Origin: Conexibacter arvalis
GTDB taxonomy: Bacteria; Actinomycetota; Thermoleophilia; Solirubrobacterales; Solirubrobacteraceae
Assembly (NCBI RefSeq): GCF_014199525.1
Contig: NZ_JACHNU010000006.1
Location: forward strand, 1-64,000
DNA length: 64,000 bases
Direction of reading: 5' to 3'
This document shows positions 1 through 64,000 of this stretch, one piece after another (the first letter of the stretch is position 1; every line of letters starts with the position of its first letter). The notes under the pieces are model-generated. The model saw only the letters and a program-made list of their open reading frames with translations. It was not told the origin of the DNA and made no database searches. The position numbers and the translations under genes were made by a program.

Positions 1-48
1 TGTCCTGGCCCGCTGGCCCCGCCGCCGACCACGAGAACCTCACAAATA

Positions 49-107
49 GAAAGCCCCGCCCGAGGCCGCCGCGCACTTTGCGCGACAGCCTCGTTTGCGG
101 GGCTTTC
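49..107 (-). terminator. Probable terminator of tRNA-Glu
   Basis: Arms at 49-59 and 97-107 are exact reverse complements (11 bp), with a smaller GAGGC/GCCTC stem nested between them. It lies 7 nt beyond the 3' end of the minus-strand tRNA-Glu. The same 11-bp arm sequence recurs in the hairpin at 55437-55463 beside tRNA-Pro. Confidence 0.65.
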
Positions 108-113
108 TCGCAG

Positions 114-186
114 TACCGCTACGGGGATTCGAACCCCGGTTTCCGCCGTGAGAGGGCGGCGTCCTAGTCCCCTAGACGATAGCGGC
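114..186 (-). tRNA. tRNA-Glu (anticodon CUC)
   Basis: The reverse complement folds as a cloverleaf: acceptor arms at 180-186 and 115-121 with a G-U first pair, anticodon stem CCGCC/GGCGG closing the loop CTCTCAC (anticodon CTC), and a T-loop TTCGAAT on a GGGG/CCCC stem. Discriminator base is A and CCA is not encoded. It decodes GAG. Confidence 0.95.
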
Positions 187-357
187 AGGACTGGTGCGCT
201 CCGCATGAGCAGCGCGCGGAGAGGAGGGTAGCAAAGGCGTGCGCGCGCGGGATGTGCGGCCCGTCACGGAAGCGGCTGGGACGTGCGGCGGGGTGCGGGA
301 GGCGACCGCGACGCCGTCTCGGAGCGAGAACGTGTATCTTCGCCTGGCTGGTCCCGT

Positions 358-441
358 GCGGCTGTGGCGGAATCGGTAGACGCGCAGGCTTCAGGTGCCT
401 GTGAGCTTCGGCTCGTGGAGGTTCAAGTCCTCTCAGCCGCA
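358..441 (+). tRNA. tRNA-Leu (anticodon CAG)
   Basis: An 84-nt class II tRNA with a long variable arm. Acceptor GCGGCTG (358-364) pairs with CAGCCGC (434-440), discriminator A. The anticodon loop TTCAGGT gives CAG, reading CTG, the dominant Leu codon at this GC content. CCA is not encoded. Confidence 0.95.
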
Positions 442-447
442 TCGTGG

Positions 448-473
448 AAGGCCCGCTCCTTGGAGCGGGCCTT
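448..473 (+). terminator. Terminator after tRNA-Leu
   Basis: Perfect 12-bp arms at 448-459 and 462-473 with a TT loop, followed by a T-containing tail (TTCGTCGTT). It starts 7 nt after the tRNA-Leu discriminator base. Confidence 0.85.
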
Positions 474-526
474 CGTCGTTCTCGGGCCGGCGCGGCCCGC
501 CGGTCCGGCGGTGGGCCTCCCTCCGC

Positions 527-2338
527 TCAGCGCAGCGTCACGGTGACGCGGCCGCGCGGTGGCGTGGCGGTGATCGCGCGGAGGGTCACCGTGCGGCGGC
601 CGGCGCGGAGGGTGCCGCGCGCGATCGTGCGGGCACCGGCGGCGACGCGGACGCGGGTCGCGCGGGTCGCGGGCTTGGCCGACGTCACCTTGCAGGTGGT
701 GCGGATCCGCTGCTTGCGTCTGCGGCCTCTCCCGGTCGGCTTCAGCGGCTTCGACGTGCAGGTCACGCGCGGCAGCCCGGCGCTCGCGCCGGCCGCGCCC
801 GTCTCGCCATCTCTGCCGGCCGGCCCAACCGGCCCGACCGGCCCGACCGGCCCAACAGGCCCCGCAGGCCCCGCCGCCCCGTCGGCCCCGTCCGCCCCCG
901 GCGTTCCGGCCGGCGCCGCGACGCCGGCGCCGGCGAGGGGGATCTCCACCGGACCGGCGGCGTCGTTGGCGTCGAGCGTCAGCGTCGCGGTCGCGGCGCC
1001 CGCAGCGGCCGGTCGGAAGCGCAGGCCGATGCGGCAGCTGCGGCCCGGCGCCACCGCTCTGCCGTCGCAGGTGTCAACCTCGACCGCGAAGCGCGAGGCG
1101 TCGGGCCCCGAGACGGTCGACCGCTCGACCCACAGCGGCTCGCGGCCGGTGTTCTCGACCGGCACCCAGGTCAGCGGGCTGCGCAGGCCCGCGACGACGT
1201 CGCCGAAGTCGGCCGGCGGAGCGTCGGCGCTCGTCGCCGGCGTGTACAGGAACAGGTCGGGGAAGGCGTCGCCGCAGTCGCAGCCTCCGATCACGGCGAC
1301 TCTGCCGTCGCGCAGCAGCACCTGCGCGTAGTTGGCGAGCTCGCGCGGCATCGGCTCCACCTCACGCCACCCCTCAGCACCCTCCGCGCCGGCTCCCAGC
1401 AGCTCGCTCTCCGACCAGAAGCCGGTCGCGAGCACGTCGCCGCTGCTCAGCACGGTCGCCGCATGCGACGCCCGCTCGTAGCCCATCGCCGGCGCCGGCT
1501 TCCACCGCCCGCCGGCCACGTCGAACCACTCGCTCGTGCCGGTCACGGCCGACCACCCGTCGATCGAGCCGCCGACCGCGAGCAGCCTCCCCGGCAGCGC
1601 GACCAGCGGGAAGGCGGCGCGCGGCGTCGCCATCGGCGGCAGCGGCTCGAAGCCGTCCTCAACCGGGTCGTAGCGCTCGGCGCTCGCGGTCGCGACGTGG
1701 CCGCTCGCGCGGCCGCCGGCGATCAGCACGCTGCCGTCGGGCAGCAGCGCCGCGCCGGCCTCGGCACGGCGGCTGGCCATCGCCTCGGAGACCGGCGTCC
1801 ACGCGTCGGCCTGCGGGTCGTAGAGCTCGGCGGTGTCGAGCGGGGCGGTCGAGGGCGCGAGACCGCCGACGACCAGCACGCGCCCGTCCTCCAGCAGGAC
1901 GGCCGTGTGGTTCTGCCGACCCGTCCCCATCGGGGCCGCGTCGCTCCAGCCGTCGGTCGCAGGATCGTAGATCTCCGCCGTCGCCAACGAGGCGCTGTCG
2001 GCGCCGCCGCCGGCGACCAGCACGCGGCCGTCGCGCAGCAGCGTCGCGCTGTGGCCGCGGCGCGCCGCTCTCATCGCGCCGGCCGGCCGCCACGTCCCGG
2101 TCGCGGGATCCCACCGTTCGGCCGTGGCGATCGCCGGCCACGGGCTCGCGCCGCGCTGCCCGCCGACGGCGAGCACCGTGCCGTCCCGCAGGGCGGTCGC
2201 GGTCAGGGCGTTGCGTTCGATCGACATCGGCGAGCCGGTCGACCATCCCGCCGCCGCCTGCGCGTTCGCGGGCGTCAGCGCGACCAGCAGGAGGGCCGTC
2301 ACCGCTCCCGCGACCGCTCTCGTCCACGTCGATCTCAT
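527..2338 (-). CDS. Exported kelch-repeat protein with collagen-like segment
   Basis: A 603-aa protein with an N-terminal signal peptide (basic start, then a hydrophobic run ending near residue 28 at AQA). Residues about 35-370 hold repeated kelch motifs of the type TATALRDGTVLAVGG followed by AERWDPATGTW, which predict a beta-propeller. Residues about 375-470 resemble a choice-of-anchor/ASPM-SPD-2-Hydin beta domain (GPDASRFAVE, APGRSCRIGLRF). A Gly-x-y collagen-like tract (GPVGPVGPVGPVGPAG) follows, then a basic C-terminal beta domain. Ligand and function are unknown; it is probably surface-attached. It is convergent with the tRNA-Leu unit. Confidence 0.85.
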   Translation of the reverse strand: MRSTWTRAVAGAVTALLLVALTPANAQAAAGWSTGSPMSIERNALTATALRDGTVLAVGGQRGASPWPAIATAERWDPATGTWRPAGAMRAARRGHSATLLRDGRVLVAGGGADSASLATAEIYDPATDGWSDAAPMGTGRQNHTAVLLEDGRVLVVGGLAPSTAPLDTAELYDPQADAWTPVSEAMASRRAEAGAALLPDGSVLIAGGRASGHVATASAERYDPVEDGFEPLPPMATPRAAFPLVALPGRLLAVGGSIDGWSAVTGTSEWFDVAGGRWKPAPAMGYERASHAATVLSSGDVLATGFWSESELLGAGAEGAEGWREVEPMPRELANYAQVLLRDGRVAVIGGCDCGDAFPDLFLYTPATSADAPPADFGDVVAGLRSPLTWVPVENTGREPLWVERSTVSGPDASRFAVEVDTCDGRAVAPGRSCRIGLRFRPAAAGAATATLTLDANDAAGPVEIPLAGAGVAAPAGTPGADGADGAAGPAGPVGPVGPVGPVGPAGRDGETGAAGASAGLPRVTCTSKPLKPTGRGRRRKQRIRTTCKVTSAKPATRATRVRVAAGARTIARGTLRAGRRTVTLRAITATPPRGRVTVTLR

Positions 2339-2470
2339 CCGGCTTCTCCTTCGCTTGGGGACAGGTCCACCCCGTCCTTTCGGCGGCAGCGCCGGAGGCC
2401 TGAGAAAGAGTGCGGTCGGGCGGCGAAAACCTCTCGGTCCCGCCGGCCGGACGCGGCGGCCGGCGCCCGC

Positions 2471-5338
2471 TCAGCGACCGTCGCGCAGCGCCGCGGCCAA
2501 TCTGGCGCGCGAGTCGATCCCGAGCTTGCGGTAGCTGCGCGTCAGGTGCAGCTCGACGGTCCGCACGGCGAGGAACTCGCGCTCGGCGATCGCGCGGTTG
2601 GAGAGCCCCTCTGCAGCCAGCCCGGCGATCCGCCGCTCGCTCGGCGTCAGCGCCCCGACGCCGCTCGACCGCAGGCGCCGCGGCCGCGCCCCGGCTCTCA
2701 CCAGCGCCGCCCGCAGCGAGTGGACCAGCGGCGCCGCGCCGCAGGCCGCCGCCCCGTCGAGCGCCGCGCGCAGCAGCTCGCGCGCGACCGCGAGGTCGCC
2801 CTCGCCGCCGACCGCCGCCCGCTCGGCGCCGAGCGCCTCCAGCGCACGCACCCGTTCCAACCGCGCCTCCGACCGCTCCCCCAGCGCGACCGCCTCCTCC
2901 AGCAGCTCCCGCCGCCGCGCCCCGTCGTCGCTCAGCGCGGCGACGGTCCGCAGCGCCATGCTGAGGTTGCGCGGCCCGCCCCACGCACGCGCGATCTCCA
3001 GCTCCTCGTGCGCCAGCCGCCGCGCCTCGGCGCCGTCGCCCTCGACCGCCGCCAGCCGCGCCAGCCCCGCCCGCCAGGTCGCCGAGCCGGGATTGCGCAA
3101 GCCGAGCAGCTCATGGCGCTCGCGGCATGCCTCCAGCGCTCGTCTCGCGGCCGGCAGGTCTCCGGCGAGCGCGTGCAGCCGCCCCTCGCTCGCCAGCAGC
3201 GGCCCGTACAGCGTCGTCTCCCCCATCGGCTCCGGCTCGTGCCAGCGCGCGAAGGCGTCGCGGGCCTCTGCGACCGCTCCGCGCGCGACGCGGCACTCGA
3301 TCAGCACCGACAGCGCGACCGCGCTGCCGAGGCCGCGGCCGCTGCGCGACGACAGCCGCACCGCCAGCGTCGCGTCCTCCTCGGCCGCCGCCAGCGCCCC
3401 GCGGCGGTAGCCGGCCCACGAGCGCCAGCAGGCCGCCAGCGCCAGCCCGCTGACCGAACCGCGCCGCCGCGCCTCCTCCATCGCCGCCGTCAGATGGTTC
3501 TCCGCCGAGGCGAGCCGGTCGGCCATCGTCAGCGCCGCCGCGGCGCTGTGGATCAGCGGCGCGTCGGCGGTCGCGACCGCGAGCGTCGCGCCGCCGGCGA
3601 GCGCGCGCTCGGCCAGCTCGGCCGTCTCCTCGGCGCTGCGCGCGACCGCCATCGCCCAATGCCAGACGATTCCTGCCAGCACCAGCCGCTCGCCGACCGT
3701 CGCCCCGGCCGTGACCTGCGCGAGCAGCGCCTCGGCCCGGGGCGGCACCAGCCGCGCCCGCTCGAGGCTGGTGTTGCCGGCCGTCAGCGCTTCGGCCTCC
3801 AGCCGCAGCAGCAGCTCCGAGTCGCCGAGGCCGCGCGCCGCCCGCACGCCGCGGTCGAGCGTCGCCAGCGCCGGGATCGGCCGCTCCGCCAGCACCAGCA
3901 CGCGCCCCAGCTCCAGCGCGGCGACGGCACGCGCCGCGTCGTCGGGCGCAGCGTCGAGCGCGGCGGTCAGGTCCTCCTCCGCGCCCGGCCCCAGCTGCGC
4001 CGCCGCCGCCCGTCCCAGCTCCAGCAGCAGCCGCGGCCGCAGCTCGGCCGACGCCGGCTCGGCCAGCGCCCGCCGCAGGTGGCGGGCGGCGACCTCGGGC
4101 GCGCCGCTGCGCAGCGCGCGGCCGGCCGCCGAGCGCAGCGTCGCGACCGCCCACGGGTCGCCGCTCGGCTCGGCCGCGTCGAGGTGGAGCGCGACGATCC
4201 CGGACTCGGCCCCGCGCGCGTGCAGCAGCCGCGCGGCGCGGCCGTGGAGGTGGGCCCGCTCGCCGGCCGGCAGCTGCGCCGCGATCGACGCGCGCACGAG
4301 CGGGTGGACGAAGCGGAGGCGGGGACCGGCGTCGAGCAGGCCCGCGGCCGCCAGCGCGTCCGCGTTCGCGCGCGCGGAGGAGAGGTCGGCGCCGGCCAGC
4401 TCGGCGACGACGTCGAGCGGCGCGTCGTCGCCGAGCAGCGCCAGCGCCCGCACCAGCCCCTCGGCCGACTGCGGCAGCCGCCGCACGCGCGCGAGCACCG
4501 AGCGCGAGACGTCGCGCGCGTCGGCCGCCTCGACCGCGGCGACGGTCGCGCCGCCGTCGCGCAGCGTCGTCAGCAGCTCGCGCAACAGGAACGGGTTGCC
4601 GCCGGTGACGCGATGGCAGGCGGCGCAGAGCTCCTCGTCGGCGACGTCGAGCCGCTCGCGCACCGCCTCGGCGACCGCCGCGGCGCTGAGCGCCGCCGGA
4701 GCGATCCGCACCGCGCCGGGAACCGCGCCCAGCGCCGTCGCCGGCGGGACGGTCGCGCCGGGCTCGGCTGGCCGGGCGGCGACCAACACGAGCAGCGGCT
4801 GGTCCTCGACGCGGCCCGCCAGGTAGTGGAGCCAGCGCAGCGACGGCCCGTCGGCCCAGTGGGCGTCGTCGACGACCAGCACGAGCGGCCGCCGGGCGGC
4901 GAGCGTCGCGCACAGCCAGTGGAGCGCGTGCAGCAGCTCCGGCAGCGGGTCGGAGCCGGCGACGCCCTCCTCTGCCCCGTCCAGCAGCCGCACCGCCCGC
5001 GCCGCGTGGCCGTCGAGCAGCGCCGTGCGGGCCTCCTCGCCGAGCCCGGCGACCCGCGCCTCCAGCAGCTGGCGCACGACTCCGAACGGCAGCTCCTGCT
5101 CCAGCTCCGCCCCACGCGCCGACAGCAGGTCGAGGCCCAGCTCGCGCGCCCGACACCGCGCGGCGTCGAGCAGCCGCGTCTTGCCGATCCCAGCCGGCCC
5201 CTCGACCAGCAGCAGCGATCCCTCGCCGGCCCGCGCCGCCGCCAGCGCGGCGGCGATCGCGCGCAGCTCCTCGCCGCGCTCGCGGAGGCGGCCGGGAGCG
5301 GCCGCGGCCGGTCTGCGTCGAACCCCGATCTGCGACAT
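2471..5338 (-). CDS. LAL-type LuxR transcriptional regulator with ATPase domain
   Basis: This 955-aa protein fits the large ATP-binding LuxR (LAL/MalT-like) family. A Walker A motif GPAGIGKT lies near residues 46-53 and a Walker B-like LVLVVDDAHWADG about 100 residues later. A long alpha-helical TPR-like middle follows. The last 65 residues are a LuxR-type HTH (LTPSERRIAGLAAEGLSNRA). Such proteins bind an inducer through the sensor/ATPase part and activate promoters. It starts with ATG at 5338, divergent from the histidine kinase gene across a 154-bp gap. Its target is not evident. Confidence 0.9.
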   Translation of the reverse strand: MSQIGVRRRPAAAAPGRLRERGEELRAIAAALAAARAGEGSLLLVEGPAGIGKTRLLDAARCRARELGLDLLSARGAELEQELPFGVVRQLLEARVAGLGEEARTALLDGHAARAVRLLDGAEEGVAGSDPLPELLHALHWLCATLAARRPLVLVVDDAHWADGPSLRWLHYLAGRVEDQPLLVLVAARPAEPGATVPPATALGAVPGAVRIAPAALSAAAVAEAVRERLDVADEELCAACHRVTGGNPFLLRELLTTLRDGGATVAAVEAADARDVSRSVLARVRRLPQSAEGLVRALALLGDDAPLDVVAELAGADLSSARANADALAAAGLLDAGPRLRFVHPLVRASIAAQLPAGERAHLHGRAARLLHARGAESGIVALHLDAAEPSGDPWAVATLRSAAGRALRSGAPEVAARHLRRALAEPASAELRPRLLLELGRAAAAQLGPGAEEDLTAALDAAPDDAARAVAALELGRVLVLAERPIPALATLDRGVRAARGLGDSELLLRLEAEALTAGNTSLERARLVPPRAEALLAQVTAGATVGERLVLAGIVWHWAMAVARSAEETAELAERALAGGATLAVATADAPLIHSAAAALTMADRLASAENHLTAAMEEARRRGSVSGLALAACWRSWAGYRRGALAAAEEDATLAVRLSSRSGRGLGSAVALSVLIECRVARGAVAEARDAFARWHEPEPMGETTLYGPLLASEGRLHALAGDLPAARRALEACRERHELLGLRNPGSATWRAGLARLAAVEGDGAEARRLAHEELEIARAWGGPRNLSMALRTVAALSDDGARRRELLEEAVALGERSEARLERVRALEALGAERAAVGGEGDLAVARELLRAALDGAAACGAAPLVHSLRAALVRAGARPRRLRSSGVGALTPSERRIAGLAAEGLSNRAIAEREFLAVRTVELHLTRSYRKLGIDSRARLAAALRDGR

Positions 5339-5492
5339 CGCCGCCGCATCGTAGAGCGCGAAGCGGGCACGTCAGCGCTCCGTCGACCTGTCGGGTTATC
5401 CCCAGCCCCGGACGCCCGCTCGCGCCATGGCGCCGGCCGGCCCCGCCCCCGATCCTTGCACTACGCCGCGCCCCCTGGACCGCGAGGATCGC

Positions 5493-6791
5493 ATGACCGA
5501 CACGACGCACGATAATCCGACGATGGCGATGGAGCCGACGATGACGCTGCGACCGCTCGGCTGGCGGCGGCTCCCCGAGTGGGGGCGCGACTTCGCCTTC
5601 CACAGCGTCGGCTTCGTCACCAGCATCGTCGGCTTCTGCGTCTGGGTGACCGCCGTCTCGGTGACGCTGTCGCTGCTGGTCTTCGTGATCGGCTTCGCGG
5701 TCGCGCTCGGCTCCTTCTACGCCTTCCGCTGGTTCGCGCGGTTGGAGCGCCACCGCGCGGCGCTCGTGCTCGGCGAGCCGATCCCGGAGCGCTACCACGC
5801 GGTCCCGAGAGGCTCGGGCTGGTTTCACCGCCTCAAGCTGATGGCGAAGGACCCGGCGACGTGGAAGGACTTCACCTGGACGCTGCTGTGCGGGACGCTC
5901 GGCTTCGCGCTGTCGCTGGTGGCGCTGATGCTGTGGGGCCTCGTCGTCGGGATGGTCACGCTGCCGCTCTGGTTCTGGGCGCTGCCCGAGTCGGCCAACG
6001 TCGGGATCTACGAGGTCGACAACCTGCCGCTGGCGCTGCTGACGGCGGCGATCGGCGTCGTGCTGCTGCCCGTCTGCGGCTGGGTCGTGCGCGCGCTGAC
6101 GATCGCCGAGCTGGCGTTGATGCGGCCGCTGCTGCGCGCCAGCCGCGAGCAGGCACTGGCCGAGCGGGTCGAGGTGCTGACGACGACGCGCGCCGGCGCC
6201 GTCGACGCCCAGGCGGCGGAGCTGCAGCGGATCGAGCGCGACCTCCATGACGGCGCGCAGGCGCGGCTGGTCGCGCTCGCGATGAACCTCGGGATGGCGG
6301 AGGACAAGTTCGACAGCGACCCCGAGACGGCGCGCGAGCTGCTGGCCGAGGCGCGCGGCGAGGCGAAGACGGCGCTGACCGAGCTGCGCGACCTCGCGCG
6401 CGGGATCCACCCGCCGATCCTCAGCGACCGCGGCCTGGAGGCGGCCGTGACCGCGCTCGCCGCCCGCAGCCCGCTGGCGGTGACGATCGAGGCCGACGTG
6501 CCCGAGCGGATGCCGCCGTCGATCGAGGCGGCCGCCTACTTCGTCGTCGCCGAGGCGCTCGCCAACGCGACGAAGCACAGCCGCGCGCTGCGGGTGCTGG
6601 TCCGCCTCCAGCTGGTCGACGCGCGACTGGTCGTCGAGGTCGCCGACGACGGCGTCGGCGGCGCCGATCCGGCCGGCAGCGGGCTGGTCGGGCTGAGACG
6701 CCGGATCGAGGCGCTCGACGGCGAGCTGCACGTGATGAGCCCGCGGTCGTCCGGCACGACGCTGCACGCCGAGGTACCGTGCGGGTCGTGA
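5493..6791 (+). CDS. NarL-family sensor histidine kinase
   Basis: The N-terminal 200 residues contain four hydrophobic membrane segments in two pairs. Then comes a HisKA_3 dimerisation domain with the phospho-acceptor motif RIERDLHDGAQARL, and a HATPase domain with an N box (EALANATKHS) and a G box (DDGVGGADPAGSGLVGL). It would autophosphorylate the H-box His and pass phosphate to the response regulator encoded 28 nt downstream. I chose ATG 5493 because GAGG precedes it by 5 nt; an upstream in-frame ATG at 5427 would add 22 residues without a ribosome site. Confidence 0.88.
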   Translation: MTDTTHDNPTMAMEPTMTLRPLGWRRLPEWGRDFAFHSVGFVTSIVGFCVWVTAVSVTLSLLVFVIGFAVALGSFYAFRWFARLERHRAALVLGEPIPERYHAVPRGSGWFHRLKLMAKDPATWKDFTWTLLCGTLGFALSLVALMLWGLVVGMVTLPLWFWALPESANVGIYEVDNLPLALLTAAIGVVLLPVCGWVVRALTIAELALMRPLLRASREQALAERVEVLTTTRAGAVDAQAAELQRIERDLHDGAQARLVALAMNLGMAEDKFDSDPETARELLAEARGEAKTALTELRDLARGIHPPILSDRGLEAAVTALAARSPLAVTIEADVPERMPPSIEAAAYFVVAEALANATKHSRALRVLVRLQLVDARLVVEVADDGVGGADPAGSGLVGLRRRIEALDGELHVMSPRSSGTTLHAEVPCGS

Positions 6792-6819
6792 CCCGCGCCC
6801 GCCGCCCCACCCCCGCCCG

Positions 6820-7479
6820 ATGCGCGTCGTGATCGCCGAGGACCTCGCGCTGCTGCGCGACGGCATGATCCGGCTGCTGCGCGACAACGGCCACGAGGTC
6901 GTCGCCGCCGTCGAGGACGGCGACGCGCTCGTGCGCGCCGTCCACGGCCACAAGCCCGACATCGCCGTCTGCGACGTGCGGCTGCCGCCGACCTTCCGCG
7001 ACGAGGGCGTGCGCGCGGCGCTGGAGGCGCGCAGACGGGTCCCGGGCACGGCGATCCTGATCGTCTCCCAGTACGTCGAGGAGACCTACGCGACCGAGCT
7101 GCTCGCCGACGGTCAGGGCGGCGTCGGCTACCTGCTGAAGGACCGCATCGCCGACGTGCGCGAGTTCGTCGACGCGGTCGAGCGGGTGGCCGGCGGCGGC
7201 ACGGCGATGGACCCGGAGGTCGTCGCCCAGCTCGTCACCCGCCGCACCGGAGGTGGGCCGCTGGAGGACCTGACGCCGCGCGAGTCCGAGGTGCTGAAGC
7301 TGATGGCAGAGGGCCGCTCCAACGGCGCGATCGCCGCCTCCCTCGTCGTCACCGAGGGCGCCGTCGAGAAGCACATCTCGAACATCTTCGGGAAGCTCTC
7401 GCTGCCGCCCTCCGACACCGACCACCGCCGCGTGCTGGCGGTGCTCGCCTACCTGCAGGGGTCCGGCGAGCCGGCGTAG
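6820..7479 (+). CDS. NarL/LuxR-family response regulator
   Basis: A 219-aa two-domain regulator. The receiver has the acidic pair near the N-terminus (AED) and the phospho-acceptor Asp52 in IAVCDVRLPP, with a conserved Lys in YLLKDR. The C-terminus is a LuxR HTH (LTPRESEVLKLMAEGRSNGA). It is the cognate partner of the kinase immediately upstream. The start has no clear ribosome site, so translation may depend on coupling or a leader. Confidence 0.92.
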   Translation: MRVVIAEDLALLRDGMIRLLRDNGHEVVAAVEDGDALVRAVHGHKPDIAVCDVRLPPTFRDEGVRAALEARRRVPGTAILIVSQYVEETYATELLADGQGGVGYLLKDRIADVREFVDAVERVAGGGTAMDPEVVAQLVTRRTGGGPLEDLTPRESEVLKLMAEGRSNGAIAASLVVTEGAVEKHISNIFGKLSLPPSDTDHRRVLAVLAYLQGSGEPA

Positions 7480-7486
7480 CGCCGGC
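7470..7486. terminator. Short hairpin over the response-regulator stop codon
   Basis: GCCGGCG (7470-7476) and CGCCGGC (7480-7486) are perfect complements with the TAG stop codon as loop. It lies between convergent genes and could end transcription from both sides, but it has no T-tract. Confidence 0.4.
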
Positions 7487-7499
7487 CTGCGGCCCCGCC

Positions 7500-8446
7500 T
7501 CACCCGGGCAGCAGCCGCTCCGCCATCAGCTCCAGCGCGTGGTCGTCCTCGTGCAGGTGGTGCTGGAGCATCACGTGCGTGACGCCGGCGGCGCTGTACT
7601 CGGCGACCCGCTCGGCGATCTCGTCGGGCGTGCCGACCAGCCAGCTCTCGCGCAGCTGCGCCAGCGCCTCCTCCACCTCCTCCTCGCCGCGGCCGAGCCA
7701 GTCGAGGATCGCCTCCGCGCGACGCAGCAGCTGCGCCTCGTCGCGGCCGACGACGAAGCCGGTCATCAGCGACATCGGCAGGTCGGCGGGGTCGCGGCCG
7801 GCGGCGACGCAGGCGTCGTCGAGCGCCGCGCGGATCGCCGCGCACTGCGCCGGCGACTGGTGGACGGTGTTGTACTCGTCGGCGAAGCGGGCGGCGAGCG
7901 CGAGGCCGCGCGCTTGCCGCGGCCGCCGACGCGCAGCAGCGGGCGCGGGTCCTGGAGCGCCGTCGGGAGCGCGTCGAGCTGCTCGATCGCGTAGTGGGCG
8001 CCGTGGAAGGAGAACGGCTTGCCGGCCCAGCTGCGCGTGATGATCTCCAGCTGCTCCTCGAGCACGTCGAACCGCTCTCCGACGGGCAGGAACGGGAAGC
8101 CGTAGCGGAGGTGCTCCTCCTCCAGCCAGCCGGCGCCGAGGCCGAGCTCGGCGCGGCCTCTGGAGACGTGGTCGGCCGTCACGACCAGCTTCGCGAGGAT
8201 CGACGGGTGGCGGAAGGACGCCGGCGAGACGACCGTGCCGAGGCGGATCCGCTCGGTGATCGGCCCGAGCGCGCAGATCGTCCCCCACGCGTCGAGCGCC
8301 CCGCGCTCCTCGCGGCCGACGACGGAGAGGTAGTGGTCGGAGCGGTAGAGGCCGGTGTAGCCGAGCCGCTGGGCCGTCTCGGCCAGCGCCCGCCAGTTGG
8401 GCCAGGTGACGTCCTCCTGGCCTTCGACCATCACGGAGAGCAGCAT
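7500..8446 (-). pseudogene. LLM-class flavin-dependent oxidoreductase, frameshifted
   Basis: Reading from ATG 8446, the frame encodes a typical luciferase-like (F420/FMN-dependent) N-terminal two thirds, e.g. ELGLGAGWLEEEHLRYGFPF and PRPLLRVGGRGK. At about 7910-7916 the frame breaks. The family's next motif, RGLALAARFADEYNTV, continues in another frame through to the stop at 7500. Adding one base after the GGRGK codon Lys restores a continuous protein of about 315 aa (GGRGKPRGLALAA). Either a real 1-nt deletion inactivated the gene or the base call is wrong. It is convergent with the response regulator. Confidence 0.8.
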
Positions 8447-8538
8447 GCGGGCAACCTACCCGCGCCAACGTGGTTTGGAGCGGCCCCGCAGCGGCGAGCG
8501 AAGGAGCGGTATCCCACCTCGACGCTGGAGGCGACGCG

Positions 8539-9120
8539 ATGAAGTTCGGCATGACGCTCGTGCGGCTGCTGCTCGGCGGGCTGATGATCGGCCACGGCAC
8601 GCAGAAGCTGTTCGGCTGGTTCGGCGGCCACGGACCCAAGGGCACCGGCCAGTTCCTGGAGTCGCTCGGGCTGAGACCGGGAAGACGGAACGCGCTGGCG
8701 GCCGGCGCCGCCGAGGCGGGCGGCGGCGCGCTGATCGCCCTCGGGCTGATGACGCCGCTCGGCGGCGCCGCGGTGACCGGGGCGATGGCGACCGCGATCA
8801 TCACCGTCCACGGGCCGAGAGGGCCGTGGGTGACCGAAGGGGGCTGGGAGTACAACGCGGTGATCATCGGCACCGCGGCGGCGATCACCGACGCCGGCCC
8901 GGGCCCGCTGTCGCTCGACGCCGGCCGCGGCCGCGAGCGGTGGGGCAGCGGCTGGGCGCTGGCGCAGCTCGTCGCCGGCCTCGCGGGCGCGGCGGCGATC
9001 ATGGCGATGGCGAGAGCCGAGGGCGAGCAGGTCGACGAGCCGGGCTCGACGCCCGGCGAGCCCGCGGCCGACGCCGGCCAGGCCGCCGCCCAGCCCGACC
9101 CGACGACGCCCGCGGCCTGA
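8539..9120 (+). CDS. DoxX-family membrane protein
   Basis: A 193-aa protein opening with the DoxX pattern (RLLLGGLMIGHGTQKLFGWF) and four hydrophobic segments. The C-terminal 40 residues are a charged, Pro/Ala-rich tail. DoxX proteins are small integral membrane proteins linked to redox or quinone chemistry, with no firm reaction known here. The start at 8539 is preceded by GGAG with 8-nt spacing; the frame is open further upstream but lacks family similarity there. Confidence 0.88.
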   Translation: MKFGMTLVRLLLGGLMIGHGTQKLFGWFGGHGPKGTGQFLESLGLRPGRRNALAAGAAEAGGGALIALGLMTPLGGAAVTGAMATAIITVHGPRGPWVTEGGWEYNAVIIGTAAAITDAGPGPLSLDAGRGRERWGSGWALAQLVAGLAGAAAIMAMARAEGEQVDEPGSTPGEPAADAGQAAAQPDPTTPAA

Positions 9121-9208
9121 GCGCGCGAGGGGCCGCATGAGGTCCGCCGCGGCGGGCGACCTCCGCCCGCCGCAGCGCAGCGCATGCCGCTGGCCCGCGC
9201 CCAGATCG

Positions 9209-9257
9209 TTGGTGCATCTTCGGAACGGTGCTACGTTGAGTTCGAAGCAAATCGAAC
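9209..9257 (+). promoter_or_regulatory. Promoter and inverted repeat before small gene
   Basis: TTGGTG (9209-9214) and TACGTT (9232-9237) are separated by 17 bp, a good sigma-70-like pair. Just downstream GTTCGA (9240-9245) and TCGAAC (9252-9257) form a perfect inverted repeat around the likely transcription start, a candidate operator. Inference from sequence only. Confidence 0.5.
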
Positions 9258-9272
9258 CAAGGAGGGACGTTC

Positions 9273-9464
9273 ATGGCCGCACGCACCGTCACGGAGATCC
9301 CCCGCCGCGGCAGCGACCGACGCGAGCGGGCCGCGCTCGGCGTCATCGCCACGTACCTGCACGAGCTGACCGAACACGGCCGGCCGCGTGACGACGACGC
9401 CGAGACGACGGTCGCCGCCGCCGAGCGCGACGACGAGCTGGCCGACTGTCAGCTCGCGCTGTAG
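9273..9464 (+). CDS. Small hypothetical protein (63 aa)
   Basis: I do not recognise this protein. It is charged, with one short helix-like stretch (ALGVIATYLHELTEHGRP) and an acidic second half. A textbook ribosome site AAGGAGGG (9259-9266) sits 6 nt before the ATG, and a promoter and inverted repeat lie upstream, so expression is well supported. Its 3' end overlaps the convergent glpD gene by 16 nt, so the two stop codons lie inside each other's transcripts. Confidence 0.7.
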   Translation: MAARTVTEIPRRGSDRRERAALGVIATYLHELTEHGRPRDDDAETTVAAAERDDELADCQLAL

Positions 9465-11083
9465 GCGCGCGGCCGCAGCAGCTCCGCCTCGGCGCGGAAG
9501 CGGGCGGCCTCGCGCTCGGCGCGCGCGTCGTCCCAGCCAAGGTGGCGGACGGCGATCTCGGCGGCGGCGTCGACCGCGGACAGGCCGGCGTCGGCGCCGA
9601 AGCCGACCATCGTCCGCCGCGCGAGCACGTCGGCGAGCGTCTCCGCCAGCTCGGTCTGGAGCGTGAAGGCGATCTCGGCGCCGATCGCGCCGGTCTCCGC
9701 GTCGAACGGCTCGCGCAGCGCCGGGCGGCCGTTGGCGTGGTCGACGACCTCCGCCGCGCGTGTGCCGTAGATCCGCAGCAGCCGGTCGGCGGTCGCGCGC
9801 GGCAGGCCGCTGGTCGCGTGGAAGCGGTCGCGGAACAGCTCGAATCTGTACGCCGTCCCGCCCGGCAGCGGGATCTGGTGGGTGCGGCACTTGCCGGCCT
9901 TGCGATCGAGCTTCTTGACGACCGCGTCGACGACCTCCTCGGCCAGCTGGCGGTAGGTCGTGATCTTGCCGCCGACGATCGACAGCAGCCCCTCGACCCC
10001 CGGCGCGTGATCGTGGATCACGTGGCTGCGGGTGATCGACGCCTCGTCGCCCTCCGGCGCCGCCGGCAGCGGCCGCACGCCCGCGTAGGTGTAGAGCACC
10101 TTCTCGGGTGACAGCCCCGCCTCGGGGAAGAGCTTGTTCGTCTCCGAGACGAGGTAGGCGACCTCCTCGTCGGTCGCCTCGACGCGGTCGAGGTCGCCTT
10201 CGAAGCGCGTGTCGGTCGTGCCGATCAGGTAGAGGCCGTTCCACGGCACGACGAAGTACGGCCGCCCGTCCTCGACCGCCTCGGCGTAGACCGCCTCCTT
10301 CGGCGCCCCCGGGAACGGCTCCACGACGAGGTGCGATCCCTTCGTGCCGCCGATCATCCGCTGGCCGGCCGGCTCGATCGGCCCGAGCACGCGGTCGACC
10401 CACGGCCCGGCGGCGTTGACGATCACGGCGCCGTGGGCGACGTGGTCGACCTCGTGCAGCTCGTCGTGGAGCGCGACGCCGCTGACGCGCCCGCCCTGAC
10501 CGCGCTGCAGCTCGGTCACGCGCATGTACGGCAGCACGACCGCGCCGAGCCGGCGGGCGTCGAGCGCGTTCTCCAGCGACAGCCGCTCCGGGTACTCGGC
10601 CTGCGCGTCGTAGTAGGCGGCGGCGCCGCGCAGTCTCTCGCGGCGCAGGCCCGGCTCGCGCTGCAGCGCCTCGGCGCGGTTGAGCATCCGGTGGCGCGAC
10701 ATCGACTTGTCGAGCGACAGCGCGTCGTAGGCCATCATGCCCATGCGGATCAGCTTCGTGCCGCGTCTGTGCTCCTCGTAGACGGGCAGCAGGAACGACA
10801 GCGGGTGGACGAGGTGGGGCGCGATGTGCAGCAGCACCTCGCGCTCGCGCAGCGACTCGCGCACGAGCGGCAGCTCGCGGTGCTCCAGGTAGCGCAGGCC
10901 GCCGTGGACCAGCCGCGTCGAGCGGCTGGTCGTGCCGGCCCCGATGTCGTGCTTGTCGACCAGCAGCACCGACAACCCGCGCAGCGAGGCGTCGCGGGCG
11001 ATCCCGGCGCCGTTGATCCCCGCTCCGATCACGATCACGTCGAACGGCCGCTCCAGCGCCGACTGCGGCAGTGGGTTGCGCAT
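9449..11083 (-). CDS. glpD: Aerobic glycerol-3-phosphate dehydrogenase
   Basis: A 544-aa FAD-dependent dehydrogenase that oxidises sn-glycerol-3-phosphate to dihydroxyacetone phosphate at the membrane, feeding electrons to quinone. The FAD-binding GxGxxG motif is at the N-terminus (VIVIGAGINGAGIARDA), with family motifs TSRSTRLVHGGLRYLE and GGKITTYRQLAEE. ATG 11083 is used here; an in-frame GTG at 11101 would add six residues, and neither has a clear ribosome site. It is divergent from glpF by about 57 bp, which suggests shared control with the glycerol operon. Confidence 0.94.
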   Translation of the reverse strand: MRNPLPQSALERPFDVIVIGAGINGAGIARDASLRGLSVLLVDKHDIGAGTTSRSTRLVHGGLRYLEHRELPLVRESLREREVLLHIAPHLVHPLSFLLPVYEEHRRGTKLIRMGMMAYDALSLDKSMSRHRMLNRAEALQREPGLRRERLRGAAAYYDAQAEYPERLSLENALDARRLGAVVLPYMRVTELQRGQGGRVSGVALHDELHEVDHVAHGAVIVNAAGPWVDRVLGPIEPAGQRMIGGTKGSHLVVEPFPGAPKEAVYAEAVEDGRPYFVVPWNGLYLIGTTDTRFEGDLDRVEATDEEVAYLVSETNKLFPEAGLSPEKVLYTYAGVRPLPAAPEGDEASITRSHVIHDHAPGVEGLLSIVGGKITTYRQLAEEVVDAVVKKLDRKAGKCRTHQIPLPGGTAYRFELFRDRFHATSGLPRATADRLLRIYGTRAAEVVDHANGRPALREPFDAETGAIGAEIAFTLQTELAETLADVLARRTMVGFGADAGLSAVDAAAEIAVRHLGWDDARAEREAARFRAEAELLRPRAYSAS

Positions 11084-11140
11084 GGTGTGAACGTTACTCA
11101 CCGGGCTTTCGTCGTTCGCGGTTCGGGGTACGCCGAAGTC

Positions 11141-12174
11141 ATGTCCGCCACACAGCCAGCGCCCAAGCCTGGCGGGACTTCGCTGTTCGGCCCCGATGCA
11201 GCTTGGCGGCGCTCAACACTCGGGGATGCACTCGGCGAGTTCGCCGGGACGTTCATCCTCATCATGTTCGGTGTCGGCTCCGTCGCGATGGCGGTGGCCG
11301 CACTCCCGGAGTCAGGCCGCGGCACGTTCGACACCGCGAGCTGGCTCATCATCGCCTTCGGATGGGGGCTCGGCGTCACCTTCGGCGTGTACGCGGCCGG
11401 TGGCATCACCGGCGCCCACATCAACCCGGCTGTAACCCTCGCGCTCGCGACCTGGCGCGGCTTCCCATGGAGGAAGGTGCCGTCCTACATCGTGGCGCAG
11501 GTCGCCGGCGCGTTCGTCGCGGCGATACTCCTCTACCAGGTGTACGGCGCCTCGATCGATTCGCTCGAACGGGCGAGAGACATCACCCGCGGCACGCCGG
11601 ACTCGCTCACGACCTACTCGATCTTCGCGACCTTCCCGGCCGCCTACTTCGGCAACTGGTGGGGCCCGTTCCTCGACGAGGTCGTCGGCACAGCGATCCT
11701 CGTGTTCGCGATCTTCTCGCTGATCGACAACATGAACCAGCCGCCGAAGTCGAACCTCGCGCCGCTGATCGTCGGCTTCATCGTCGTCGCGATCGGCCTC
11801 TCGTTCGGCGCGAACTCCGGGTACGCGATCAACCCGGCGCGTGACCTCGGACCGCGGCTGGTCACGTGGATCTACGGCTGGAAGGAGATCGCCGTCCCAG
11901 GCGACTACGGCAATGTCAACAGCTACATGTGGATCCCGATCGTCGGTCCCTTCGTCGGCGGGGTGATCGGCGGTGTGCTCTACGACTTCTTCCTCGGCAA
12001 CGTGCTGAAGGCGCGCGGCGTCCAGCCCGATGTCGGCGTGGAGGAGGAGGGTGTGACCGAGGTCGAGGTCGACGAGCGCGGCGCGCGCGCCGGCTACGCC
12101 GGCGACATCCCGCCCGGCCGCACCGTCCGCGACCGCGATGTCGGCAGCGACGTCCCGCCGCCACGGGGCGCGCC

Positions 12175-12178
<4 letters not shown>
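11141..12178 (+). CDS. glpF: Glycerol uptake facilitator (aquaglyceroporin)
   Basis: A 345-aa MIP-family channel with six hydrophobic segments and both pore boxes: NPA in AHINPAVT and NPAR in AINPARD; the Asp after the second box is typical of glycerol-conducting members. The C-terminus carries an extra acidic, then basic, cytoplasmic tail of about 60 residues. It opens the operon glpF-dhaK-dhaL-glpK-dhaM, and its TGA overlaps the dhaK ATG. Codon use is somewhat less GC-extreme than its neighbours. Frame is open far upstream, but family similarity begins at MSATQ. Confidence 0.93.
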
Positions 12179-13176
<998 letters not shown>

Positions 13177-13197
13177 GGAGCCCGACGAGGAGCGTGC

Positions 13198-13830
13198 ATG
13201 GGAGTACCTGACTGGATGCGGATGACCGCCGCCGTGCTCGAGCGCGACCGCGATCGCCTGAACCGGCTCGACGCCGACATCGGCGACGGCGACCACGGCG
13301 CCAACATGGCGCGCGGCTTCGCGGCGGTCGTCGCGAGAATGGACGGCGCGCCGGAGGACCATCCCGCGACCGAGCTGAGAGCGGTCGGCATGACGCTGCT
13401 GTCGACGGTCGGCGGCGCGGCCGGGCCGCTCTACGGCTCGTTCTTCATCGGGATGGCGACGGCGCTGAGAGAGGCCGGGCCCGAGCCGGAGCTGGGCGCG
13501 CCCGAGTGGGCGGCGGCACTGTCGGCCGCCGTCGCGGGCGTGCAGCGGCGCGGCAGAGCCGAGCCCGGCGACAAGACGATGGTCGACGCGCTCGTGCCCG
13601 CGCGCGAGGCGCTCGACGCGGCGGCTGCCGACGGCGCGTCGCTGGCCGACGGTCTGCGAGCCGCCGCGGAGGCGGCCGAGCGGGGTGCGCTGGAGACGAT
13701 CCCGCTGGTCGCCAGAAAGGGGCGCGCCAGCTACCTTGGCGAGCGGAGCGCCGGACACCTGGACCCCGGCGCGGCCTCCTCAGCGTTGCTGCTGCGTGCC
13801 GCCGCGGAGGCATGGGGCGAGACGAGATGA
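13198..13830 (+). CDS. dhaL: Dihydroxyacetone kinase subunit DhaL
   Basis: A 210-aa ADP-binding subunit; the bound ADP is rephosphorylated by DhaM and passed to DhaK-bound substrate. The Mg/ADP site is seen in DADIGDGDHGANM (acidic triad and His) and the loop GGAAGPLYGSFF, with GDKTMVDAL further on. Ribosome site GAGGAG precedes ATG 13198. AGA arginine codons are frequent. Confidence 0.96.
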   Translation: MGVPDWMRMTAAVLERDRDRLNRLDADIGDGDHGANMARGFAAVVARMDGAPEDHPATELRAVGMTLLSTVGGAAGPLYGSFFIGMATALREAGPEPELGAPEWAAALSAAVAGVQRRGRAEPGDKTMVDALVPAREALDAAAADGASLADGLRAAAEAAERGALETIPLVARKGRASYLGERSAGHLDPGAASSALLLRAAAEAWGETR

Positions 13831-13839
13831 GGAGATCAG

Positions 13840-15345
13840 ATGGCTGAGTACGTCGGTGCGATCGACCAGGGAACCTCGAGCTCCCGCTTCATCATCTTCG
13901 ACACGGACGGCAACATCGTCGGCGTCGGCCAACGCGAGCACAGACAGATCCACCCGAGAGCCGGCTGGGTCGAGCACGACCCGGACGAGATCCGCCAGCG
14001 GATCAGAGAGGTGATCGCCGAGGCGCTCGGCAGATCGGACGTGAGGCCGCGTGAGATCAAGGCGATCGGCATCACCAACCAGCGCGAGACGACCGTGCTG
14101 TGGGACAAGAACACCGGCAAACCGGTCTACAACGCGATCGTCTGGCAGGACACGCGCACCTCCGGGATCGTCGCCGAGCTGGCGAGAGACGGCGGCCCCG
14201 ACCGCCTGCGCGAGATCTGCGGCCTGCCGCTGTCGACCTACTTCTCCGGCCCGAAGGCGAAGTGGATCCTCGACAACGTCGAGGGCGTGCGGGAGAAGGC
14301 CGAGGCCGGCGACGTGCTGTTCGGGACGATGGACACGTACGTGATCTGGAACCTGACCGGCGGCACGGAGGGCGGCGTCCACGTCACCGACGTGACCAAC
14401 GCCTCGCGCACGATGCTGATGGACCTGAGAACGCTCGACTGGTCCGACGAGGCGCTGTCGGTGATGGGGCTGCCGAGGGCGATGCTGCCGGAGATCCGCT
14501 CCTCCTCGGAGGTCTACGGCGAGACGAAGCGCAGCGTGCTCGACGACGTGCCGATCTCCGGCGTGCTCGGCGACCAGCAGGCGGCGCTGTTCGGGCAGGC
14601 CTGCTTCGAGCCGGGGACGGCGAAGAACACCTACGGCACCGGATCGTTCCTGCTCGTCAACACCGGCAACGAGCCGGTCCCCTCCGAGAAGCTGCTGACG
14701 ACCGTCGGCTACAAGATCGGCGACCAGGACGCGGTCTACGCGCTGGAGGGCTCGATCGCCGTGACCGGCGCGGGCGTGCAATGGCTGCGCGACCAGCTCG
14801 GGATCATCAGAACGGCGCCGGAGTCGGAGGGCCTGGCGGCGCAGGTCGAGGACACCGGCGACGTCTACTTCGTGCCGGCCTTCTCGGGCCTGTTCGCGCC
14901 GTACTGGAGAGACGACGCGCGCGGCGTGCTCGTCGGTCTGACCGCATACACGAACAAGGCCCACATCACGCGCGCGGTGCTGGAGTCGACGGCGTGGCAG
15001 AGCCGCGAGGTCGTCGACGCCGCCAACGAGGCGAGCGAGGCGCCGTTCAAGGAGCTGAAGGTCGACGGCGGCATGGTCGCCAACGAGCTGCTGATGCAGT
15101 TCCAGGCCGACGTGCTCGGCGTCCCGACGATCCGCCCGACCGTCTCGGAGACGACCGCGCTCGGCGCCGCCTACGCGGCCGGGATCGCGGTCGGCGTCTG
15201 GAGAGGAACCGACGACGTGACGCGCAACTGGGGCGAGGACAAGCGCTGGGAGCCGAACATGGACTCGGGCGAGGTCGAGCAGCGCTACGCGCGGTGGAGA
15301 GAGGCGGTCCAGCGGACGCTCGGCTGGGCGAGGGACGGCGACTGA
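13840..15345 (+). CDS. glpK: Glycerol kinase
   Basis: A 501-aa FGGY-family kinase making sn-glycerol-3-phosphate from glycerol and ATP. The N-terminal phosphate loop [14 protein letters not shown] and the motif [11 protein letters not shown] are clear, as is the C-terminal adenosine-site region ([19 protein letters not shown]). It starts 9 nt after dhaL behind GAGGAG. With glpF upstream and glpD divergent it completes the phosphorylating glycerol route. AGA codons are common (for example in positions 13950-13990 and 15200-15300). Confidence 0.97.
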
Positions 15346-15438
15346 CGGCGGGCCGGGCCGGCCGGCTGCTGCGCACGGCGGTCGCGATGGGCGACGAGCG
15401 GGCGAGGAGCGGCACGCGGCGGGAGCGGCGGTGAGCTG

Positions 15439-18400
15439 ATGGTCGGCATCGTCGTCGTCTCCCACTCCGCGCGGCTGGCCGAGGGCGTCGTCGAGCTGGC
15501 ACGCGAGATGGCCGCCGACGTGCGGTTGGAGCCGGCCGGCGGGCTGGAGCCGCCGTCCGCGGGCGAGCCGGCGCCGCTCGGCACCGATGCGGCGCGGGTG
15601 ATGGCGGCCGTCGAGGCTGCCGACGACGGCTCCGGCGACGGCGTCGTCGTGCTGATGGACCTCGGCTCGGCGGTCCTCAGCGCCGAGATGGCGGTCGAGC
15701 TGCTGGAGCCCGAGGCCGGCGAGCGGGTCCGCCTCTGCCCCGCGCCGCTCGCCGAGGGCGCCGTCGCCGCCGCGGTCTCCGCCCAGGCCGGCGGATCGGC
15801 CGACGACGTCTGCGCCGAGGCCTCCGCCGGGCTGGCCGGAAAACAGTCCCACCTTGGCGCTCCCGAGCCCGCCGACGGGGAGCTGCGTCAATCTGCCTAC
15901 CGCAGCGGTAGGCAGATTGACGCAGATCGCGGCGCGGCGCTGGATGAGCGGTTCGCCGTGACCGTCTCGCAGGGGCTGCACGCGCGACCGGCTGCGCAGT
16001 TCGTGCGCGCCGCCGCGGCGGCCGATGCGCAGATCGAGGTGGAGAACGCGACGACCGGCGCCGGCCCCGCCCCCGCCACCTCGCTCAACGGCATCGCCAC
16101 CCTCGGCGTCCGCGAGGGCCACGAGATCGTCGTCCGCGCCCACGGCCCCGAGGCGCAACAGGCGATCGACGCGCTCCGCCGCGTCGCGACCGGCGGCGCC
16201 GCGGCGCCCACCGCCCCGGCACCCGGCCCCGCGGCGCCCAAGGCGGGAGCGCCGAGCGGCGGTGCGGGCGAGGGCGCGGCACCCGGAGCCGCGACGTCCG
16301 CCGCCTCGGCACCCGGCCCCGCGGCGCCCGAGGCGGGAGCGCCGAGCGGCGCGCTGGGCGCGCCGTCCTCTCCCCAGCCGCCGTTCGCCGAGGGAGCGCC
16401 ACCCGCCGAGCCGACAGCAGCAACCGGAAGCGGCGAGGCCGAGGGAGCGCCACCCGCCGAGCCGACAGCCGCAACCGGAAGCGGCGAGGCCGAGGGAGCG
16501 CCACCCGCCGAGCCGACAGCCGCGGCCGGGAGCGGCGACGCCGAGGGCGCCGCCCCGCCGCGCGGCCCCGAGCCCGCCACCCTTGGCCGTCACGCCGCCC
16601 CGCCCGCGCGCCCCCTCCCGCCGGGCGCTCCCGCGGGCGCCCTCGCCGGGATCCCTTCCTCGCCCGGGATCGCGATCGCGCCGCTGCGGCGGCTCGGCGC
16701 CGCGGGGCCGGCGGAGGCCGAGCCGCCGATCGCGGAGGAGCCTGCGGGCGGCCCCGACGAGGAGTGGGCGGCGCTCGAGCGGGCGCGCTCGGCCGTCCGC
16801 GCCGACGTCGAGGCGCGCCGCGAGCGGCTCGCCGCGCAGGTCGGCGCCGAGGAGGCCGAGATCCTCGACGCGCTCGCGCTGATGCTCGACGACGACGCGC
16901 TGCTCGGCCCGGCGCGAGCTGCCATCGACGAGCGATCGGCGAGCGCCGCCCGCGCCTGGGCCGACGCCGTCGAGGCGGTCGCCGCCCGCTACCGCGCGCT
17001 GGAGGACCCGTACCAGCGCGAGCGCGCCGGCGACCTCGCAGACCTCGGCCGCCGCGTCCTCGCCGCGCTCGCCCGCGAGCGGGCCGGCGGCGGCCAGGGC
17101 TCCGGCGCGACCGGCGGCGCAGCCGGCGCAAGCGGCACGGGCGGCCCCGCCGGCGGCGCAGCCGGCGCAAGCGGCACGGGCGGCCCCGCCAGCGGCGCAG
17201 CCGGCGCCAGCGGCGCAGCCGGCGCAAGCGGCACGGGCGGCCCCGCCGGCGGCGCAGCCGGCGCAAGCGGCGCAGCCGGCGCAAGCGGCACGGGCGGACC
17301 CGCCAGCGCGGCGTCCGGCGCCAGCGACGCAGCCGCCGCCGGCGACCGCCCCGGCCCCGCCATCCTCCTCGCGCGCGAGCTGACGCCGCTCGACGCGGCG
17401 GCGATCGATCCGGCGGAGGTGAAGGGGATCGCGACGGCGCTCGGCGGGCCGACCTCGCACGGCGCGATCCTCGCGCGTGCGCTCGGGGTACCGGCGGTCG
17501 TCGGGGTCGGCGAGCCGCTGCTCGACCTTCCCGACGGCTCGCGCGCGATCCTCGACGGCGCCGCCGGGCTGCTCGTGCCGGACCCGGCGCCCGAGCTCGA
17601 GCGCGCCTACCGCGAGCGCGCCGCGCGCGAGGCGGCCGCCGCCGAGCAGGCCCGCGCCGCCGCCGACCAGCCGGCGTTCACGCGCGACGAGACGCGGATC
17701 GAGGTCGCCGCCAACGCCGCCGACGCCGACGACGCGGCCGCCGCGGTCGCGGCCGGCGCCGACGGCATCGGGCTGCTGCGGACCGAGTTCGCCTTCCTCG
17801 GCCGCCCCGCGATGCCCGACGAGGACGAGCAGACGGCGCTGTACGAGGCCGCCGCGACCGCCCTTGGAGGCCGACCGCTGGTGATCCGCACGCTCGACGC
17901 CGGCGCCGACAAGCCGCTCCCCTACCTGGCGATGCCCGCGGAGGAGAACCCCTTCCTCGGCGTCCGCGGCCTGCGCCTCGGCCTCGCCCGGCGGGAGCTG
18001 CTGCGCACGCAGCTGCGCGCGATCGTGCGCACGGCGACGGCGCACGAGAACATCAAGGTGATGTTCCCGATGGTCGCGACCGTCGACGAGGTGCGCACCG
18101 CGCGCAGGATGGTCGACGAGGCATGCGCCCACGTCGGCGGCACCCCGCGCGACGGCTTCGAGGTCGGGATCATGGTCGAGGTGCCGGCGGCGGCGCTGCT
18201 GTCGGTCCAGCTCGCCCACGTCGTCGACTTCTTCTCGCTCGGGACCAACGACCTGACGCAGTACACGCTCGCCGCCGAGCGCGGCAACGCGGCGCTCGCG
18301 CAGCTCGCCGACGGCCTCCACCCCGCGCTCCTGCGGCTCGTCCACGAGGTCTGCCACGCCGCCCGCGCCAACGGCCGCTGGGTCGGCGTCTGCGGCGAGC

Positions 18401-18615
18401 TGGCCGCCGACCCGGTCGCCGTCCCGCTGCTGGTCGGCCTCGGCGTGCGCGAGCTGAGCGTCGCCGCGCCGTCGGTCGCGGCCGTCAAGGCGGCGGTGCG
18501 GCAGCTCGACCTCGAGGACGCCGCGGCGCTCGCCCACGCGGCGCTGGCGGCCGACTCGGCCGCCGCCGTGCGCGACCTGGTGGTTTCCGATCGCGACCTG
18601 CCGGGCAACGCCTGA
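15439..18615 (+). CDS. dhaM: DhaM-HPr-enzyme I fusion phosphotransferase
   Basis: A 1058-aa fusion of three phosphorelay modules. Residues 1-130 are DhaM (EIIA-mannose fold, phospho-His9 in VVVSHS). Residues about 170-250 are HPr (His181 in SQGLHARPAAQF). Residues about 395-1058 are enzyme I with phospho-His near 674 (GGPTSHGAILARALG), PEP-site motifs LLRTEFAFLGR and GTNDLTQYTLAAER, and the C-terminal CGE. It should move phosphate from PEP to DhaL-ADP. Unusual parts: a repeat-built Ala/Pro linker (about 251-395), an 80-residue Gly/Ala insertion inside enzyme I (about 552-636), and a 43-bp palindrome coding residues 149-163. Confidence 0.93.
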   Translation: MVGIVVVSHSARLAEGVVELAREMAADVRLEPAGGLEPPSAGEPAPLGTDAARVMAAVEAADDGSGDGVVVLMDLGSAVLSAEMAVELLEPEAGERVRLCPAPLAEGAVAAAVSAQAGGSADDVCAEASAGLAGKQSHLGAPEPADGELRQSAYRSGRQIDADRGAALDERFAVTVSQGLHARPAAQFVRAAAAADAQIEVENATTGAGPAPATSLNGIATLGVREGHEIVVRAHGPEAQQAIDALRRVATGGAAAPTAPAPGPAAPKAGAPSGGAGEGAAPGAATSAASAPGPAAPEAGAPSGALGAPSSPQPPFAEGAPPAEPTAATGSGEAEGAPPAEPTAATGSGEAEGAPPAEPTAAAGSGDAEGAAPPRGPEPATLGRHAAPPARPLPPGAPAGALAGIPSSPGIAIAPLRRLGAAGPAEAEPPIAEEPAGGPDEEWAALERARSAVRADVEARRERLAAQVGAEEAEILDALALMLDDDALLGPARAAIDERSASAARAWADAVEAVAARYRALEDPYQRERAGDLADLGRRVLAALARERAGGGQGSGATGGAAGASGTGGPAGGAAGASGTGGPASGAAGASGAAGASGTGGPAGGAAGASGAAGASGTGGPASAASGASDAAAAGDRPGPAILLARELTPLDAAAIDPAEVKGIATALGGPTSHGAILARALGVPAVVGVGEPLLDLPDGSRAILDGAAGLLVPDPAPELERAYRERAAREAAAAEQARAAADQPAFTRDETRIEVAANAADADDAAAAVAAGADGIGLLRTEFAFLGRPAMPDEDEQTALYEAAATALGGRPLVIRTLDAGADKPLPYLAMPAEENPFLGVRGLRLGLARRELLRTQLRAIVRTATAHENIKVMFPMVATVDEVRTARRMVDEACAHVGGTPRDGFEVGIMVEVPAAALLSVQLAHVVDFFSLGTNDLTQYTLAAERGNAALAQLADGLHPALLRLVHEVCHAARANGRWVGVCGELAADPVAVPLLVGLGVRELSVAAPSVAAVKAAVRQLDLEDAAALAHAALAADSAAAVRDLVVSDRDLPGNA
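15883..15925. repeat. 43-bp perfect palindrome inside dhaM
   Basis: Left arm 15883-15903 and right arm 15905-15925 are exact reverse complements (21 bp) around one A. Local composition is lower in GC than the surrounding gene. It is read in frame in the DhaM-HPr linker (residues 149-163), like a palindromic mobile repeat that landed without breaking the frame. Confidence 0.9.
16390..16542 (+). repeat. 51-bp tandem repeat, 3 copies, in dhaM linker
   Basis: Units at 16390-16440, 16441-16491 and 16492-16542 code for EGAPPAEPTAATGSGEA with few changes. They lengthen the flexible linker between HPr and enzyme I. A second pair of longer similar segments lies at about 16219-16260 and 16312-16353. 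Confidence 0.9.
17113..17310 (+). repeat. 39-bp tandem repeats inside enzyme I part of dhaM
   Basis: Units beginning at 17113 and 17152 are identical 39-mers coding GGAAGASGTGGPA. Further copies to about 17310 carry an 18-bp internal duplication (SGAAGA). The repeats form a Gly/Ala/Ser-rich insertion between the helical HPr-binding part and the phospho-His part of enzyme I. Confidence 0.88.
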
Positions 18616-18643
18616 GGACGCCAACGACCGGAAGGAGCACCCT

Positions 18644-18937
18644 GTGCTCACCATCACCGAGACCGCGGCCGAGGCGATCCGAGGCATCGTCGCAGCGCCA
18701 GAGATCCCCGACGGAGCCGGCATCCGCATCGCGACCAAGCCGGGCGCGGAGCAGAGCGGCATGCTGGAGGTCAGCGTCGCCGACGTGCCAGCGGAGTCCG
18801 ACCAGGTGCTCGACGAGCACGGCGCGCGCGTCTTCGTCGACGAGCATGCGGTCGCGCTGCTCGACGACAAGCTGCTCGACGCGCAGATCGACGGTCAGCG
18901 CGTCGGCTTCTCAATCGCCGAGCAACCGCCGCTGTAG
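18644..18937 (+). CDS. HesB/IscA-like small protein
   Basis: A 97-aa protein whose start (MLTITETAAEAIRGIV) and length fit the HesB/IscA-like fold. The three cysteines that hold an iron-sulfur cluster in IscA are absent: there is no Cys at all. A true Fe-S carrier role is therefore unlikely; it is better called a HesB-fold protein of unknown role. GTG start at 18644 with AAGGAG 7 nt upstream. It follows dhaM by 28 nt on the same strand and may be co-transcribed. Confidence 0.75.
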   Translation: MLTITETAAEAIRGIVAAPEIPDGAGIRIATKPGAEQSGMLEVSVADVPAESDQVLDEHGARVFVDEHAVALLDDKLLDAQIDGQRVGFSIAEQPPL

Positions 18938-18963
18938 ACGGGCGGACGGCGCCGGCGCGACCG

Positions 18964-19725
18964 TCAGCGCCCCAGCAGCTGGGCGATCGCGACGAGGCCG
19001 ACGCAGACGATCACCGCTCGCAGCGCGTTCGGCGGCAGGCGGCGACCGACCTTGGCGCCGACCTGCCCGCCCACGGCCGAGCCGACGGCGATCAGCGCGA
19101 CCGCCTCCCAGGCGACGTCCGCGACGAACAGGAAGATCAGCCCGGCGACGATGTTGACGATCGTCGCCAGCACGTTCTTGAGCGCGTTGACGCGCTGCAG
19201 GTCGTCGTCGAGCGCGACGCCGAAGATCGCGAGCAGCAGGATCCCCTGGGCGGCGCCGAAGTAGCCGCCGTAGACGCCGGTCAGGTAGCCGAGCGCACGC
19301 GTCGCCGGGCCGCCCTCGCGCGGCGGCGCGTCGGCGTCGCGGCGGTCGGCGAGCCGGCGGCTCAGCCACGGCTGGAGGACGACCAGCACGAGCGCGATCG
19401 CGACCATCACCGGGACGATCGCGTCGAACGCCTCGGACGGAAGCACGAACAGCAGCGCCGCGCCGGTCGCGGCGCCGAGGAACGAGAAGGTCCCGTAGCG
19501 GACGATCCGCGCCCGCTGGCCGGCCAGCTCGCGGCGGTAGCCCCACGTGCCCGACAGCGAGCCGGGCACGAGCCCGAGCGCGTTGGAGACGTTGGCGGTG
19601 ATCGGCGAGTAGCCGACGCCGAGCAGCACCGGGAAGGTGATCAGCGTGCCGCTGCCGACGACCGTGTTGATCGTCCCCGCGCCGACGCCGGCCGCCAGCA
19701 CCAGCAGCGCCTCGAGCAGGGTCAC
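18964..19725 (-). CDS. TauE/SafE-family membrane transporter
   Basis: A 253-aa protein with about eight hydrophobic segments and the family's N-terminal motif GTINTVVGSGTLITFP and a matching second-half motif GVYGGYFGAAQGI. The family includes candidate exporters of sulfite and organosulfonates; substrate is not evident here. GTG start at 19725. It is convergent with the HesB-like gene. Confidence 0.9.
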   Translation of the reverse strand: MTLLEALLVLAAGVGAGTINTVVGSGTLITFPVLLGVGYSPITANVSNALGLVPGSLSGTWGYRRELAGQRARIVRYGTFSFLGAATGAALLFVLPSEAFDAIVPVMVAIALVLVVLQPWLSRRLADRRDADAPPREGGPATRALGYLTGVYGGYFGAAQGILLLAIFGVALDDDLQRVNALKNVLATIVNIVAGLIFLFVADVAWEAVALIAVGSAVGGQVGAKVGRRLPPNALRAVIVCVGLVAIAQLLGR

Positions 19726-19765
19726 GGCCCTCGGCCTCCGGCCGCCTCCCGCTCGACCGCCGCGC

Positions 19766-20080
19766 TCACTCCGGCACGTGGACCGGCTCGAGCACGCCGA
19801 GCAGCTCGCCGACGCGGCAGACGAGCAGGCGCTCCTCGTCGACCTCGACCCACGCGCCCGCGGAGGCCGGGAAGACGACGTGGTCGCCCGGTCTGACAGG
19901 CATCGTCACGCCGACGTGCTGCCACCAGTCGAGCCCGGCGCCGACGGCGAGCACGATCCCGTGCTGCGGCGGCGGCTCATGCGTTCCTGCCGGGACGACC
20001 AGTCCCGACTCGCGGACGCGGTCGGGCTCCAGTTCCTTGATGACGACGCGGTCGAAGAGAGGGCGAAGCTGGTTGCGCAC
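19766..20080 (-). CDS. GroES-like co-chaperonin
   Basis: A 104-aa GroES-fold protein: opening PLFDRVVIKELEPDR, mobile-loop region around SGLVVPAGTHEPPPQHG, and the ending GELLGVLE. It has no groEL beside it, so it is probably a second, solitary GroES paralogue. The loop differs from the standard hydrophobic tripeptide region, so GroEL binding is uncertain. GTG 20080 is chosen because similarity begins there; upstream codons are low-complexity Arg/Ala. Confidence 0.8.
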   Translation of the reverse strand: MRNQLRPLFDRVVIKELEPDRVRESGLVVPAGTHEPPPQHGIVLAVGAGLDWWQHVGVTMPVRPGDHVVFPASAGAWVEVDEERLLVCRVGELLGVLEPVHVPE

Positions 20081-20094
20081 GGCGGCAAAGGATA

Positions 20095-20122
20095 CGAGCC
20101 GCCGCCGTGCGGCGGCGGCTCG
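20095..20122. terminator. Strong 12-bp hairpin before GroES-like gene
   Basis: Perfect arms 20095-20106 and 20111-20122 with loop GTGC. It lies in the leader of the GroES-like gene on the minus strand and next to the terminator at 20141-20173. It could act as an attenuator or RNA stabiliser. Confidence 0.5.
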
Positions 20123-20140
20123 CGCTCTCCTCCCAGGGGT

Positions 20141-20173
20141 GCGCGCCCGACAGAGGGGGGCTGTCGGGCGCGC
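20141..20173 (-). terminator. Terminator of the HtrA-like gene
   Basis: Perfect 13-bp arms at 20141-20153 and 20161-20173 around a 7-nt G-rich loop, about 65 nt past the stop codon of the minus-strand protease gene. Confidence 0.7.
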
Positions 20174-20236
20174 GGGTCCCACTCCGTCCGGCACGGGGGG
20201 TTGCGAGCGGCCGGAGCGGGAAGCTTGTCGCGCGGG

Positions 20237-21496
20237 CTACGGGATCAGCTGCTCCAGCAGGTCGCGCGGGTCGATCTGCTGCTGGCCGCCCTGGCCCTGC
20301 CCGGGGTCGGCCTGCTGGCCGCCGCCCTGGCCGTACGGGTCGCTCTGCTGGCCGTGGGGGTCGGCCTGGCCGAAGGGATCGGCCGGCATCTGCGGGTCGC
20401 CCTGCTGCTGCGGCTGGGCGCCGGCGGTCGCCGTCGAGGCGGGCTGCTCGCCGAGCGTCACGGTCAGCTTCTGCTCGGCGCCGCCGCGGCGGACGGTCAG
20501 CTCGACCGAGTCGCCGACCTGCTTGGCGTTGACGAGGCTCGAGAGCGCGTCGGGCGAGCCGACCGCGTGGCCGTCGAAGGCGACGATCACGTCACCGGCG
20601 CGCAGTCCGGCGTCGGCCGCGGGACCGCCCGGGGTGACGGCGCCGACCAGCGCGCCGCTGCCGCTCTCGGTCGCGCCCATCTGGACGCCGAGGTAGGCGT
20701 GCTTGACCGAGCCGTGCTCGCGCAGCTGCTCGACGACGTTTCTGACCGTGTTCGACGGCGCCGCGAAGCCGATGCCGACGTTGCCCTCGCTGGTGCTGGA
20801 GCCGGTCAGGATCTGCGAGTTGACGCCGATCACCTTCCCCTGCGCGTCGAGCAACGGGCCGCCGGAGTTGCCGGGGTTGATCGGCGCGTCGGTCTGCACG
20901 ACGCCGTCGATCGAGAAGCCGTTGGGAGCGGTGATGTGGCGGTCGAGCGCCGACACGACGCCGGTCGTGAGCGTGCGGTCGAGGCCGAACGGGTTGCCGA
21001 TCGCGAAGGTCGCGTCGCCGACCTCGAGCTTGGAGGAGTCGCCGAGCTGGAGCGGCTTCAGGTCGCCGGCGCCGTCGACCTTCAGCAGCGCGATGTCGGT
21101 CGACTCGTCGGTGCCGACGACCTCTGCCTGCTGCGTCTTGCGGTCGCCGATCTTGACGCTGACGGTCGAGGCGCCGCCGACGACGTGGGCGTTGGTGACG
21201 ATGTAGCCGTCTCTGGAGACGACGAAGCCCGACCCGGTCGCCTCGCCCGACTGTCCCTGCTCGGTGACGTGGGCGGAGATGAAGACGACGGAGTCCTTGG
21301 CGAGGTCGTAGACCTGCTTCGCGCTGAGACCGCCCGAGCTGTCGGCGACGCTGACCTGCTGGGGCTGCGTCTGTGCCGGCTCGAGGACGGTCCTGGTGGA
21401 GCCGCCGTCGCCGGTGACGCCGACGACCGCAGCGCCGCCCGCGGCGCCGAGGACGGCTGCCGCGGCGAGGGTGACGATGGCTCTCGGTGTTCTCAT
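20237..21496 (-). CDS. HtrA/DegP-like serine protease with PDZ domain
   Basis: A 419-aa exported trypsin-fold protease. An N-terminal signal/anchor segment is followed by the catalytic triad: His in YIVTNAHVVGG, Asp in TDIALLKV and Ser in NPGNSGGPLL. A PDZ domain covers residues about 265-355 (GPAADAGLRAGDVIVAFDG). The last 60 residues are a Gln/Gly/Asp/Pro-rich tail, probably unstructured. It should act in the cell envelope on damaged proteins. Confidence 0.94.
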   Translation of the reverse strand: MRTPRAIVTLAAAAVLGAAGGAAVVGVTGDGGSTRTVLEPAQTQPQQVSVADSSGGLSAKQVYDLAKDSVVFISAHVTEQGQSGEATGSGFVVSRDGYIVTNAHVVGGASTVSVKIGDRKTQQAEVVGTDESTDIALLKVDGAGDLKPLQLGDSSKLEVGDATFAIGNPFGLDRTLTTGVVSALDRHITAPNGFSIDGVVQTDAPINPGNSGGPLLDAQGKVIGVNSQILTGSSTSEGNVGIGFAAPSNTVRNVVEQLREHGSVKHAYLGVQMGATESGSGALVGAVTPGGPAADAGLRAGDVIVAFDGHAVGSPDALSSLVNAKQVGDSVELTVRRGGAEQKLTVTLGEQPASTATAGAQPQQQGDPQMPADPFGQADPHGQQSDPYGQGGGQQADPGQGQGGQQQIDPRDLLEQLIP

Positions 21497-21610
21497 GACG
21501 ATCAGGATGGAGCGCCACCCTGAGCCGTCACTGAAAGAAATCGAAGCGGTCGCTAAAGGGTCCTAAGAGGAAGCTGAACGAGGGCGTGCGCCGCGGCCGG
21601 CGGCCGCGCC

Positions 21611-22192
21611 TCAGCGCAGCCAGCCGCCGCCGAGGAAGCGCTCGACCTGCTTGGTCACCTTCCTCAGCGACGCGATCGAGGCGAGCGGATCGCCGGGACG
21701 CTGGAGGCTGTGGTCGTGCTCGGGCAGCTCGAGCTGTGAGATCAGCGCGCTGGAGGGGACGGCGTCCGGCTGCCAGGTCGGGTCGGCGGTGCCTCCGACG
21801 ATCAGCAGCGGACGGGTCGCGCGCGCGAGCGCCGCGCGCACGTTCGGCCGGTCGAGCAGCGGCGTCAGCCAGATCGCCGGCAGCTCTCGGTCGGCGGCGA
21901 GGTCGGCGACGTCGCTCGCGAGCGACTTGCCGATCACGACGGTCGTCGGCGCCGGCTGGTGGTCGAGCGCGCGCAGCGCGCGGTCGCGGACCCACGCGAA
22001 CGGGTCCTCGCCGGTCGGCGGCTCGTCGAGCACCTCCAGCACGCCGAAGCCCTTCGCCAGCGCCACCTCGCGGGCGAACCACAGCAACGGCCCCCGCGTC
22101 GGGTAGCGTGCGCCCGGCAGGATCACCACGCGGCGCTCGGCCTCGGGCCGGTGGAACGCGACGGGAAAGGCTGCGGGCTCGCGGGTCGCCAC
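21611..22192 (-). CDS. Alpha/beta-hydrolase-fold protein
   Basis: A 193-aa protein with a hydrolase-like core: a nucleophile-elbow-like GKSLASD (Ser flanked by small residues), a late Asp in GGTADPTWQPD and a His near the end (EHDHSLQRPGDP). The short length and first motif (RRVVILPGARYPTRGPLL) match small esterase/KANL3-Tex30-like hydrolases. The substrate is unknown. GTG 22192 is preferred over an upstream in-frame start because hydrolase-like sequence starts soon after. Confidence 0.65.
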   Translation of the reverse strand: MATREPAAFPVAFHRPEAERRVVILPGARYPTRGPLLWFAREVALAKGFGVLEVLDEPPTGEDPFAWVRDRALRALDHQPAPTTVVIGKSLASDVADLAADRELPAIWLTPLLDRPNVRAALARATRPLLIVGGTADPTWQPDAVPSSALISQLELPEHDHSLQRPGDPLASIASLRKVTKQVERFLGGGWLR

Positions 22193-22299
22193 GAGTCGAG
22201 AGCCTAGTGCAGCCCGGCGCGTTCGACGGCGGGGCCGCAACCCCCGACCGACTGCGCGGTTGTGGTGGTCGACTCCCAAACCCCCGAGAAGGAGCCTGG

Positions 22300-23001
22300 A
22301 TGAAGATCATCGGCGCCGGACTGCCGCGGACCGCGACGACGACGCAGTGGATCGCCCTCAGAATGCTGGGCCTGCCGACCTACCACATGAAGGACATGAT
22401 GGCCGACCTCAGAAGAGGGGTCGACGTCTGGCGTCGGGCCTACCTCGGCGAGCAGCCGTGGGACGAGGTCTTCGAGGGCTTCGAGGCGACCGTCGACTGG
22501 CCCGCCGCGTACCACTGGCGCGAGCTGATGGACCACTACCCGGACGCGAAGATCCTGCTGTCGGTCCGCGACGGCGACGCATGGGCGAAGTCGATGAACG
22601 ACACGATCGTCCAGATCTACTTCGGCAACTCGTTCATGCGCAGCATGTGCCTGGCGCGCTACCGCATCGATCCCGACTGGGCGGCGTGGATGGACCTCAA
22701 CATCGACACGTTCTGGAAGGGCCCGCGCGGCACGCTCGCGAACACGTTCGGCGAGCGCGAGCCGCTGATCGAGGCGATGGAGCGCTGGAACGACGAGGTC
22801 AAGTCGACCGTCCCGGCCGACCGCCTGATCGTCTGGAACCCGAAGGACGGCTGGGAGCCGATCTGCGAGGCGCTCGGCGTCCCGGTCCCCGACGAGCCGC
22901 TGCCGCACGCCTTCGACACCGAGGTCTTCAAGAGCTCGATCACCGGCGGCGCGATCCAGGCCGTCAGCGAGTACTGGAAGAAGGCCCACCCCGAGGGCTG
23001 A
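22300..23001 (+). CDS. Sulfotransferase-family protein
   Basis: A 233-aa P-loop protein. The PAPS 5'-phosphosulfate loop appears as GAGLPRTATTTQ at residues about 4-15, and the second PAPS contact as ILLSVRDGDAWAKSMN. This matches the bacterial Sulfotransfer_4 type. GAAGGAG precedes ATG 22300 by 6 nt. The acceptor molecule is not indicated by the neighbours. Confidence 0.82.
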   Translation: MKIIGAGLPRTATTTQWIALRMLGLPTYHMKDMMADLRRGVDVWRRAYLGEQPWDEVFEGFEATVDWPAAYHWRELMDHYPDAKILLSVRDGDAWAKSMNDTIVQIYFGNSFMRSMCLARYRIDPDWAAWMDLNIDTFWKGPRGTLANTFGEREPLIEAMERWNDEVKSTVPADRLIVWNPKDGWEPICEALGVPVPDEPLPHAFDTEVFKSSITGGAIQAVSEYWKKAHPEG

Positions 23002-23020
23002 CCTCCTCTGCGCCGCACGG

Positions 23021-23040
23021 CACCCGCAGCCCCGCGGGTG
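23021..23040. terminator. Hairpin between convergent genes
   Basis: CACCCGC (23021-23027) and GCGGGTG (23034-23040) pair perfectly. It sits 20 nt after the sulfotransferase stop and before the end of the convergent DUF1963 gene. Confidence 0.5.
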
Positions 23041-23087
23041 TCCCGGCGCGGCCCCCTCCGACCGCCCGCGCGACGCGGTGCGGCGGC

Positions 23088-24203
23088 TCAGCGCGCGAGC
23101 GCGCGAACCGACGTGAGGACGCCGGCGTTCAGCTCGTCCTCGACGCCCCAGACGTAGAGGCGCTCGCGGCCGCGGCCGAACTCCCAGCCGAGCTGGTCGT
23201 CGACGGTCAGCTGCAGCAGCAGCCGCCACCGCTCGGGCGCGCGTCCGAGCCGTCTCGCCTCCGGATGGGCCGACGGGGCGCCGTAGCCGACGTCGATCCC
23301 GCGCGCGGCCAGCTCGAGCGCGATCGGCATGTCGCCGCGCGACTCCTCCGCATGGCCGAGCAGCCGGTGCAGCGAGCGCAGCGGCGCCCCGGCCTCCCAC
23401 GCCTCGACGCCCTGCAGCTCGGCGAGGTCGCGGCGAGCGCCCTCCCACGCCTGCTGCTGGGCGTCGTCGAGCCCGAGCCGCTGGACGGGCTCGCTCCAGA
23501 CGCGCGGCAGCATCGCCTCGGAGGTGAGCGACATCGCCCGCGCCTCGGCCGGCTGGCAGGCGCCGACCGGCTCCGGCGCGCGCTCGGGGACCTGCTCGGC
23601 GGGGACCCACATCAGATGGGTGCTCTCGCGGTCGAGCGGGCTCGTCCCCGACGGCGTGCGGTCGAGCGCGGAGAAGAGCAGCAGCAGGCCGTCGGCGGGC
23701 AGCAGCGGATCGATGCCGGCGGCGTGCGCCTCGGCGAGGTCGATCTGCGCGAGGAAGGTCAGCGGCTCGGCGTCCCAGTTGGGCCAGACCGCGCCGGCGG
23801 GCAGGTCGGGGGCGCCGCCGAAGCGGGAGCGGGCGCCGGGCGGCGGGGCGCCCTCGCCGGGGGCGATCCGGACCCCGCGGCGCGCGAGCGCGACCGCGGC
23901 CTCGACGTGCAGGATCAGGCCGGCGTCGGCGGCGACGCGCATCAGGTCGTCGTCGTCGCACGGTCTGGCGACCGGGACGGCCGGCAGCGGCGCGGGCCGC
24001 TCCTCGCCGGCGAGATCGTCGTCGTGCTCGAGGTCGTCGACCGCTCTGAGGTCGACTGCGTCGTCGGCGGGATCGTCCGCCGGCATCGCGTCGCGGGCCG
24101 CTCTCGCGGCCCGCTCGAACGGGATCACGACGGCGTCGACCTGTCTCGCCCCGTGCGAGAGGCCCTTGCCGAGCATCGACTTGAAGAACCCGCGGCGGTC
24201 CAC
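23088..24203 (-). CDS. DUF1963 (YwqG-like) protein
   Basis: A 371-aa protein. The C-terminal 250 residues match the DUF1963 pattern: RFGGAPDLPAGAVWPNW, FLAQIDLAE, and LLLQLTVDDQLGWEFG. The function of this family is unknown. The N-terminus starts VDRRGFFKSMLGKG, which looks like a twin-arginine (RRxFF) motif but has no hydrophobic core after it, so export is doubtful. GTG 24203 places this motif at the start; the frame stays open upstream to 24287. Confidence 0.75.
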   Translation of the reverse strand: MDRRGFFKSMLGKGLSHGARQVDAVVIPFERAARAARDAMPADDPADDAVDLRAVDDLEHDDDLAGEERPAPLPAVPVARPCDDDDLMRVAADAGLILHVEAAVALARRGVRIAPGEGAPPPGARSRFGGAPDLPAGAVWPNWDAEPLTFLAQIDLAEAHAAGIDPLLPADGLLLLFSALDRTPSGTSPLDRESTHLMWVPAEQVPERAPEPVGACQPAEARAMSLTSEAMLPRVWSEPVQRLGLDDAQQQAWEGARRDLAELQGVEAWEAGAPLRSLHRLLGHAEESRGDMPIALELAARGIDVGYGAPSAHPEARRLGRAPERWRLLLQLTVDDQLGWEFGRGRERLYVWGVEDELNAGVLTSVRALAR

Positions 24204-24465
24204 GTCCAGCAGCCTAGATGGTCGCGGCCGGCGACCGCCGTTCGGTGCCGGCGGAGTGCCGCGGCGGCCGCACGTGATGCAGCTCACACACGTTCGGGTC
24301 GGCAGGGCCCATCATGGTTCTCGCCTGATCGATGGAACGCCGCTCCGGCGCAGCAGCACAGAGACTTCCTCCACCGATCACAGCATCACCTCACATAGAC
24401 ACATCTCTCTCCTCCCGGAATCGGCCCGCCTCGGCGGGCCGTTTCCATTTAACGTCCGGTTCGCG
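24204..24465. promoter_or_regulatory. Leader region with orphan terminator before NYN gene
   Basis: This 262-bp gap has visibly lower GC than its surroundings and no convincing gene. A perfect 8-bp hairpin (24423-24430 with 24433-24440, loop TC) followed by GTTTCCATTT lies just before the NYN gene. The hairpin terminates + strand transcripts, yet no + strand gene precedes it for 1.4 kb. A small RNA or an attenuated leader is possible. Confidence 0.45.
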
Positions 24466-24849
24466 ATGCACTGGCTCGTCGACGGCATGAACGTGATCGG
24501 CACCCGCCCCGACGCCTGGTGGCGCGACCGCCACGGCGCGATGGTGCGGCTGGTCGACCTGCTGGAGCGGTGGTCGGTCGAGTCGGGCGAGGACGTCACC
24601 GTCGTCTTCGAGAAGCCGCCGTCGCCGCCGATCCGCTCGACCGTCGTCGACGTCGCCCACGCGCCGAGAGCGAAGGCCGACGCGGCCGACGACGAGATCG
24701 TCCGGCGGCTGAAGGCGATGGCGCCGGGCGCGCGCGCCGCGACCTGGGTCGCCACCTCCGACCGCTGGCTCGCCGACCAGGCCCACGCGCTCGGCTGCGC
24801 CGTCGAGTCCTCCGCCGCCTTCCGCCGCCGGATCGAGGGGGGCTGGTGA
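24466..24849 (+). CDS. NYN-domain (YacP-like) nuclease
   Basis: A 127-aa PIN/NYN-fold protein. The first strand holds the signature Asp-Gly-Asn-Asn/Met type site as LVDGMNVIGT; other acidic residues are in ADAADDEIVRR and VATSDRWLADQA. Such proteins are putative RNases. It starts shortly after the terminator-like hairpin, and its TGA overlaps the GTG start of the next gene. Confidence 0.85.
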   Translation: MHWLVDGMNVIGTRPDAWWRDRHGAMVRLVDLLERWSVESGEDVTVVFEKPPSPPIRSTVVDVAHAPRAKADAADDEIVRRLKAMAPGARAATWVATSDRWLADQAHALGCAVESSAAFRRRIEGGW

Positions 24850-25973
24850 GCGGCGGGGGCGGGAGCGGCGGCGGCGCGCGCGAGAGCGGCCGCGCGGGCG
24901 AGAGCGGCCGCGCGGGCGAGAGCGGCCGCGCGGGCGAGAGCGGCCGCGCGGGCGAGAGCGGCCGCGCGGGCGAGAGCGGCGGCGCGGGCGAGAGCGGCGG
25001 CGCGGGCCGGAGCGGCGCGCGCGAGAGCGGCCGCGCGGATGTAGTCGGCGGCAGCGGCGGCGCGCTGGAGCTGCGGGGCGCGGGCGACGTGCTGCTCGAC
25101 GAGCCGCTGGCGCTGACCGCGCGGGGCGCCGGGGGCGAGCCGGTGACCTGGCAGGCGCGGCTGCGCGACGACGACGGGCGCGTCTGGCGGGCGACCGCAG
25201 ACCGTCCCGAGGCGCTCGCGACCGCATGGACGCCCGCGAAGGCGACGACCGGCGACGTCGCGGCGCTGCGCTCGCTGCGCCCGGTCGCGCTGGAGCTGCG
25301 TGCCGAGACCGTCGACGGCCGCGCCGCGGCGCGCACGTTCAGACGCCGCCTGCTCGCCGACGGCGTGAGAGTCCGCCGCTGGCGCGACGGCGCGCCCGGC
25401 ACGCTGCTGCTGCCCGTCCGCGAGCGCCCCTGTGCCGCGCTCGTCCTCCCCGCCGCACCGCCGCACGCCGCCCCGGCGCCCTCGCCGCACGGCGCGCCGG
25501 CCGGCGCAGCCGCCACCGCACCGCCGCACACTGCCCCAGCGCCCCAGACGGCCTCGCCGCACGGCGCGCCGGCCGCGCCCCAGACGCCTTCGCCGCACGG
25601 CGCGCCGGCCGCGCCCAAGACGCCTTCGCCGCGCGGCGCGCCGGCCGCGCCCCAGACGGCCTCGCCGCACGGCGCGCCGGCCGCGCCCAAGACGCCTTCG
25701 CCGCACGGCGCGCCGGTCGCGCCGGAGGCGGCGGTGCTGCCGGCGGCAGCGCTGCTCGCGTCGCGCGGCGTGCTCGTCTTCGTCGCCGACGGGCCAGCCG
25801 CGGATGCGCTCGAGCTGCTCGCCGCCGTCCCCGCGGCGAGACGCGCCGAGCGGCCGGCTCACCTGCGGGCCGCCGTCCCGCTGCCGCCGGGCCTCCCGAC
25901 GCGCCTCGGGCCGGCCGACGCCGCCGCCTGGGCCGCCCTCCTCGCCGAGCTGGGCGCCGACGCGCGCAGCTGA
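24846..25973 (+). CDS. Repeat-rich protein with BAAT-N-like domain
   Basis: A 375-aa protein beginning at GTG inside the previous stop codon (GTGA). Residues about 10-65 are ESGRAG-type 6-residue repeats. Residues about 75-190 resemble the N-terminal beta domain of acyl-CoA thioesterase/bile-acid acyltransferases (DEPLALTARGAGGEPVTWQA, GRVWRATADRPEAL). Residues about 230-292 are 12-residue repeats (APQTASPHGAPA). A short tail resembles part of a hydrolase core (AAALLASRGVLVFVAD) but no catalytic Ser-elbow is seen. It is probably not an active thioesterase. Translation is likely coupled to the NYN gene. Confidence 0.6.
   Translation: MSGGGGSGGGARESGRAGESGRAGESGRAGESGRAGESGRAGESGGAGESGGAGRSGARESGRADVVGGSGGALELRGAGDVLLDEPLALTARGAGGEPVTWQARLRDDDGRVWRATADRPEALATAWTPAKATTGDVAALRSLRPVALELRAETVDGRAAARTFRRRLLADGVRVRRWRDGAPGTLLLPVRERPCAALVLPAAPPHAAPAPSPHGAPAGAAATAPPHTAPAPQTASPHGAPAAPQTPSPHGAPAAPKTPSPRGAPAAPQTASPHGAPAAPKTPSPHGAPVAPEAAVLPAAALLASRGVLVFVADGPAADALELLAAVPAARRAERPAHLRAAVPLPPGLPTRLGPADAAAWAALLAELGADARS
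24882..25007 (+). repeat. 18-bp tandem repeat, 7 copies
   Basis: Seven adjacent 18-bp units (five identical, two with one change) code ESGRAG/ESGGAG at the N-terminus of the BAAT-N-like protein; a degenerate copy follows. The unit length keeps frame, so copy number can vary without loss of the gene. Confidence 0.95.
25539..25718 (+). repeat. 36-bp tandem repeat, 5 copies
   Basis: Five 36-bp units at 25539, 25575, 25611, 25647 and 25683 code variants of APQTASPHGAPA. Alternate units share CAG ACG GCC or AAG ACG CCT forms, which points to unequal recombination. Confidence 0.93.
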
Positions 25974-26019
25974 TGCCGCGGTCGGCCCGAGCAGCCGGCC
26001 CGGCGGGAGGAGTGGCGAT

Positions 26020-26042
26020 CTGGGGGTGTATCTCACCCCCAG
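26020..26042. terminator. 9-bp hairpin between convergent genes
   Basis: CTGGGGGTG (26020-26028) and CACCCCCAG (26034-26042) are perfect complements with loop TATCT. It separates the convergent BAAT-N-like and ParB-like genes. Confidence 0.6.
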
Positions 26043-26057
26043 AACGCCGCTCCTTCG

Positions 26058-26117
26058 GCCGCGCACGCCGGGGCGGCGGCTCAGTACGGCCACGCACGCT
26101 CCGGCGGCGGCTCAGGC
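26058..26117. repeat. 29-bp imperfect direct repeat at the 3' end of the ParB-like gene
   Basis: Segments 26058-26086 and 26089-26117 are alike at most positions and both end GGCGGCGGCTCAG. The second contains the stop codon of the ParB-like gene, so the first looks like a duplicated gene end. Confidence 0.6.
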
Positions 26118-27368
26118 CGGCTGCAGCAGGTGGCGCAGCTCGCGCGGCGGGTTGTCGTCCTCGGCGAGCAGGGCGCCGGCGAGCGTCCGCAGCGCGGCGG
26201 TCCGCTCGTACGGGCGCAGCGTGAAGGCGTACTGGAAGGTCTCGCCCTCCCTGTCGGTGATCCCGAGCGCCTCCCGGTGGGCCGGCGCGACGTCGCGCAG
26301 GAGCCGGCCGAGCAGGTAGGCGTCGAGCGCGACGGCGCGGATCTCCGGGTCGATCTCGTCGGCCGGGTCGCCGGACGCGGAACCGATCCCCTCCGCCCCG
26401 CCCGGTCCCGCGAGGCCGGCCGCCGCGCCCGAGGCGACGTTCGCGCTGAACGACGGACCCTCCGACGAGGACGCCGACGAGCCGCCCGACTCCCACTCGC
26501 GCTGGTCGGCGTCGGCGTCGCGCCCGCCGCCGTGCTCGGCCGCCCGTCTCGCCTCCCACCGCGCTCTGTCCAGCTCAGAGGAGAGCTGGTCGTAGTTCTC
26601 CGGCTTGGGCGGCACGTAGCCGACCGCTCTTCTCAGCTCGCCGGTCGTGATCTCGCCGTCGGCGGCCTTCTGCGCCAGCTCGACCGCCTCGGCCTCGTCG
26701 ACGCGGCCGGTCGAGACCGCCCGCCGGACCATGTCGGCGGCGGTAAAGGCGAGGTCGCCGGCCTCGACGCGCTCGGCGACCGCCGGCAGCTCGAGCAGCT
26801 TCAGCGCGCTCAGCGTCCACTTCGCCGGGGCGCCGGTGATGCGCGACACCTCGGCGGCGGTCAGCGTCGGGTCCTCGATCATGATCTGCCGTACGGCGCG
26901 CGCGAACATGATCGGCTCGGGCTTTCTCTGGTGGAAATTCTCCGCGAACTGGAGCGTCAGCGCCTCGCGTCGGCTCATCCCCTCGCGCACGTCGAGCTCC
27001 CACTCGCGCGGCTCCCCGAGCGCCTCGTCGACAAGCCTCATCGCCGCGACGCGGCGGTGGCCGGAGACGACCTCGTACGGCTCCGCCGCGTCGCCGGTCT
27101 CGCGCACCAGCGGCGGGTGCAGCAGCCCGGTCTCGATCAGCGAGACGGCCAGCTCGTAGACCTCCGGCAGCGGGCCCTCGCGCATGTTGGTCGCGGTCCG
27201 AACCTGCGCGAGCGACGCGGTCACGCGCCGCCGCGGCTTGTTCGCGGTGTCCGCCAGCGGCGGTCTGCGCAGGTCCTCGACGACCTCCCGGTGCCGCGCC
27301 GCGGCCGCCTCCTGGCGCAGCTGCGCGACGGCCTCTTCTGTTCTCTGGAGCGAATCGACGTCTGACAT
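26112..27368 (-). CDS. ParB/Spo0J-family nuclease-fold protein
   Basis: A 418-aa protein. The ParB N-terminal domain has the CTP-site motif GHRRVAAMRL (residues about 104-113) and AENFHQRKPEPIMFARAV. An HTH domain follows (LTAAEVSRITGAPAKWTLSALK). Then comes an Arg/Glu-rich stretch, a Ser/Gly-rich linker and a C-terminal helical domain. No parA lies beside it and the linker and C-terminus are unlike chromosomal ParB, so it is probably a regulatory or phage/plasmid-derived ParB homologue. Confidence 0.82.
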   Translation of the reverse strand: MSDVDSLQRTEEAVAQLRQEAAAARHREVVEDLRRPPLADTANKPRRRVTASLAQVRTATNMREGPLPEVYELAVSLIETGLLHPPLVRETGDAAEPYEVVSGHRRVAAMRLVDEALGEPREWELDVREGMSRREALTLQFAENFHQRKPEPIMFARAVRQIMIEDPTLTAAEVSRITGAPAKWTLSALKLLELPAVAERVEAGDLAFTAADMVRRAVSTGRVDEAEAVELAQKAADGEITTGELRRAVGYVPPKPENYDQLSSELDRARWEARRAAEHGGGRDADADQREWESGGSSASSSEGPSFSANVASGAAAGLAGPGGAEGIGSASGDPADEIDPEIRAVALDAYLLGRLLRDVAPAHREALGITDREGETFQYAFTLRPYERTAALRTLAGALLAEDDNPPRELRHLLQPA

Positions 27369-27386
27369 CGCCCACCACGATGCAGG

Positions 27387-27416
27387 GCGGGCCGGACGGC
27401 GCGGCGTCCGGCCCGC
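27387..27416. terminator. Terminator between HtaA-domain and ParB-like genes
   Basis: Perfect 11-bp arms at 27387-27397 and 27406-27416. It lies beyond the stop of the minus-strand HtaA-domain gene and upstream of the ParB-like start, consistent with separate transcription. Confidence 0.65.
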
Positions 27417-27429
27417 TTTCGCGACGCCG

Positions 27430-30400
27430 CTACCTGCGCGCCGCCTTCCGCTTCGCGATCTTCTTCGCCGCGATCGTCGCCTTCACCGTGCGCGTCGTCC
27501 GCTTGCCGCCGGTGACGACCGTCGTCTTCACGCGCACGGTCGCCTTGCGGCCGCGCAGCCGCTGCACCGCCCGCTTCGACAGTCTCACCCGCACCGTCGC
27601 GCGCTTGCCGGCCTTGATCGTCTTCGGAGCGACGACGGCGAGCTTGAAGCGCTTGCCGCCGATCCGCGCGACGACCGACTTCGGCGTCGTCACGCGGCAG
27701 GCGCCGCCGGCCGGGCAGACGATCGTGGCGACGGCCGCCCGCCGCTTGGCGCCAACCCGCCGCACGCCCCTGACCGCCGTCACGCGCGCGGCGGCGGCCG
27801 GTCTCGCGACCGGCGGGGCGGGCGTCGGCGGCTCCTCGTGCGGCGGAGCCGGCGTCGGCGGCTCGACGGTCTTCGGCGTGCCGTAGACGAGCGACAGCGA
27901 GAGCGCGTCGAGCGGCTCGCCGGCGTGGTAGCTGCCGAAGACCGGGGCGCCGTCGGCGGTCAGCACCGCGGGGAGGCTGCTCCACGCGGCGCCGTCGGCG
28001 GTCGGCACGAGCGAGCTGCCGGCGGCGTCGAGCCGCGCCAGCGCGACGCCGAGGCGCGTGACCGAGGTCGGGTTCTCCATCGTCGCGCCGACGACATCGG
28101 CGTAGAGGGTGCCGACCTCGCCCTCGACGACCACCCGCAGGTTCGAGAAGGTGGTGTCGAGCTGCGGCGTCGTGCTGCCGGGCACGTGGTAGTCGTGGCC
28201 CCAGAAGCGCACGGCGCCGCCGAGCGTCACCTCGAGCCGTCCGCTCGCCGGGTCGTACACTCCGCCCTGGACCGGGAAGCGCAGCGACTCCGAGCCGGCC
28301 TCGCGGCCGCGGCAGAGATCGCCGCTCGCGAGCGTGCCGGGGATCTGCGTCGCCCCGCCCGAGACCTCGATCCCGCCGCGCGAGATGTTGCCGACGACGT
28401 AGCAGCGCCAGCGGTTGGAGACGCCCCAGTCGACGTGGCCGCCGCCGAACGTGACGGCCGTCGTGATCGCGCGGTGGACCGAGAGCGTCACGGCGCGCGA
28501 GAAACGCACGCCGGCGGCGTTCTCCAGCTTCGCGCGGAAGCGCGCGCCGGACATCGCGACGTTCGGGTCGACGACGGTCAGGAAGCCGCCGTCGACGTCG
28601 AAGTCGCCGGAACGCGCGTCGACCTCGCGCCAGAAGCCGTCGATCTGCTGCTGCCACGTGACGGTCGGCGCCGGGTTGCCGAGCGGCATCACCTTCAGCT
28701 GCGCGGGGGTGCCGGCGACGACGGCGACGTCGTCGGGCTCGACCGAGACCTGCGGCGGGGTGTGGACTTCGAACGCGACGCGCGCGGAGGCGACCTCGCC
28801 GCCGGCGTTGGAGGCGATCGCGCGGAACTGGCGGCCGTTGTCGCCGGCGCCGGCCGCGAACGTCAGCGTCGCGGTCGCCGCGCCGGAGACGCCGTCGCCG
28901 TCGGCGAGATCGCTCCATCTCGACTGGCCCGGCGCGCGCGTCTGCCAGCGCAGCGCGGGCGCGGGATCGCCGTCGACGACCGCCGAGATCGTCGCCGGCA
29001 CGGGCTGGCCGGCTTCGCGCAGCACGGCCGGCTGCGCTCTCGGCTGGGTCGTGAAGCTCGGCGTGCGGCTGGCGTATGCGCGGGCGTAGAGGCCGGCGTC
29101 GGCGTTCGGCGAGCCGTCGTTGGCGACGCCCGCGACGCTGTGCACCAGTCTGCCGTCGGTCGTCGCGCCGACGAGGAAGTCGCTCCAGTAGCGCATCGGC
29201 CCGCTCGCGTGATGGCCGGCGAACGAGTGGGTGAGCACCCCGGCGTCGAAGCGCATGATCGCCTGGCGGTCGTGTCTGGCCAGGTAGAGCCGGTCGCGCG
29301 CCGCGTCGACCGCCGTGGTCCCGTAGATCGTCCCGGCGAGGGCGCCGGCGGCGGCGATGTCGACGGCGGGCGTCTCGGCGGCGAGCAGGCTGTTCCAGCG
29401 GATCGGCAGGAAGGTCAGCTCGCTGGCGCCGATCACGTAGAGGCCTCCGTTCGTCTTCGCGAGGGCGCGCGCGGTGGCGCCTCTCGCCTGCTGCAGCGGC
29501 TCGGCGATCACGACGCCGTCGACGACGTGCAGGCGGCGCAGCGGCCCGCCGTCGGCGTCGGCGGCGACGATGTACGACGACGACGTCGAGCCGTTCGGGA
29601 TCGCCTCGAGGTCGACGAGCACCGGAAGCGGCAGACCGTTGCCGCCGCGAATCGGCCCGATGACCGAGTGGGTCCAGACGCCGCCCACCTGTCTGACCTC
29701 CCACAGCTGCTGCACGCCGCCGACGACGCGAGGCAGCAGGTAGCGTCTCCCGGCCGCGTCCCAGACGCCGCCGCCGACGTCGAAGCCGTTGGCGTGCGCG
29801 ACCTCGGAGCCGGCGATCGGGCCGCCCGTCCACGCGCTCCCGTCCCAGGTGCGCACGACGATCGGGACGTTCGCGCCGGTGCCGGTCGAGAAGATCGTCG
29901 CGGTGGCCGGGTCGAAGGCGACCGACTGCGGCTCCGCGTCGGAGGAGGCGATCCGCGTCCCCGGCTTCACCGCGAAGGTCGCGGCGTCGACCAGCGCGAA
30001 GCCGGAGCTGTCCTGGCCGTAGATCGCGAGCCGCTCGCCGGCGGTGCGGCCCGGCTGCGTCCACTTGATCGTCGCGCCGGCCGTGCTCGCCAGCGGCGAG
30101 GTGGCGTAGGCGATCGTGCCGGGCGTCGCCCACGTCTCGCCGGCCGGCTTGCCGCCCGGGCCGTCGTAGGCGAACGTGACCGGGTCGATCACGGTGCCGA
30201 CCGAGTAGGTGAAGACCGCGGCGCCCTCCTCCGCGACGGTCGCCGGCAGGCCGGCCCAGCGGGTCGTGCCGCCGTCGACCGCGGGCACGGCCTCCTCGAC
30301 GTCGAGCTCGGCGACCTTCACCTGCGGGTAGTCGACGATCTCGCCGCCGGTGATCGGCCGGCTGGTCATCTTCGCGTACAGGAAGGCGCCGTCCTCGGTG

Positions 30401-30783
30401 ATCTCGACGCGCGGATCGGCCATCGTCAGGTCGAGCTCGCACGGCCGCGTCGCGACGCCGCCCGCGCAGTGGCTGAGGAACTGCACGGTGCCGCCGAACT
30501 GGACGGTCGTGTTGCGCGTCACGTCGTCGTAGCTGCCGCCCCTGACGGGGAAGTGGAACGTGCCGTCGGGATTGCGCGTCGCGCCGGCGGAGACGCTCGT
30601 CCCCGCCTCGCCGATGTAGTTGCGCCACGACTCCTTCAGCCCCCAGTCGAGCCCGGCGCCGGAGGCGATCGGCGTCTGCGCGGCGCGCGCGCCGGACGCG
30701 CAGCTCGCGGCGAGCGCCAGCGCCGCGACGAGCACGGCAAGGGCGAGCGACCCTCTCCGAGAGGGCAGGTGCAGCGACGGCAT
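27430..30783 (-). CDS. Exported HtaA-domain (heme-associated) protein
   Basis: A 1117-aa exported protein. After a signal peptide (RRGSLALAVLVAALALAAS) residues about 40-210 form an HtaA domain (GLDWGLKESWRNYIG, GTFHFPVRGGSYD), and a second HtaA domain lies at about residues 775-955 (HVDWGVSNRWRCYVVG, LRFPVQGGVYDPASG). Between them are a repeat-like region and an Ig-like domain (PALRWQTRAPGQSRWSDLADG). The C-terminal 150 residues are Pro-rich then basic. HtaA domains bind heme in Corynebacterium. ATG 30783 has GAAGGAGA upstream. An iron-box-like site lies 55-85 bp before the start. Confidence 0.88.
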   Translation of the reverse strand: MPSLHLPSRRGSLALAVLVAALALAASCASGARAAQTPIASGAGLDWGLKESWRNYIGEAGTSVSAGATRNPDGTFHFPVRGGSYDDVTRNTTVQFGGTVQFLSHCAGGVATRPCELDLTMADPRVEITEDGAFLYAKMTSRPITGGEIVDYPQVKVAELDVEEAVPAVDGGTTRWAGLPATVAEEGAAVFTYSVGTVIDPVTFAYDGPGGKPAGETWATPGTIAYATSPLASTAGATIKWTQPGRTAGERLAIYGQDSSGFALVDAATFAVKPGTRIASSDAEPQSVAFDPATATIFSTGTGANVPIVVRTWDGSAWTGGPIAGSEVAHANGFDVGGGVWDAAGRRYLLPRVVGGVQQLWEVRQVGGVWTHSVIGPIRGGNGLPLPVLVDLEAIPNGSTSSSYIVAADADGGPLRRLHVVDGVVIAEPLQQARGATARALAKTNGGLYVIGASELTFLPIRWNSLLAAETPAVDIAAAGALAGTIYGTTAVDAARDRLYLARHDRQAIMRFDAGVLTHSFAGHHASGPMRYWSDFLVGATTDGRLVHSVAGVANDGSPNADAGLYARAYASRTPSFTTQPRAQPAVLREAGQPVPATISAVVDGDPAPALRWQTRAPGQSRWSDLADGDGVSGAATATLTFAAGAGDNGRQFRAIASNAGGEVASARVAFEVHTPPQVSVEPDDVAVVAGTPAQLKVMPLGNPAPTVTWQQQIDGFWREVDARSGDFDVDGGFLTVVDPNVAMSGARFRAKLENAAGVRFSRAVTLSVHRAITTAVTFGGGHVDWGVSNRWRCYVVGNISRGGIEVSGGATQIPGTLASGDLCRGREAGSESLRFPVQGGVYDPASGRLEVTLGGAVRFWGHDYHVPGSTTPQLDTTFSNLRVVVEGEVGTLYADVVGATMENPTSVTRLGVALARLDAAGSSLVPTADGAAWSSLPAVLTADGAPVFGSYHAGEPLDALSLSLVYGTPKTVEPPTPAPPHEEPPTPAPPVARPAAAARVTAVRGVRRVGAKRRAAVATIVCPAGGACRVTTPKSVVARIGGKRFKLAVVAPKTIKAGKRATVRVRLSKRAVQRLRGRKATVRVKTTVVTGGKRTTRTVKATIAAKKIAKRKAARR

Positions 30784-30837
30784 GGGGCGGGTCTCCTTCG
30801 GTTGGCGAATGCGCTTGAGTCCGAGCGCAGACAGCAA

Positions 30838-30865
30838 CCTAACACAACTGTTAGGGCAACCTAAC
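30838..30865 (-). promoter_or_regulatory. DtxR/IdeR-like iron box upstream of HtaA-domain gene
   Basis: The 16-bp palindrome GTTAGG-N4-CCTAAC occupies 30850-30865. A third half-site CCTAAC at 30838-30843 pairs with the same GTTAGG. By hand, 13 of 19 positions match the published IdeR/DtxR consensus TTAGGTTAGSCTAACCTAA. The site fits iron repression of a heme-uptake gene, as known for htaA in corynebacteria. Confidence 0.7.
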
Positions 30866-31109
30866 TTAAGCTGTACGCTCGGTAGGCGACGCCGATCGCC
30901 GCTGCGACGCCCGCGTCGACGCCCGATAGAAGCGCACGTCGCCGGCGGTGCGCCGCAGTCGAAGGGCGCACTACAGCATCGTCCCCAAGATCAACAGCGA
31001 CCTGTCGGACACGACCGCCCGCGAATACGGCGTCGTTGGAGATCGCCGACAGCGTCACCAGGGGAGACAGCCCCTCGTGGGCGGCGTGGCGATACACGAC
31101 CCGCGGCAT
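30861..31109 (-). CDS. Hypothetical small ORF, possibly a remnant (82 aa)
   Basis: ATG at 31109 opens 82 codons that I do not recognise (e.g. SAISNDAVFAGGRVRQVAVD, RALLSGVDAGVAAAIGVAYR). It follows the reverse transcriptase gene by 51 nt on the same strand and runs into the iron box. No ribosome site is clear. It may be a gene fragment at the island edge; the rest of 30866-31160 holds no other supported feature. Confidence 0.25.
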   Translation of the reverse strand: MPRVVYRHAAHEGLSPLVTLSAISNDAVFAGGRVRQVAVDLGDDAVVRPSTAAHRRRRALLSGVDAGVAAAIGVAYRAYSLS

Positions 31110-31160
31110 AACACGCTGTTGTCACACGCCAGGCCGCCTCCCATCGGAGGCGACGGCCAC

Positions 31161-32726
31161 CTACAGCTTGCTCCATCTGATCGGCGAGCCGCGCAACAAA
31201 TCGGCGATCTGCTTGAGACCCGGCGAAGCGCCGCCCCATCTGTCGTACGCATTGTCTCGAACCACCCTCGCCTTTTCCTGCAGTGCGACGAAGGCATACA
31301 TCCGCCATCCCGGGTCCGAGGAGCGCAAGAACGCTTCCACAACCGATATGTCGTTGATCGCGCTGTGCTTACCCCAAGCAACAAGCGCCTTCGCACGGAT
31401 GAGTGGGTTCGCATCGTTCAATGCAATGCCCCCAAGCACCGATGCGAGCGTTCTGCCGTCACCGCTCGGCAAAGAAAGAGCCCGGTTGCAGGTCGCAAGC
31501 TTCTCGAAGTCGCGACTGGATCGATCCGCGTGCAGGACCTCAGCGAACACGCTAGTAGCAGCTTCGCGGTTGGTTCTGGCCACCGCCGCGACGTATCGCA
31601 TAGCAGTATCCACTATGTCTGGCACGCGCCGCAGAATGTCCGGGACGAAAACCACCGCCTGTGCGTCCCCAATCGCCTCCAGCTTTCGAAACACAAGGCC
31701 CATGTCTGCGCTGAACGCCGAGGGAAGGTCTTCGGCTTCGAGATCCGACATGAGCCGGTCGAACTCTTCGAGCGTGAGTTCGCGATCAATCTCGTCAGGA
31801 TCAGGAAGGATCTCCTCCTCCTCATAGTCGCCCCACGTAATCGTAACGGTGCCGGCGTCCATTGCCGCTTGCTTCTTCTGCTCAAATCGCTCACGGGCAG
31901 GCTTGAGACGTCTGATCGCGGTCTCGGCACGGAGAATCCGAGTCTTCTCTCCATTCAGAGTCAGAGCCATGCCGTACAGATGCCGCTCAATGTGATCTTG
32001 CACCCGCCGAGCAGCACCAAACGAATCACAGATCGCCCACATATCGTCCATCCAACGAAAGAACGGAACAGACATGGATCCGAGAAGGCGATCGAGCGAG
32101 GCGAGATAGACGTTTCCAAGTGGGGATGACGGTCGAACCCCCTGCGGCAACCCCCGGATCCCCAGGTCCTGCCAACGCCCCAACATCTGCGCCAGATCCC
32201 CGACGACATCCGCGCGATCAGACACCTCCAACAGTTGGCTTTTCAGCGTTCCCGGTCGAATACCCAAAAAGTAGCCGCTAATGTCGGTCTGCAGAACGTA
32301 CGCTTCGCCCGCCCTTTCAATAGCTTCGCTGACTCCAGCCCGGAACTCATCGTTACTTGCGTTACCTGCGAAGGCATCATCGTCGCTCGAAAGTGCTTGA
32401 CGGTAGGCTCCCACGAACTCCCGAGGCGGCAGCGTCGTCTCGATCGCCGGCCCAAGGGCATCTACCAATGCCTGATACACGATCAGGTCCATCGGGTCCA
32501 AGCGAACGAAAGGGCGGAATGTGCCGCTCTTCTTCGAAGCGATCACAACAACGCCAGGTCTGACCTCGATGTGCGTTCGAATAGATGGCCCTGTATCTCC
32601 ATGAAGGCGATCAAGGACCTCGAACGGGAGTCGGTCGGGAATGTCCATCCCCAGTCCTTGCGCCCACGTACGGACGCGGCGCCATGCCAGCGGGATATCC
32701 AGTGTCGAGAACGACCTCAGCTCCAT
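31161..32726 (-). CDS. Reverse transcriptase, Abi/unknown-group type
   Basis: A 521-aa RNA-directed DNA polymerase. Fingers motif KKSGTFRPFVRLDPMDL lies at about residues 65-81, motif A YVLQTDISGYF (catalytic Asp148), motif B GLPQGVRPSSPLGN (192-205), motif C FFRWMDDMWAI (Asp227-228, Trp in place of the usual Tyr/Phe-Ala), and motif D/E LNGEKTRILRA (256-266). An acidic stretch follows, then a helical HEAT-like C-terminus. There is no maturase or endonuclease domain and no retron VTG motif. This layout resembles AbiA/AbiK and other defence-linked RTs (inference). GC by hand is 58% in two sampled 60-bp lines against 78% in one flanking line, indicating transfer. ATG 32726 is preferred to TTG 32753. 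Confidence 0.85.
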   Translation of the reverse strand: MELRSFSTLDIPLAWRRVRTWAQGLGMDIPDRLPFEVLDRLHGDTGPSIRTHIEVRPGVVVIASKKSGTFRPFVRLDPMDLIVYQALVDALGPAIETTLPPREFVGAYRQALSSDDDAFAGNASNDEFRAGVSEAIERAGEAYVLQTDISGYFLGIRPGTLKSQLLEVSDRADVVGDLAQMLGRWQDLGIRGLPQGVRPSSPLGNVYLASLDRLLGSMSVPFFRWMDDMWAICDSFGAARRVQDHIERHLYGMALTLNGEKTRILRAETAIRRLKPARERFEQKKQAAMDAGTVTITWGDYEEEEILPDPDEIDRELTLEEFDRLMSDLEAEDLPSAFSADMGLVFRKLEAIGDAQAVVFVPDILRRVPDIVDTAMRYVAAVARTNREAATSVFAEVLHADRSSRDFEKLATCNRALSLPSGDGRTLASVLGGIALNDANPLIRAKALVAWGKHSAINDISVVEAFLRSSDPGWRMYAFVALQEKARVVRDNAYDRWGGASPGLKQIADLLRGSPIRWSKL

Positions 32727-32728
32727 GC

Positions 32729-32861
32729 GAGAACTATCACACAGAACGACCAACGGGCGATCGCGTCGACTTCAACGCTGCGAATTGATCACTCCACGAA
32801 GCGCTCCCCTGGCACGATTGAACCGAGAGCGAGCGCCGTCGGCTCGTAGCTCATAGTTCTC
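32729..32861 (-). ncRNA. Candidate structured RNA upstream of the reverse transcriptase
   Basis: GAGAACTAT (5' end on the minus strand, 32853-32861) pairs exactly with ATAGTTCTC (32729-32737), which ends 2 nt before the RT ATG codon. The pair would close a 133-nt RNA with an internal CGAGC/GCTCG hairpin. The position and a GAGC directly after the first arm recall retron a1/a2 arms and RT-associated ncRNAs. No gene is otherwise seen in 32727-32893. Confidence 0.4.
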
Positions 32862-32893
32862 AGCCGCTGCAGCGATCCTGCCGCAGCGCGCCC

Positions 32894-33628
32894 TCAGGGC
32901 AGCAGGCGCTGGAGCGTGCCGCCAAGGATCGCGGCGCGCGCCTCGTCGCCGAGGGGCCAGGCGTCATGGCGCGCGCGCTCGATCGCGGGGGCGCTGTTGG
33001 GCATGTCGGTCGAGAAGACCAGCCGCCCCCAACCGATCGGAGGAGCTGCGAGGCCGGCGAGGACGACGTCCCAGGGGGCGTAGGCCGTGTCGGCGTACAG
33101 GTTCGGCGCCCGTTCCAGCGCGGGGCGCGCATCGATCCAGAAGTCGGTCGCGCCGCTCTTGCCCATGACGAAGCTCGCCTGGGGATGGCGGACGGCGAGC
33201 TCGGCGAGCTGCAGCGGCAGGGCGAACGACGGCGTGCCCGTGCGGACGTAGATCGGCCAGCCGCGCGCGGCCGCCGCCTCGACCAGCGGATCGGCCTGGC
33301 CGTCCAGCAGGTCGAAGCCCTGCACCGCCGGATCGAGCGCCAGCGCGACCGCGCCGTCGTCGGCCGCGCGGGCCAGCTCGTCGAGCGCACCGCGACCGCG
33401 CCAGGGGCTGGCGACGGCGTACGGCAGCAGGCGGTCCCCGGAGCGGCGCGCGGCCTCCGCGACGAAGGCGTTGCCGTCGCGATGGTCGACGGCGAGGCAG
33501 CGCTCCTGCGGCGAGATCAAGGCCCGGTCGATGCCGAGCCGGTCCATCGCGGCGAGCAGCTCGCCGGCGGTCAGCGAGGCGTCGCGACCCACTCCGAGGC
33601 GGACGTGGGCGTCGAAGACCAGCGTCAC
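32894..33628 (-). CDS. Amidohydrolase_2-family hydrolase (third of three)
   Basis: A 244-aa TIM-barrel metal-dependent hydrolase. It opens VFDAHVRLG, where the usual HxH metal site is reduced to a single His (D-A-H). The barrel end keeps a FSTDMPNSAP segment in the position of the family's catalytic Asp. Loss of one metal His suggests altered metal binding or a structural role. GTG start overlaps the preceding stop (GTGA). It is the last gene of the long operon; no clear terminator follows before the RT region. Confidence 0.72.
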   Translation of the reverse strand: MTLVFDAHVRLGVGRDASLTAGELLAAMDRLGIDRALISPQERCLAVDHRDGNAFVAEAARRSGDRLLPYAVASPWRGRGALDELARAADDGAVALALDPAVQGFDLLDGQADPLVEAAAARGWPIYVRTGTPSFALPLQLAELAVRHPQASFVMGKSGATDFWIDARPALERAPNLYADTAYAPWDVVLAGLAAPPIGWGRLVFSTDMPNSAPAIERARHDAWPLGDEARAAILGGTLQRLLP

Positions 33629-34581
33629 CGCGTCTCCTCCGTGGCGTCGCCGGGCCCACCGGCCGGCGGGGACGCGTCGCCGCGCGCGTCGGACGCCTCG
33701 CCGGGCGCGGGCCGCTCGAGCCCCAGCGCGGCGAGCGCGTCGCGGTGGATGATCGCTTCGATCTCCTCCTCCGGCACACGCGGAAGCGCCGTGCCCTCGA
33801 CGATCGCGTTGACGTCGCGCAACGCGGCGATCGTCTCCGCCGTCGTCGCGATCGGAAAGTCGGAGCCGAGCAGCAGCTTGTGCGTCGCGCCCCACTCCGA
33901 CGCCAGCCGCATGCACTCCCAGAACGACCATGCGCGATACGGCAGCGCCGACACGTCCGCGTAGACGTGCGGGTGCTTGCGGATGACCGCGATCGTGTCG
34001 CGCTGCCACGGGTGGCCCATGTGCGCCATCACGATCCGCAGCTGCGGGAAGGCCAGCGCGATCTCGTCCATCGTCAGCGGGTGGGCGTAGCGCAGCGGCG
34101 CGTCGCGGATCGGGGAGGTGCCCTGGTGGAACAGGATCGGCAGGCCGTGGCGCTCGGCCCAGCGGTACAGCTCGCACGCGGCCGGGCCGAGCGGGTCGAA
34201 TCGCTGGTAGTTGGGGCCGAGCTTCACGCCGCGCAGGCCCAGCTCGACGCGGCAGCGCTCCGCCTCCTCGATGCTGCCGGGCGCCGTCGGGTCGACCGAC
34301 AGGAACCCGATCCGCCGGGCGGGGTCGGCGGCGGCGAACTCGGCCGTCGACTCGTTGATCCGCGCCGGATCGGTCGGGATGCCGGTGCCGCCAAGGGGAT
34401 CGGGCAGCGCGATGTTGAAGACGATCGACACGTCCGCGGCCGCGAGCTGCTCGTCGTAGTCGGCCCAGCTGTTCGTCGTCACGACCGCCCGGTCGGGCCG
34501 CCAGCGGTCGTAGGCGCGCCGCTCGGACGGGGGGACCGCGTCGCGGTGCGTGGGCGTGTGGGTGTGGACGTCGACGATCAT
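33625..34581 (-). CDS. Amidohydrolase_2-family hydrolase (second of three)
   Basis: A 318-aa TIM-barrel hydrolase with the full metal site: VDVHTHTPTH at the N-terminus, Lys in LRGVKLGPNYQRF, His in ILFHQGTSP, His in IVMAHMGHPW and Asp in LLLGSDFPIA. Family members hydrolyse lactones, amides or decarboxylate aromatic acids. An acidic/Pro-rich tail of 30 residues ends the protein. It is joined to both neighbours by 4-nt overlaps. Confidence 0.88.
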   Translation of the reverse strand: MIVDVHTHTPTHRDAVPPSERRAYDRWRPDRAVVTTNSWADYDEQLAAADVSIVFNIALPDPLGGTGIPTDPARINESTAEFAAADPARRIGFLSVDPTAPGSIEEAERCRVELGLRGVKLGPNYQRFDPLGPAACELYRWAERHGLPILFHQGTSPIRDAPLRYAHPLTMDEIALAFPQLRIVMAHMGHPWQRDTIAVIRKHPHVYADVSALPYRAWSFWECMRLASEWGATHKLLLGSDFPIATTAETIAALRDVNAIVEGTALPRVPEEEIEAIIHRDALAALGLERPAPGEASDARGDASPPAGGPGDATEETR

Positions 34582-35927
34582 CGTGCCTCGGTCGGGAGAG
34601 CGGGGATGGAGCGGCCGGGCGACGCGGCCGCCGCGGCGCCGGCGGCGAGGGCCGGCAGCGCCTCGTGCGGCGCGAGCGCGTGGTTGTAGAAGGCGATCCC
34701 GTCGGCCCCGGCCGCCCGCAGCGCTGCGACGTCGGCGGCGATCGACGCCGGCGTGCGCGACGGATCCCAGTTGGTCGAGACGACCGCCGGCGCGTCGCCC
34801 GTCAGCCTGCGCAGCGCGGCGAAGTGGGCGAGCATCTCCTGGTCCGAGCGCTCGCCGAGTGTCAGGATCACGCCGTCGACCCCGGCGACCGCCTCCGGCG
34901 TGACGCCCTGCAGCGCGACGGTCGCCGCCTCTCCGTACGCGGTCGTGCGCAGCGTGGCGCCGTGCGCGTGCGCCTGCACGGCGGCGCGCGCGAGCAGCCT
35001 GCCCATCACCGCCGCGCGCGGCGGGATCAGCCGAGCCGCGAGCGCCGCCTCCACCGCTTCCGCGTCGGCCGGCTCTGCGCCGGGCGCGACCGCGGGACAC
35101 GCGCTCGCGGACGCCCCGGCGGCGCCGGCCGCAGACGGTGCCGCGGCCGACCCGTTCGCCGGCACCGCGAACGGCGGACCAGCGGCGGCGCGCGTCTCGG
35201 CGGCAAGCTTCTCCGGGTCCTCCCCGGCCGCGGCGAAGACGGCGCGGCACGACCGGCAGAAGCACTGGCTGCCGAGCCGCAGCGCGCGCGCCGACGGCTC
35301 GCCCTGCCAGATCGTGATCGTGTAGCCCGGCTCCCACGACGGGTACCAGGCGGCCTCGACCTCGACGCCGTCGGGTCCGAACTGCCGGCAGACATCGTCG
35401 ACCAGCGCGCGCACGTACGCCGCCGACTGCGGATGCGAGGGGCACAGCGAGCGGCCGACCGACGCGCCGTCGGCCGACTGCGCCTCCGCCTCCCGCAGCG
35501 CGGCGACGAGCGCCTCGTTGTGCAGCAGCACCAGCCAGGCGTGGAAGCCGATCCCGTGTCGCGCGCAGGCGGCACGCAGCTCGTGGACGGCCCGCACGGT
35601 CTCGGCCGAGGCGGTCCGCGACGGGGCGAGCGCCTCGTAGCGGGAGCGATCGGGCTCGAAGGCGATGTGCCCGGCGGGCACCGTCTCGACGCGGCCGTAG
35701 CGGGGGAAGAGCAGACGCGCGCGGTGGTAGGTGAGCGCGACGGCGACGCCGCCGAAGCCGAGCGCGGCGATCTGCTCCGCGAGCCGCTCCGGCCCTGCAA
35801 GCAGCGCCTCCTCCGGGTAGGTCCAGACGTACGGCGCGTATCTGAACGGCGCCGCCGCGCCGGCCGGCGCGGTCTCGCGCACCGGTGCCGCTCCCCCGGC
35901 CGCGCGCGCCTTGGCCTTCGCGCTCAT
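34578..35927 (-). CDS. Unrecognised TIM-barrel-like enzyme with CxC-x2-C motif
   Basis: A 449-aa protein I cannot assign. It opens with a pattern like glycoside-hydrolase or amidohydrolase barrels (YVWTYPEEALLAGPERLAEQ, FGGVAVALTYHRARLLFPRY) and has AWYPSWEPGY and a Cys cluster CFCRSC near residue 220 that may hold a metal. A Pro/Ala-rich insert follows, then LRAAGADGIAFYNHALAPHE typical of a barrel's last strands. Its place in the operon, between enolase-like and hydrolase genes, suggests it acts on the same substrate. Confidence 0.6.
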   Translation of the reverse strand: MSAKAKARAAGGAAPVRETAPAGAAAPFRYAPYVWTYPEEALLAGPERLAEQIAALGFGGVAVALTYHRARLLFPRYGRVETVPAGHIAFEPDRSRYEALAPSRTASAETVRAVHELRAACARHGIGFHAWLVLLHNEALVAALREAEAQSADGASVGRSLCPSHPQSAAYVRALVDDVCRQFGPDGVEVEAAWYPSWEPGYTITIWQGEPSARALRLGSQCFCRSCRAVFAAAGEDPEKLAAETRAAAGPPFAVPANGSAAAPSAAGAAGASASACPAVAPGAEPADAEAVEAALAARLIPPRAAVMGRLLARAAVQAHAHGATLRTTAYGEAATVALQGVTPEAVAGVDGVILTLGERSDQEMLAHFAALRRLTGDAPAVVSTNWDPSRTPASIAADVAALRAAGADGIAFYNHALAPHEALPALAAGAAAAASPGRSIPALPTEAR

Positions 35928-37051
35928 CGGAAGGTCGCCTCCAGCTCGGCGCTCGGGATGACGCCGAGGCCCGGCCCGCCGGGCAGCCTCGCCGTCCTGC
36001 CGTCGATCGCGACGGGCTCGCGCGCGTACCGCTCGGCGTAGTAGAGCGGCCCCGCGATGTCGGAGGGGATCGTCTCGCTCAGCCGCTCGATCGCGCAGGC
36101 GACGTGCAGCTGCGCCGCCGCGCCGAGGTCGCCCTCCATGTTGGAGCCGATGATCGTCTCGAGGCCGAAGGCGGCGGCGAGGCCGGCCTGCGCGACCGCC
36201 CGCCCGAGCCCGCCGCTCTTGCCGACGTAGACCGCGACCGCGTCAGCCGCATCGGCGCGGACGACCCGCGCAAGGTCGCCGAGCGAGAAGACCGACTCGT
36301 CGACCAGCAGCGGCAGGCCGCGTCCGCGCAGGTCGCGCAGCCCGTCGAGGTCGTCGGCCGCGAGCGGCTGCTCGACGAAGGCCGGTCGCGCGGGAGCGCA
36401 CAGCTCGATCGCGCGCGCGGCGTCGCCGCGGCTCCAGCCGCCGTTGGCGTCCATCCCGAGGAAGGCGCCGTCGCCGACCAGCCGGCGGGCGTGCGCCATG
36501 CGGCGGGCGTCGTAGGCCGGATCGAAGCCGACCTTCAGCTTGAAGGCGCCGAAGCCGCGCGCGACGGCGGCGGCGTGGGCGACGTCGATCGCCTCCTCGT
36601 CCCCGCTCAGCGACAGCTTCACGGGCACCGCGTCGCGGAACGGCCCGCCGAGCAGCGCCGCCACCGGCAGCCCGCTGCTGCGCCCGAGCGCGTCCCACAG
36701 CGCCATCTCGACGCCGGCCTTCGTGAAGGGATTGCCGGCGAGCGCGCGGTCCATCCGCGAGGCGAGCGCCGCGACCGGCGCCAGCGGCTGCCCGACGAGC
36801 GCCTCGCGCAGCAGCCCGCGCACGAAGTGGACGGCGGTGACGCCGTCCTCGCCGCTCCACAGCGGCGTCGCGGAGATCTCCCCGTAGCCGACCGACCCGT
36901 CGTCGCAGCCGACGCGCACGAGCGCGAACGGCGAGCTGCCGTGCGTCCCTCTCGCGCCGTGGACGACGAGATCGGGGTCCACCCGCGGCGTGACGGTCGT
37001 CGCCTCGACCGCGACGACCGCGGGAATCCGATGCTCCTGCTCGCGGCTCAT
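35924..37051 (-). CDS. Enolase-superfamily enzyme (muconate lactonising/epimerase type)
   Basis: A 375-aa mandelate racemase/muconate lactonising-type protein. The KxK catalytic pair is in FGAFKLKVGF; metal ligands are Asp in GMDANGGW, Glu in FVEQPLA and Asp-Glu in LLVDESVF; the second general base Lys is in VYVGKSGGLG. The two-Lys arrangement fits the MLE/epimerase/o-succinylbenzoate subgroup: cycloisomerisation, epimerisation or dehydration. 4-nt overlaps on both sides. Confidence 0.9.
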   Translation of the reverse strand: MSREQEHRIPAVVAVEATTVTPRVDPDLVVHGARGTHGSSPFALVRVGCDDGSVGYGEISATPLWSGEDGVTAVHFVRGLLREALVGQPLAPVAALASRMDRALAGNPFTKAGVEMALWDALGRSSGLPVAALLGGPFRDAVPVKLSLSGDEEAIDVAHAAAVARGFGAFKLKVGFDPAYDARRMAHARRLVGDGAFLGMDANGGWSRGDAARAIELCAPARPAFVEQPLAADDLDGLRDLRGRGLPLLVDESVFSLGDLARVVRADAADAVAVYVGKSGGLGRAVAQAGLAAAFGLETIIGSNMEGDLGAAAQLHVACAIERLSETIPSDIAGPLYYAERYAREPVAIDGRTARLPGGPGLGVIPSAELEATFR

Positions 37052-37821
37052 CCGACCTGCTCCTCCAGTCTCAGGAGCGCGCGGGCGTTGCCGTCCAGCA
37101 TCGCCGCGCGCACCTCCTCCTCGATCTCCAGCTGCTCGACCTCGGCGATCCGCTCGGCCGCGAACGGCTGGCTGACGGCTGCCCCGAGGCCCGCGTCGGT
37201 GCCGAACAGCAGCCGCTGCGACGGACAGCGGGCGACGACGGCGCGCATCCCGGCGTTCGGCGTCCCGCAGAGGCAGATCCACAGGTTCGGCGTTCCGGTG
37301 ACCGCCGCGATCGCCTCGCGCCAGTGGTCCTGCAGACCGCCGTGCCCGAGCACCATGGGCACGTCGGGATGACGGCGCGCGAGCGCGGCGATCTGCAAGG
37401 GGGTCGAATACGGCGGCGTCCCGTCGTGGAAGAGGATCGGCGCGCCGTGCGCGGCCGCCACCTCCGCGATCGGGTCCATGCACGCCTCGTGCGGGCAGAA
37501 CGCCTGAATCCACGGATGGAACTTCAGCCCGCGCATGCCCAGCTCGCCGAGGCAGCGCTCCGTCTCCGCCGCCGCGTCCGGCAGCCGCGGATCGACCGTG
37601 CCGAAGGCGACCAGCCGGTCGGGCGCCTCCGCGACCCACGCCGCGACCCGGTCGTTCTCCGCCGGCGACGGGTGCCACAGCCCGTCGAGCGTGAAGACGA
37701 CGCTGACGTCGATCCCGAGCTCGTCCATCACGGCGACGTAGTCGGCCGCGGTGTACGGCCGCGAGTCGTACCGGCCGCCCTCTCCGCCCTCAGAGGGCTT
37801 GTGGACGTGGAAGTCGATCAT
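37048..37821 (-). CDS. Amidohydrolase_2-family hydrolase (first of three)
   Basis: A 257-aa TIM-barrel hydrolase starting MIDFHVHKPSEG, which gives the HxH metal pair. Further ligands are Lys/His in RGLKFHPWIQAF, His in ILFHDGTPP, His in VLGHGGLQDHW and Asp in LLFGTDAGLG. The three paralogues in this operon are diverged, so each probably handles a different intermediate. Confidence 0.88.
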   Translation of the reverse strand: MIDFHVHKPSEGGEGGRYDSRPYTAADYVAVMDELGIDVSVVFTLDGLWHPSPAENDRVAAWVAEAPDRLVAFGTVDPRLPDAAAETERCLGELGMRGLKFHPWIQAFCPHEACMDPIAEVAAAHGAPILFHDGTPPYSTPLQIAALARRHPDVPMVLGHGGLQDHWREAIAAVTGTPNLWICLCGTPNAGMRAVVARCPSQRLLFGTDAGLGAAVSQPFAAERIAEVEQLEIEEEVRAAMLDGNARALLRLEEQVG

Positions 37822-38672
37822 CGCGCCGGCTCCTTGGGGGCGGCGGACGGCGCAGACGCGGGCGGCGCCGCGGCGACCGCCTCGATCGCGCGCGCGACCG
37901 CGTCGACGAGCCGCTCGAAGGCGGCGGCGCCGTCGGCCTCCGCGCCGTCGCGCGGGTCGTCGGTGAAGCCGTCGATCGCCGCCCACGCGCCCGGCTGCTC
38001 CAGCCGCAGGCCGTCGGGTGCGGACGGCCACGTGCCCGGCGACGGGCGCAGCTCGCCGTCCCGGACGCCCTCCGGTCGCAGCGCGCGCATCAGCGCCGTC
38101 TCGAAGGCGCCGGCGTGCCCCGGATACGACGTGCCCCACGGTCCGTCCGCCGCGGCCAGCGCCCAGTAGTCGGCGGCCGCCGCGACGATGCCGTGGAGGC
38201 GCGCCGCGTCGGCGGCCGCCTGCGCGCAGACGGCGCTGTTGCCGCCGTGGCCGTTGAGCAGCAGCAGCCGGCGCGCCCCGGAGCTCGTCGCGCTTGCGAT
38301 CAGCTCGCCCAGGACCCGCGCGAGCGTCGCCGCCGACAGCGACAGCGTCCCGCCGAACGGGAGGTGATGTTCGGAGGCGCCGAACGCGAGCGTCGGGGCG
38401 AGCACGACCGTGACCGGCTGGCCGCCGCCCTGCGCCGCGCCAGCTCGCGCCGCCCCGCCGTTCGCCGGGTCGGCAGGCGCCGCCCCGCCCCGCGCCGCCC
38501 CGGCCCGCTCGGCAGCGGCCGCCGCGAGCCGCTCGGCCGCGACCGCGTCCATGCCCGTGGCGAGGTGCGGACCGTGCTGCTCGGTCGCGCCGACCGGCAG
38601 CACGACGACCGCCTCCGGAAGCAGCGCCGCCAGCTCCTCGCGCGTCGCCTCGGCCCAGCGCACGACGGTCAT
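37818..38672 (-). CDS. Creatininase-family amidohydrolase
   Basis: A 284-aa protein with the family's metal motifs: Glu and His in VGATEQHGPHLATGMD, and NGHGGNSAVC, plus FGASEHHLPFGGTLSL. Creatininase relatives open cyclic amides (creatinine, formamides in MftE/ArfB-like roles). A Gly/Ala-rich insert at about 60-95 and an Ala/Pro tail are low-complexity. It overlaps both neighbours by 4 nt. Confidence 0.9.
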   Translation of the reverse strand: MTVVRWAEATREELAALLPEAVVVLPVGATEQHGPHLATGMDAVAAERLAAAAAERAGAARGGAAPADPANGGAARAGAAQGGGQPVTVVLAPTLAFGASEHHLPFGGTLSLSAATLARVLGELIASATSSGARRLLLLNGHGGNSAVCAQAAADAARLHGIVAAAADYWALAAADGPWGTSYPGHAGAFETALMRALRPEGVRDGELRPSPGTWPSAPDGLRLEQPGAWAAIDGFTDDPRDGAEADGAAAFERLVDAVARAIEAVAAAPPASAPSAAPKEPAR

Positions 38673-39751
38673 CGCGTCGCCTCCGCCGGGGCGCCCGGGC
38701 GATCCCGCGGGCCGCCCGCTCCACCTGCCGTACGGTCCGGTGCGCCGCGCTCCATCGCCTCGGCCAGCCGCTCGCTGAGCGCCAGCGCGGCGAGGCCGTC
38801 GGCGAGGAGAGGGACGGCTGGGCGGCCGGTCGGGGTCGTCGGCCGCTCGCCGCGGCAATGGGCGACGAAGCGGTCGAGCTGGCGGCCGAAGCAGCGGGTC
38901 GTGCGGTCGCCGGCGCCGACCAGCTCGGCGGTCTCGGCGCGCGACTCGACGCGCAGCGAGAACGCGGCGACGTCGATCGTCGCGCAGCCGCCGCGGCCGC
39001 GTACCGTGATCTCGCCGGCGACGGGGGCCGGCAGCAGCCAGCCGATCTCGAGCTCGATCCGATGGCCGGCGGGGTGCGCGAGGCTGGCCCCGCAGAGGTT
39101 GTCGGCCGGCAGCGCCGGGTCGGTCCGCAGCGACCACGCGTGCTCGAGCGCCAGCTCCTCCGGGCCGAGCAGGACGCGCAGCCAGTCGGCGACGTGTGCG
39201 CCCTCGTGGATCACGGGCAGGCCGTGCGCCAGCGTCGCGCGCATCCGCTCGGCGTGCTCGCGGTCGAGCGGATCGTCGAGCTCGTCGTAGACGATCACGC
39301 GCACCTGCAGCGGATCGCCGAGCGCGCCGTCGGCGATCAGCTCGGCGAGCCGCTCGATCGCCGGATCGTGGCGGTAGGTGAAGCCGACCTGCAGCAGCGC
39401 CGCGGTCTCCGGCGGCAGGTCGCCGTACGCCTCCCGCGCCGCGGCGAGCGACGTCGCGATCGGCTTCTCGGCGAGCACGTGGCGGCCGTGCTCGACGGCG
39501 AGGCGGACGAGCCCGGGCGTCACCCACGGCGGCGTCGCGACGACCCAGGCCGTGACCGACTCGTCGGCGAGCAGCTGCTCGGCGTCGTCGAGCACCGGCA
39601 CCCCGGGCGCGTCGATCAGCGCCCGCTGGACCGGCGAGGGCTCGACGATCGCGGCCAGCTCGACCTGCGGGTGCGCCAGCAGCGCCGGCAGGTGGGCGCC
39701 GCGCCCGATGTCGCCGGCGCCGACCAGCGCGACGCGGATCGGTGCGGTCAC
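38669..39751 (-). CDS. Gfo/Idh/MocA-family oxidoreductase
   Basis: A 360-aa NAD(P)-dependent dehydrogenase. The Rossmann start VALVGAGDIGRGAHLPALLA and the EKP motif in VLAEKPIATSL are clear, with YRHDPAIERLAELI in the C-terminal sugar-binding half. Such enzymes oxidise sugar or inositol hydroxyls. GTG start overlaps the ridA-like stop (GTGA). Confidence 0.92.
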   Translation of the reverse strand: MTAPIRVALVGAGDIGRGAHLPALLAHPQVELAAIVEPSPVQRALIDAPGVPVLDDAEQLLADESVTAWVVATPPWVTPGLVRLAVEHGRHVLAEKPIATSLAAAREAYGDLPPETAALLQVGFTYRHDPAIERLAELIADGALGDPLQVRVIVYDELDDPLDREHAERMRATLAHGLPVIHEGAHVADWLRVLLGPEELALEHAWSLRTDPALPADNLCGASLAHPAGHRIELEIGWLLPAPVAGEITVRGRGGCATIDVAAFSLRVESRAETAELVGAGDRTTRCFGRQLDRFVAHCRGERPTTPTGRPAVPLLADGLAALALSERLAEAMERGAPDRTAGGAGGPRDRPGAPAEATR

Positions 39752-40143
39752 GAGCGCACCGCCACGATCGCGTCGATCTCGACGTCGAAGCCGTTCAGCT
39801 CACAGGCGACGACCGTCCGCACCGGCTTGGGATCGTCGAACCATCTCGCGTAGACCGTGTTCATCCGCGCCCACAGCGCGATGTCGGTCAGGTAGACCGT
39901 GACCTTCACCGCGTCGCGCAGGTCGGCGCCGGCCGCCTCCGCGACCGCGGCCAGGTTCGCCAGCGTCATCTCCGTCTGCTCCTCGATCGTGCCGCGCACG
40001 ATCGCGCCCTCCGGGGTGATCGCCGCCTGGCCGGCGAGGAAGAGGAAGCCGCCGGAGACGATCGCCGACGAGTACGGGCCGGCCGGGCCGGGAGCGGTCG
40101 GCGGGGCCGTCGCCTCGCGGCGTTCGGGACGCGAGCCGCTCAT
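39748..40143 (-). CDS. RidA-family protein
   Basis: A 131-aa RidA/YjgF fold: AGPYSSAIVSGGFLFLAGQA, then VYLTDIALWARMNTVYARWF, and the catalytic Arg in KPVRTVVACE with VEIDAIVAV. RidA proteins hydrolyse reactive enamines/imines to ketones and ammonia. This implies that the pathway handles an amino-containing intermediate. Confidence 0.9.
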   Translation of the reverse strand: MSGSRPERREATAPPTAPGPAGPYSSAIVSGGFLFLAGQAAITPEGAIVRGTIEEQTEMTLANLAAVAEAAGADLRDAVKVTVYLTDIALWARMNTVYARWFDDPKPVRTVVACELNGFDVEIDAIVAVRS

Positions 40144-40949
40144 CGCGCCCCCTCGATCTCGCGGGCGTGCGGCAGGGGCTCGGGGACCGCGGCAAGCAGC
40201 TCGCGCGTGTACGGATGCTCGGGTGCGGTGAACAGCCGCTCGCGCGAGCCGGTCTCGACGATCCGACCGCGCTGCATGACGGCGACGACGTCGGACATGT
40301 AGCGGACGACCGCGAGGTTGTGCGAGACGAACAGGTACGTGAGGCCGAGGCGCCCCTGCAAGTCGCGCAGGAGGTTCAGGATCTGCGCCTGAATCGAGAC
40401 GTCGACCGCCGAGACGGCCTCGTCGAGCACGATCAGCTCGGGCTCGAGCGCGATCGCGCGCGCGATGCCGACGCGCTGGCACTGGCCGCCCGACAGCTCG
40501 TGCGGGTAGCGCTGCGCGAACGCCGACGGCAGCCCGACGAGCGCGAGCAGTTCGCGCACGCGCTCGGCGCGCGCCGAGCGCGGCATCCGCTCGTGCACTG
40601 CCAGCGGCAGCCCGACGATCTGCTCGATCGTCTTGCGCCGGTTGAGGGCGGCGACCGGGTCCTGCAGCACGATCTGCATCTGGCGGCGCTGCCTGCGCAG
40701 CTCGCGGCCGTCCAGCTCTGCGAGGTCGCGGCCGGCCACGCGGACGCGGCCGGAGGTGGGCGTGTCGAGCCCCAGCACGAGGCGCGACAGCGTCGACTTG
40801 CCGCTGCCGGACTCGCCGACGAGCCCGAAGGTCTCGCCGCGGGCGATCGTCAGCGAGACGTCGTCGACGGCCTTGTGGACATGGTGGCGCCCGACGCGGT
40901 AGTGGCGGCTGAGGTGCTCGACCTCGACCAGCGGATCGACGGCGCTCAC
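40140..40949 (-). CDS. Dipeptide/oligopeptide-type ABC ATPase (DppF/OppF)
   Basis: A 269-aa ABC ATPase: Walker A GLVGESGSGKSTLSRL, Q-loop IVLQDPVAALN, signature ELSGGQCQRVGIARA, Walker B LIVLDEAVSAVD and switch His in FVSHNLAVVRYM. Ser-to-Ala-like change is seen after the Walker B Glu (DEAVS where DEPTS is usual), common in OppF. It ends with the oligopeptide C-terminal extension (HPYTRELLAAVP). Confidence 0.93.
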   Translation of the reverse strand: MSAVDPLVEVEHLSRHYRVGRHHVHKAVDDVSLTIARGETFGLVGESGSGKSTLSRLVLGLDTPTSGRVRVAGRDLAELDGRELRRQRRQMQIVLQDPVAALNRRKTIEQIVGLPLAVHERMPRSARAERVRELLALVGLPSAFAQRYPHELSGGQCQRVGIARAIALEPELIVLDEAVSAVDVSIQAQILNLLRDLQGRLGLTYLFVSHNLAVVRYMSDVVAVMQRGRIVETGSRERLFTAPEHPYTRELLAAVPEPLPHAREIEGAR

Positions 40950-41968
40950 CGGTCGCCTCCGGTCGGCGCGAGCGCCGGCGCGACCGTGCCGGCGCTTCGC
41001 TCGGGGGCGAGATGGCAGGCGGCCGCGCGGCCGCCGGCGATCTCCGTCAGCGGCGGTCGCTCGCGCTCGCAGCGCTCGTACGCGTACGCGCACCGCGGAC
41101 GGAAGGAGCAGCCCGCCGGCAGCTGGCCGGCCGACGGCGGCTGTCCCGCGAGCGCCGGCATCGGCGCCGCCGGGTCGGCGTCGAGCCGGCACACCGATGC
41201 GAGCAGCCCCTCGGAGTAGGGGTGCAGCGGGTTCCGATAGAGATCCGCCAGCGGCCCCGTCTCGACCAGCCGGCCCGCGTACATGACCTGCAGGCGGTCG
41301 CAGAAGCGCGCGGCGACGCCGAGGTCGTGGGTGATCAGGATCACGGCAAGCCCGCGCTGCTCGGCCAGCCGCAGCAGCAGCTCGAGGATCCGCGCCTGCG
41401 TCGTCACGTCCAGCGCCGTCGTCGGCTCGTCGGCGACGAGCAGCTCGGGACCGGCGCTCAGCGCCATCGCGATCACCACCCGCTGCCGCATGCCGCCGGA
41501 GAACTCGTGCGGATACTGGTCGGCCCGCCGTTCCGGGTCGGGCACGCCGACCTCTCGGAGCAGCTCCACGACGCGTCGCCGCGCGACCGCTGCGGTGACG
41601 TCCTCATGGGCGTGGATCGCCTCGGCGATCTGGTCGCCGACGCGACGCACCGGGTTCAACGCCGAGAGCGGATCCTGGTAGACCATCGCCGCGCGCCGTC
41701 CGCGGATCGCGGCCAGCTCACGCTCCTCCAGCGCAGCGACGTCGGTTCCGTCCGACAACGTGATTTGCCCGGAGCTGATCCGCACGGGCGCCTGCAGCAG
41801 CCGCATCACCGCGAGTGCCGTCAGCGACTTGCCCGAGCCCGACTCGCCGACGAGCCCGAGGCGCTCACCGGCGCCGAGCTGAAACGAGACGTCTCGCACG
41901 AGCTGCAGCGGGGCGTCACGCCCGACGACCTCGATCGTCAGCCCGGTCACGGTGAGCGCAGCTGTCAT
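40946..41968 (-). CDS. Dipeptide/oligopeptide-type ABC ATPase (DppD/OppD)
   Basis: A 340-aa ABC ATPase with Walker A GLVGESGSGKSLTALAV, signature EFSGGMRQRVVIAMAL, Walker B LLVADEPTTALDVT and switch His in ITHDLGVAA. The C-terminal region has the Cys cluster CSFRPRCAYAYERCERE and a fourth Cys in AACHLAP, the pattern that binds an iron-sulfur cluster in some DppD proteins. Confidence 0.94.
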   Translation of the reverse strand: MTAALTVTGLTIEVVGRDAPLQLVRDVSFQLGAGERLGLVGESGSGKSLTALAVMRLLQAPVRISSGQITLSDGTDVAALEERELAAIRGRRAAMVYQDPLSALNPVRRVGDQIAEAIHAHEDVTAAVARRRVVELLREVGVPDPERRADQYPHEFSGGMRQRVVIAMALSAGPELLVADEPTTALDVTTQARILELLLRLAEQRGLAVILITHDLGVAARFCDRLQVMYAGRLVETGPLADLYRNPLHPYSEGLLASVCRLDADPAAPMPALAGQPPSAGQLPAGCSFRPRCAYAYERCERERPPLTEIAGGRAAACHLAPERSAGTVAPALAPTGGDR

Positions 41969-42846
41969 CGCTCCTCCTGTCGCGGGTCGAGCGCCTGCTG
42001 GAGCTGCGACCCGAAGGTGTTGAACGCGAGGATCGCGACGAAGATCGCGACTCCCGGGACGACCGTCAGCCAGACCGAGCGGTACAGGCCGGCGTATCCC
42101 TCTTGCAGCAGCGTGCCCCACGACGCCTCGGGCGGCTGCACGCCGAGTCCGAGGAACGAGAGGCTCGCCTCGATCCCGATCGCCCAGGCGACCGTCAGCG
42201 ACGCCTGCGCGATGAGCGCTGGCGAGGCGTTGGGCAGCAGCTCGCCGAAGACGGTGCGCAGCGGGCTGACGCCGACGGCGCGCGCCGCCAGCCGGTAGTC
42301 GGAGCGCAGCTCCGTCAGCAGCGCCGAGCGCGCGATGCGCGCCGTCTGCGGTGCGAGCAGCAGTCCGCTGATCAGCGCCAGCGTCCACGAGCTCGCGCCG
42401 AACGCCGCGACGAGGATCAGCGCCAGCAGGATCGGCGGGATCGCCAGGCACGCGTCGGCGGCGCGCATCAGCCCCTCGCCGACGGCGCGCCCGGCCGCCG
42501 CGGCGACGAACCCCCACAGCGTCCCGACGGCCATCGAGACGGCCATCGCGCCGAACGCGACCAGCAGCGTGAGCCGTCCGCCGGCGAGCGTGCGGGCGAG
42601 CACGTCGCGGCCGAGGTCGTCGGTGCCCAGCCAATGGGCGCCGGAGGGCGAGGCGAGGATCTCCCGCGTGTCGATCGCCGTCGGCGATCCGGCGATCGGC
42701 GTCGCCAGCAGCGACAGCAGCAGGAGCACCGCGATCGTGACGGCCGAGACGACGGCCGCCGGCCGGCGCGACAGCCGCCGCACGATGCCGACGCGTCCCG
42801 CCGCTGCCGTCTCGAGCGCCGGGCCCGTCGCGACGGTCGCGCTCAT
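41965..42846 (-). CDS. ABC permease, DppC type
   Basis: A 293-aa inner-membrane permease with about six hydrophobic segments. The family landmark HWLGTDDLGRDVLARTLAGG is present, and the ATPase-coupling EAA-like loop reads YRLAARAVGVSPLRTVFGEL. N-terminal 35 residues are cytoplasmic. Confidence 0.94.
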   Translation of the reverse strand: MSATVATGPALETAAAGRVGIVRRLSRRPAAVVSAVTIAVLLLLSLLATPIAGSPTAIDTREILASPSGAHWLGTDDLGRDVLARTLAGGRLTLLVAFGAMAVSMAVGTLWGFVAAAAGRAVGEGLMRAADACLAIPPILLALILVAAFGASSWTLALISGLLLAPQTARIARSALLTELRSDYRLAARAVGVSPLRTVFGELLPNASPALIAQASLTVAWAIGIEASLSFLGLGVQPPEASWGTLLQEGYAGLYRSVWLTVVPGVAIFVAILAFNTFGSQLQQALDPRQEER

Positions 42847-43814
42847 GGCTGCCCCTCCCCGACGCGCAGCCGCGGGTCGAGCACGCCGTACAGCAGGTCG
42901 GTGACGAACGTGACGAACACGAAGATCGCGACCGCCAGCAGCACGACGCTCTGGAGCACGGCGTAGTCGCGCTTCAGCACCGCGTCGACCACCAGCGAGC
43001 CGAGCCCCGGCCAGCCGAAGACGTACTCGACGACGACCACGCCGCCCAGCAGGTAGCCGACCGTCACGCCGAGGTACGTGAGGCTCGGGATGAGCGCGTT
43101 GGGCAGCGCGTGCCCGAGCACCACGCGCCGGCGCTGCAGGCCCTTGCCCGTCGCCGTGCGGATGAACGGCGCCCGCAGCGTCTCGCCCAGCGATGCCCGC
43201 AGCAGGACGACCAGCGGCGCGGCGACCGCGAGCCCGAGCGTCAGCGCCGGCATCGCGACGAGCCGCAGGTTCTCGAGCGGGTCCTCGACGAACGGCACGT
43301 AGCCGCGCGCCGGCAGCAGGCCCGCCTGCACGCTGAGCACGACCACGAACGCGATCCCGACCAGGAACGGCGGAGCGGCCATCAGCGCCGCGGTCGCCGC
43401 GTTGACGAGGCGCGCTGCGATCGAGCGCGGCCGCGTCGCGCTCACGAGCGCGGCCGGGACGGCGAGGACGAGGCCGACCACGAAGGCCAGCCCCGCCAGC
43501 TCCAGCGTCGGGACCACGCGCTGACCGATCAGCGTCGTGACCGCGTACTGGCTGAAGTACGACTGCCCCAGATCGCCCTGCAGCAGGCCGCCGACCCACG
43601 AGAGGTACTGGGCGACGACCGAGCGGTCGAGGCCCAGCTCATGGCGCAGCTCCGCCAACGCCGCGGGGTCGATGTTGCGCGCCCCGCCGAGCTTCGTGAT
43701 CGTCGGGTCGCCGGGGACGACCCGCAGCAGCGCGAAGGTCAGCAGCGAGGCGAGCGCGAGCAGCAGGACCCCTGCGCCCAGCCGGCGCAAGACATAGCCG
43801 CGCAACCCGTTCAC
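42843..43814 (-). CDS. ABC permease, DppB type
   Basis: A 323-aa permease with six hydrophobic segments. It opens VLRRLGAGVLLLALASLLTF and continues LLRVVPGDPT, as in DppB/NikB; the coupling loop is RTATGKGLQRRRVVLGHALP. GTG start at 43814 is set by the 4-nt overlap with the substrate-binding gene. Confidence 0.94.
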   Translation of the reverse strand: MNGLRGYVLRRLGAGVLLLALASLLTFALLRVVPGDPTITKLGGARNIDPAALAELRHELGLDRSVVAQYLSWVGGLLQGDLGQSYFSQYAVTTLIGQRVVPTLELAGLAFVVGLVLAVPAALVSATRPRSIAARLVNAATAALMAAPPFLVGIAFVVVLSVQAGLLPARGYVPFVEDPLENLRLVAMPALTLGLAVAAPLVVLLRASLGETLRAPFIRTATGKGLQRRRVVLGHALPNALIPSLTYLGVTVGYLLGGVVVVEYVFGWPGLGSLVVDAVLKRDYAVLQSVVLLAVAIFVFVTFVTDLLYGVLDPRLRVGEGQP

Positions 43815-45436
43815 CGCGCGAAGCCCGCCTGCGTCAGATCGACGTTGCCCTGCGTGTCGACCCACGCCCCGACGACGTCCGGCTGGACGACCGTCTGCAG
43901 CGTCGTGAACGCGATCGGCAGGACGGGCACGGCTCTGTTCTGGACCTCCTGCAGCTGCGCGTAGATGCCGTCACGCTCGGCGGCGTCGCCGGTGGCGACC
44001 GCTCTGCTGGACAGCTCTCTCCACCCGGGCAGTCTCGCGTTGCACTCGCAGACGCCCTCGTTGAGGAAGCTGAGCTGGTACATCGGCGTCGTCGGGAGCG
44101 ACAGGTAGTTGGCGACGATCGTCCCGGGGAAGCGCTTGCCCGCCGGGTAGAACGCCTCCAGCCACGTGCTGAACTCCTCGCGCTGGATCTTCAGCGTGAT
44201 GCCGATCTTCTTCAGGTCCTCCTGGAGGATCTGGCCCATCTGCGCCCACTCGGGGAACTGCCCGGCGGGGGTCAGGAAGGTGAGCGTCTCGCCCGCGCCG
44301 ACGCCCGCCTCGGCGAACAGCGCTCTCGCGCGGTCGAGGTCGAACGGATACGCCGCCAGCGACGCTTCGAATGCCTGGTTTCTGGGCGACAGCATCGAGG
44401 CGGTCTCGGGGACGAGGCCCTTGCCCGCGTACGCGACTCTCAGCATCGTCTCGCGGTCGATCGCGTGCAGCAGCGCCTGCCGGGCGCGGACGTCGTCGAA
44501 CGGCGGGCTGGCGTTGTCGACCTCCCAGTAGACACCGGCCGAGATGTCCTCGGGCTCCAGCGCCCTCCCCTGCGTCGCCGCGACCAGCCCGTCGACGTCG
44601 GCGGGCGGCACCGACCACAGCACGTCGAGATCGCCGGAGCGGAACGCCGTCGCCGCGGCCGTCGCGTCGGGCGAGCGCACGATCTCGATCTCGTCGAGGT
44701 TCGCCTGCTCTCCCCAGTAGTCGTCGTTTCTGACGAGCGTCACGTGGTCGTCGGGAACCATCTCAGCGAGCTTGAACGGTCCGGTGCCGACCGCCGCCTT
44801 GGCGGCCGTCGAGAACGTTCTCGGCTGCACCATCACGAGCGACGACGCTGCCAGCGCGTCCGGAAGCAGCGCGTTCGGCGCGCTGAGCCGGAGCACCAGC
44901 CTGGTCGGCGACGGCGTCCCGATCGACGCGATCATCTCGATCTTCGTGCGGTCGGGGTTGGGAACTCTCGGGTCGAGCACGCGCTCGAGGTTGGCCTTCA
45001 CAGCCCGCGAGTCGAACGGCGTGCCGTCGTGGAACCTGACGCCTGAGCGCAGCGTGAACGTCCACGTCCGCTGGTCGGGCGAGGCGCGCCACGACTCGGC
45101 CAGGCCGGGTTCGGTCTCGCCGTTGCGCCCGGCTCTCGTCAGCCCGTCGAACAACAGCGGATGCACGACGAGCTGCTGCGCCGCCGACCGCGTGTGCGGA
45201 TCGAGCTGCGAGATGCCCGACGCCGTCCCGTAGACGAGCCTTCCGCCGGCGCTCGCCGGCTGCGACTCGCCCGTTGCTCCGCGGTCGGTCGTCGGGCTCG
45301 ATCCGCCGCAGCCGACCGCGAGCGCCGCGCACCCGGCGGTCAGCGCGGCGACGCCCGCGATGCGCGCGGCCGCTGCCGCAGCGCGTGTCTCTCTCATCAG
45401 CACCACCGTGCCTGCCTCTCTCCCAGATGACTTCAT
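43811..45436 (-). CDS. ABC substrate-binding lipoprotein (SBP_bac_5)
   Basis: A 541-aa lipoprotein. The lipobox LAVGC ends an N-terminal signal sequence (Cys near residue 43). The mature part matches family-5 solute-binding proteins: AESWRASPDQRTWTFTLRSG, VRFHDGTPFDSRAVK and TGPFKLAEMVP. These bind peptides, but also glycosides, opines or plant compounds. ATG 45436 sits 1 nt after the stop of the upstream glycosidase-like gene. Confidence 0.93.
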   Translation of the reverse strand: MKSSGREAGTVVLMRETRAAAAAARIAGVAALTAGCAALAVGCGGSSPTTDRGATGESQPASAGGRLVYGTASGISQLDPHTRSAAQQLVVHPLLFDGLTRAGRNGETEPGLAESWRASPDQRTWTFTLRSGVRFHDGTPFDSRAVKANLERVLDPRVPNPDRTKIEMIASIGTPSPTRLVLRLSAPNALLPDALAASSLVMVQPRTFSTAAKAAVGTGPFKLAEMVPDDHVTLVRNDDYWGEQANLDEIEIVRSPDATAAATAFRSGDLDVLWSVPPADVDGLVAATQGRALEPEDISAGVYWEVDNASPPFDDVRARQALLHAIDRETMLRVAYAGKGLVPETASMLSPRNQAFEASLAAYPFDLDRARALFAEAGVGAGETLTFLTPAGQFPEWAQMGQILQEDLKKIGITLKIQREEFSTWLEAFYPAGKRFPGTIVANYLSLPTTPMYQLSFLNEGVCECNARLPGWRELSSRAVATGDAAERDGIYAQLQEVQNRAVPVLPIAFTTLQTVVQPDVVGAWVDTQGNVDLTQAGFAR

Positions 45437-45437
45437 C

Positions 45438-48400
45438 TCATCTCACCTCGACCCGCAGGCTCACCGCACCGGTGAATCCGCTCAGGTCGAGCGTCTCGCC
45501 GCTGAACGGCACGATTCTGCCGGTCACCGTCTCTCTGACCGCGGTGACCGCCCTTCCGGCGGGCAGCCGCAGCCGCAGCTTCAGCTCTCTCAGCGACGCC
45601 GACGCGGGCAGCGTGGCGGTCACGTCGAGCCGTCTCGCCGAGGCGATGCTCGAGACGACTCTGTAGGAGACCGCCCCGAACGGCGTCGGCGCGTCGTCGA
45701 CCGCGATCGTCTTGCCCTCCTCCGTCCACGCGCGCGGCGTCGAGAAGGCGAGCCAGAGTCTGTCGGGGATGCCGTCGGCGCGCTCGCCGACGTGGACCAG
45801 CGCCTCGCGCAGCGCGACCAGGAAGCCGTCGGCGTTCGAGCTGGTCGGCGGCAGGTACATCGAGCGGAAGTACTCGCCGAGAACCGGCCCGATCGTGTGG
45901 CCCTCGCCGCCGACGAACGTCTTGCGGGTCATGCCGTGCGCGAGCTTGCCGTAGAGCGCGAGCACGATCTTGTCGGCCTTGTCGTTGGCGGCCAGGAAGC
46001 GGACCCGCTCGATCATGTAGACGTTGTCGTCGCCGGTGGTCTTGTAGCCGGGGAGGCCGTTGGGGAACACCGAACCGATCGCGGTCGGGTAGTAGTTGAA
46101 GCGCTGCAGCCCGAGCATCAGCGCGCCCTGCTCGCGCGAGTAGCGCCAGATGTCGTCGGCCTCCGCGCTGCCCGGCGCGAAGATGCCCGACGCGAGCACG
46201 TACGGATGCAGCAGGTTCCAGTAGGAGCCGATTCTCGTCGCGGTGATCGGATCGAACGCCACGTGCCCGCCGAGCAGGTCGTGCGGGACGAACGTCGCGC
46301 TGCCGACGGAGCGCTTGGAGCTGTCGATCGCCGCGCGCAGGCTTCTGCGGAAGCTCTCCGCGATCGGCTCGTATCTGGCCGCCAGCGCGGACTCGCCGAT
46401 CAGTCTCCAGACGAGCGCCATGTCCCGCATGCCGCGCCACCCGACCGCTTGCGCGTGGGTGCCGTACAGGCTCGCGGTGATGTCCCCGCTCGCGCCCTCT
46501 CTGGGCAGGATGCCGTTGGGGTCCGCGGCGAGCTGGCTCGCCATCGTGTCCATCAGGCTCGCGTACGTCGGCGTGTTGGCTCTGATGAAGGCGGTGTCGC
46601 CGGTCAGGAACCAGTACGCCGCCGCATGCGAGAGCTTCTCGCCCCGCTCCCAGTTGGGGTATCTGGTCGCTCCCTTGCTCAGCGGCAGCAGCGCCTGCAG
46701 CCCGTCTCTGGCCGCCGCCGGGAAGCCGTACTCCGCGAGCCGCTGCAGCGCCGAGCTGCTCTCCGGCTGGAAGTAGGTCTCGTAGAGGTTGCCGTAGCTG
46801 TAGCGCCAGTTCAGCTGGAGCGCCTGGATCAGCAGGTTGCGCTGCGCGTCCATCACGCGCTGCTCCGGCACCTGATACGTCGCGCCGGTCGCGAGCTTCG
46901 CGTTCCACTCCGTTCTCACCTGGCTGAGCGCGGCGGCGTAGCTCGCCGCGTCGGCGGTGAAGGTGCTCGGCGCCGCCGGAGCGACCGGGCGCACCAGATA
47001 GCGCGTCTGGACCGCACCGCTGGAGATGTCGACGGTCGACCTCAGGGTCGTGCCGTGCTCCAGCGTCCAGCCGGCGCCGTCGTAGACGACGACGTTTCCG
47101 TCGCTGGTGATCGATCCGCCGGCGTCGCTCAGCGCGCTGTCTCCGGTCACGACGCGCAGGTCGACCGCGCTCAGCGAGGAGGTTCCCCTCTGCGCCGTCA
47201 GCTTCACGAAGCTGGCCGGCGTTCTCGTGCCCGGCAGCCAGGCGACGAACGACTCCTGCGTGTACGCGACGCCGTCGATGTCTCTGTAGGAGACCTGGAG
47301 CACCGGCAGGTGGCCGTCGGCCAGCGCCGGCTCCTCCAGCGCCGCCTCGCAGAGTCCGTAGCGTTCGCGCCCGTCGACGCCGACGAAGGTCGTCATCCGA
47401 CGTCCGTCGGCTCTGCGGGACGCGATCTGGCTGCCGTCGGCGACGTGCAGCGCGCCGCTCTGCGCGAACGTGTCCGCCTGCGGGGCCCACATCGGGATGT
47501 AGAAGACGCCCGAGTCGGTCAGCCGGTTGCCGGCGGTGCCGGCCGGCGAACCGACGCCGCGCAGCGGCAGCAGATGGTCCTTGATGTTGTCGTAGGTCGG
47601 TCCGCCCGGCGCGCTCAGCAGGGCCTCGCCCCACACGTCCGGCTTCGATCTCAGGGCCGTCTCGACGGAGGCGACGTAGCCGCCCGGGAACGACAGTCTG
47701 GCGACGCACTGCGCTCTGACGAGGTCGCCGACGCGGCCGACGCTCGGGCCGAACGAGAGCTCGATCGCCATGTCGCGGCTGACCGGCCCGCTGGCGTCCC
47801 ATGCCTGCTGGGTGGCGTCGTCGGCGCGTCGCGCGACGCGGCCGGCGCCCGTCTCGACGGCGCCGGTGCCGACGACGAGCACGTACGTGCTGCCCGATCT
47901 GACCGCCGCGCCATCTTCGAAGCGGACCGAGCGCTTGCCGGCCGGGCCCGCCGCCAACTCGGCGGAGGCGACGACCGCGCCGCTGGGCGAGCCGTTGCGG
48001 ACGGTCAGGGAAAGCGGACCATCGTTGGCCTCGGTCAGCCAGATCGACGCGTCGTAGAGCGTGCCGTCGAGGGCGCTGAACCCCTGCGCCGCGACGTCGG
48101 GTCCGTGGACGGGGCCGAAGTCGCCGCTGGTCGGCGGCTGCGTGTCGCGCGTGACGGTGGCGCCGCAGAAGCCGACCTCCAGCGCCATCTCCCAGCCGGT
48201 CGCTCTCCGGTCGCCGCCTCCGCCGCCGCCGTCTCTGACGTACACGTAGCCGGAGGGGGCCGGGACCAGCTCGGCCGTCCCTCTCGTCGCGGCGGGGGCG
48301 TTGAGCTTGAGGATGTACGTGTTGCCGGCTCTGACCGCGATCGCTCTCGGGAAGGTCACCTCGGCCTTGCCGGTCACGCCGGCCGCGATCGTCGCGGTGC

Positions 48401-49166
48401 CGAGGACGGTGCCGCCGATCGCCGCGCCCTCGATCACCGAGACGGTGACCGGAGCATCGGCCGCGGCGGCGATCCAGACCGAGGCGCGTTCGATCGAGGA
48501 GCCGGCGGCGACGAACGAGTCGCCGAGATAGAAGCCGCCGTAGATCGCGTTGCCGGGACCGCCGACGGACTCCTGCAGCACCGTCGCGGGCGCGCCGAGC
48601 GTACAGCTGCCAACGCCCGCGGAGCCGCAGAAGTCGACCTCCATCGCCATGTCCCAGTTGGTCGGTCTCCAGTCGCCGCCGCCTCTGCCGCCGTCTCTGG
48701 CGTAGACGAATCTGCTCGCCGTCGCCGGGATCAGCTCGGCGAGGCCTCTGGTGGCGCCGGGGGCGTTGACCTTGAGGATGTAGTCGCCGCCCGCTCTGAC
48801 GGCGATCGGGCTGCTCGGCGTCGCGACCGCCTTGCCGCTCACGCCGGCCGCGATCGTGGCGGTGCCGACGACCGTGCCGCCGATCGCCGTCCCCTCGATG
48901 ACCGACAGCGTCACCGGTGCGTCGGCTGCCTGCTTCATCCAGACGGCCATGCGCGTGATCGAGCTGCCGCTGGCGACGAAGGCGTCGCCGAGGTAGAAGC
49001 CGCCGTACACGGCGTTGCCGGGGCCGCCGACGCTCTCCTGCGTCCAGGTGGCCGGCGCCCCGACCGGGCAGGATGGCGCCTCCGCCCTCGCGGAGGCCGC
49101 TGCGGTCGTCAAGGCGAGCAGGGCGACGGCCAGCGTCGTCGCTGCTCTGCGGATTCGGCTGCTCAC
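45438..49166 (-). CDS. Large exported glycosidase-like protein
   Basis: A 1242-aa exported protein. After a signal peptide (AATTLAVALLALTTAAASARA) two near-identical beta modules of about 140 residues occur in tandem (each with QESVGGPGNA(V/I)YGGFYLGD and ending in a Cys-Gly), followed by a third diverged one. Residues about 740-1140 look like an alpha/alpha-toroid (six-hairpin) glycosidase domain (GEKLSHAAAYWFLTGDTAFI, NYYPTAIGSVFPNGLPGY, SYWNLLHPYVLASGIF). A beta domain ends the protein. Start GTG 49166 has GGAGG 5 nt upstream. AGA codons are frequent. It could release the compound that the ABC importer takes up. Confidence 0.65.
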   Translation of the reverse strand: MSSRIRRAATTLAVALLALTTAAASARAEAPSCPVGAPATWTQESVGGPGNAVYGGFYLGDAFVASGSSITRMAVWMKQAADAPVTLSVIEGTAIGGTVVGTATIAAGVSGKAVATPSSPIAVRAGGDYILKVNAPGATRGLAELIPATASRFVYARDGGRGGGDWRPTNWDMAMEVDFCGSAGVGSCTLGAPATVLQESVGGPGNAIYGGFYLGDSFVAAGSSIERASVWIAAAADAPVTVSVIEGAAIGGTVLGTATIAAGVTGKAEVTFPRAIAVRAGNTYILKLNAPAATRGTAELVPAPSGYVYVRDGGGGGGDRRATGWEMALEVGFCGATVTRDTQPPTSGDFGPVHGPDVAAQGFSALDGTLYDASIWLTEANDGPLSLTVRNGSPSGAVVASAELAAGPAGKRSVRFEDGAAVRSGSTYVLVVGTGAVETGAGRVARRADDATQQAWDASGPVSRDMAIELSFGPSVGRVGDLVRAQCVARLSFPGGYVASVETALRSKPDVWGEALLSAPGGPTYDNIKDHLLPLRGVGSPAGTAGNRLTDSGVFYIPMWAPQADTFAQSGALHVADGSQIASRRADGRRMTTFVGVDGRERYGLCEAALEEPALADGHLPVLQVSYRDIDGVAYTQESFVAWLPGTRTPASFVKLTAQRGTSSLSAVDLRVVTGDSALSDAGGSITSDGNVVVYDGAGWTLEHGTTLRSTVDISSGAVQTRYLVRPVAPAAPSTFTADAASYAAALSQVRTEWNAKLATGATYQVPEQRVMDAQRNLLIQALQLNWRYSYGNLYETYFQPESSSALQRLAEYGFPAAARDGLQALLPLSKGATRYPNWERGEKLSHAAAYWFLTGDTAFIRANTPTYASLMDTMASQLAADPNGILPREGASGDITASLYGTHAQAVGWRGMRDMALVWRLIGESALAARYEPIAESFRRSLRAAIDSSKRSVGSATFVPHDLLGGHVAFDPITATRIGSYWNLLHPYVLASGIFAPGSAEADDIWRYSREQGALMLGLQRFNYYPTAIGSVFPNGLPGYKTTGDDNVYMIERVRFLAANDKADKIVLALYGKLAHGMTRKTFVGGEGHTIGPVLGEYFRSMYLPPTSSNADGFLVALREALVHVGERADGIPDRLWLAFSTPRAWTEEGKTIAVDDAPTPFGAVSYRVVSSIASARRLDVTATLPASASLRELKLRLRLPAGRAVTAVRETVTGRIVPFSGETLDLSGFTGAVSLRVEVR

Positions 49167-49196
49167 GTCATCCTCCGATCGGGACACCGGATCGAT

Positions 49197-50150
49197 TCAG
49201 GGCACCAGCAGGGTCTTCGCGTGGGCCGGCGGCCGCTCGAGCAGGTCGAGGAAGACCTCGACGCCCGCGTCGAGCGGCTCGCTTCTCACCCACGCGCTCG
49301 TATCGAGCTGCGCGACGATCTCGAGCGCGCGCGCGAAGTCGCGCTCCAGGTAGGCGAAGGTGCCGAGCACGCGCTTCTCGCCGCGGACCAGCGCGAGCCC
49401 GTCGAAGCCGGCGTCGGCGCCGTGCAGGCCGATCCAGACGGCGCTGCCCCCGGGGACCAGCAGCGCGGCGGCGTCGGCGCGCGTCTCCGCGCTGCCGACG
49501 GCGTCGACGATCACGTCGAACTCGCCCTCCAGCCGCCGTGCGGCGTGCGCGACGCCGGCCGCGCGGGCCGTCTCCAACCGCTCCTCGCTGAGGTCGCTGA
49601 CGACGACCTCGGGGACGCCGAGCCGCTGCGCGACGAGCGCCGTCGCGAGGCCGAGCATGCCGGCGCCGATCACGCCGACGCGCGCCGGATGCGGATCGTG
49701 CGCCTGCGCGAGCGCGAGCGCGTGGACGGCGTTGGCGACCGGCTCGACGAGCGCGCCGTCGGCGAACGACATCCCGTCCGGGAGCGGCACGCAGCACGAC
49801 TCGGGCAGCGCGACCCGCTCCGCGAAGCCGCCGTCGCGCTGGATGCCGACCAGCGCCCGTGTGCGGCAGACGTTGCGCAGGCCGCGCAGGCAGCGGTCGC
49901 AGCGGCCGCACGCGATCAGCGGGTTGACGGTGACGCGCTCGCCCGTGTCGAGCCGGACGCCCGCGATCTCGTGACCCATCACCAGCGGCGGGATGCGAAA
50001 CGGGCTCTGGCTGCGGAAGCCCTCCAGCTCCGAGCCGCAGATGCCGACGGCCTTCACCTCGACGACGACCTCCCCGGGGCCCGCGACCGGCTCGGGCTGG
50101 CCGGCGCGCTGCTCGAGCGTCAGCGGCGCGGTGTAGACGATCGCGCGCAT
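49197..50150 (-). CDS. Zinc-dependent alcohol dehydrogenase
   Basis: A 317-aa medium-chain dehydrogenase. The catalytic zinc site is VGICGSELEGF with GHEIAG; the structural zinc site has four Cys in CGRCDRCLRGLRNVC. The NAD-binding motif is VGVIGAGMLGLAT. Likely oxidises a polyol or sugar hydroxyl in the pathway. ATG shares one base with the stop of the DapA-like gene. Confidence 0.92.
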   Translation of the reverse strand: MRAIVYTAPLTLEQRAGQPEPVAGPGEVVVEVKAVGICGSELEGFRSQSPFRIPPLVMGHEIAGVRLDTGERVTVNPLIACGRCDRCLRGLRNVCRTRALVGIQRDGGFAERVALPESCCVPLPDGMSFADGALVEPVANAVHALALAQAHDPHPARVGVIGAGMLGLATALVAQRLGVPEVVVSDLSEERLETARAAGVAHAARRLEGEFDVIVDAVGSAETRADAAALLVPGGSAVWIGLHGADAGFDGLALVRGEKRVLGTFAYLERDFARALEIVAQLDTSAWVRSEPLDAGVEVFLDLLERPPAHAKTLLVP

Positions 50151-51088
50151 CAGCGCAGCGCCGCCTCCGCCGCGAACGCCTCCAGCACCTCGCGGCGGCG
50201 CGCACCGCCGAGCGGGGTCAACGGCAGGCGCAGCTCGTCGGAGTCGATCAGGCCGCGCTCCAGCAGGACGGCCTTGATGACGGCGACGTAGTCGCGGCCG
50301 CCGAGCGCGCCGTGCAGGAACGGGGTCGCGGGCCGGTAGGCGGCGTACGCGTCCTCGGTGCGGCCGGCTCGCAGCAGGCTCCAGACCTCGGCGGCGCGCG
50401 CCGGGTAGACCATCGGCAGCGCGACCATCGCGCCGTCGGCGCCGCGCGTGAACTGGTGCCAGAGGACCGCGTCGTCGCCGGCGTGGACCGTCAGCCCGGT
50501 CGCCTCCTTCAACTCCGCGACCTTCTCCAGAGCCGTGTCCGTGACCTTCACGTGCGTCAGCCTGGGGACTGCCGCGGCGATCGCGACGACGTCGGCGACG
50601 CTGAGCGGGGTGTGGTTGGCGGCGGGGTTGTCGTAGAGGCAGAGGTCGGCGGGCGCCTCGGCCGCGATCTCGCCGAAGTGGGCGATCAGCCCGTCGCGGC
50701 TGTTGGCGAAGTAGTTCGGAACCGACACGACGAGCAGGTCGGCGCCGGCCTCCCCGGCCGCGTCGAGCAGCCGGCGGCTGTGCTCGATCGAGTTGTCGCC
50801 GATCGAGAAGGCGACCGCGCCGACGAGGTCCCGCCGACCGCAGGCCGCTCGCAGCAGCGCGATGCGCTCGTCGAGGGTGAGGCTCGGCACCTCTCCGACG
50901 CTGCCGCCGACGAGCACGCCCGCGACGTGTCCGGCGAGATCGTCGAGCACGCGCCCGAAGCTCTCGAAGTCCACCGCACCGTCCTTGAATGGCGTCAGCA
51001 GCGGCGGCAGCAGCCCCGTGACACGTCTCGCTTCACCCGCCGCAGCGCCGTTCGCGTGCGATGCCGGAGTTGCGCTCATCGACTCCAC
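50150..51088 (-). CDS. DapA/dihydrodipicolinate synthase-family aldolase
   Basis: A TIM-barrel lyase of about 312 aa. The family's GGSVGEVPSLTLDER replaces GTTGE; Schiff-base Lys lies in THVKVTDTALEK and the Tyr in VVSVPNYFANS. DapA relatives cleave or form 2-keto acids (KDG aldolase, sialate lyase, hydroxyproline-related lyases). GTG 51088 is chosen for AGGAG 6 nt upstream; an ATG three codons later is also possible. First gene of the long operon. Confidence 0.88.
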   Translation of the reverse strand: MESMSATPASHANGAAAGEARRVTGLLPPLLTPFKDGAVDFESFGRVLDDLAGHVAGVLVGGSVGEVPSLTLDERIALLRAACGRRDLVGAVAFSIGDNSIEHSRRLLDAAGEAGADLLVVSVPNYFANSRDGLIAHFGEIAAEAPADLCLYDNPAANHTPLSVADVVAIAAAVPRLTHVKVTDTALEKVAELKEATGLTVHAGDDAVLWHQFTRGADGAMVALPMVYPARAAEVWSLLRAGRTEDAYAAYRPATPFLHGALGGRDYVAVIKAVLLERGLIDSDELRLPLTPLGGARRREVLEAFAAEAALR

Positions 51089-51131
51089 AAACCTCTCCTC
51101 GATCAACTGACGAGCGAGACCGTATCAGAAT

Positions 51132-51182
51132 GAAAGCGAGCTTTCGAAATTTTTGGCAGACCACTTGCGAATTTTTCGGCAG
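51132..51182. promoter_or_regulatory. Operator region between DapA-like and IclR genes
   Basis: GAAAG-N4-CTTTC is a perfect inverted repeat at 51132-51145. Two 19-bp direct repeats of the form CTTkCGAAwTTTTyGGCAG occupy 51141-51159 and 51164-51182, 23 bp apart. This AT-rich block in the divergent promoter is the best candidate for IclR binding. Confidence 0.65.
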
Positions 51183-51248
51183 CCCTCCTTCACTGCGCTT
51201 GGTATGGTCCTTCGGCCTGTCGTTCAGCCGTCTTCCGGAGAATCCGTC

Positions 51249-52061
51249 ATGACCATGCCAGCGCCGCCAGATGAGCCCAGGACCAACGCGGTCCAGGCCG
51301 TCCAGCGGACCCTCCGCCTGCTGCGGGACCTCGGCGACGCCGGCGCGATCGGCGCCCCGCTGGCCGCGCTCGCCCGCAGCGCCGGCCTGAGCGAGGCGAC
51401 CGCGCTGCGCTACCTGCGGACGCTCGTCGACGGCGAGTTCGTCGAGTACGACGAGGCGACCGCGCGCTACCGCCTCGGCCTCGGCGTGCTGGTGCTCGGC
51501 GAGCGCGCGCTCGGCGACGTCGACCCGCGCCCGCTCGTGCTGCCGCAGATGGAGGGGCTGCGCGACGCGTGGGGGCACACGGTCAACCTCGCCGCCTTCC
51601 GTAACGGGCGAATCGTGCTGATCGAGGTGATGGAGGGCAACCGCTCGATCAAGAAGGGCGCCCAGGTCGGCGAGGAGGACCAGCTCCACTCGACCGCGCT
51701 CGGCAAGGCGCTGCTGGCGAGCCTCCCGCGCGAGCGCGCGCTCGCGCTGCTCGCCGAGCACGGTATGCCGGCGACGACCGAGCACACGATCACCTCCGCC
51801 GAGGCGATGGCGGCCGAGCTCGACCGCGTCGCCGCGCGCGGCTACGCGACCGACGAGGAGGAGGCCGAGCTGGGCCTGCGCTGCGTCGGCGTCGCGATCC
51901 GCGACCGCCGCGGCACGCCCTCGTACGGCATCTCCGTGAGCGCTCCCGTGCAGGCGCTCGACCACGACGACAGCGCCGAGATCGGCGAGGCGCTCGTCGC
52001 TGCCGCGCGCGAGCTGTCGCGCCGGCTCGGCCACCGCGCCGAGGCGACGCCGGTCGGCTGA
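51249..52061 (+). CDS. IclR-family regulator of the long catabolic operon
   Basis: A 270-aa regulator: winged HTH at residues about 15-70 (ALARSAGLSEATALRYLRTL) and an IclR effector domain with the SALGKALLA-like motif LHSTALGKALLASLP and late RGYATDEEEAELGLRCVG. The effector domain usually binds a small organic acid. Divergent from the 16-gene operon across operator-like repeats, which points to local control. CGGAG precedes ATG 51249. Confidence 0.92.
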   Translation: MTMPAPPDEPRTNAVQAVQRTLRLLRDLGDAGAIGAPLAALARSAGLSEATALRYLRTLVDGEFVEYDEATARYRLGLGVLVLGERALGDVDPRPLVLPQMEGLRDAWGHTVNLAAFRNGRIVLIEVMEGNRSIKKGAQVGEEDQLHSTALGKALLASLPRERALALLAEHGMPATTEHTITSAEAMAAELDRVAARGYATDEEEAELGLRCVGVAIRDRRGTPSYGISVSAPVQALDHDDSAEIGEALVAAARELSRRLGHRAEATPVG

Positions 52062-52087
52062 TCCGGGCATCGCGTCAGTCCGCCGCC

Positions 52088-52867
52088 TCAGCCCCGCGGG
52101 GCGCCCATCTCCTCGGAGACGCGCGCGGCCGTCGCCCGCACGGCGGCGAGCACCGCATCGCGTCGCCCGTCGCCGAGCACGTCGGCGCGGAAGCCGGTGA
52201 CCGACAGGCCGCCGCAGCAGCGGCCGGTCGCGTCGAAGACCGGCGCCGCCATGCAGGCGATCCCCTCGTACTCCTCCTCGTCTTCGACCGCATAGCCGAC
52301 CGCGGCGCTCTCGCGCAGACCGGCGAGCGCCTTCGCCGCCCCGCGGCCGTCGCCGACGAGCGCGCGCTGGCGGTCCTCCGGCAGATGGGCGGCGATCGCC
52401 TTGCCGAGCGCAGTGGCGCCGAACGGGACGGTGCGGCCGACGAAGGTGTGGAACTGGACGAACGACGGGCCCGCCGCCTTCGCGAGGTAGATCACCTGGT
52501 CGCGCTCGAGCACGCCGGCGTGGGCCGGGAGGCCGACCTCCTCGGCGAGCCGCTCGAGGTGCGGCTGGGCGATCTCAGGCAGGCCGAGCCTCGTGATCAG
52601 CCGCGCGCCGAGCCGGTAGATCGCGAGCGTCGGCTGCCAATGGTGGGTGCGCCCGTTGACGCGTTCGACCGCGTAGCCGCGTGCTTCCAGCGTCCGCATG
52701 ATCGCCGAGCAGCTCGCGAGCGGGACGTCGGCGCGGCTGGCGATCTCGGTCAGCGAGAGCGGCCCCTCGGACTCGGTCAGCAGCTCGAGGATCGTCAGCG
52801 TGCGATCGGCCGCCGGCGCCTTCGAGCGCGGCGGGGGCGTGGCAGCGGCGTGTCGGGTGTCGTCCAT
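52088..52867 (-). CDS. IclR-family regulator (second)
   Basis: A 259-aa regulator with an HTH (LTEIASRADVPLASCSAIMR) and an IclR effector domain (PFGATALGKAIAAHLPEDRQ, CMAAPVFDATGRCCGGLSV). Convergent with the first IclR gene and divergent from the U32-like/aldehyde dehydrogenase pair, which it probably controls. Confidence 0.92.
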   Translation of the reverse strand: MDDTRHAAATPPPRSKAPAADRTLTILELLTESEGPLSLTEIASRADVPLASCSAIMRTLEARGYAVERVNGRTHHWQPTLAIYRLGARLITRLGLPEIAQPHLERLAEEVGLPAHAGVLERDQVIYLAKAAGPSFVQFHTFVGRTVPFGATALGKAIAAHLPEDRQRALVGDGRGAAKALAGLRESAAVGYAVEDEEEYEGIACMAAPVFDATGRCCGGLSVTGFRADVLGDGRRDAVLAAVRATAARVSEEMGAPRG

Positions 52868-52873
52868 CGCTGA

Positions 52874-52987
52874 GTTTCGAAATATCGAAGAGTTCATCGA
52901 AATGCCGGAACGTTCGCCGCATGCTCGACCATGCGACCCGTGCTTGTCAAGCGTGTTTTCACATGCCGTCACGTTTCGGTATATCGA
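52874..52987. promoter_or_regulatory. Paired IclR-operator-like motifs
   Basis: GTTTCGAAATATCGA (52874-52888) and GTTTCGGTATATCGA (52973-52987) share 13 of 15 bases, 99 bp apart, one close to each divergent start. Both are near-palindromic. The region is clearly AT-richer than its surroundings. Confidence 0.6.
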
Positions 52988-53023
52988 TTGGTTAATTGAT
53001 ATGTCGTTGCTACGGTCGGCGCC

Positions 53024-54049
53024 ATGATCCCAACCCGTCACCTGCTGGCCGGTCTCGGCCTCCCTGACACCGACGCCCACGACCTGCCGGCCTCCGCCAA
53101 GCGCTTCGACGACGGCGGGCAGTGGCGGCTGGAGATCCCCTCGACCGAGGGCCCAGAGTCGCTGCGCACCGTGCTGGCGGCCGCCGACGAGCACGGCCTG
53201 CGCGTCCATCGCGTCAGCCAGGGGAGCGGGATCACGCTTCAGAGCGACGACGAGATCCGCGAGATGGTCGCGCTCGGCGCCGAGCGCGACCTCGAGGTGT
53301 CGCTCTTCACCGGCCCGCGCGCCGGCTGGGACGTCGGCGTCCAGGCCGTCACGAGCTCCGGCCGGATCGCCGGGATGAGCCTCCGCGGCGCCGACCAGCT
53401 CCGCTACGGCCTCGACGACGTCGTGCGAGCCTGCGAGCTGGGGCTGCGCAGCGTGCTGATCAGCGACCTCGGCCTGCTGCGCGTGCTCGGGCGGCTGCGC
53501 GCCGCCGGCCACCTGCCGTCCGACCTCGTGCTGAAGGTCTCGGTCTCGCTGCCGGCCTCCAACCCGGCGACCGCCGCGCTGCTGGAGGAGCTGGGCGCGA
53601 CGACGATCAACCTGCCGGTCGACCTGACGCTCGCGCAGCTGGCGGCAATCCGGGCCGCCGTCGACGTGCCGGTCGACCTCTACGTCGAGACGACCGACGA
53701 CTTCGGCGGCCTGCTGCGCTACCACGAGATCCCCGAGATCGTGCGCGTCGCGGCGCCGGTCTACCTGAAGTTCGCCGTCCGCAACTCGCCCGGGCTCTAC
53801 CCCTCCGGCGAGCATCTGCGCGAGGCGGCGCTGTCGACGGCGCGCGAGCGCGTCCGCCGCGCCGCGCTCGGGATCGCGCTGCTGGAGCGCACCGCGCCGG
53901 CGGCCGTGATGAGCCGCAGCTCCGGGCACGGCCTTCCGGCGACGATGCCGGCGGCGCCCGCCGGAACGGCGGCGAGCGCCGGGCCGGACGCGTCCGCGGT
54001 CGGCGCACGCGACAGCTCGTCGGCCTCCGCGAACGGCGGTGCGGCGTGA
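53024..54049 (+). CDS. U32-like TIM-barrel protein
   Basis: A 341-aa protein. Residues about 110-290 form a barrel with the pattern of peptidase family U32-related proteins (VVRACELGLRSVLISDLGLL, LKVSVSLPASNPATAALLEE, INLPVDLTLAQLAAIR, VYLKFAVRNSPGLYPSGEHL). U32 proteins include collagenase-like and RNA-hydroxylation proteins, so no reaction is proposed. The C-terminal 50 residues are low-complexity. Its stop overlaps the start of the next gene (GTGA). Confidence 0.55.
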   Translation: MIPTRHLLAGLGLPDTDAHDLPASAKRFDDGGQWRLEIPSTEGPESLRTVLAAADEHGLRVHRVSQGSGITLQSDDEIREMVALGAERDLEVSLFTGPRAGWDVGVQAVTSSGRIAGMSLRGADQLRYGLDDVVRACELGLRSVLISDLGLLRVLGRLRAAGHLPSDLVLKVSVSLPASNPATAALLEELGATTINLPVDLTLAQLAAIRAAVDVPVDLYVETTDDFGGLLRYHEIPEIVRVAAPVYLKFAVRNSPGLYPSGEHLREAALSTARERVRRAALGIALLERTAPAAVMSRSSGHGLPATMPAAPAGTAASAGPDASAVGARDSSSASANGGAA

Positions 54050-55416
54050 TCGTCTCGCGCAACCCGGCCGATCCGGCCGACGAGGTCGGCCGCTTCGAGG
54101 CCGCCGGCCGCGACGCGGTCGACGCGGCGATGGCGCGCGCGGTCGAGGCGCAGCGCGCCTGGGAGGCGGGCGGCGCGGCGGCCCGCGCAGCCGCGCTCGA
54201 CGCGCTCGCCGACGCGCTGCGCGAGCGTGCGGAGCGGCTCGCGGCGCTGATCGTGCGCGAGGTCGGCAAGCCGCTGACCGAGGCGCGCGGCGAGGTCGCG
54301 CGCGCGGTCGCGATCGTCCGCTATCACGGCCAGAGCGCGCTCGACGCCGACGGCGAGCTGCTGCCGCCGGCGCCGGGCACGTGGCAGCTCGCGACACGCC
54401 GCCGGCCGCGCGGCGTCTGCGCGCTGATCACGCCGTGGAACTTCCCGCTCGCGATCCCGCTGTGGAAGGCGGCGCCGGCGCTGGCGGCCGGCAACGCCGT
54501 CGCGCTGAAGGTCGCCGAGGAGGCGAGCGCCTGCGGCGCCGCGCTCGCCGAGCTGTTCGCCCAGGCCCTGCCCGACGGCGTCGCGACCGTCCTGCATGGC
54601 GGTGCCGAGACCGGCGGCGCGCTGCTCGATCACCCTGCGACCGCCTGCCTGTCGTTCACGGGCAGCACCGCCGTCGGCACCGCGCTCGTCGCGGCCGGCG
54701 GCGCGCGTTCGCTGCCGGTGCAGGCCGAGATGGGCGGCCAGAACCCGTCGATCGTGCTCGCCGACGCCGACCTCGACCATGCCGCCGCGACGATCGCCCA
54801 CGCGGCGATGGGCTTCGCCGGCCAGAAGTGCACGGCGACCAGCCGCGTGATCGTCGAGCGTTCGGTGCTCGGCGCCTTCACCGAGCGGCTCGTCGGCGCG
54901 GTCCGCGAGCTGCGCGTCGGCGCCCCCGCCGACGCGGCGACGGCCGTCGGGCCGCTGATCGACGATGCCGCCCGCGACCGCGCGCTGGCCGCGATCGCGG
55001 CGGCCCGTGGGCGCGGCGCGGAGCTGCTGTGCGGCGGCGAGCCGCTGGAGCCGGGCAGCGTCCTGGCTCCGACGCTGCTGGCGCTCGCAGACCCGGGCGA
55101 CCCGCTCGGCCAGGACGAGCTGTTCGCGCCCGTCGCCTGCGTGCTTCCCGCCGACGACCTCGATGCCGCGATCGCGTCGGCGAACGGCGTCCGCTACGGC
55201 CTCGCGGCGGCCGTCTTCACCCGCTCGCTGGAGCATGCCGCGCGCGCGGTCGACGCGCTCGACGCCGGCCTCGTGCGCGTCAACCAGTCGACGGCCGGCG
55301 TCGACCTCCACGCCCCCTTCGGCGGCACGAAGGCGTCGTCGTTCGGCACGCGCGAGCAGGGCCGCGCGGCACGCGACTTCTTCACCGAGACGCGCACGGT
55401 CAGCATCTCGCTCTGA
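54046..55416 (+). CDS. NAD(P)-dependent aldehyde dehydrogenase
   Basis: A 456-aa ALDH. Cofactor-binding ITPWNFPLAIPLWKAAPALA, catalytic Glu in VQAEMGGQNPS and catalytic Cys in GFAGQKCTATSRV are intact, with the end motif PFGGTKASSFGTREQG. Oxidises an aldehyde to the acid; the substrate is probably tied to the co-encoded U32-like protein. GTG start is coupled to the upstream stop. Confidence 0.92.
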   Translation: MIVSRNPADPADEVGRFEAAGRDAVDAAMARAVEAQRAWEAGGAAARAAALDALADALRERAERLAALIVREVGKPLTEARGEVARAVAIVRYHGQSALDADGELLPPAPGTWQLATRRRPRGVCALITPWNFPLAIPLWKAAPALAAGNAVALKVAEEASACGAALAELFAQALPDGVATVLHGGAETGGALLDHPATACLSFTGSTAVGTALVAAGGARSLPVQAEMGGQNPSIVLADADLDHAAATIAHAAMGFAGQKCTATSRVIVERSVLGAFTERLVGAVRELRVGAPADAATAVGPLIDDAARDRALAAIAAARGRGAELLCGGEPLEPGSVLAPTLLALADPGDPLGQDELFAPVACVLPADDLDAAIASANGVRYGLAAAVFTRSLEHAARAVDALDAGLVRVNQSTAGVDLHAPFGGTKASSFGTREQGRAARDFFTETRTVSISL

Positions 55417-55436
55417 CCGCGCGCCGTCATGACGAC

Positions 55437-55463
55437 GAAAGCCCCGCATCGCGCGGGGCTTTC
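55437..55463. terminator. Bidirectional terminator between ALDH and tRNA-Pro
   Basis: Perfect 11-bp arms at 55437-55447 and 55453-55463 with A-rich and T-rich ends, so it can serve the + strand ALDH and the minus strand tRNA-Pro. Confidence 0.85.
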
Positions 55464-55469
55464 CTTCAG

Positions 55470-55543
55470 TCGGGGAGACAGGATTTGAACCTGCGACCGC
55501 CCGGCCCCCAGCCGGGTGCGCTACCAGACTGCGCCACTCCCCG
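55470..55543 (-). tRNA. tRNA-Pro (anticodon GGG)
   Basis: 74-nt cloverleaf: acceptor CGGGGAG/CTCCCCG, discriminator A, anticodon stem CCCGG/CCGGG with loop CTGGGGG (anticodon GGG). Reads CCC/CCT. Confidence 0.95.
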
Positions 55544-55665
55544 TGGCACTGCTATGTGGTCACTCGCGGCACTGGGGGCTGGCCGCGCGCTCACGGGATG
55601 ATACCCCGGTCGGACGCGAGTCGGCGCGCCGGTCGGCGCTGCCCTCGCGGCGGGCCGGAGTGGAG

Positions 55666-55736
55666 AGCGGGCGACGGGAATCGAACCCGCCCTAAGAGCT
55701 TGGAAGGCTCCTGTGCAACCACAACACTTCGCCCGC
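55666..55736 (-). tRNA. tRNA-Gly (anticodon UCC)
   Basis: 71-nt cloverleaf: acceptor GCGGGCG/CGCCCGC, discriminator U, anticodon loop CTTCCAA (anticodon TCC), T-loop TTCGATT. Reads GGA. Lies 122 nt upstream of tRNA-Pro on the same strand. Confidence 0.95.
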
Positions 55737-55912
55737 GGGTCCGTCGATGATACCGGCGCGCACGCCACAGGTGCGGGAACGCTCCCAGCACCGAGCCGGG
55801 CGCACGCGAGCGTGACCGGTCAGCGCCCGTGCAATCGGCCGCCCGCACCGCAACCTCCGCCGCCCCTCTCGCGTTGCAACCGCAAACGACCCACCCGGAG
55901 GTTCGATTCCGC

Positions 55913-56524
55913 ATGAAGCGCCCCAAGCGCCTGAAGCTCCCCTCGCCGGCGATGATCGTCGCGCTCGTCGCGCTGTTCGCCGCGCTGGGCGGCACGTCCT
56001 ACGCCGCGCTCAGCGTCGGCTCCGTCACGTCGCGTGAGATCAAGAACGGCTCGATCCGCAACGTCGACTTCAAGAGAGGCACGTTGCGCGGGCAGGAGTT
56101 CAAGCGCGACTCGCTCGGCGGCGGCGCGATCAAGGAGGAGTCGCTCGACGCCAGCAAGCTCGGCAACGTCAGAACGGCGTCGAGAGCGACCGAGGCCGAG
56201 AGAGCGACGCTCGCCGCCGGCCTCACGCGCCAGCTGGCCGTCGCCGCCGACGGCGCGAGAAGCAACGACCGCGGCGGCGTCGTCTCCGTCATCAAGACTG
56301 CGACCGGCCGCTACCAGGTGCTGTTCGACACCGACGTGAGAGCGTGCGCCTACTCCGCGACGCTCGCGATCACCCCGCCGCCGGCCGACAGAAGAGACGC
56401 GCCGGTCACCGGCGAGATCGCCGCCTCGCCGCTGGCGGGCAACGTCAACGGCGTGGAGGTCGCGACCGCCGACAGCGCCGGCGTCGCCGCCGACCGCGCC
56501 TTCCACCTGACGGTCTCCTGCTGA
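55913..56524 (+). CDS. Short exported protein of the LVALFAALGGTSYA type
   Basis: A 203-aa protein with a basic N-terminus and one hydrophobic segment ending ALFAALGGTSYAA, the start seen in many exported proteins of Conexibacter-like bacteria. The mature part has degenerate pentapeptide-like repeats (GSIRNVDFKRGTLRGQEFKR) and a small beta domain with two Cys. Function unknown. GGAGG lies 12 nt before ATG 55913. AGA codons are frequent. Confidence 0.75.
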   Translation: MKRPKRLKLPSPAMIVALVALFAALGGTSYAALSVGSVTSREIKNGSIRNVDFKRGTLRGQEFKRDSLGGGAIKEESLDASKLGNVRTASRATEAERATLAAGLTRQLAVAADGARSNDRGGVVSVIKTATGRYQVLFDTDVRACAYSATLAITPPPADRRDAPVTGEIAASPLAGNVNGVEVATADSAGVAADRAFHLTVSC

Positions 56525-56589
56525 GCGGGAGCTGACCGCACCGGCCGCGCGCCCGCTCGCGCGGCCGCCGACCGCGCGGCGACGGCGGG

Positions 56590-57441
56590 CTACCGCGTCG
56601 CCGCCGGTCTGCGCTCCTCGGTCGGCACGTCGCCGTCGCCGTCGGTCAGCGTCGGCGGCGGCCACGGGCCGAACCAGTTGTCGCGGGCGCCGTCGAGCGT
56701 CACGACCGTCCCGCTCATCGCCCGCCCCAGCGGCGAGGCGAGCAGCGCGACCAGCCACCCGTGCTCGTGCGGCTGCCCGAGCCGCTGCAGCGGGACCGTC
56801 CGCGCGACGCCGGCCCGCACCGGCTCGGGGTACTTGTCGAGCGCGTCGGTCTGGAAGTGGCCGGCGGCGATCGCGACGACCGCGATCCCGTCCGCCGCCC
56901 ACTGCCGCGCCCACGCCGCCGTCAGCGACTCGACCGCCGCGCGCGCGGCGCTCGAATGGGTCATCCCCGCCAGGCCGTGATGGGGCGACAGCGTGACGTT
57001 GACGATCGTCCCCCGTCCCGCCGGCCGCATCGCCCGCTCGACGGCCAGCTCGGCCATCCGCGTCGTGCCATCGACGTTGAGGCGGAAGACCGCCTGCCAC
57101 CCTCTCGTCGCGATCGCCTCGGCCGGCACGAAGTACTGCCCGCCGGCGTTGTTGACGAGCAGGTCGAGGCGGCCGTGGTGCTCGAGCGCCGTGTCGACGA
57201 TCCGCCGCGCGTCGTCCTCGTCGCGGATGTCGCCGCAGACGACGCTCGCCGCCGCGCCGATCCTCGCCGCCGTCGCCTCCAGCACCTCGGCGCGGCGGCC
57301 GGCGATCACGACCTGCGCGCCGCAGGCGGCCAGCTCGGTCGCGGCGGCGCGGCCGAGGCCGGTGCCGCCGCCGGTGACGAGCGCGACCTGCCCGTCGAGC
57401 AGGCCGGGGGCGAAGATGCGGGAGGGCGCTGGAGTGCTCAC
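56590..57441 (-). CDS. SDR-family oxidoreductase, PECR-like, lacking catalytic Tyr
   Basis: A 283-aa short-chain dehydrogenase. Cofactor motif ALVTGGGTGLGRAAATEL and NNAGG are intact. In place of the YxxxK pair the sequence reads GMTHSSAARAAVESLT, so Tyr is Ser and Lys is Arg. This change is typical of the 2,4-dienoyl-/trans-2-enoyl-CoA reductase (PECR) branch, which supports enoyl-CoA reduction rather than alcohol oxidation. GTG start at 57441. Confidence 0.85.
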   Translation of the reverse strand: MSTPAPSRIFAPGLLDGQVALVTGGGTGLGRAAATELAACGAQVVIAGRRAEVLEATAARIGAAASVVCGDIRDEDDARRIVDTALEHHGRLDLLVNNAGGQYFVPAEAIATRGWQAVFRLNVDGTTRMAELAVERAMRPAGRGTIVNVTLSPHHGLAGMTHSSAARAAVESLTAAWARQWAADGIAVVAIAAGHFQTDALDKYPEPVRAGVARTVPLQRLGQPHEHGWLVALLASPLGRAMSGTVVTLDGARDNWFGPWPPPTLTDGDGDVPTEERRPAATR

Positions 57442-57496
57442 GCCGCCGATCCTACGCCCGGCCGCCCCGCGCCGCGCAGGATCGGGCACGGTGGAC

Positions 57497-57596
57497 GGGC
57501 CGCCGCGGGAGGTGCACGGCAGGGCCGCCGCGGGAGGTGTGCGGCAGGGCCGCCGCGGGAGGTGTGCGGCAGGGCCGCCGCGGGAGGCGCGCGGCG
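57497..57596. repeat. 25-bp tandem repeat, 4 copies, intergenic
   Basis: Units at 57497, 57522, 57547 and 57572 begin GGGCCGCCGCGGGAGG; units 2 and 3 are identical, 1 and 4 differ by a few bases. They lie between the start of the SDR gene and the end of the YjbR-like gene. 25 bp is not a codon multiple, so it is non-coding. Confidence 0.93.
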
Positions 57597-57607
57597 GAGC
57601 GCGCCGC

Positions 57608-57958
57608 TCAGGCGCCGCGCGCGTCCCCGCCGAGCGCGTCGGCGAGTCGTCTCGGCGCGCGCCATCGCCACGCCTCGGCGAGCAGCTCGCGCAGCTCCTC
57701 CGGATCCGCGCCGGCGAGCTGCACGATCGTCCAGCCCTGCCTTCCCCACGCCCCGGCCGCGGGCGCGTAGGTCGCGGGCGCCGTCGCGACGACCGCCGCC
57801 TGCTCGGCGGCGTCGAGCCGCAGCGACATCTCGCCCGGTCTCGGGAAGCCGGCGAAGATCTTGCCGCCGACGCGGAAGTCGGCATGTCCCATGTGGCCGC
57901 CCTCAGTCGCCTCCGGCAGCGCGAGCGCGAAGGAGCGGGCGTCGTCCTCGGTCACCAT
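57608..57958 (-). CDS. MmcQ/YjbR-family DNA-binding-fold protein
   Basis: A 116-aa protein with the family pattern LALPEATEGGHMGHADFRVG, GKIFAGFPRPGEMSLRLD and ATYAPAAGAWGRQGWTIVQL. The fold is known; a cellular role is not. ATG 57958. Confidence 0.88.
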   Translation of the reverse strand: MVTEDDARSFALALPEATEGGHMGHADFRVGGKIFAGFPRPGEMSLRLDAAEQAAVVATAPATYAPAAGAWGRQGWTIVQLAGADPEELRELLAEAWRWRAPRRLADALGGDARGA

Positions 57959-58031
57959 CGGGCCATCTTCGCGCGTGCGGCGGCCGGCGGCTTGGACGGA
58001 TGGGAAGCGGGCGCCCGAGCGCGGTCGGCCC

Positions 58032-58760
58032 TCAGCAGCCGGCGTCGCGCACGAGCGCCCGGTATCTGCGCATCGCCGAGCGCTGGAAGTCGCCGTGGGT
58101 CTGTCTGCGCAACGCCGCGACCCGCTCTCTGTGGAAGCGCGAGGAGAGGCTCTCGGCATGGCCGATCACGTCACGGACGGCGATCCCGTAGCGGCAGCGC
58201 AGCCAGCGCGTCAGCCGGATCGACGCGCGCAGCTGCGCCGCGTTGCCGAGCACCTCGGCGTCGCTGCGGCCGACGTGCTCGATCCCGATCGCGGCCCAGT
58301 TGAGCCCGACGGTGTGGCGGCAGAGGAAGGTCACCGGCGTCAGCTGCACGATCCGCCCGTTGCGGGCGACGACGAACTGGGCGCAGGTTCCGGGCCGCTC
58401 GCGCAGCTCCGGGTCGGCGACGTTCGGCGCGAAGGTGTTCCAGGTCGCGTCGACCGAGTCGTTGACCGTGTAGTGGACGACGATCGCGTGCGGCTCGACG
58501 GTCGTCGTCGCGCGCCCGTAGTGGCGCTTGGCGTACGCGGCCGTGTCGCGCCGACGCTGCGCCGTCAGCGGGATGAACCGTCTCGTGATCGCCGGCCGCG
58601 GGACGGCGGCCGGGCCTCTCCCGGTCGGCTTCGGTCTCGCCGGAGACGGTCTGCCGGACTCCGGCGCGGGAGCCTGCGCCGTGTGAGCGGCGGGCGCGGG
58701 CGGCGCGGGCGTCGGCCACGCCGCCGCCAGCGCGGCCAGCAGCGGGGCGAGCGTCAGCAC
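58032..58760 (-). CDS. Exported N-acetylmuramoyl-L-alanine amidase (Amidase_2)
   Basis: A 242-aa exported protein: signal peptide, a Pro/Ala-rich linker, then an Amidase_2/PGRP-like domain. Zinc ligands are His in AIVVHYTVND, His in CRHTVGLN/IGIEHVGRS and a late His in VIGHAESLSS. Two Cys (GTCAQF, TFLCRH) may form a disulfide. It should cut peptidoglycan amide bonds in the envelope. GTG start at 58760. Confidence 0.85.
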   Translation of the reverse strand: MLTLAPLLAALAAAWPTPAPPAPAAHTAQAPAPESGRPSPARPKPTGRGPAAVPRPAITRRFIPLTAQRRRDTAAYAKRHYGRATTTVEPHAIVVHYTVNDSVDATWNTFAPNVADPELRERPGTCAQFVVARNGRIVQLTPVTFLCRHTVGLNWAAIGIEHVGRSDAEVLGNAAQLRASIRLTRWLRCRYGIAVRDVIGHAESLSSRFHRERVAALRRQTHGDFQRSAMRRYRALVRDAGC

Positions 58761-58815
58761 CGCCCCACCCTATCGCCCGCCGCGCCGCCGGACGCGGCGC
58801 CGGGCGCGGCGGAGC

Positions 58816-58864
58816 GACCTCTGTCATCCAACCGTCGCTGAGCGACGGCCGGACGACAGAGGTC
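58816..58864. terminator. Nested inverted repeat after PadR gene
   Basis: Outer arms GACCTCTGTC (58816-58825) and GACAGAGGTC (58855-58864) and inner arms CCGTCGC (58832-58838) and GCGACGG (58842-58848) are both perfect. It starts 7 nt beyond the PadR stop, so it may end that transcript, though the nested shape is unusual. Confidence 0.6.
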
Positions 58865-58870
58865 CGGACG

Positions 58871-59605
58871 CTACGCCTGCTCCTCGCCGTCGTCCTCGCG
58901 CCCGTCGTCGCCGTCGGCGAGCAGGCGGTAGAGGTCGCGGCGGGTGCCGGCGAGGATCCGCTGCGCCTCCTTGCGCTGGGCCTCGCTGCCGGTCTGCAGG
59001 ACCTGCATCAGCGCCATCGCGGTCTCGCGCGCCGTCTGCATCAGCGCGACGGCGTCGTCGGAGACTTCGCCGGCCATCTGATCCCACGGCGCCGGCTGGT
59101 CGTCGCCGCGGTCGGCGACGAACTGCCGGCCGGCGTCGGTCAGCTCGTAGAGCTTGCGCCCGTCCTGCTCGCCGGAGCGGATCAGGCCCTCGTCCTCGAG
59201 CTGCTGCAGCGCCGGGTAGACCGAGCCGGGGCTCGGCCGCCACGCGCCGCCGGAGCGCTGCTCCAGCTCCTGCATGATCTGGTACCCGTTGCGCGGCTCC
59301 TCGGCGAGCAGCAGCAGCGCCGCGGTGCGGACGTCGCCGCGCCGGGCGCGACCGCCGCGCCGGCCCCAGGGCCCGCCGCGGCCGGGTCCGCCCCAGCCGC
59401 CCGGCCCGAACGGGAAGCCGCCGCGCGCGAACTCGTGCAGCCCGCGCCCCGGCCCGCCGTGGCCGCCGTGGCGACCTTCGCCGGGACCGCGCCCGCCGGC
59501 CATCGCGCGCCACAGCTCCGCGATGTCGAAGCCGCCGCGATGGCAGCCGTGTCGGTGGTGTCGGTGTCCGCCGCCCTGCGCGGCGTAGTCGGCCATGCGA
59601 TGCAT
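58871..59605 (-). CDS. PadR-family regulator with His/Gly-rich N-terminus
   Basis: A 244-aa regulator. Residues 1-85 are Gly/His-rich (GGGHRHHRHGCHRGG), possibly metal-binding. Residues about 90-170 are a PadR winged HTH (NGYQIMQELEQRSGGAWRPS, PGSVYPALQQLEDEGLIRSG, GRKLYELTDAGRQFV). A helical dimerisation tail follows. AAGGGAG lies 6 nt before ATG 59605. A palindromic AT-rich site lies just upstream. Confidence 0.92.
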   Translation of the reverse strand: MHRMADYAAQGGGHRHHRHGCHRGGFDIAELWRAMAGGRGPGEGRHGGHGGPGRGLHEFARGGFPFGPGGWGGPGRGGPWGRRGGRARRGDVRTAALLLLAEEPRNGYQIMQELEQRSGGAWRPSPGSVYPALQQLEDEGLIRSGEQDGRKLYELTDAGRQFVADRGDDQPAPWDQMAGEVSDDAVALMQTARETAMALMQVLQTGSEAQRKEAQRILAGTRRDLYRLLADGDDGREDDGEEQA

Positions 59606-59635
59606 GCCGATCTCCCTTGTTCGACCTTTCGTGAT

Positions 59636-59658
59636 GTATCGACGATATATCGAGATAC
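59636..59658. promoter_or_regulatory. Probable PadR operator/promoter
   Basis: CGATATATCG (59643-59652) is a perfect palindrome nested between GTATC (59636-59640) and GATAC (59654-59658), 30-50 bp upstream of the PadR start. It is a strong AT-rich island likely to overlap the -10 region; autoregulation is inferred. Confidence 0.6.
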
Positions 59659-59792
59659 TCGGTTTGTGAAGGGGCCGCGGCCAGACAGGTCCGCACGCGG
59701 ACGCGCGCCGACCGGCCCGAAGACAGCGAGCGCACCGACGCGTGGCGCCGCTCTCCGGTTCGCACGCGAATCGGCGCGAAGGAGCGACGTCG

Positions 59793-60005
59793 ATGACCGC
59801 AACCCATCGCGCGCCGTCGCGTTATGACGACCAGATGCCGACGTCGCAGCAGCCAACGCCGCCGCCGAAGCCCGACGCCGAAGCGGCCCGCCGCGCGGCC
59901 CAGCTCCACCACGCGATGAGCAAGGCGCCGGTCGGGTCGAAGGAGCGCCGCTTCCTGCGCCGCGCCGCCGAGCGGGCGCGAGCACGGGCACGGGCCGGCG
60001 AGTAG
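59793..60005 (+). CDS. Small basic hypothetical protein (70 aa)
   Basis: Not recognised. The N-terminal half is Pro-rich (PTSQQPTPPPKPDAEAA), the C-terminal half a strongly basic helix (KERRFLRRAAERARARARAG), which could bind nucleic acid. GAAGGAG sits 9 nt before ATG 59793 and a strong terminator follows the stop, so it is a plausible single-gene unit divergent from padR. Confidence 0.6.
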   Translation: MTATHRAPSRYDDQMPTSQQPTPPPKPDAEAARRAAQLHHAMSKAPVGSKERRFLRRAAERARARARAGE

Positions 60006-60010
60006 ACGCA

Positions 60011-60044
60011 CGAACGCCCCGCCGCTCGCGCGCCGGGGCGTTCG
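60011..60044 (+). terminator. Terminator after small basic protein gene
   Basis: Perfect 11-bp arms at 60011-60021 and 60034-60044, starting 6 nt after the stop codon. Confidence 0.8.
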
Positions 60045-60193
60045 ATGCCCCTGCCGCCGGGGGGTGCCGGCTTACGGGGATGCCGGACAGGCTCGCGTGC
60101 CGAGCGTCGTGCGCGCAGAGGGGGAAAGAGCGCGCAGTTCGGCCGCACCGCTGCCCGTGGCATCGCCGACTATACCCAAGAAAACCGTCTACA

Positions 60194-60274
60194 GGTGGAG
60201 ATTTACCGCCGGTAGATGGTGGTTCACCGCCTATCGCGGGTGGTGTCGGGCTCCCCGGTGAAGGAGGTTTCACC
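60194..60274 (+). promoter_or_regulatory. Repeat-rich leader of the first XRE gene
   Basis: GGTGGAGATTTACCGCC (60194-60210) and GGTGGTTCACCGCC (60218-60231) are related hairpin-forming motifs, and TACCGCCGGTA (60204-60214) is palindromic. GGTGAA (60257-60262) pairs with TTCACC (60269-60274) and would hold the AAGGAGG ribosome site at its loop. This suggests operator sites plus translation control. Confidence 0.45.
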
Positions 60275-60281
60275 GATCGCG

Positions 60282-60524
60282 ATGCCCGACGCCTCTCCAC
60301 AGCTCAGCGCGTTCGCCAGAACGCTGAGACGCCACCGTCGCCAGCTCGACCTCTCGCAGGAGGCGCTGGCGGCGATGTCGGGCGTCAGCGCGAAGCACAT
60401 CGGCGAGATCGAGCGGGCCAACAAGGACCCGAGCATCACGACCGCGCTGCGCCTGCTCGGCGGGCTCGACGCGCCGCTCGGCGAGTTCTTCACGAGGGTC
60501 GACCTCCACCTTCAGGAGGAGTGA
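60282..60524 (+). CDS. XRE-family regulator (first of tandem pair)
   Basis: An 80-aa single-domain Cro/CI-type HTH protein: LDLSQEALAAMSGVSAKHIG then EIERANKDPSITTALRLLGG. ATG 60282 follows AAGGAGG by an unusually long 14 nt, with the ribosome site in a small hairpin. It is similar to the next gene product throughout the HTH, consistent with tandem duplication. Confidence 0.85.
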   Translation: MPDASPQLSAFARTLRRHRRQLDLSQEALAAMSGVSAKHIGEIERANKDPSITTALRLLGGLDAPLGEFFTRVDLHLQEE

Positions 60525-60542
60525 CACGGCGAGCCAGCTATG

Positions 60543-60556
60543 CGAACATACGTTCG
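60543..60556. promoter_or_regulatory. LexA (SOS)-type box at the second XRE start
   Basis: CGAACATACGTTCG matches the Gram-positive/actinobacterial LexA core CGAAC-N4-GTTCG exactly. It ends on the first base of the GTG start of the second XRE gene. Confidence 0.65.
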
Positions 60557-60804
60557 TGTCGCCGCGCAAGACTCCTCCCCATCCGCTCGCCCGCACGATC
60601 CGCCAGCTGCGGCGCGAGCGCGAGCTGTCGCAGGAGGCGCTCGCCAACGCCGCCGGCATCCATCCCAAGCACCTGAGCGAGATCGAGCGCGGCAACAAGG
60701 ACCCGCGCGCGACGACCGTCGCCCGTCTCGCCGAGGCGCTCGGCGTCTCCGTCGGCGATCTCTACGGACGGAGCGACGAGCGGGGCGCCGACCACCTACA
60801 ATGA
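60556..60804 (+). CDS. XRE-family regulator (second of tandem pair)
   Basis: An 82-aa HTH protein: RELSQEALANAAGIHPKHLS then EIERGNKDPRATTVARLAEA. GTG 60556 has no ribosome site and directly abuts the LexA-type box, so the message may be leaderless and controlled by LexA. The stop is 9 nt before tRNA-Trp, so read-through into the tRNA is possible. Confidence 0.82.
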   Translation: MSPRKTPPHPLARTIRQLRRERELSQEALANAAGIHPKHLSEIERGNKDPRATTVARLAEALGVSVGDLYGRSDERGADHLQ

Positions 60805-60813
60805 GCCGCCCGC

Positions 60814-60884
60814 GGGGGACTGGTGTATCGGTAACACGGCGGTCTCCAAAACCGCAACGCGAGGTTCGACTCCTCGGTCCCCCG
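60814..60884 (+). tRNA. tRNA-Trp (anticodon CCA)
   Basis: 71-nt cloverleaf: acceptor GGGGGAC/GTCCCCC, discriminator G, anticodon stem GCGGT/ACCGC with loop CTCCAAA (anticodon CCA), T-arm CGAGG/CCTCG. Confidence 0.94.
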
Positions 60885-60890
60885 CCTTCT

Positions 60891-60919
60891 CGACGCCCCG
60901 GTAGCCCGCCGGGGCGTCG
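60891..60919 (+). terminator. Terminator after tRNA-Trp
   Basis: Perfect 11-bp arms at 60891-60901 and 60909-60919, six nt beyond the tRNA. Confidence 0.85.
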
Positions 60920-61040
60920 CGCGTTCCGCGTGCGCGCCCCCCGAGCGGGCGCGGGAACGCGACTGCACGCGACGGCGCGGCGGGCAGCGGGCGCGCCGGT
61001 CAGGCGCCGCGCGGTGCGGCGCGGTGAGCCGCGACGCGGC

Positions 61041-61379
61041 TCAGGCCGGAACCGGCGCGTCGGGCGCCTGGGACGGCGTCGCGGCGGCGTTCAGCACCGC
61101 CGTCAGCAGGCCGGGGAAGCGCGTCTCGAGGTCGTCGCGCCGCAGCGACAGCAGGCGGCGCTTGCCGTCGATGCGGGTCGCGGTGATGCCGGCCTCGCGC
61201 AGGACGCGGAAGTGGTGGGAGGCGGTCGCCTTGCTGACACCGAGGTCGAAGGAGCCGCACGGCCGCTCGCCGCCGCACGCCAGCTCGCGGACGACCGCGA
61301 GCCGCGCGTCGTCGCTGAGCGCGTGCATCACCGCGGTCAGCTCGATCGTCTCGACGGCGGGGTGGTCCGGAGGGCCCAT
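61041..61379 (-). CDS. ArsR-family winged-helix regulator
   Basis: A 112-aa regulator: MHALSDDARLAVVRELA, then the recognition region LGVSKATASHHFRVLREAGI and the wing IDGKRRLLSLRRDDL. Cys residues occur in ELACGGERPCGS; whether they sense metal is unknown. GGAG lies 4 nt before ATG 61379. Family members repress efflux or stress genes; no target is adjacent. Confidence 0.88.
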   Translation of the reverse strand: MGPPDHPAVETIELTAVMHALSDDARLAVVRELACGGERPCGSFDLGVSKATASHHFRVLREAGITATRIDGKRRLLSLRRDDLETRFPGLLTAVLNAAATPSQAPDAPVPA

Positions 61380-61457
61380 CGCTCTCCATTCTATGCCGCC
61401 CGCCCGGGCGCTCGCACACGTTGGCGGACCGGCCGCCGGGAGCGCGCCCGGCGCGGA

Positions 61458-61544
<87 letters not shown>

Positions 61545-61591
61545 GGGGAAGTGCGTCACGCGACCGCGCAGGATTGTAGGGTCCCTTCGGG

Positions 61592-62146
61592 ATGGAGGAC
61601 GGCTACGTCATCGACCGGCCGAATCGCGCGAAGACCTCTTCGAGAACGACACGCGCGATCGTCGTGCTGCTGCTGCTCGTCTCCGCGGGCCTGATGTCGC
61701 TGGTCATCTTCGGCGGCTGGGGCGGCCTGCAGGGCAGCAAGCTCAACCAGGTCGTCTACCTCGGCCTGTACCTCCTGATGGCCTACCTCGTCGCGAGATG
61801 GAACCGCGGCGTGCTGCCGGTCGCCGCGGCGCTGGCGATCATCCTGCTGATCTTCGCCGCGATCTCCGGGCCGGAATGGCTCGAGCGCGACAAGACCGGC
61901 TTCGCCACGCCCGAGCTGATCTTCGGCGGCGACGGCCTCGAGTCGTCGGTGATCGCGATGCTCACCTTCCTGCTGATCCCGGTCCAGGTGCTGCTGATCG
62001 CCTTCGCAGCACAGGGCTTCCGCCAGGACTGGCACGTCGAGGTCGAGGTGCCCAAGAGCCGCGCCCAGTGGTCGGGCGCCGCCCCGCGCAGAGTCTCGAC
62101 GCGCCCCGGCGCCCGCCGCGGCACGACGACCGGCGCGAGCCGCTGA
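61592..62146 (+). CDS. Small integral membrane protein (184 aa)
   Basis: Not recognised. Four hydrophobic segments: AIVVLLLLVSAGLMSLVIF, VVYLGLYLLMAYLVA, LPVAAALAIILLIFAAI and IAMLTFLLIPVQVLLIAFAA. The last 40 residues form a basic cytoplasmic tail. Transcribed from the region divergent to tRNA-Leu(UAG); convergent with the next gene. Confidence 0.72.
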   Translation: MEDGYVIDRPNRAKTSSRTTRAIVVLLLLVSAGLMSLVIFGGWGGLQGSKLNQVVYLGLYLLMAYLVARWNRGVLPVAAALAIILLIFAAISGPEWLERDKTGFATPELIFGGDGLESSVIAMLTFLLIPVQVLLIAFAAQGFRQDWHVEVEVPKSRAQWSGAAPRRVSTRPGARRGTTTGASR

Positions 62147-62150
62147 GCGG

Positions 62151-63098
62151 CTACGGCACCAGTACGAGCTTCGTGCCGCCGGTGCCGGCGCGCTGGCGCT
62201 CCCACGCGCGCTCGACCTCCGACAGCGGCAGCCGCTCGACGTCGACCGTCAGCCTTCCGGCGAGCGCGTGCTCGCACAGCGCGGCGTAGGCGGCCGCCTT
62301 CTCCTCGGGCGGCACGAGGAAGTTCGTGTGGCCGCGGATCTCGGCGAGCTTCCCGCGGATCGCCGCCGACGGGATCGACGCCAGCGGGCCGGCCGACTGG
62401 CCGATCTGGATCAGCCGACCGCCGGGGCCGAGCGCGCCGAGCGCCGCTGCGGCCGGCTCGCCCCACAGCGGGTCGATCACGACGTCGACGCTGCCGCCCG
62501 CAGCGGCGCGGAAGGCGTCGGTCAGGTCCTCTCCGGCGACCTCGCCGTCGAAGCGGACGGTCGCGTCGGCGCCGAGCTCCGCGGCGCGCGCCAGCGCCTC
62601 GGCGTCGCGGCCCGCGGCGACGACGCGGCCGGCCCCGAGCAGCTTCGCGCCCTGCACCGCGATCCGGCCGAGGACGCCGGTCGCGCCGAGCACGAGCACC
62701 GTCTCCCCCGGCTCGACGCGCGCCCGCCAGCTGAGCGGCAGCCATGCCGCCAGCCCGGCGATCCCGAGCGTGACGGCGACGCCGTCGTCGAGCCGGTCGG
62801 GCACGGGCAGCAGCCCGGACTCGAGCACCGCGGCGCGCTCGGCCATCGAGCCGAACGGGTGGACGGGCTGGTCGAACCAGACACGGCGGCCGTCGGCCAG
62901 CCGCCCGACGCCCTCGCCGCCGGCGACGAACGGCACTCTCGCTCTGCCGGCGTAGAAGGTCCCAGCCGCCTTGCTGACGTCGACCGGGTTGACGCCCGCG
63001 GCGGCGACCTCGACGACCACCTCGCCGGCGCTCGCGACCGGCTCCGGGAAGTCGCGCAGGCGCGGCGTTCCGTATTCCTCGACGACGGCGGCTCGCAT
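62151..63098 (-). CDS. Quinone oxidoreductase-like MDR protein
   Basis: A 315-aa medium-chain dehydrogenase without zinc ligands. Family landmarks are VVVEVAAAGVNPVDV, GGEGVGRL and the NADPH site VLVLGATGVLGRIAVQGAKL. Matches NADPH:quinone reductase/zeta-crystallin-like enzymes. ATG 63098. Its stop lies 4 nt past the convergent membrane-protein stop. Confidence 0.9.
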   Translation of the reverse strand: MRAAVVEEYGTPRLRDFPEPVASAGEVVVEVAAAGVNPVDVSKAAGTFYAGRARVPFVAGGEGVGRLADGRRVWFDQPVHPFGSMAERAAVLESGLLPVPDRLDDGVAVTLGIAGLAAWLPLSWRARVEPGETVLVLGATGVLGRIAVQGAKLLGAGRVVAAGRDAEALARAAELGADATVRFDGEVAGEDLTDAFRAAAGGSVDVVIDPLWGEPAAAALGALGPGGRLIQIGQSAGPLASIPSAAIRGKLAEIRGHTNFLVPPEEKAAAYAALCEHALAGRLTVDVERLPLSEVERAWERQRAGTGGTKLVLVP

Positions 63099-63258
63099 GG
63101 CGCGCGACGATATCAGCGGCTCCGCTCCGCCCCGGGCCGCGCGCCGGCCCCGGGCGGTCAGCCGCAGCGGCGCCGCGCGGGGGGCCGGCTTCGCCGCGAT
63201 GGCCAGAGTTCGCGCCCGCGCGCCCGATCGCGGCCGCGCGCCCGGTAGCGTGGCCGCC

Positions 63259-64000
63259 ATGCTGACCCTGCACGATCCCGCCGACGTCCGCCAGATCGCC
63301 GCGACGTACGAGACGCACACCCCTGCCGACGTGACGGCCGCCTGCGAGCGCGCGGCCGGCGGCGCCGAGCTGTGGGGGCGCACCCCCGGGCCGCGGCGCG
63401 CGGCGGTGCTGCACGCCGCCGCCGCGCTGCTGGAGCAGCGCGCCGACGCGATCGCCGCCGACATCACCCGCGAGGAGGGCAAGCTCGTCGCCGACGCGCG
63501 CGCGGAGACGCTGCGCGCCGCGGCCGTGCTGCGCTTCCACGCCGGCGAGGCCGAGCGGACGCACGGCGAGGCCGGCGACGCCGGCGATCCCGGCACGCTC
63601 GCCTACACGCGCCGGCGGCCGCTCGGGGTCGTCGCGCTCGTGACGCCGTGGAACTTCCCGATCGCGATCCCCGCGTGGAAGCTGGCGCCGGCGCTCGCGG
63701 CCGGCAACGCGGTCGTGCTGAAGCCGTCGACGCGCGCGCCGGGCGGTGCGCTGGCGCTCGTCGCCGCGCTGCGCGACGCGGGGCTGCCGGAGGGCGTCGT
63801 CGAGGTCGTGATCGGCGGCGCCGACGTCGGCACCACGCTCGCCGACGACGCGCGCGTCGCGGCGCTGTCGTTCACCGGCTCCAACGCCGTCGGCGACGCG
63901 GTGCGCGAGCGGGTGCAGGCGCGCGGCGCGCGCTTCCAGGGCGAGCTCGGCGGCAACAACCCGCTGGTCGTGCTGGCCGACGCCGATCCCGCGCGGGCGG
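63259..64000 (+). CDS. Aldehyde dehydrogenase, truncated by window end
   Basis: The first 247 residues of an ALDH. It opens MLTLHDPADVRQIAATYETH; the cofactor region is ALVTPWNFPIAIPAWKLAPA, with NAVVLKPSTRAPGG, the oxyanion/NAD strand SFTGSNAVGD and the catalytic Glu in FQGELGGNNPLVV. The catalytic Cys would lie beyond the window. Similar to the complete ALDH at 54046-55416 but clearly a separate paralogue. Confidence 0.92.
   Translation, partial: MLTLHDPADVRQIAATYETHTPADVTAACERAAGGAELWGRTPGPRRAAVLHAAAALLEQRADAIAADITREEGKLVADARAETLRAAAVLRFHAGEAERTHGEAGDAGDPGTLAYTRRRPLGVVALVTPWNFPIAIPAWKLAPALAAGNAVVLKPSTRAPGGALALVAALRDAGLPEGVVEVVIGGADVGTTLADDARVAALSFTGSNAVGDAVRERVQARGARFQGELGGNNPLVVLADADPARA

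What the first reader, a model, noticed from the sequence alone, without database searches (positions are those of the whole stretch)
31161..32726. Lone reverse transcriptase of defence-like architecture in a low-GC island
Seen: intact RT motifs (TDIS, GLPQG, WMDD, NGEKTR) with a Trp-Met-Asp-Asp catalytic box, no maturase, endonuclease or integrase domain, and a helical HEAT-like C-terminus. Sampled GC is about 58% against about 78% nearby. Known: Abi-type and unknown-group RTs with such C-terminal repeats are antiviral. Inference: this is a transferred, probably single-gene anti-phage system, possibly a new subtype.
Basis: partly seen in the sequence, partly recalled or inferred. Interest (0 to 1): 0.82.

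Follow-up and report, generated by a model that had tools for sequence, protein, structure and literature searches.

The report
Lone, unclassified UG/Abi-type reverse transcriptase
A bacterium with very GC-rich DNA carries a single foreign-looking gene for a reverse transcriptase of the kind bacteria use against viruses; it fits none of the named subgroups well, so it is probably a new branch of a known defence family, with its antiviral role still untested.

Summary
On the minus strand, 31161-32726 (ATG, 521 aa) is an intact reverse transcriptase (RT) with TDIS, GLPQG, WMDD and NGEKTR motifs. Pfam finds only RVT_1. A predicted helical C-terminus resembles HEAT/alphaRep repeats. The gene is about 59% GC in a 74% GC window (GC3 0.66 against 0.93-0.97), single-copy, and absent from six congeners. 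The low-GC stretch is about 2.1 kb, essentially one gene.

It belongs to the UG/Abi (defence-associated) RTs. Long matches are to PADLOC RT_UG22 (171 bits), Drt8 (143), UG21 (140) and UG20 (119); the C-terminus alone matches UG22 (43 bits). Assigned members score 252-758 with their own model and about 90-200 with sister models, so this RT lies between the named groups. Trees reject group II RTs (AU p = 0.028) but cannot say which UG group is sister.

Likeliest mechanism: a one-gene abortive-infection polymerase like AbiA, AbiK or DRT4, making untemplated, protein-primed DNA. A linker aromatic shared by neighbouring groups suggests Tyr301 as primer; this is inference. Defence itself is untested. 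No accessory gene, known ncRNA, mobile element or close relative was found.

The parts
31161..32726 (-). RT gene, 521 aa from ATG (530 aa if TTG at 32753 is used)
   Evidence: open frame; RVT_1 and UG/Abi models
31902..32567 (-). RT palm/fingers domain, about residues 54-275
   Evidence: PADLOC and Pfam match ranges; model core Z up to 21 to solved RTs
32277..32288 (-). motif TDIS with first catalytic Asp148
   Evidence: invariant Asp in the alignments
32139..32153 (-). motif GLPQG
32043..32054 (-). catalytic box WMDD (Asp227, Asp228)
31938..31955 (-). motif NGEKTR
31737..31859 (-). linker, about residues 290-330, with Trp298 and Tyr301 (31824-31826); candidate priming site (hypothesis)
   Evidence: aromatic in 17 of 17 filled rows of one linker column; low-confidence, probably flexible in the model; AbiA analogy from PMC11077055
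31197..31739 (-). C-terminal helical repeat (HEAT/alphaRep-like) domain, about residues 330-510
   Evidence: UG22 model match to the C-terminal part alone, 43 bits; AF2 helices and alphaRep/HEAT matches, Z up to 12.5
32727..32893 (-). 5' intergenic region; any promoter or ncRNA would lie here, none demonstrated
   Evidence: fold z -2.7 against shuffles; no promoter-like site; no Rfam match
30890..31160 (-). 3' intergenic region up to the HtaA gene's promoter area
   Evidence: fold of 30838-31160 z -2.2; no Rfam match
30792..32862 (.). maximal low-GC segment (60.2% GC)

Best explanation
A horizontally acquired, single-gene defence-associated RT of the UG/Abi family, of the kind with a C-terminal HEAT/alphaRep domain, lying near UG20, UG21, UG22 and DRT8 but inside none of them. 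Most likely it works like AbiA, AbiK or DRT4: the RT palm adds dNTPs without a nucleic-acid template, starting from a hydroxyl of the protein itself (best candidate Tyr301 in the linker between RT and helical domains); the helical domain supports oligomers and holds the growing strand; phage infection lets the DNA or DNA-protein adduct build up and stops or kills the cell. Shown here: intact RT, family membership, helical repeat-like C-terminus, foreign composition, no detected partner. Inferred: untemplated synthesis, the priming residue, oligomers, the phage trigger and abortive infection.
For: UG/Abi profiles match over most of the length, UG22 171 bits, E 1e-50; the C-terminal part alone matches UG22, 6e-12; group II placement rejected; C-terminal model resembles alphaRep/HEAT repeats, the domain that marks Class 1 DRTs, which make untemplated DNA (PMC13174585); DRT4 does so as a single gene (PMC13213688); linker aromatic in 17 of 17 filled rows at the place from which AbiA primes (PMC11077055); no Rfam RNA and no defence neighbour; GC and GC3 foreign; single copy, absent from six congeners.
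Against: No experiment. Tree position within UG is unresolved, so transfer of mechanism from AbiA, AbiK or DRT4 is loose. The linker column was noticed after aligning and not tested statistically; the window RT has Trp in the column itself and Tyr three residues later. Flanking RNA folds slightly better than shuffles, so an ncRNA is not excluded. It is not in a recognisable defence island.
Confidence: 0.5

Rival explanations
1. A UG-type defence RT that copies an adjacent, unrecognised ncRNA (as DRT2, DRT9 and DRT10 do) into a defined or repetitive cDNA.
For: Upstream 167 nt and downstream region fold somewhat better than shuffles, z -2.7 and -2.2; Class 2 systems work this way (PMC13174585).
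Against: Drt2, Drt3a, Drt9 and UG17 models score only 34-45 bits; no Rfam match even at E = 1; the C-terminus is of the alphaRep kind. No relatives exist for a covariation test.
Confidence: 0.2
2. A UG-type RT acting with an unlinked or lost partner, or now serving a non-defence role in this host.
For: No defence genes next door; UG relatives sometimes have partners, for example UG9 RTs beside a DNA polymerase gene.
Against: The frame and catalytic residues are intact in a foreign-looking gene.
Confidence: 0.2
3. A group II intron, DGR or retron RT that has lost its companions.
For: The RT fold is shared, with the best structural Z to a group II RT (21.3); the tree test does not firmly exclude retrons (p = 0.09).
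Against: Group II placement rejected (p = 0.028); group II maturase equivalog 55 bits against a cut-off of 300 and retron St85 27 against 235; no intron or retron RNA family; no convincing variable-repeat pair; C-terminus homologous to UG22.
Confidence: 0.03

Closest known systems
UG22 reverse transcriptases (PADLOC RT_UG22, PDLC03760)
   Same: Best model overall (171 bits over residues 49-497) and the only good match of the C-terminal part alone (43 bits); similar size; linker [E/D]Y followed by acidic residues in L005, L080, L088
   Different: Assigned UG22 members score 252-482 bits; identity to the window RT is 20-27% in the N-terminal part and 12-16% in the C-terminal part; tree support for joining UG22 is 27/7
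UG21, UG20 and DRT8 reverse transcriptases
   Same: RT half scores UG21 133, Drt8 122, UG20 106 bits; same RT plus helical C-terminus plan and linker aromatic
   Different: Members score 416-581, 744-758 and 479-534 with their own models; C-terminus hardly matches these models
DRT4 (UG15), AbiK and AbiA
   Same: Single protein, RT domain plus helical solenoid; RT core superposes with Z about 15-18; linker Tyr like AbiA
   Different: Distant in sequence (10-15% identity; AbiA model 36 bits); no activity, priming or oligomer data for the window RT
Unassigned RT L051 in a genome of the same family (G014)
   Same: 484-aa RT with RWVDD box; 26% identity over 253 alignment positions, E 4e-12
   Different: LPTG in place of LPQG; no PADLOC family at 1e-30; very long branch, grouping not firm

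Membership tests
UG/Abi (defence-associated) reverse transcriptases | RT domain closer to UG/Abi RTs than to group II, DGR or retron RTs | tested here: met
   Eleven UG models score above the generic RT model; tree places it among UG RTs, group II rejected p = 0.028; retrons p = 0.09 only
UG/Abi (defence-associated) reverse transcriptases | C-terminal helical HEAT-like (alphaRep) domain, the mark of Class 1 | tested here: met
   UG22 C-terminal match 43 bits; AF2 model resembles alphaRep/HEAT, Z up to 12.5 over 114 residues, modest confidence
UG/Abi (defence-associated) reverse transcriptases | Anti-phage activity | not testable with these tools
   needs plaque assays
UG22 | Full-length score in the range of assigned members | tested here: not met
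   171 bits against 252-482 for six members; sister-model scores run about 90-200
UG22 | Falls in the UG22 clade | tested here: inconclusive
   AU p = 0.21 on the RT domain; joined with support 27/7 on full length
UG20, UG21, DRT8 | Full-length score in the range of assigned members | tested here: not met
   119, 140 and 143 bits against 744-758, 416-581 and 479-534
Named antiviral equivalogs Drt2, Drt3a, Drt4, Drt5 (NCBIfam) | Score above curated cut-off | tested here: not met
   27-52 bits against cut-offs of 200-550
Group II intron RT | Maturase domain, intron RNA, group II clade | tested here: not met
   RVT_1 only; no intron RNA; clade rejected
Diversity-generating retroelement | Template/variable repeat pair near the RT | tested here: not met
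   Only GC-rich pairs of 40-48 nt at 69-75% identity and a 36-nt tandem array within 25.5-38.5 kb, none in the RT gene
Retron | Retron RT model score and msr-msd RNA | tested here: not met
   St85 model 27 bits against 235; no Rfam match; tree test alone p = 0.09
AbiK/AbiA/DRT4-like untemplated polymerase | Protein-primed or template-free DNA synthesis and oligomers | not testable with these tools
   linker Tyr301 is only a candidate

The most novel reading that the evidence does not exclude
The protein founds a separate UG group of one-gene defence RTs, and UG20-22, DRT8 and this lineage share a priming aromatic in the RT-to-alphaRep linker, making linker-primed DNA synthesis (as in AbiA) the common mode of this whole, mechanistically unexplored branch.
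Probability: 0.2. Interest if true: 0.65.

Novelty: new member of a known kind. Interest (0 to 1): 0.42.

Why it matters
The UG20-23/DRT8 branch of defence RTs has no worked-out mechanism that I could find: a 2026 overview lists DRT8 as 'dedicated mechanism not yet established' (PMC13213688), and the held library has no paper on UG22. A compact, one-gene member with a clear candidate priming residue is a simple test case. It also suggests that the named groups do not cover the RT diversity of GC-rich actinobacterial-type genomes.

Tried and rejected
Close relatives: scans of viral contigs gave one distant RT and one Drt8 only; the single genome-contig scan gave four distant loci; alignments A1 and A5 were too diverse to scan. 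These scans use a few short peptide patterns, so failure does not prove absence. Plasmids and phages by tblastn: best 31% over half the protein, a UG21. Exact empty site: not obtained; the right flank from 32893 is syntenic in congener G003 but is followed there by a gene that lies at 52098-52833 in this window, and the left block lies elsewhere. Group II, retron and DGR readings rejected (see rivals). Promoter scan found nothing. AF2 of the whole protein is weak (mean pLDDT 59.6, seven rows), so only its RT core was interpreted. A fingers-loop priming Tyr as in AbiK (Tyr44, PMC9508834) was considered and dropped: there is no Tyr before residue 84. The original UG/Abi classification paper (10.1093/nar/gkac467) and the DRT4 paper (PMC12783706) are not held, so class assignments of UG20-22 could not be checked there.

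Full report
What is there. The minus strand of 31161-32726 encodes a 521-aa protein (530 aa if the TTG at 32753 is used) without internal stops. It carries TDISGYF, RGLPQGVRPSS, FFRWMDDMW and LNGEKTRI. Pfam finds RVT_1 above its cut-off and nothing else of note. The gene has about 59% GC and GC3 0.663, while seven neighbours have GC3 0.93-0.97 and the window averages 74.3%. The maximal low-GC segment is 30792-32862, so the 'island' is one gene and its flanks. The copy is unique in its genome and absent from six genomes of the genus; three of 60 relatives have only distant UG21 or UG22 RTs. The same search over 399 genomes of the class gave one other genome, with a UG21.

Surroundings. To the left is a 1117-aa HtaA-domain protein (haem uptake, from family knowledge), then a conserved gene that looks ParB-like by eye but has no Pfam match; to the right is an operon with amidohydrolase and enolase-superfamily genes. 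None of the six nearest proteins matches a defence model. No tRNA or long repeat borders the gene. Compared with congeners, the right flank is conserved from 32893 and the left from about 27400 downwards, but these blocks are not neighbours in G003: the RT lies at a synteny break. Transfer is thus inferred from composition and distribution, not from a mapped element.

What family. PADLOC profiles of UG/Abi RTs match over most of the length: UG22 171 bits, Drt8 143, UG21 140, UG20 119, UG23 112. To judge these scores I collected other RTs and scanned them. Assigned members score 252-482 (UG22), 416-581 (UG21), 744-758 (UG20) and 479-534 (Drt8) with their own model, and about 90-200 with sister-group models. 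The window RT has only scores of the second kind. Split in two, its RT half prefers UG21 (133) and Drt8 (122) over UG22 (115), but its C-terminal part matches UG22 (43 bits, 6e-12) and little else. NCBIfam's named antiviral equivalogs are far from their cut-offs.

Trees. On 226 RT-domain columns of 42 proteins, the protein falls among the UG RTs, away from group II, CRISPR-associated and retron RTs. Holding it with the group II set is rejected (p = 0.028); with retrons it is not firmly rejected (p = 0.09). Sister relations to UG20, UG21, UG22, UG9 or Drt8 are all allowed (p 0.19-0.27). A full-length tree puts it beside UG22 with negligible support (27/7). So the family is clear and the position within it is not. 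It is a long branch, which limits any tree.

Structure. AlphaFold2 with seven rows gives a usable RT core (pLDDT about 72-88 over residues 131-270) that superposes on solved RTs with Z up to 21. The C-terminal part modelled alone is a stack of 12 helices, best defined over about residues 410-499 of the protein. Its nearest solved folds are artificial alphaRep, HEAT and armadillo repeats, Z up to 12.5 over 114 residues.

A lead on mechanism. In the full-length alignment one column in the linker between RT and helical domains is filled in 17 of 23 rows, and all 17 are aromatic: 14 Tyr and 3 Trp, often as PY or EY. The rows include UG20, UG21, UG22, Drt8 and one Drt4. The window RT reads TWGDYEEEE there, with Trp298 in the column and Tyr301 three residues later. 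AbiA primes DNA synthesis from tyrosines in just this linker (PMC11077055), whereas AbiK primes from Tyr44 in the fingers (PMC9508834), a region with no Tyr here. Class 1 DRTs with an alphaRep domain make untemplated DNA (PMC13174585), and DRT4 does so as a single gene (PMC13213688). From this I infer an AbiA/DRT4-like, protein-primed, template-free polymerase that acts through abortive infection. None of those steps has been shown for this protein. The linker column was noticed after the alignment was made and was not tested statistically; a linker aromatic can also be structural.

Alternatives. An ncRNA template cannot be excluded: the 167 nt upstream and the stretch downstream fold somewhat better than shuffles (z -2.7 and -2.2), in a genome where GC-rich stems are common, and no relatives are at hand for a covariation test. 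No Rfam family matches even at E = 1. A partner elsewhere, loss of function or a non-defence role is also possible.

Verdict. I file it as a new member of the UG/Abi defence RTs that no named group claims.

Noticed in passing
window 30846-30870: Palindrome TTAGGGCAACCTAA just upstream of the HtaA-domain gene (minus strand) resembles a DtxR/IdeR iron box (from memory), fitting iron-regulated haem uptake; the terminator scan flagged it as a stem.
   Followed up: no
L051:1183-2637:+ (genome G014, same family): A 484-aa RT with RWVDD box and LPTG, no PADLOC family at 1e-30, 26% identical to the window RT (E 4e-12): another unassigned RT.
   Followed up: partly
L068, L070, L071, L072 (genomes of family f19): A cluster of RT-like ORFs with RGLP[IV]GPEPS and RWVDD, Drt8 model about 100-113 bits, forming one starred clade near the window RT; not assigned to a group.
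   Followed up: partly
L089 3956-7398 (viral contig IMGVR_UViG_3300050166_000169): A Drt8-like RT on a viral contig with an AbiEii-family gene just upstream and an overlapping downstream ORF without a Pfam match that by eye has a PD-(D/E)XK-like stretch.
   Followed up: partly
L082 and L084 (Paraburkholderia and Falsirhodobacter plasmids): UG9-type RT genes overlap a downstream gene annotated DNA polymerase in both plasmids, a conserved pair.
   Followed up: no
window 25503-25766: 36-nt tandem repeat, about six units, GC-rich, near the conserved ParB-like gene.
   Followed up: no
window 32893 and 52098-52833: In congener G003 the IclR-like gene corresponding to window 52098-52833 lies directly beside the amidohydrolase that borders the RT here: a rearrangement at the RT's right edge.
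   Followed up: partly
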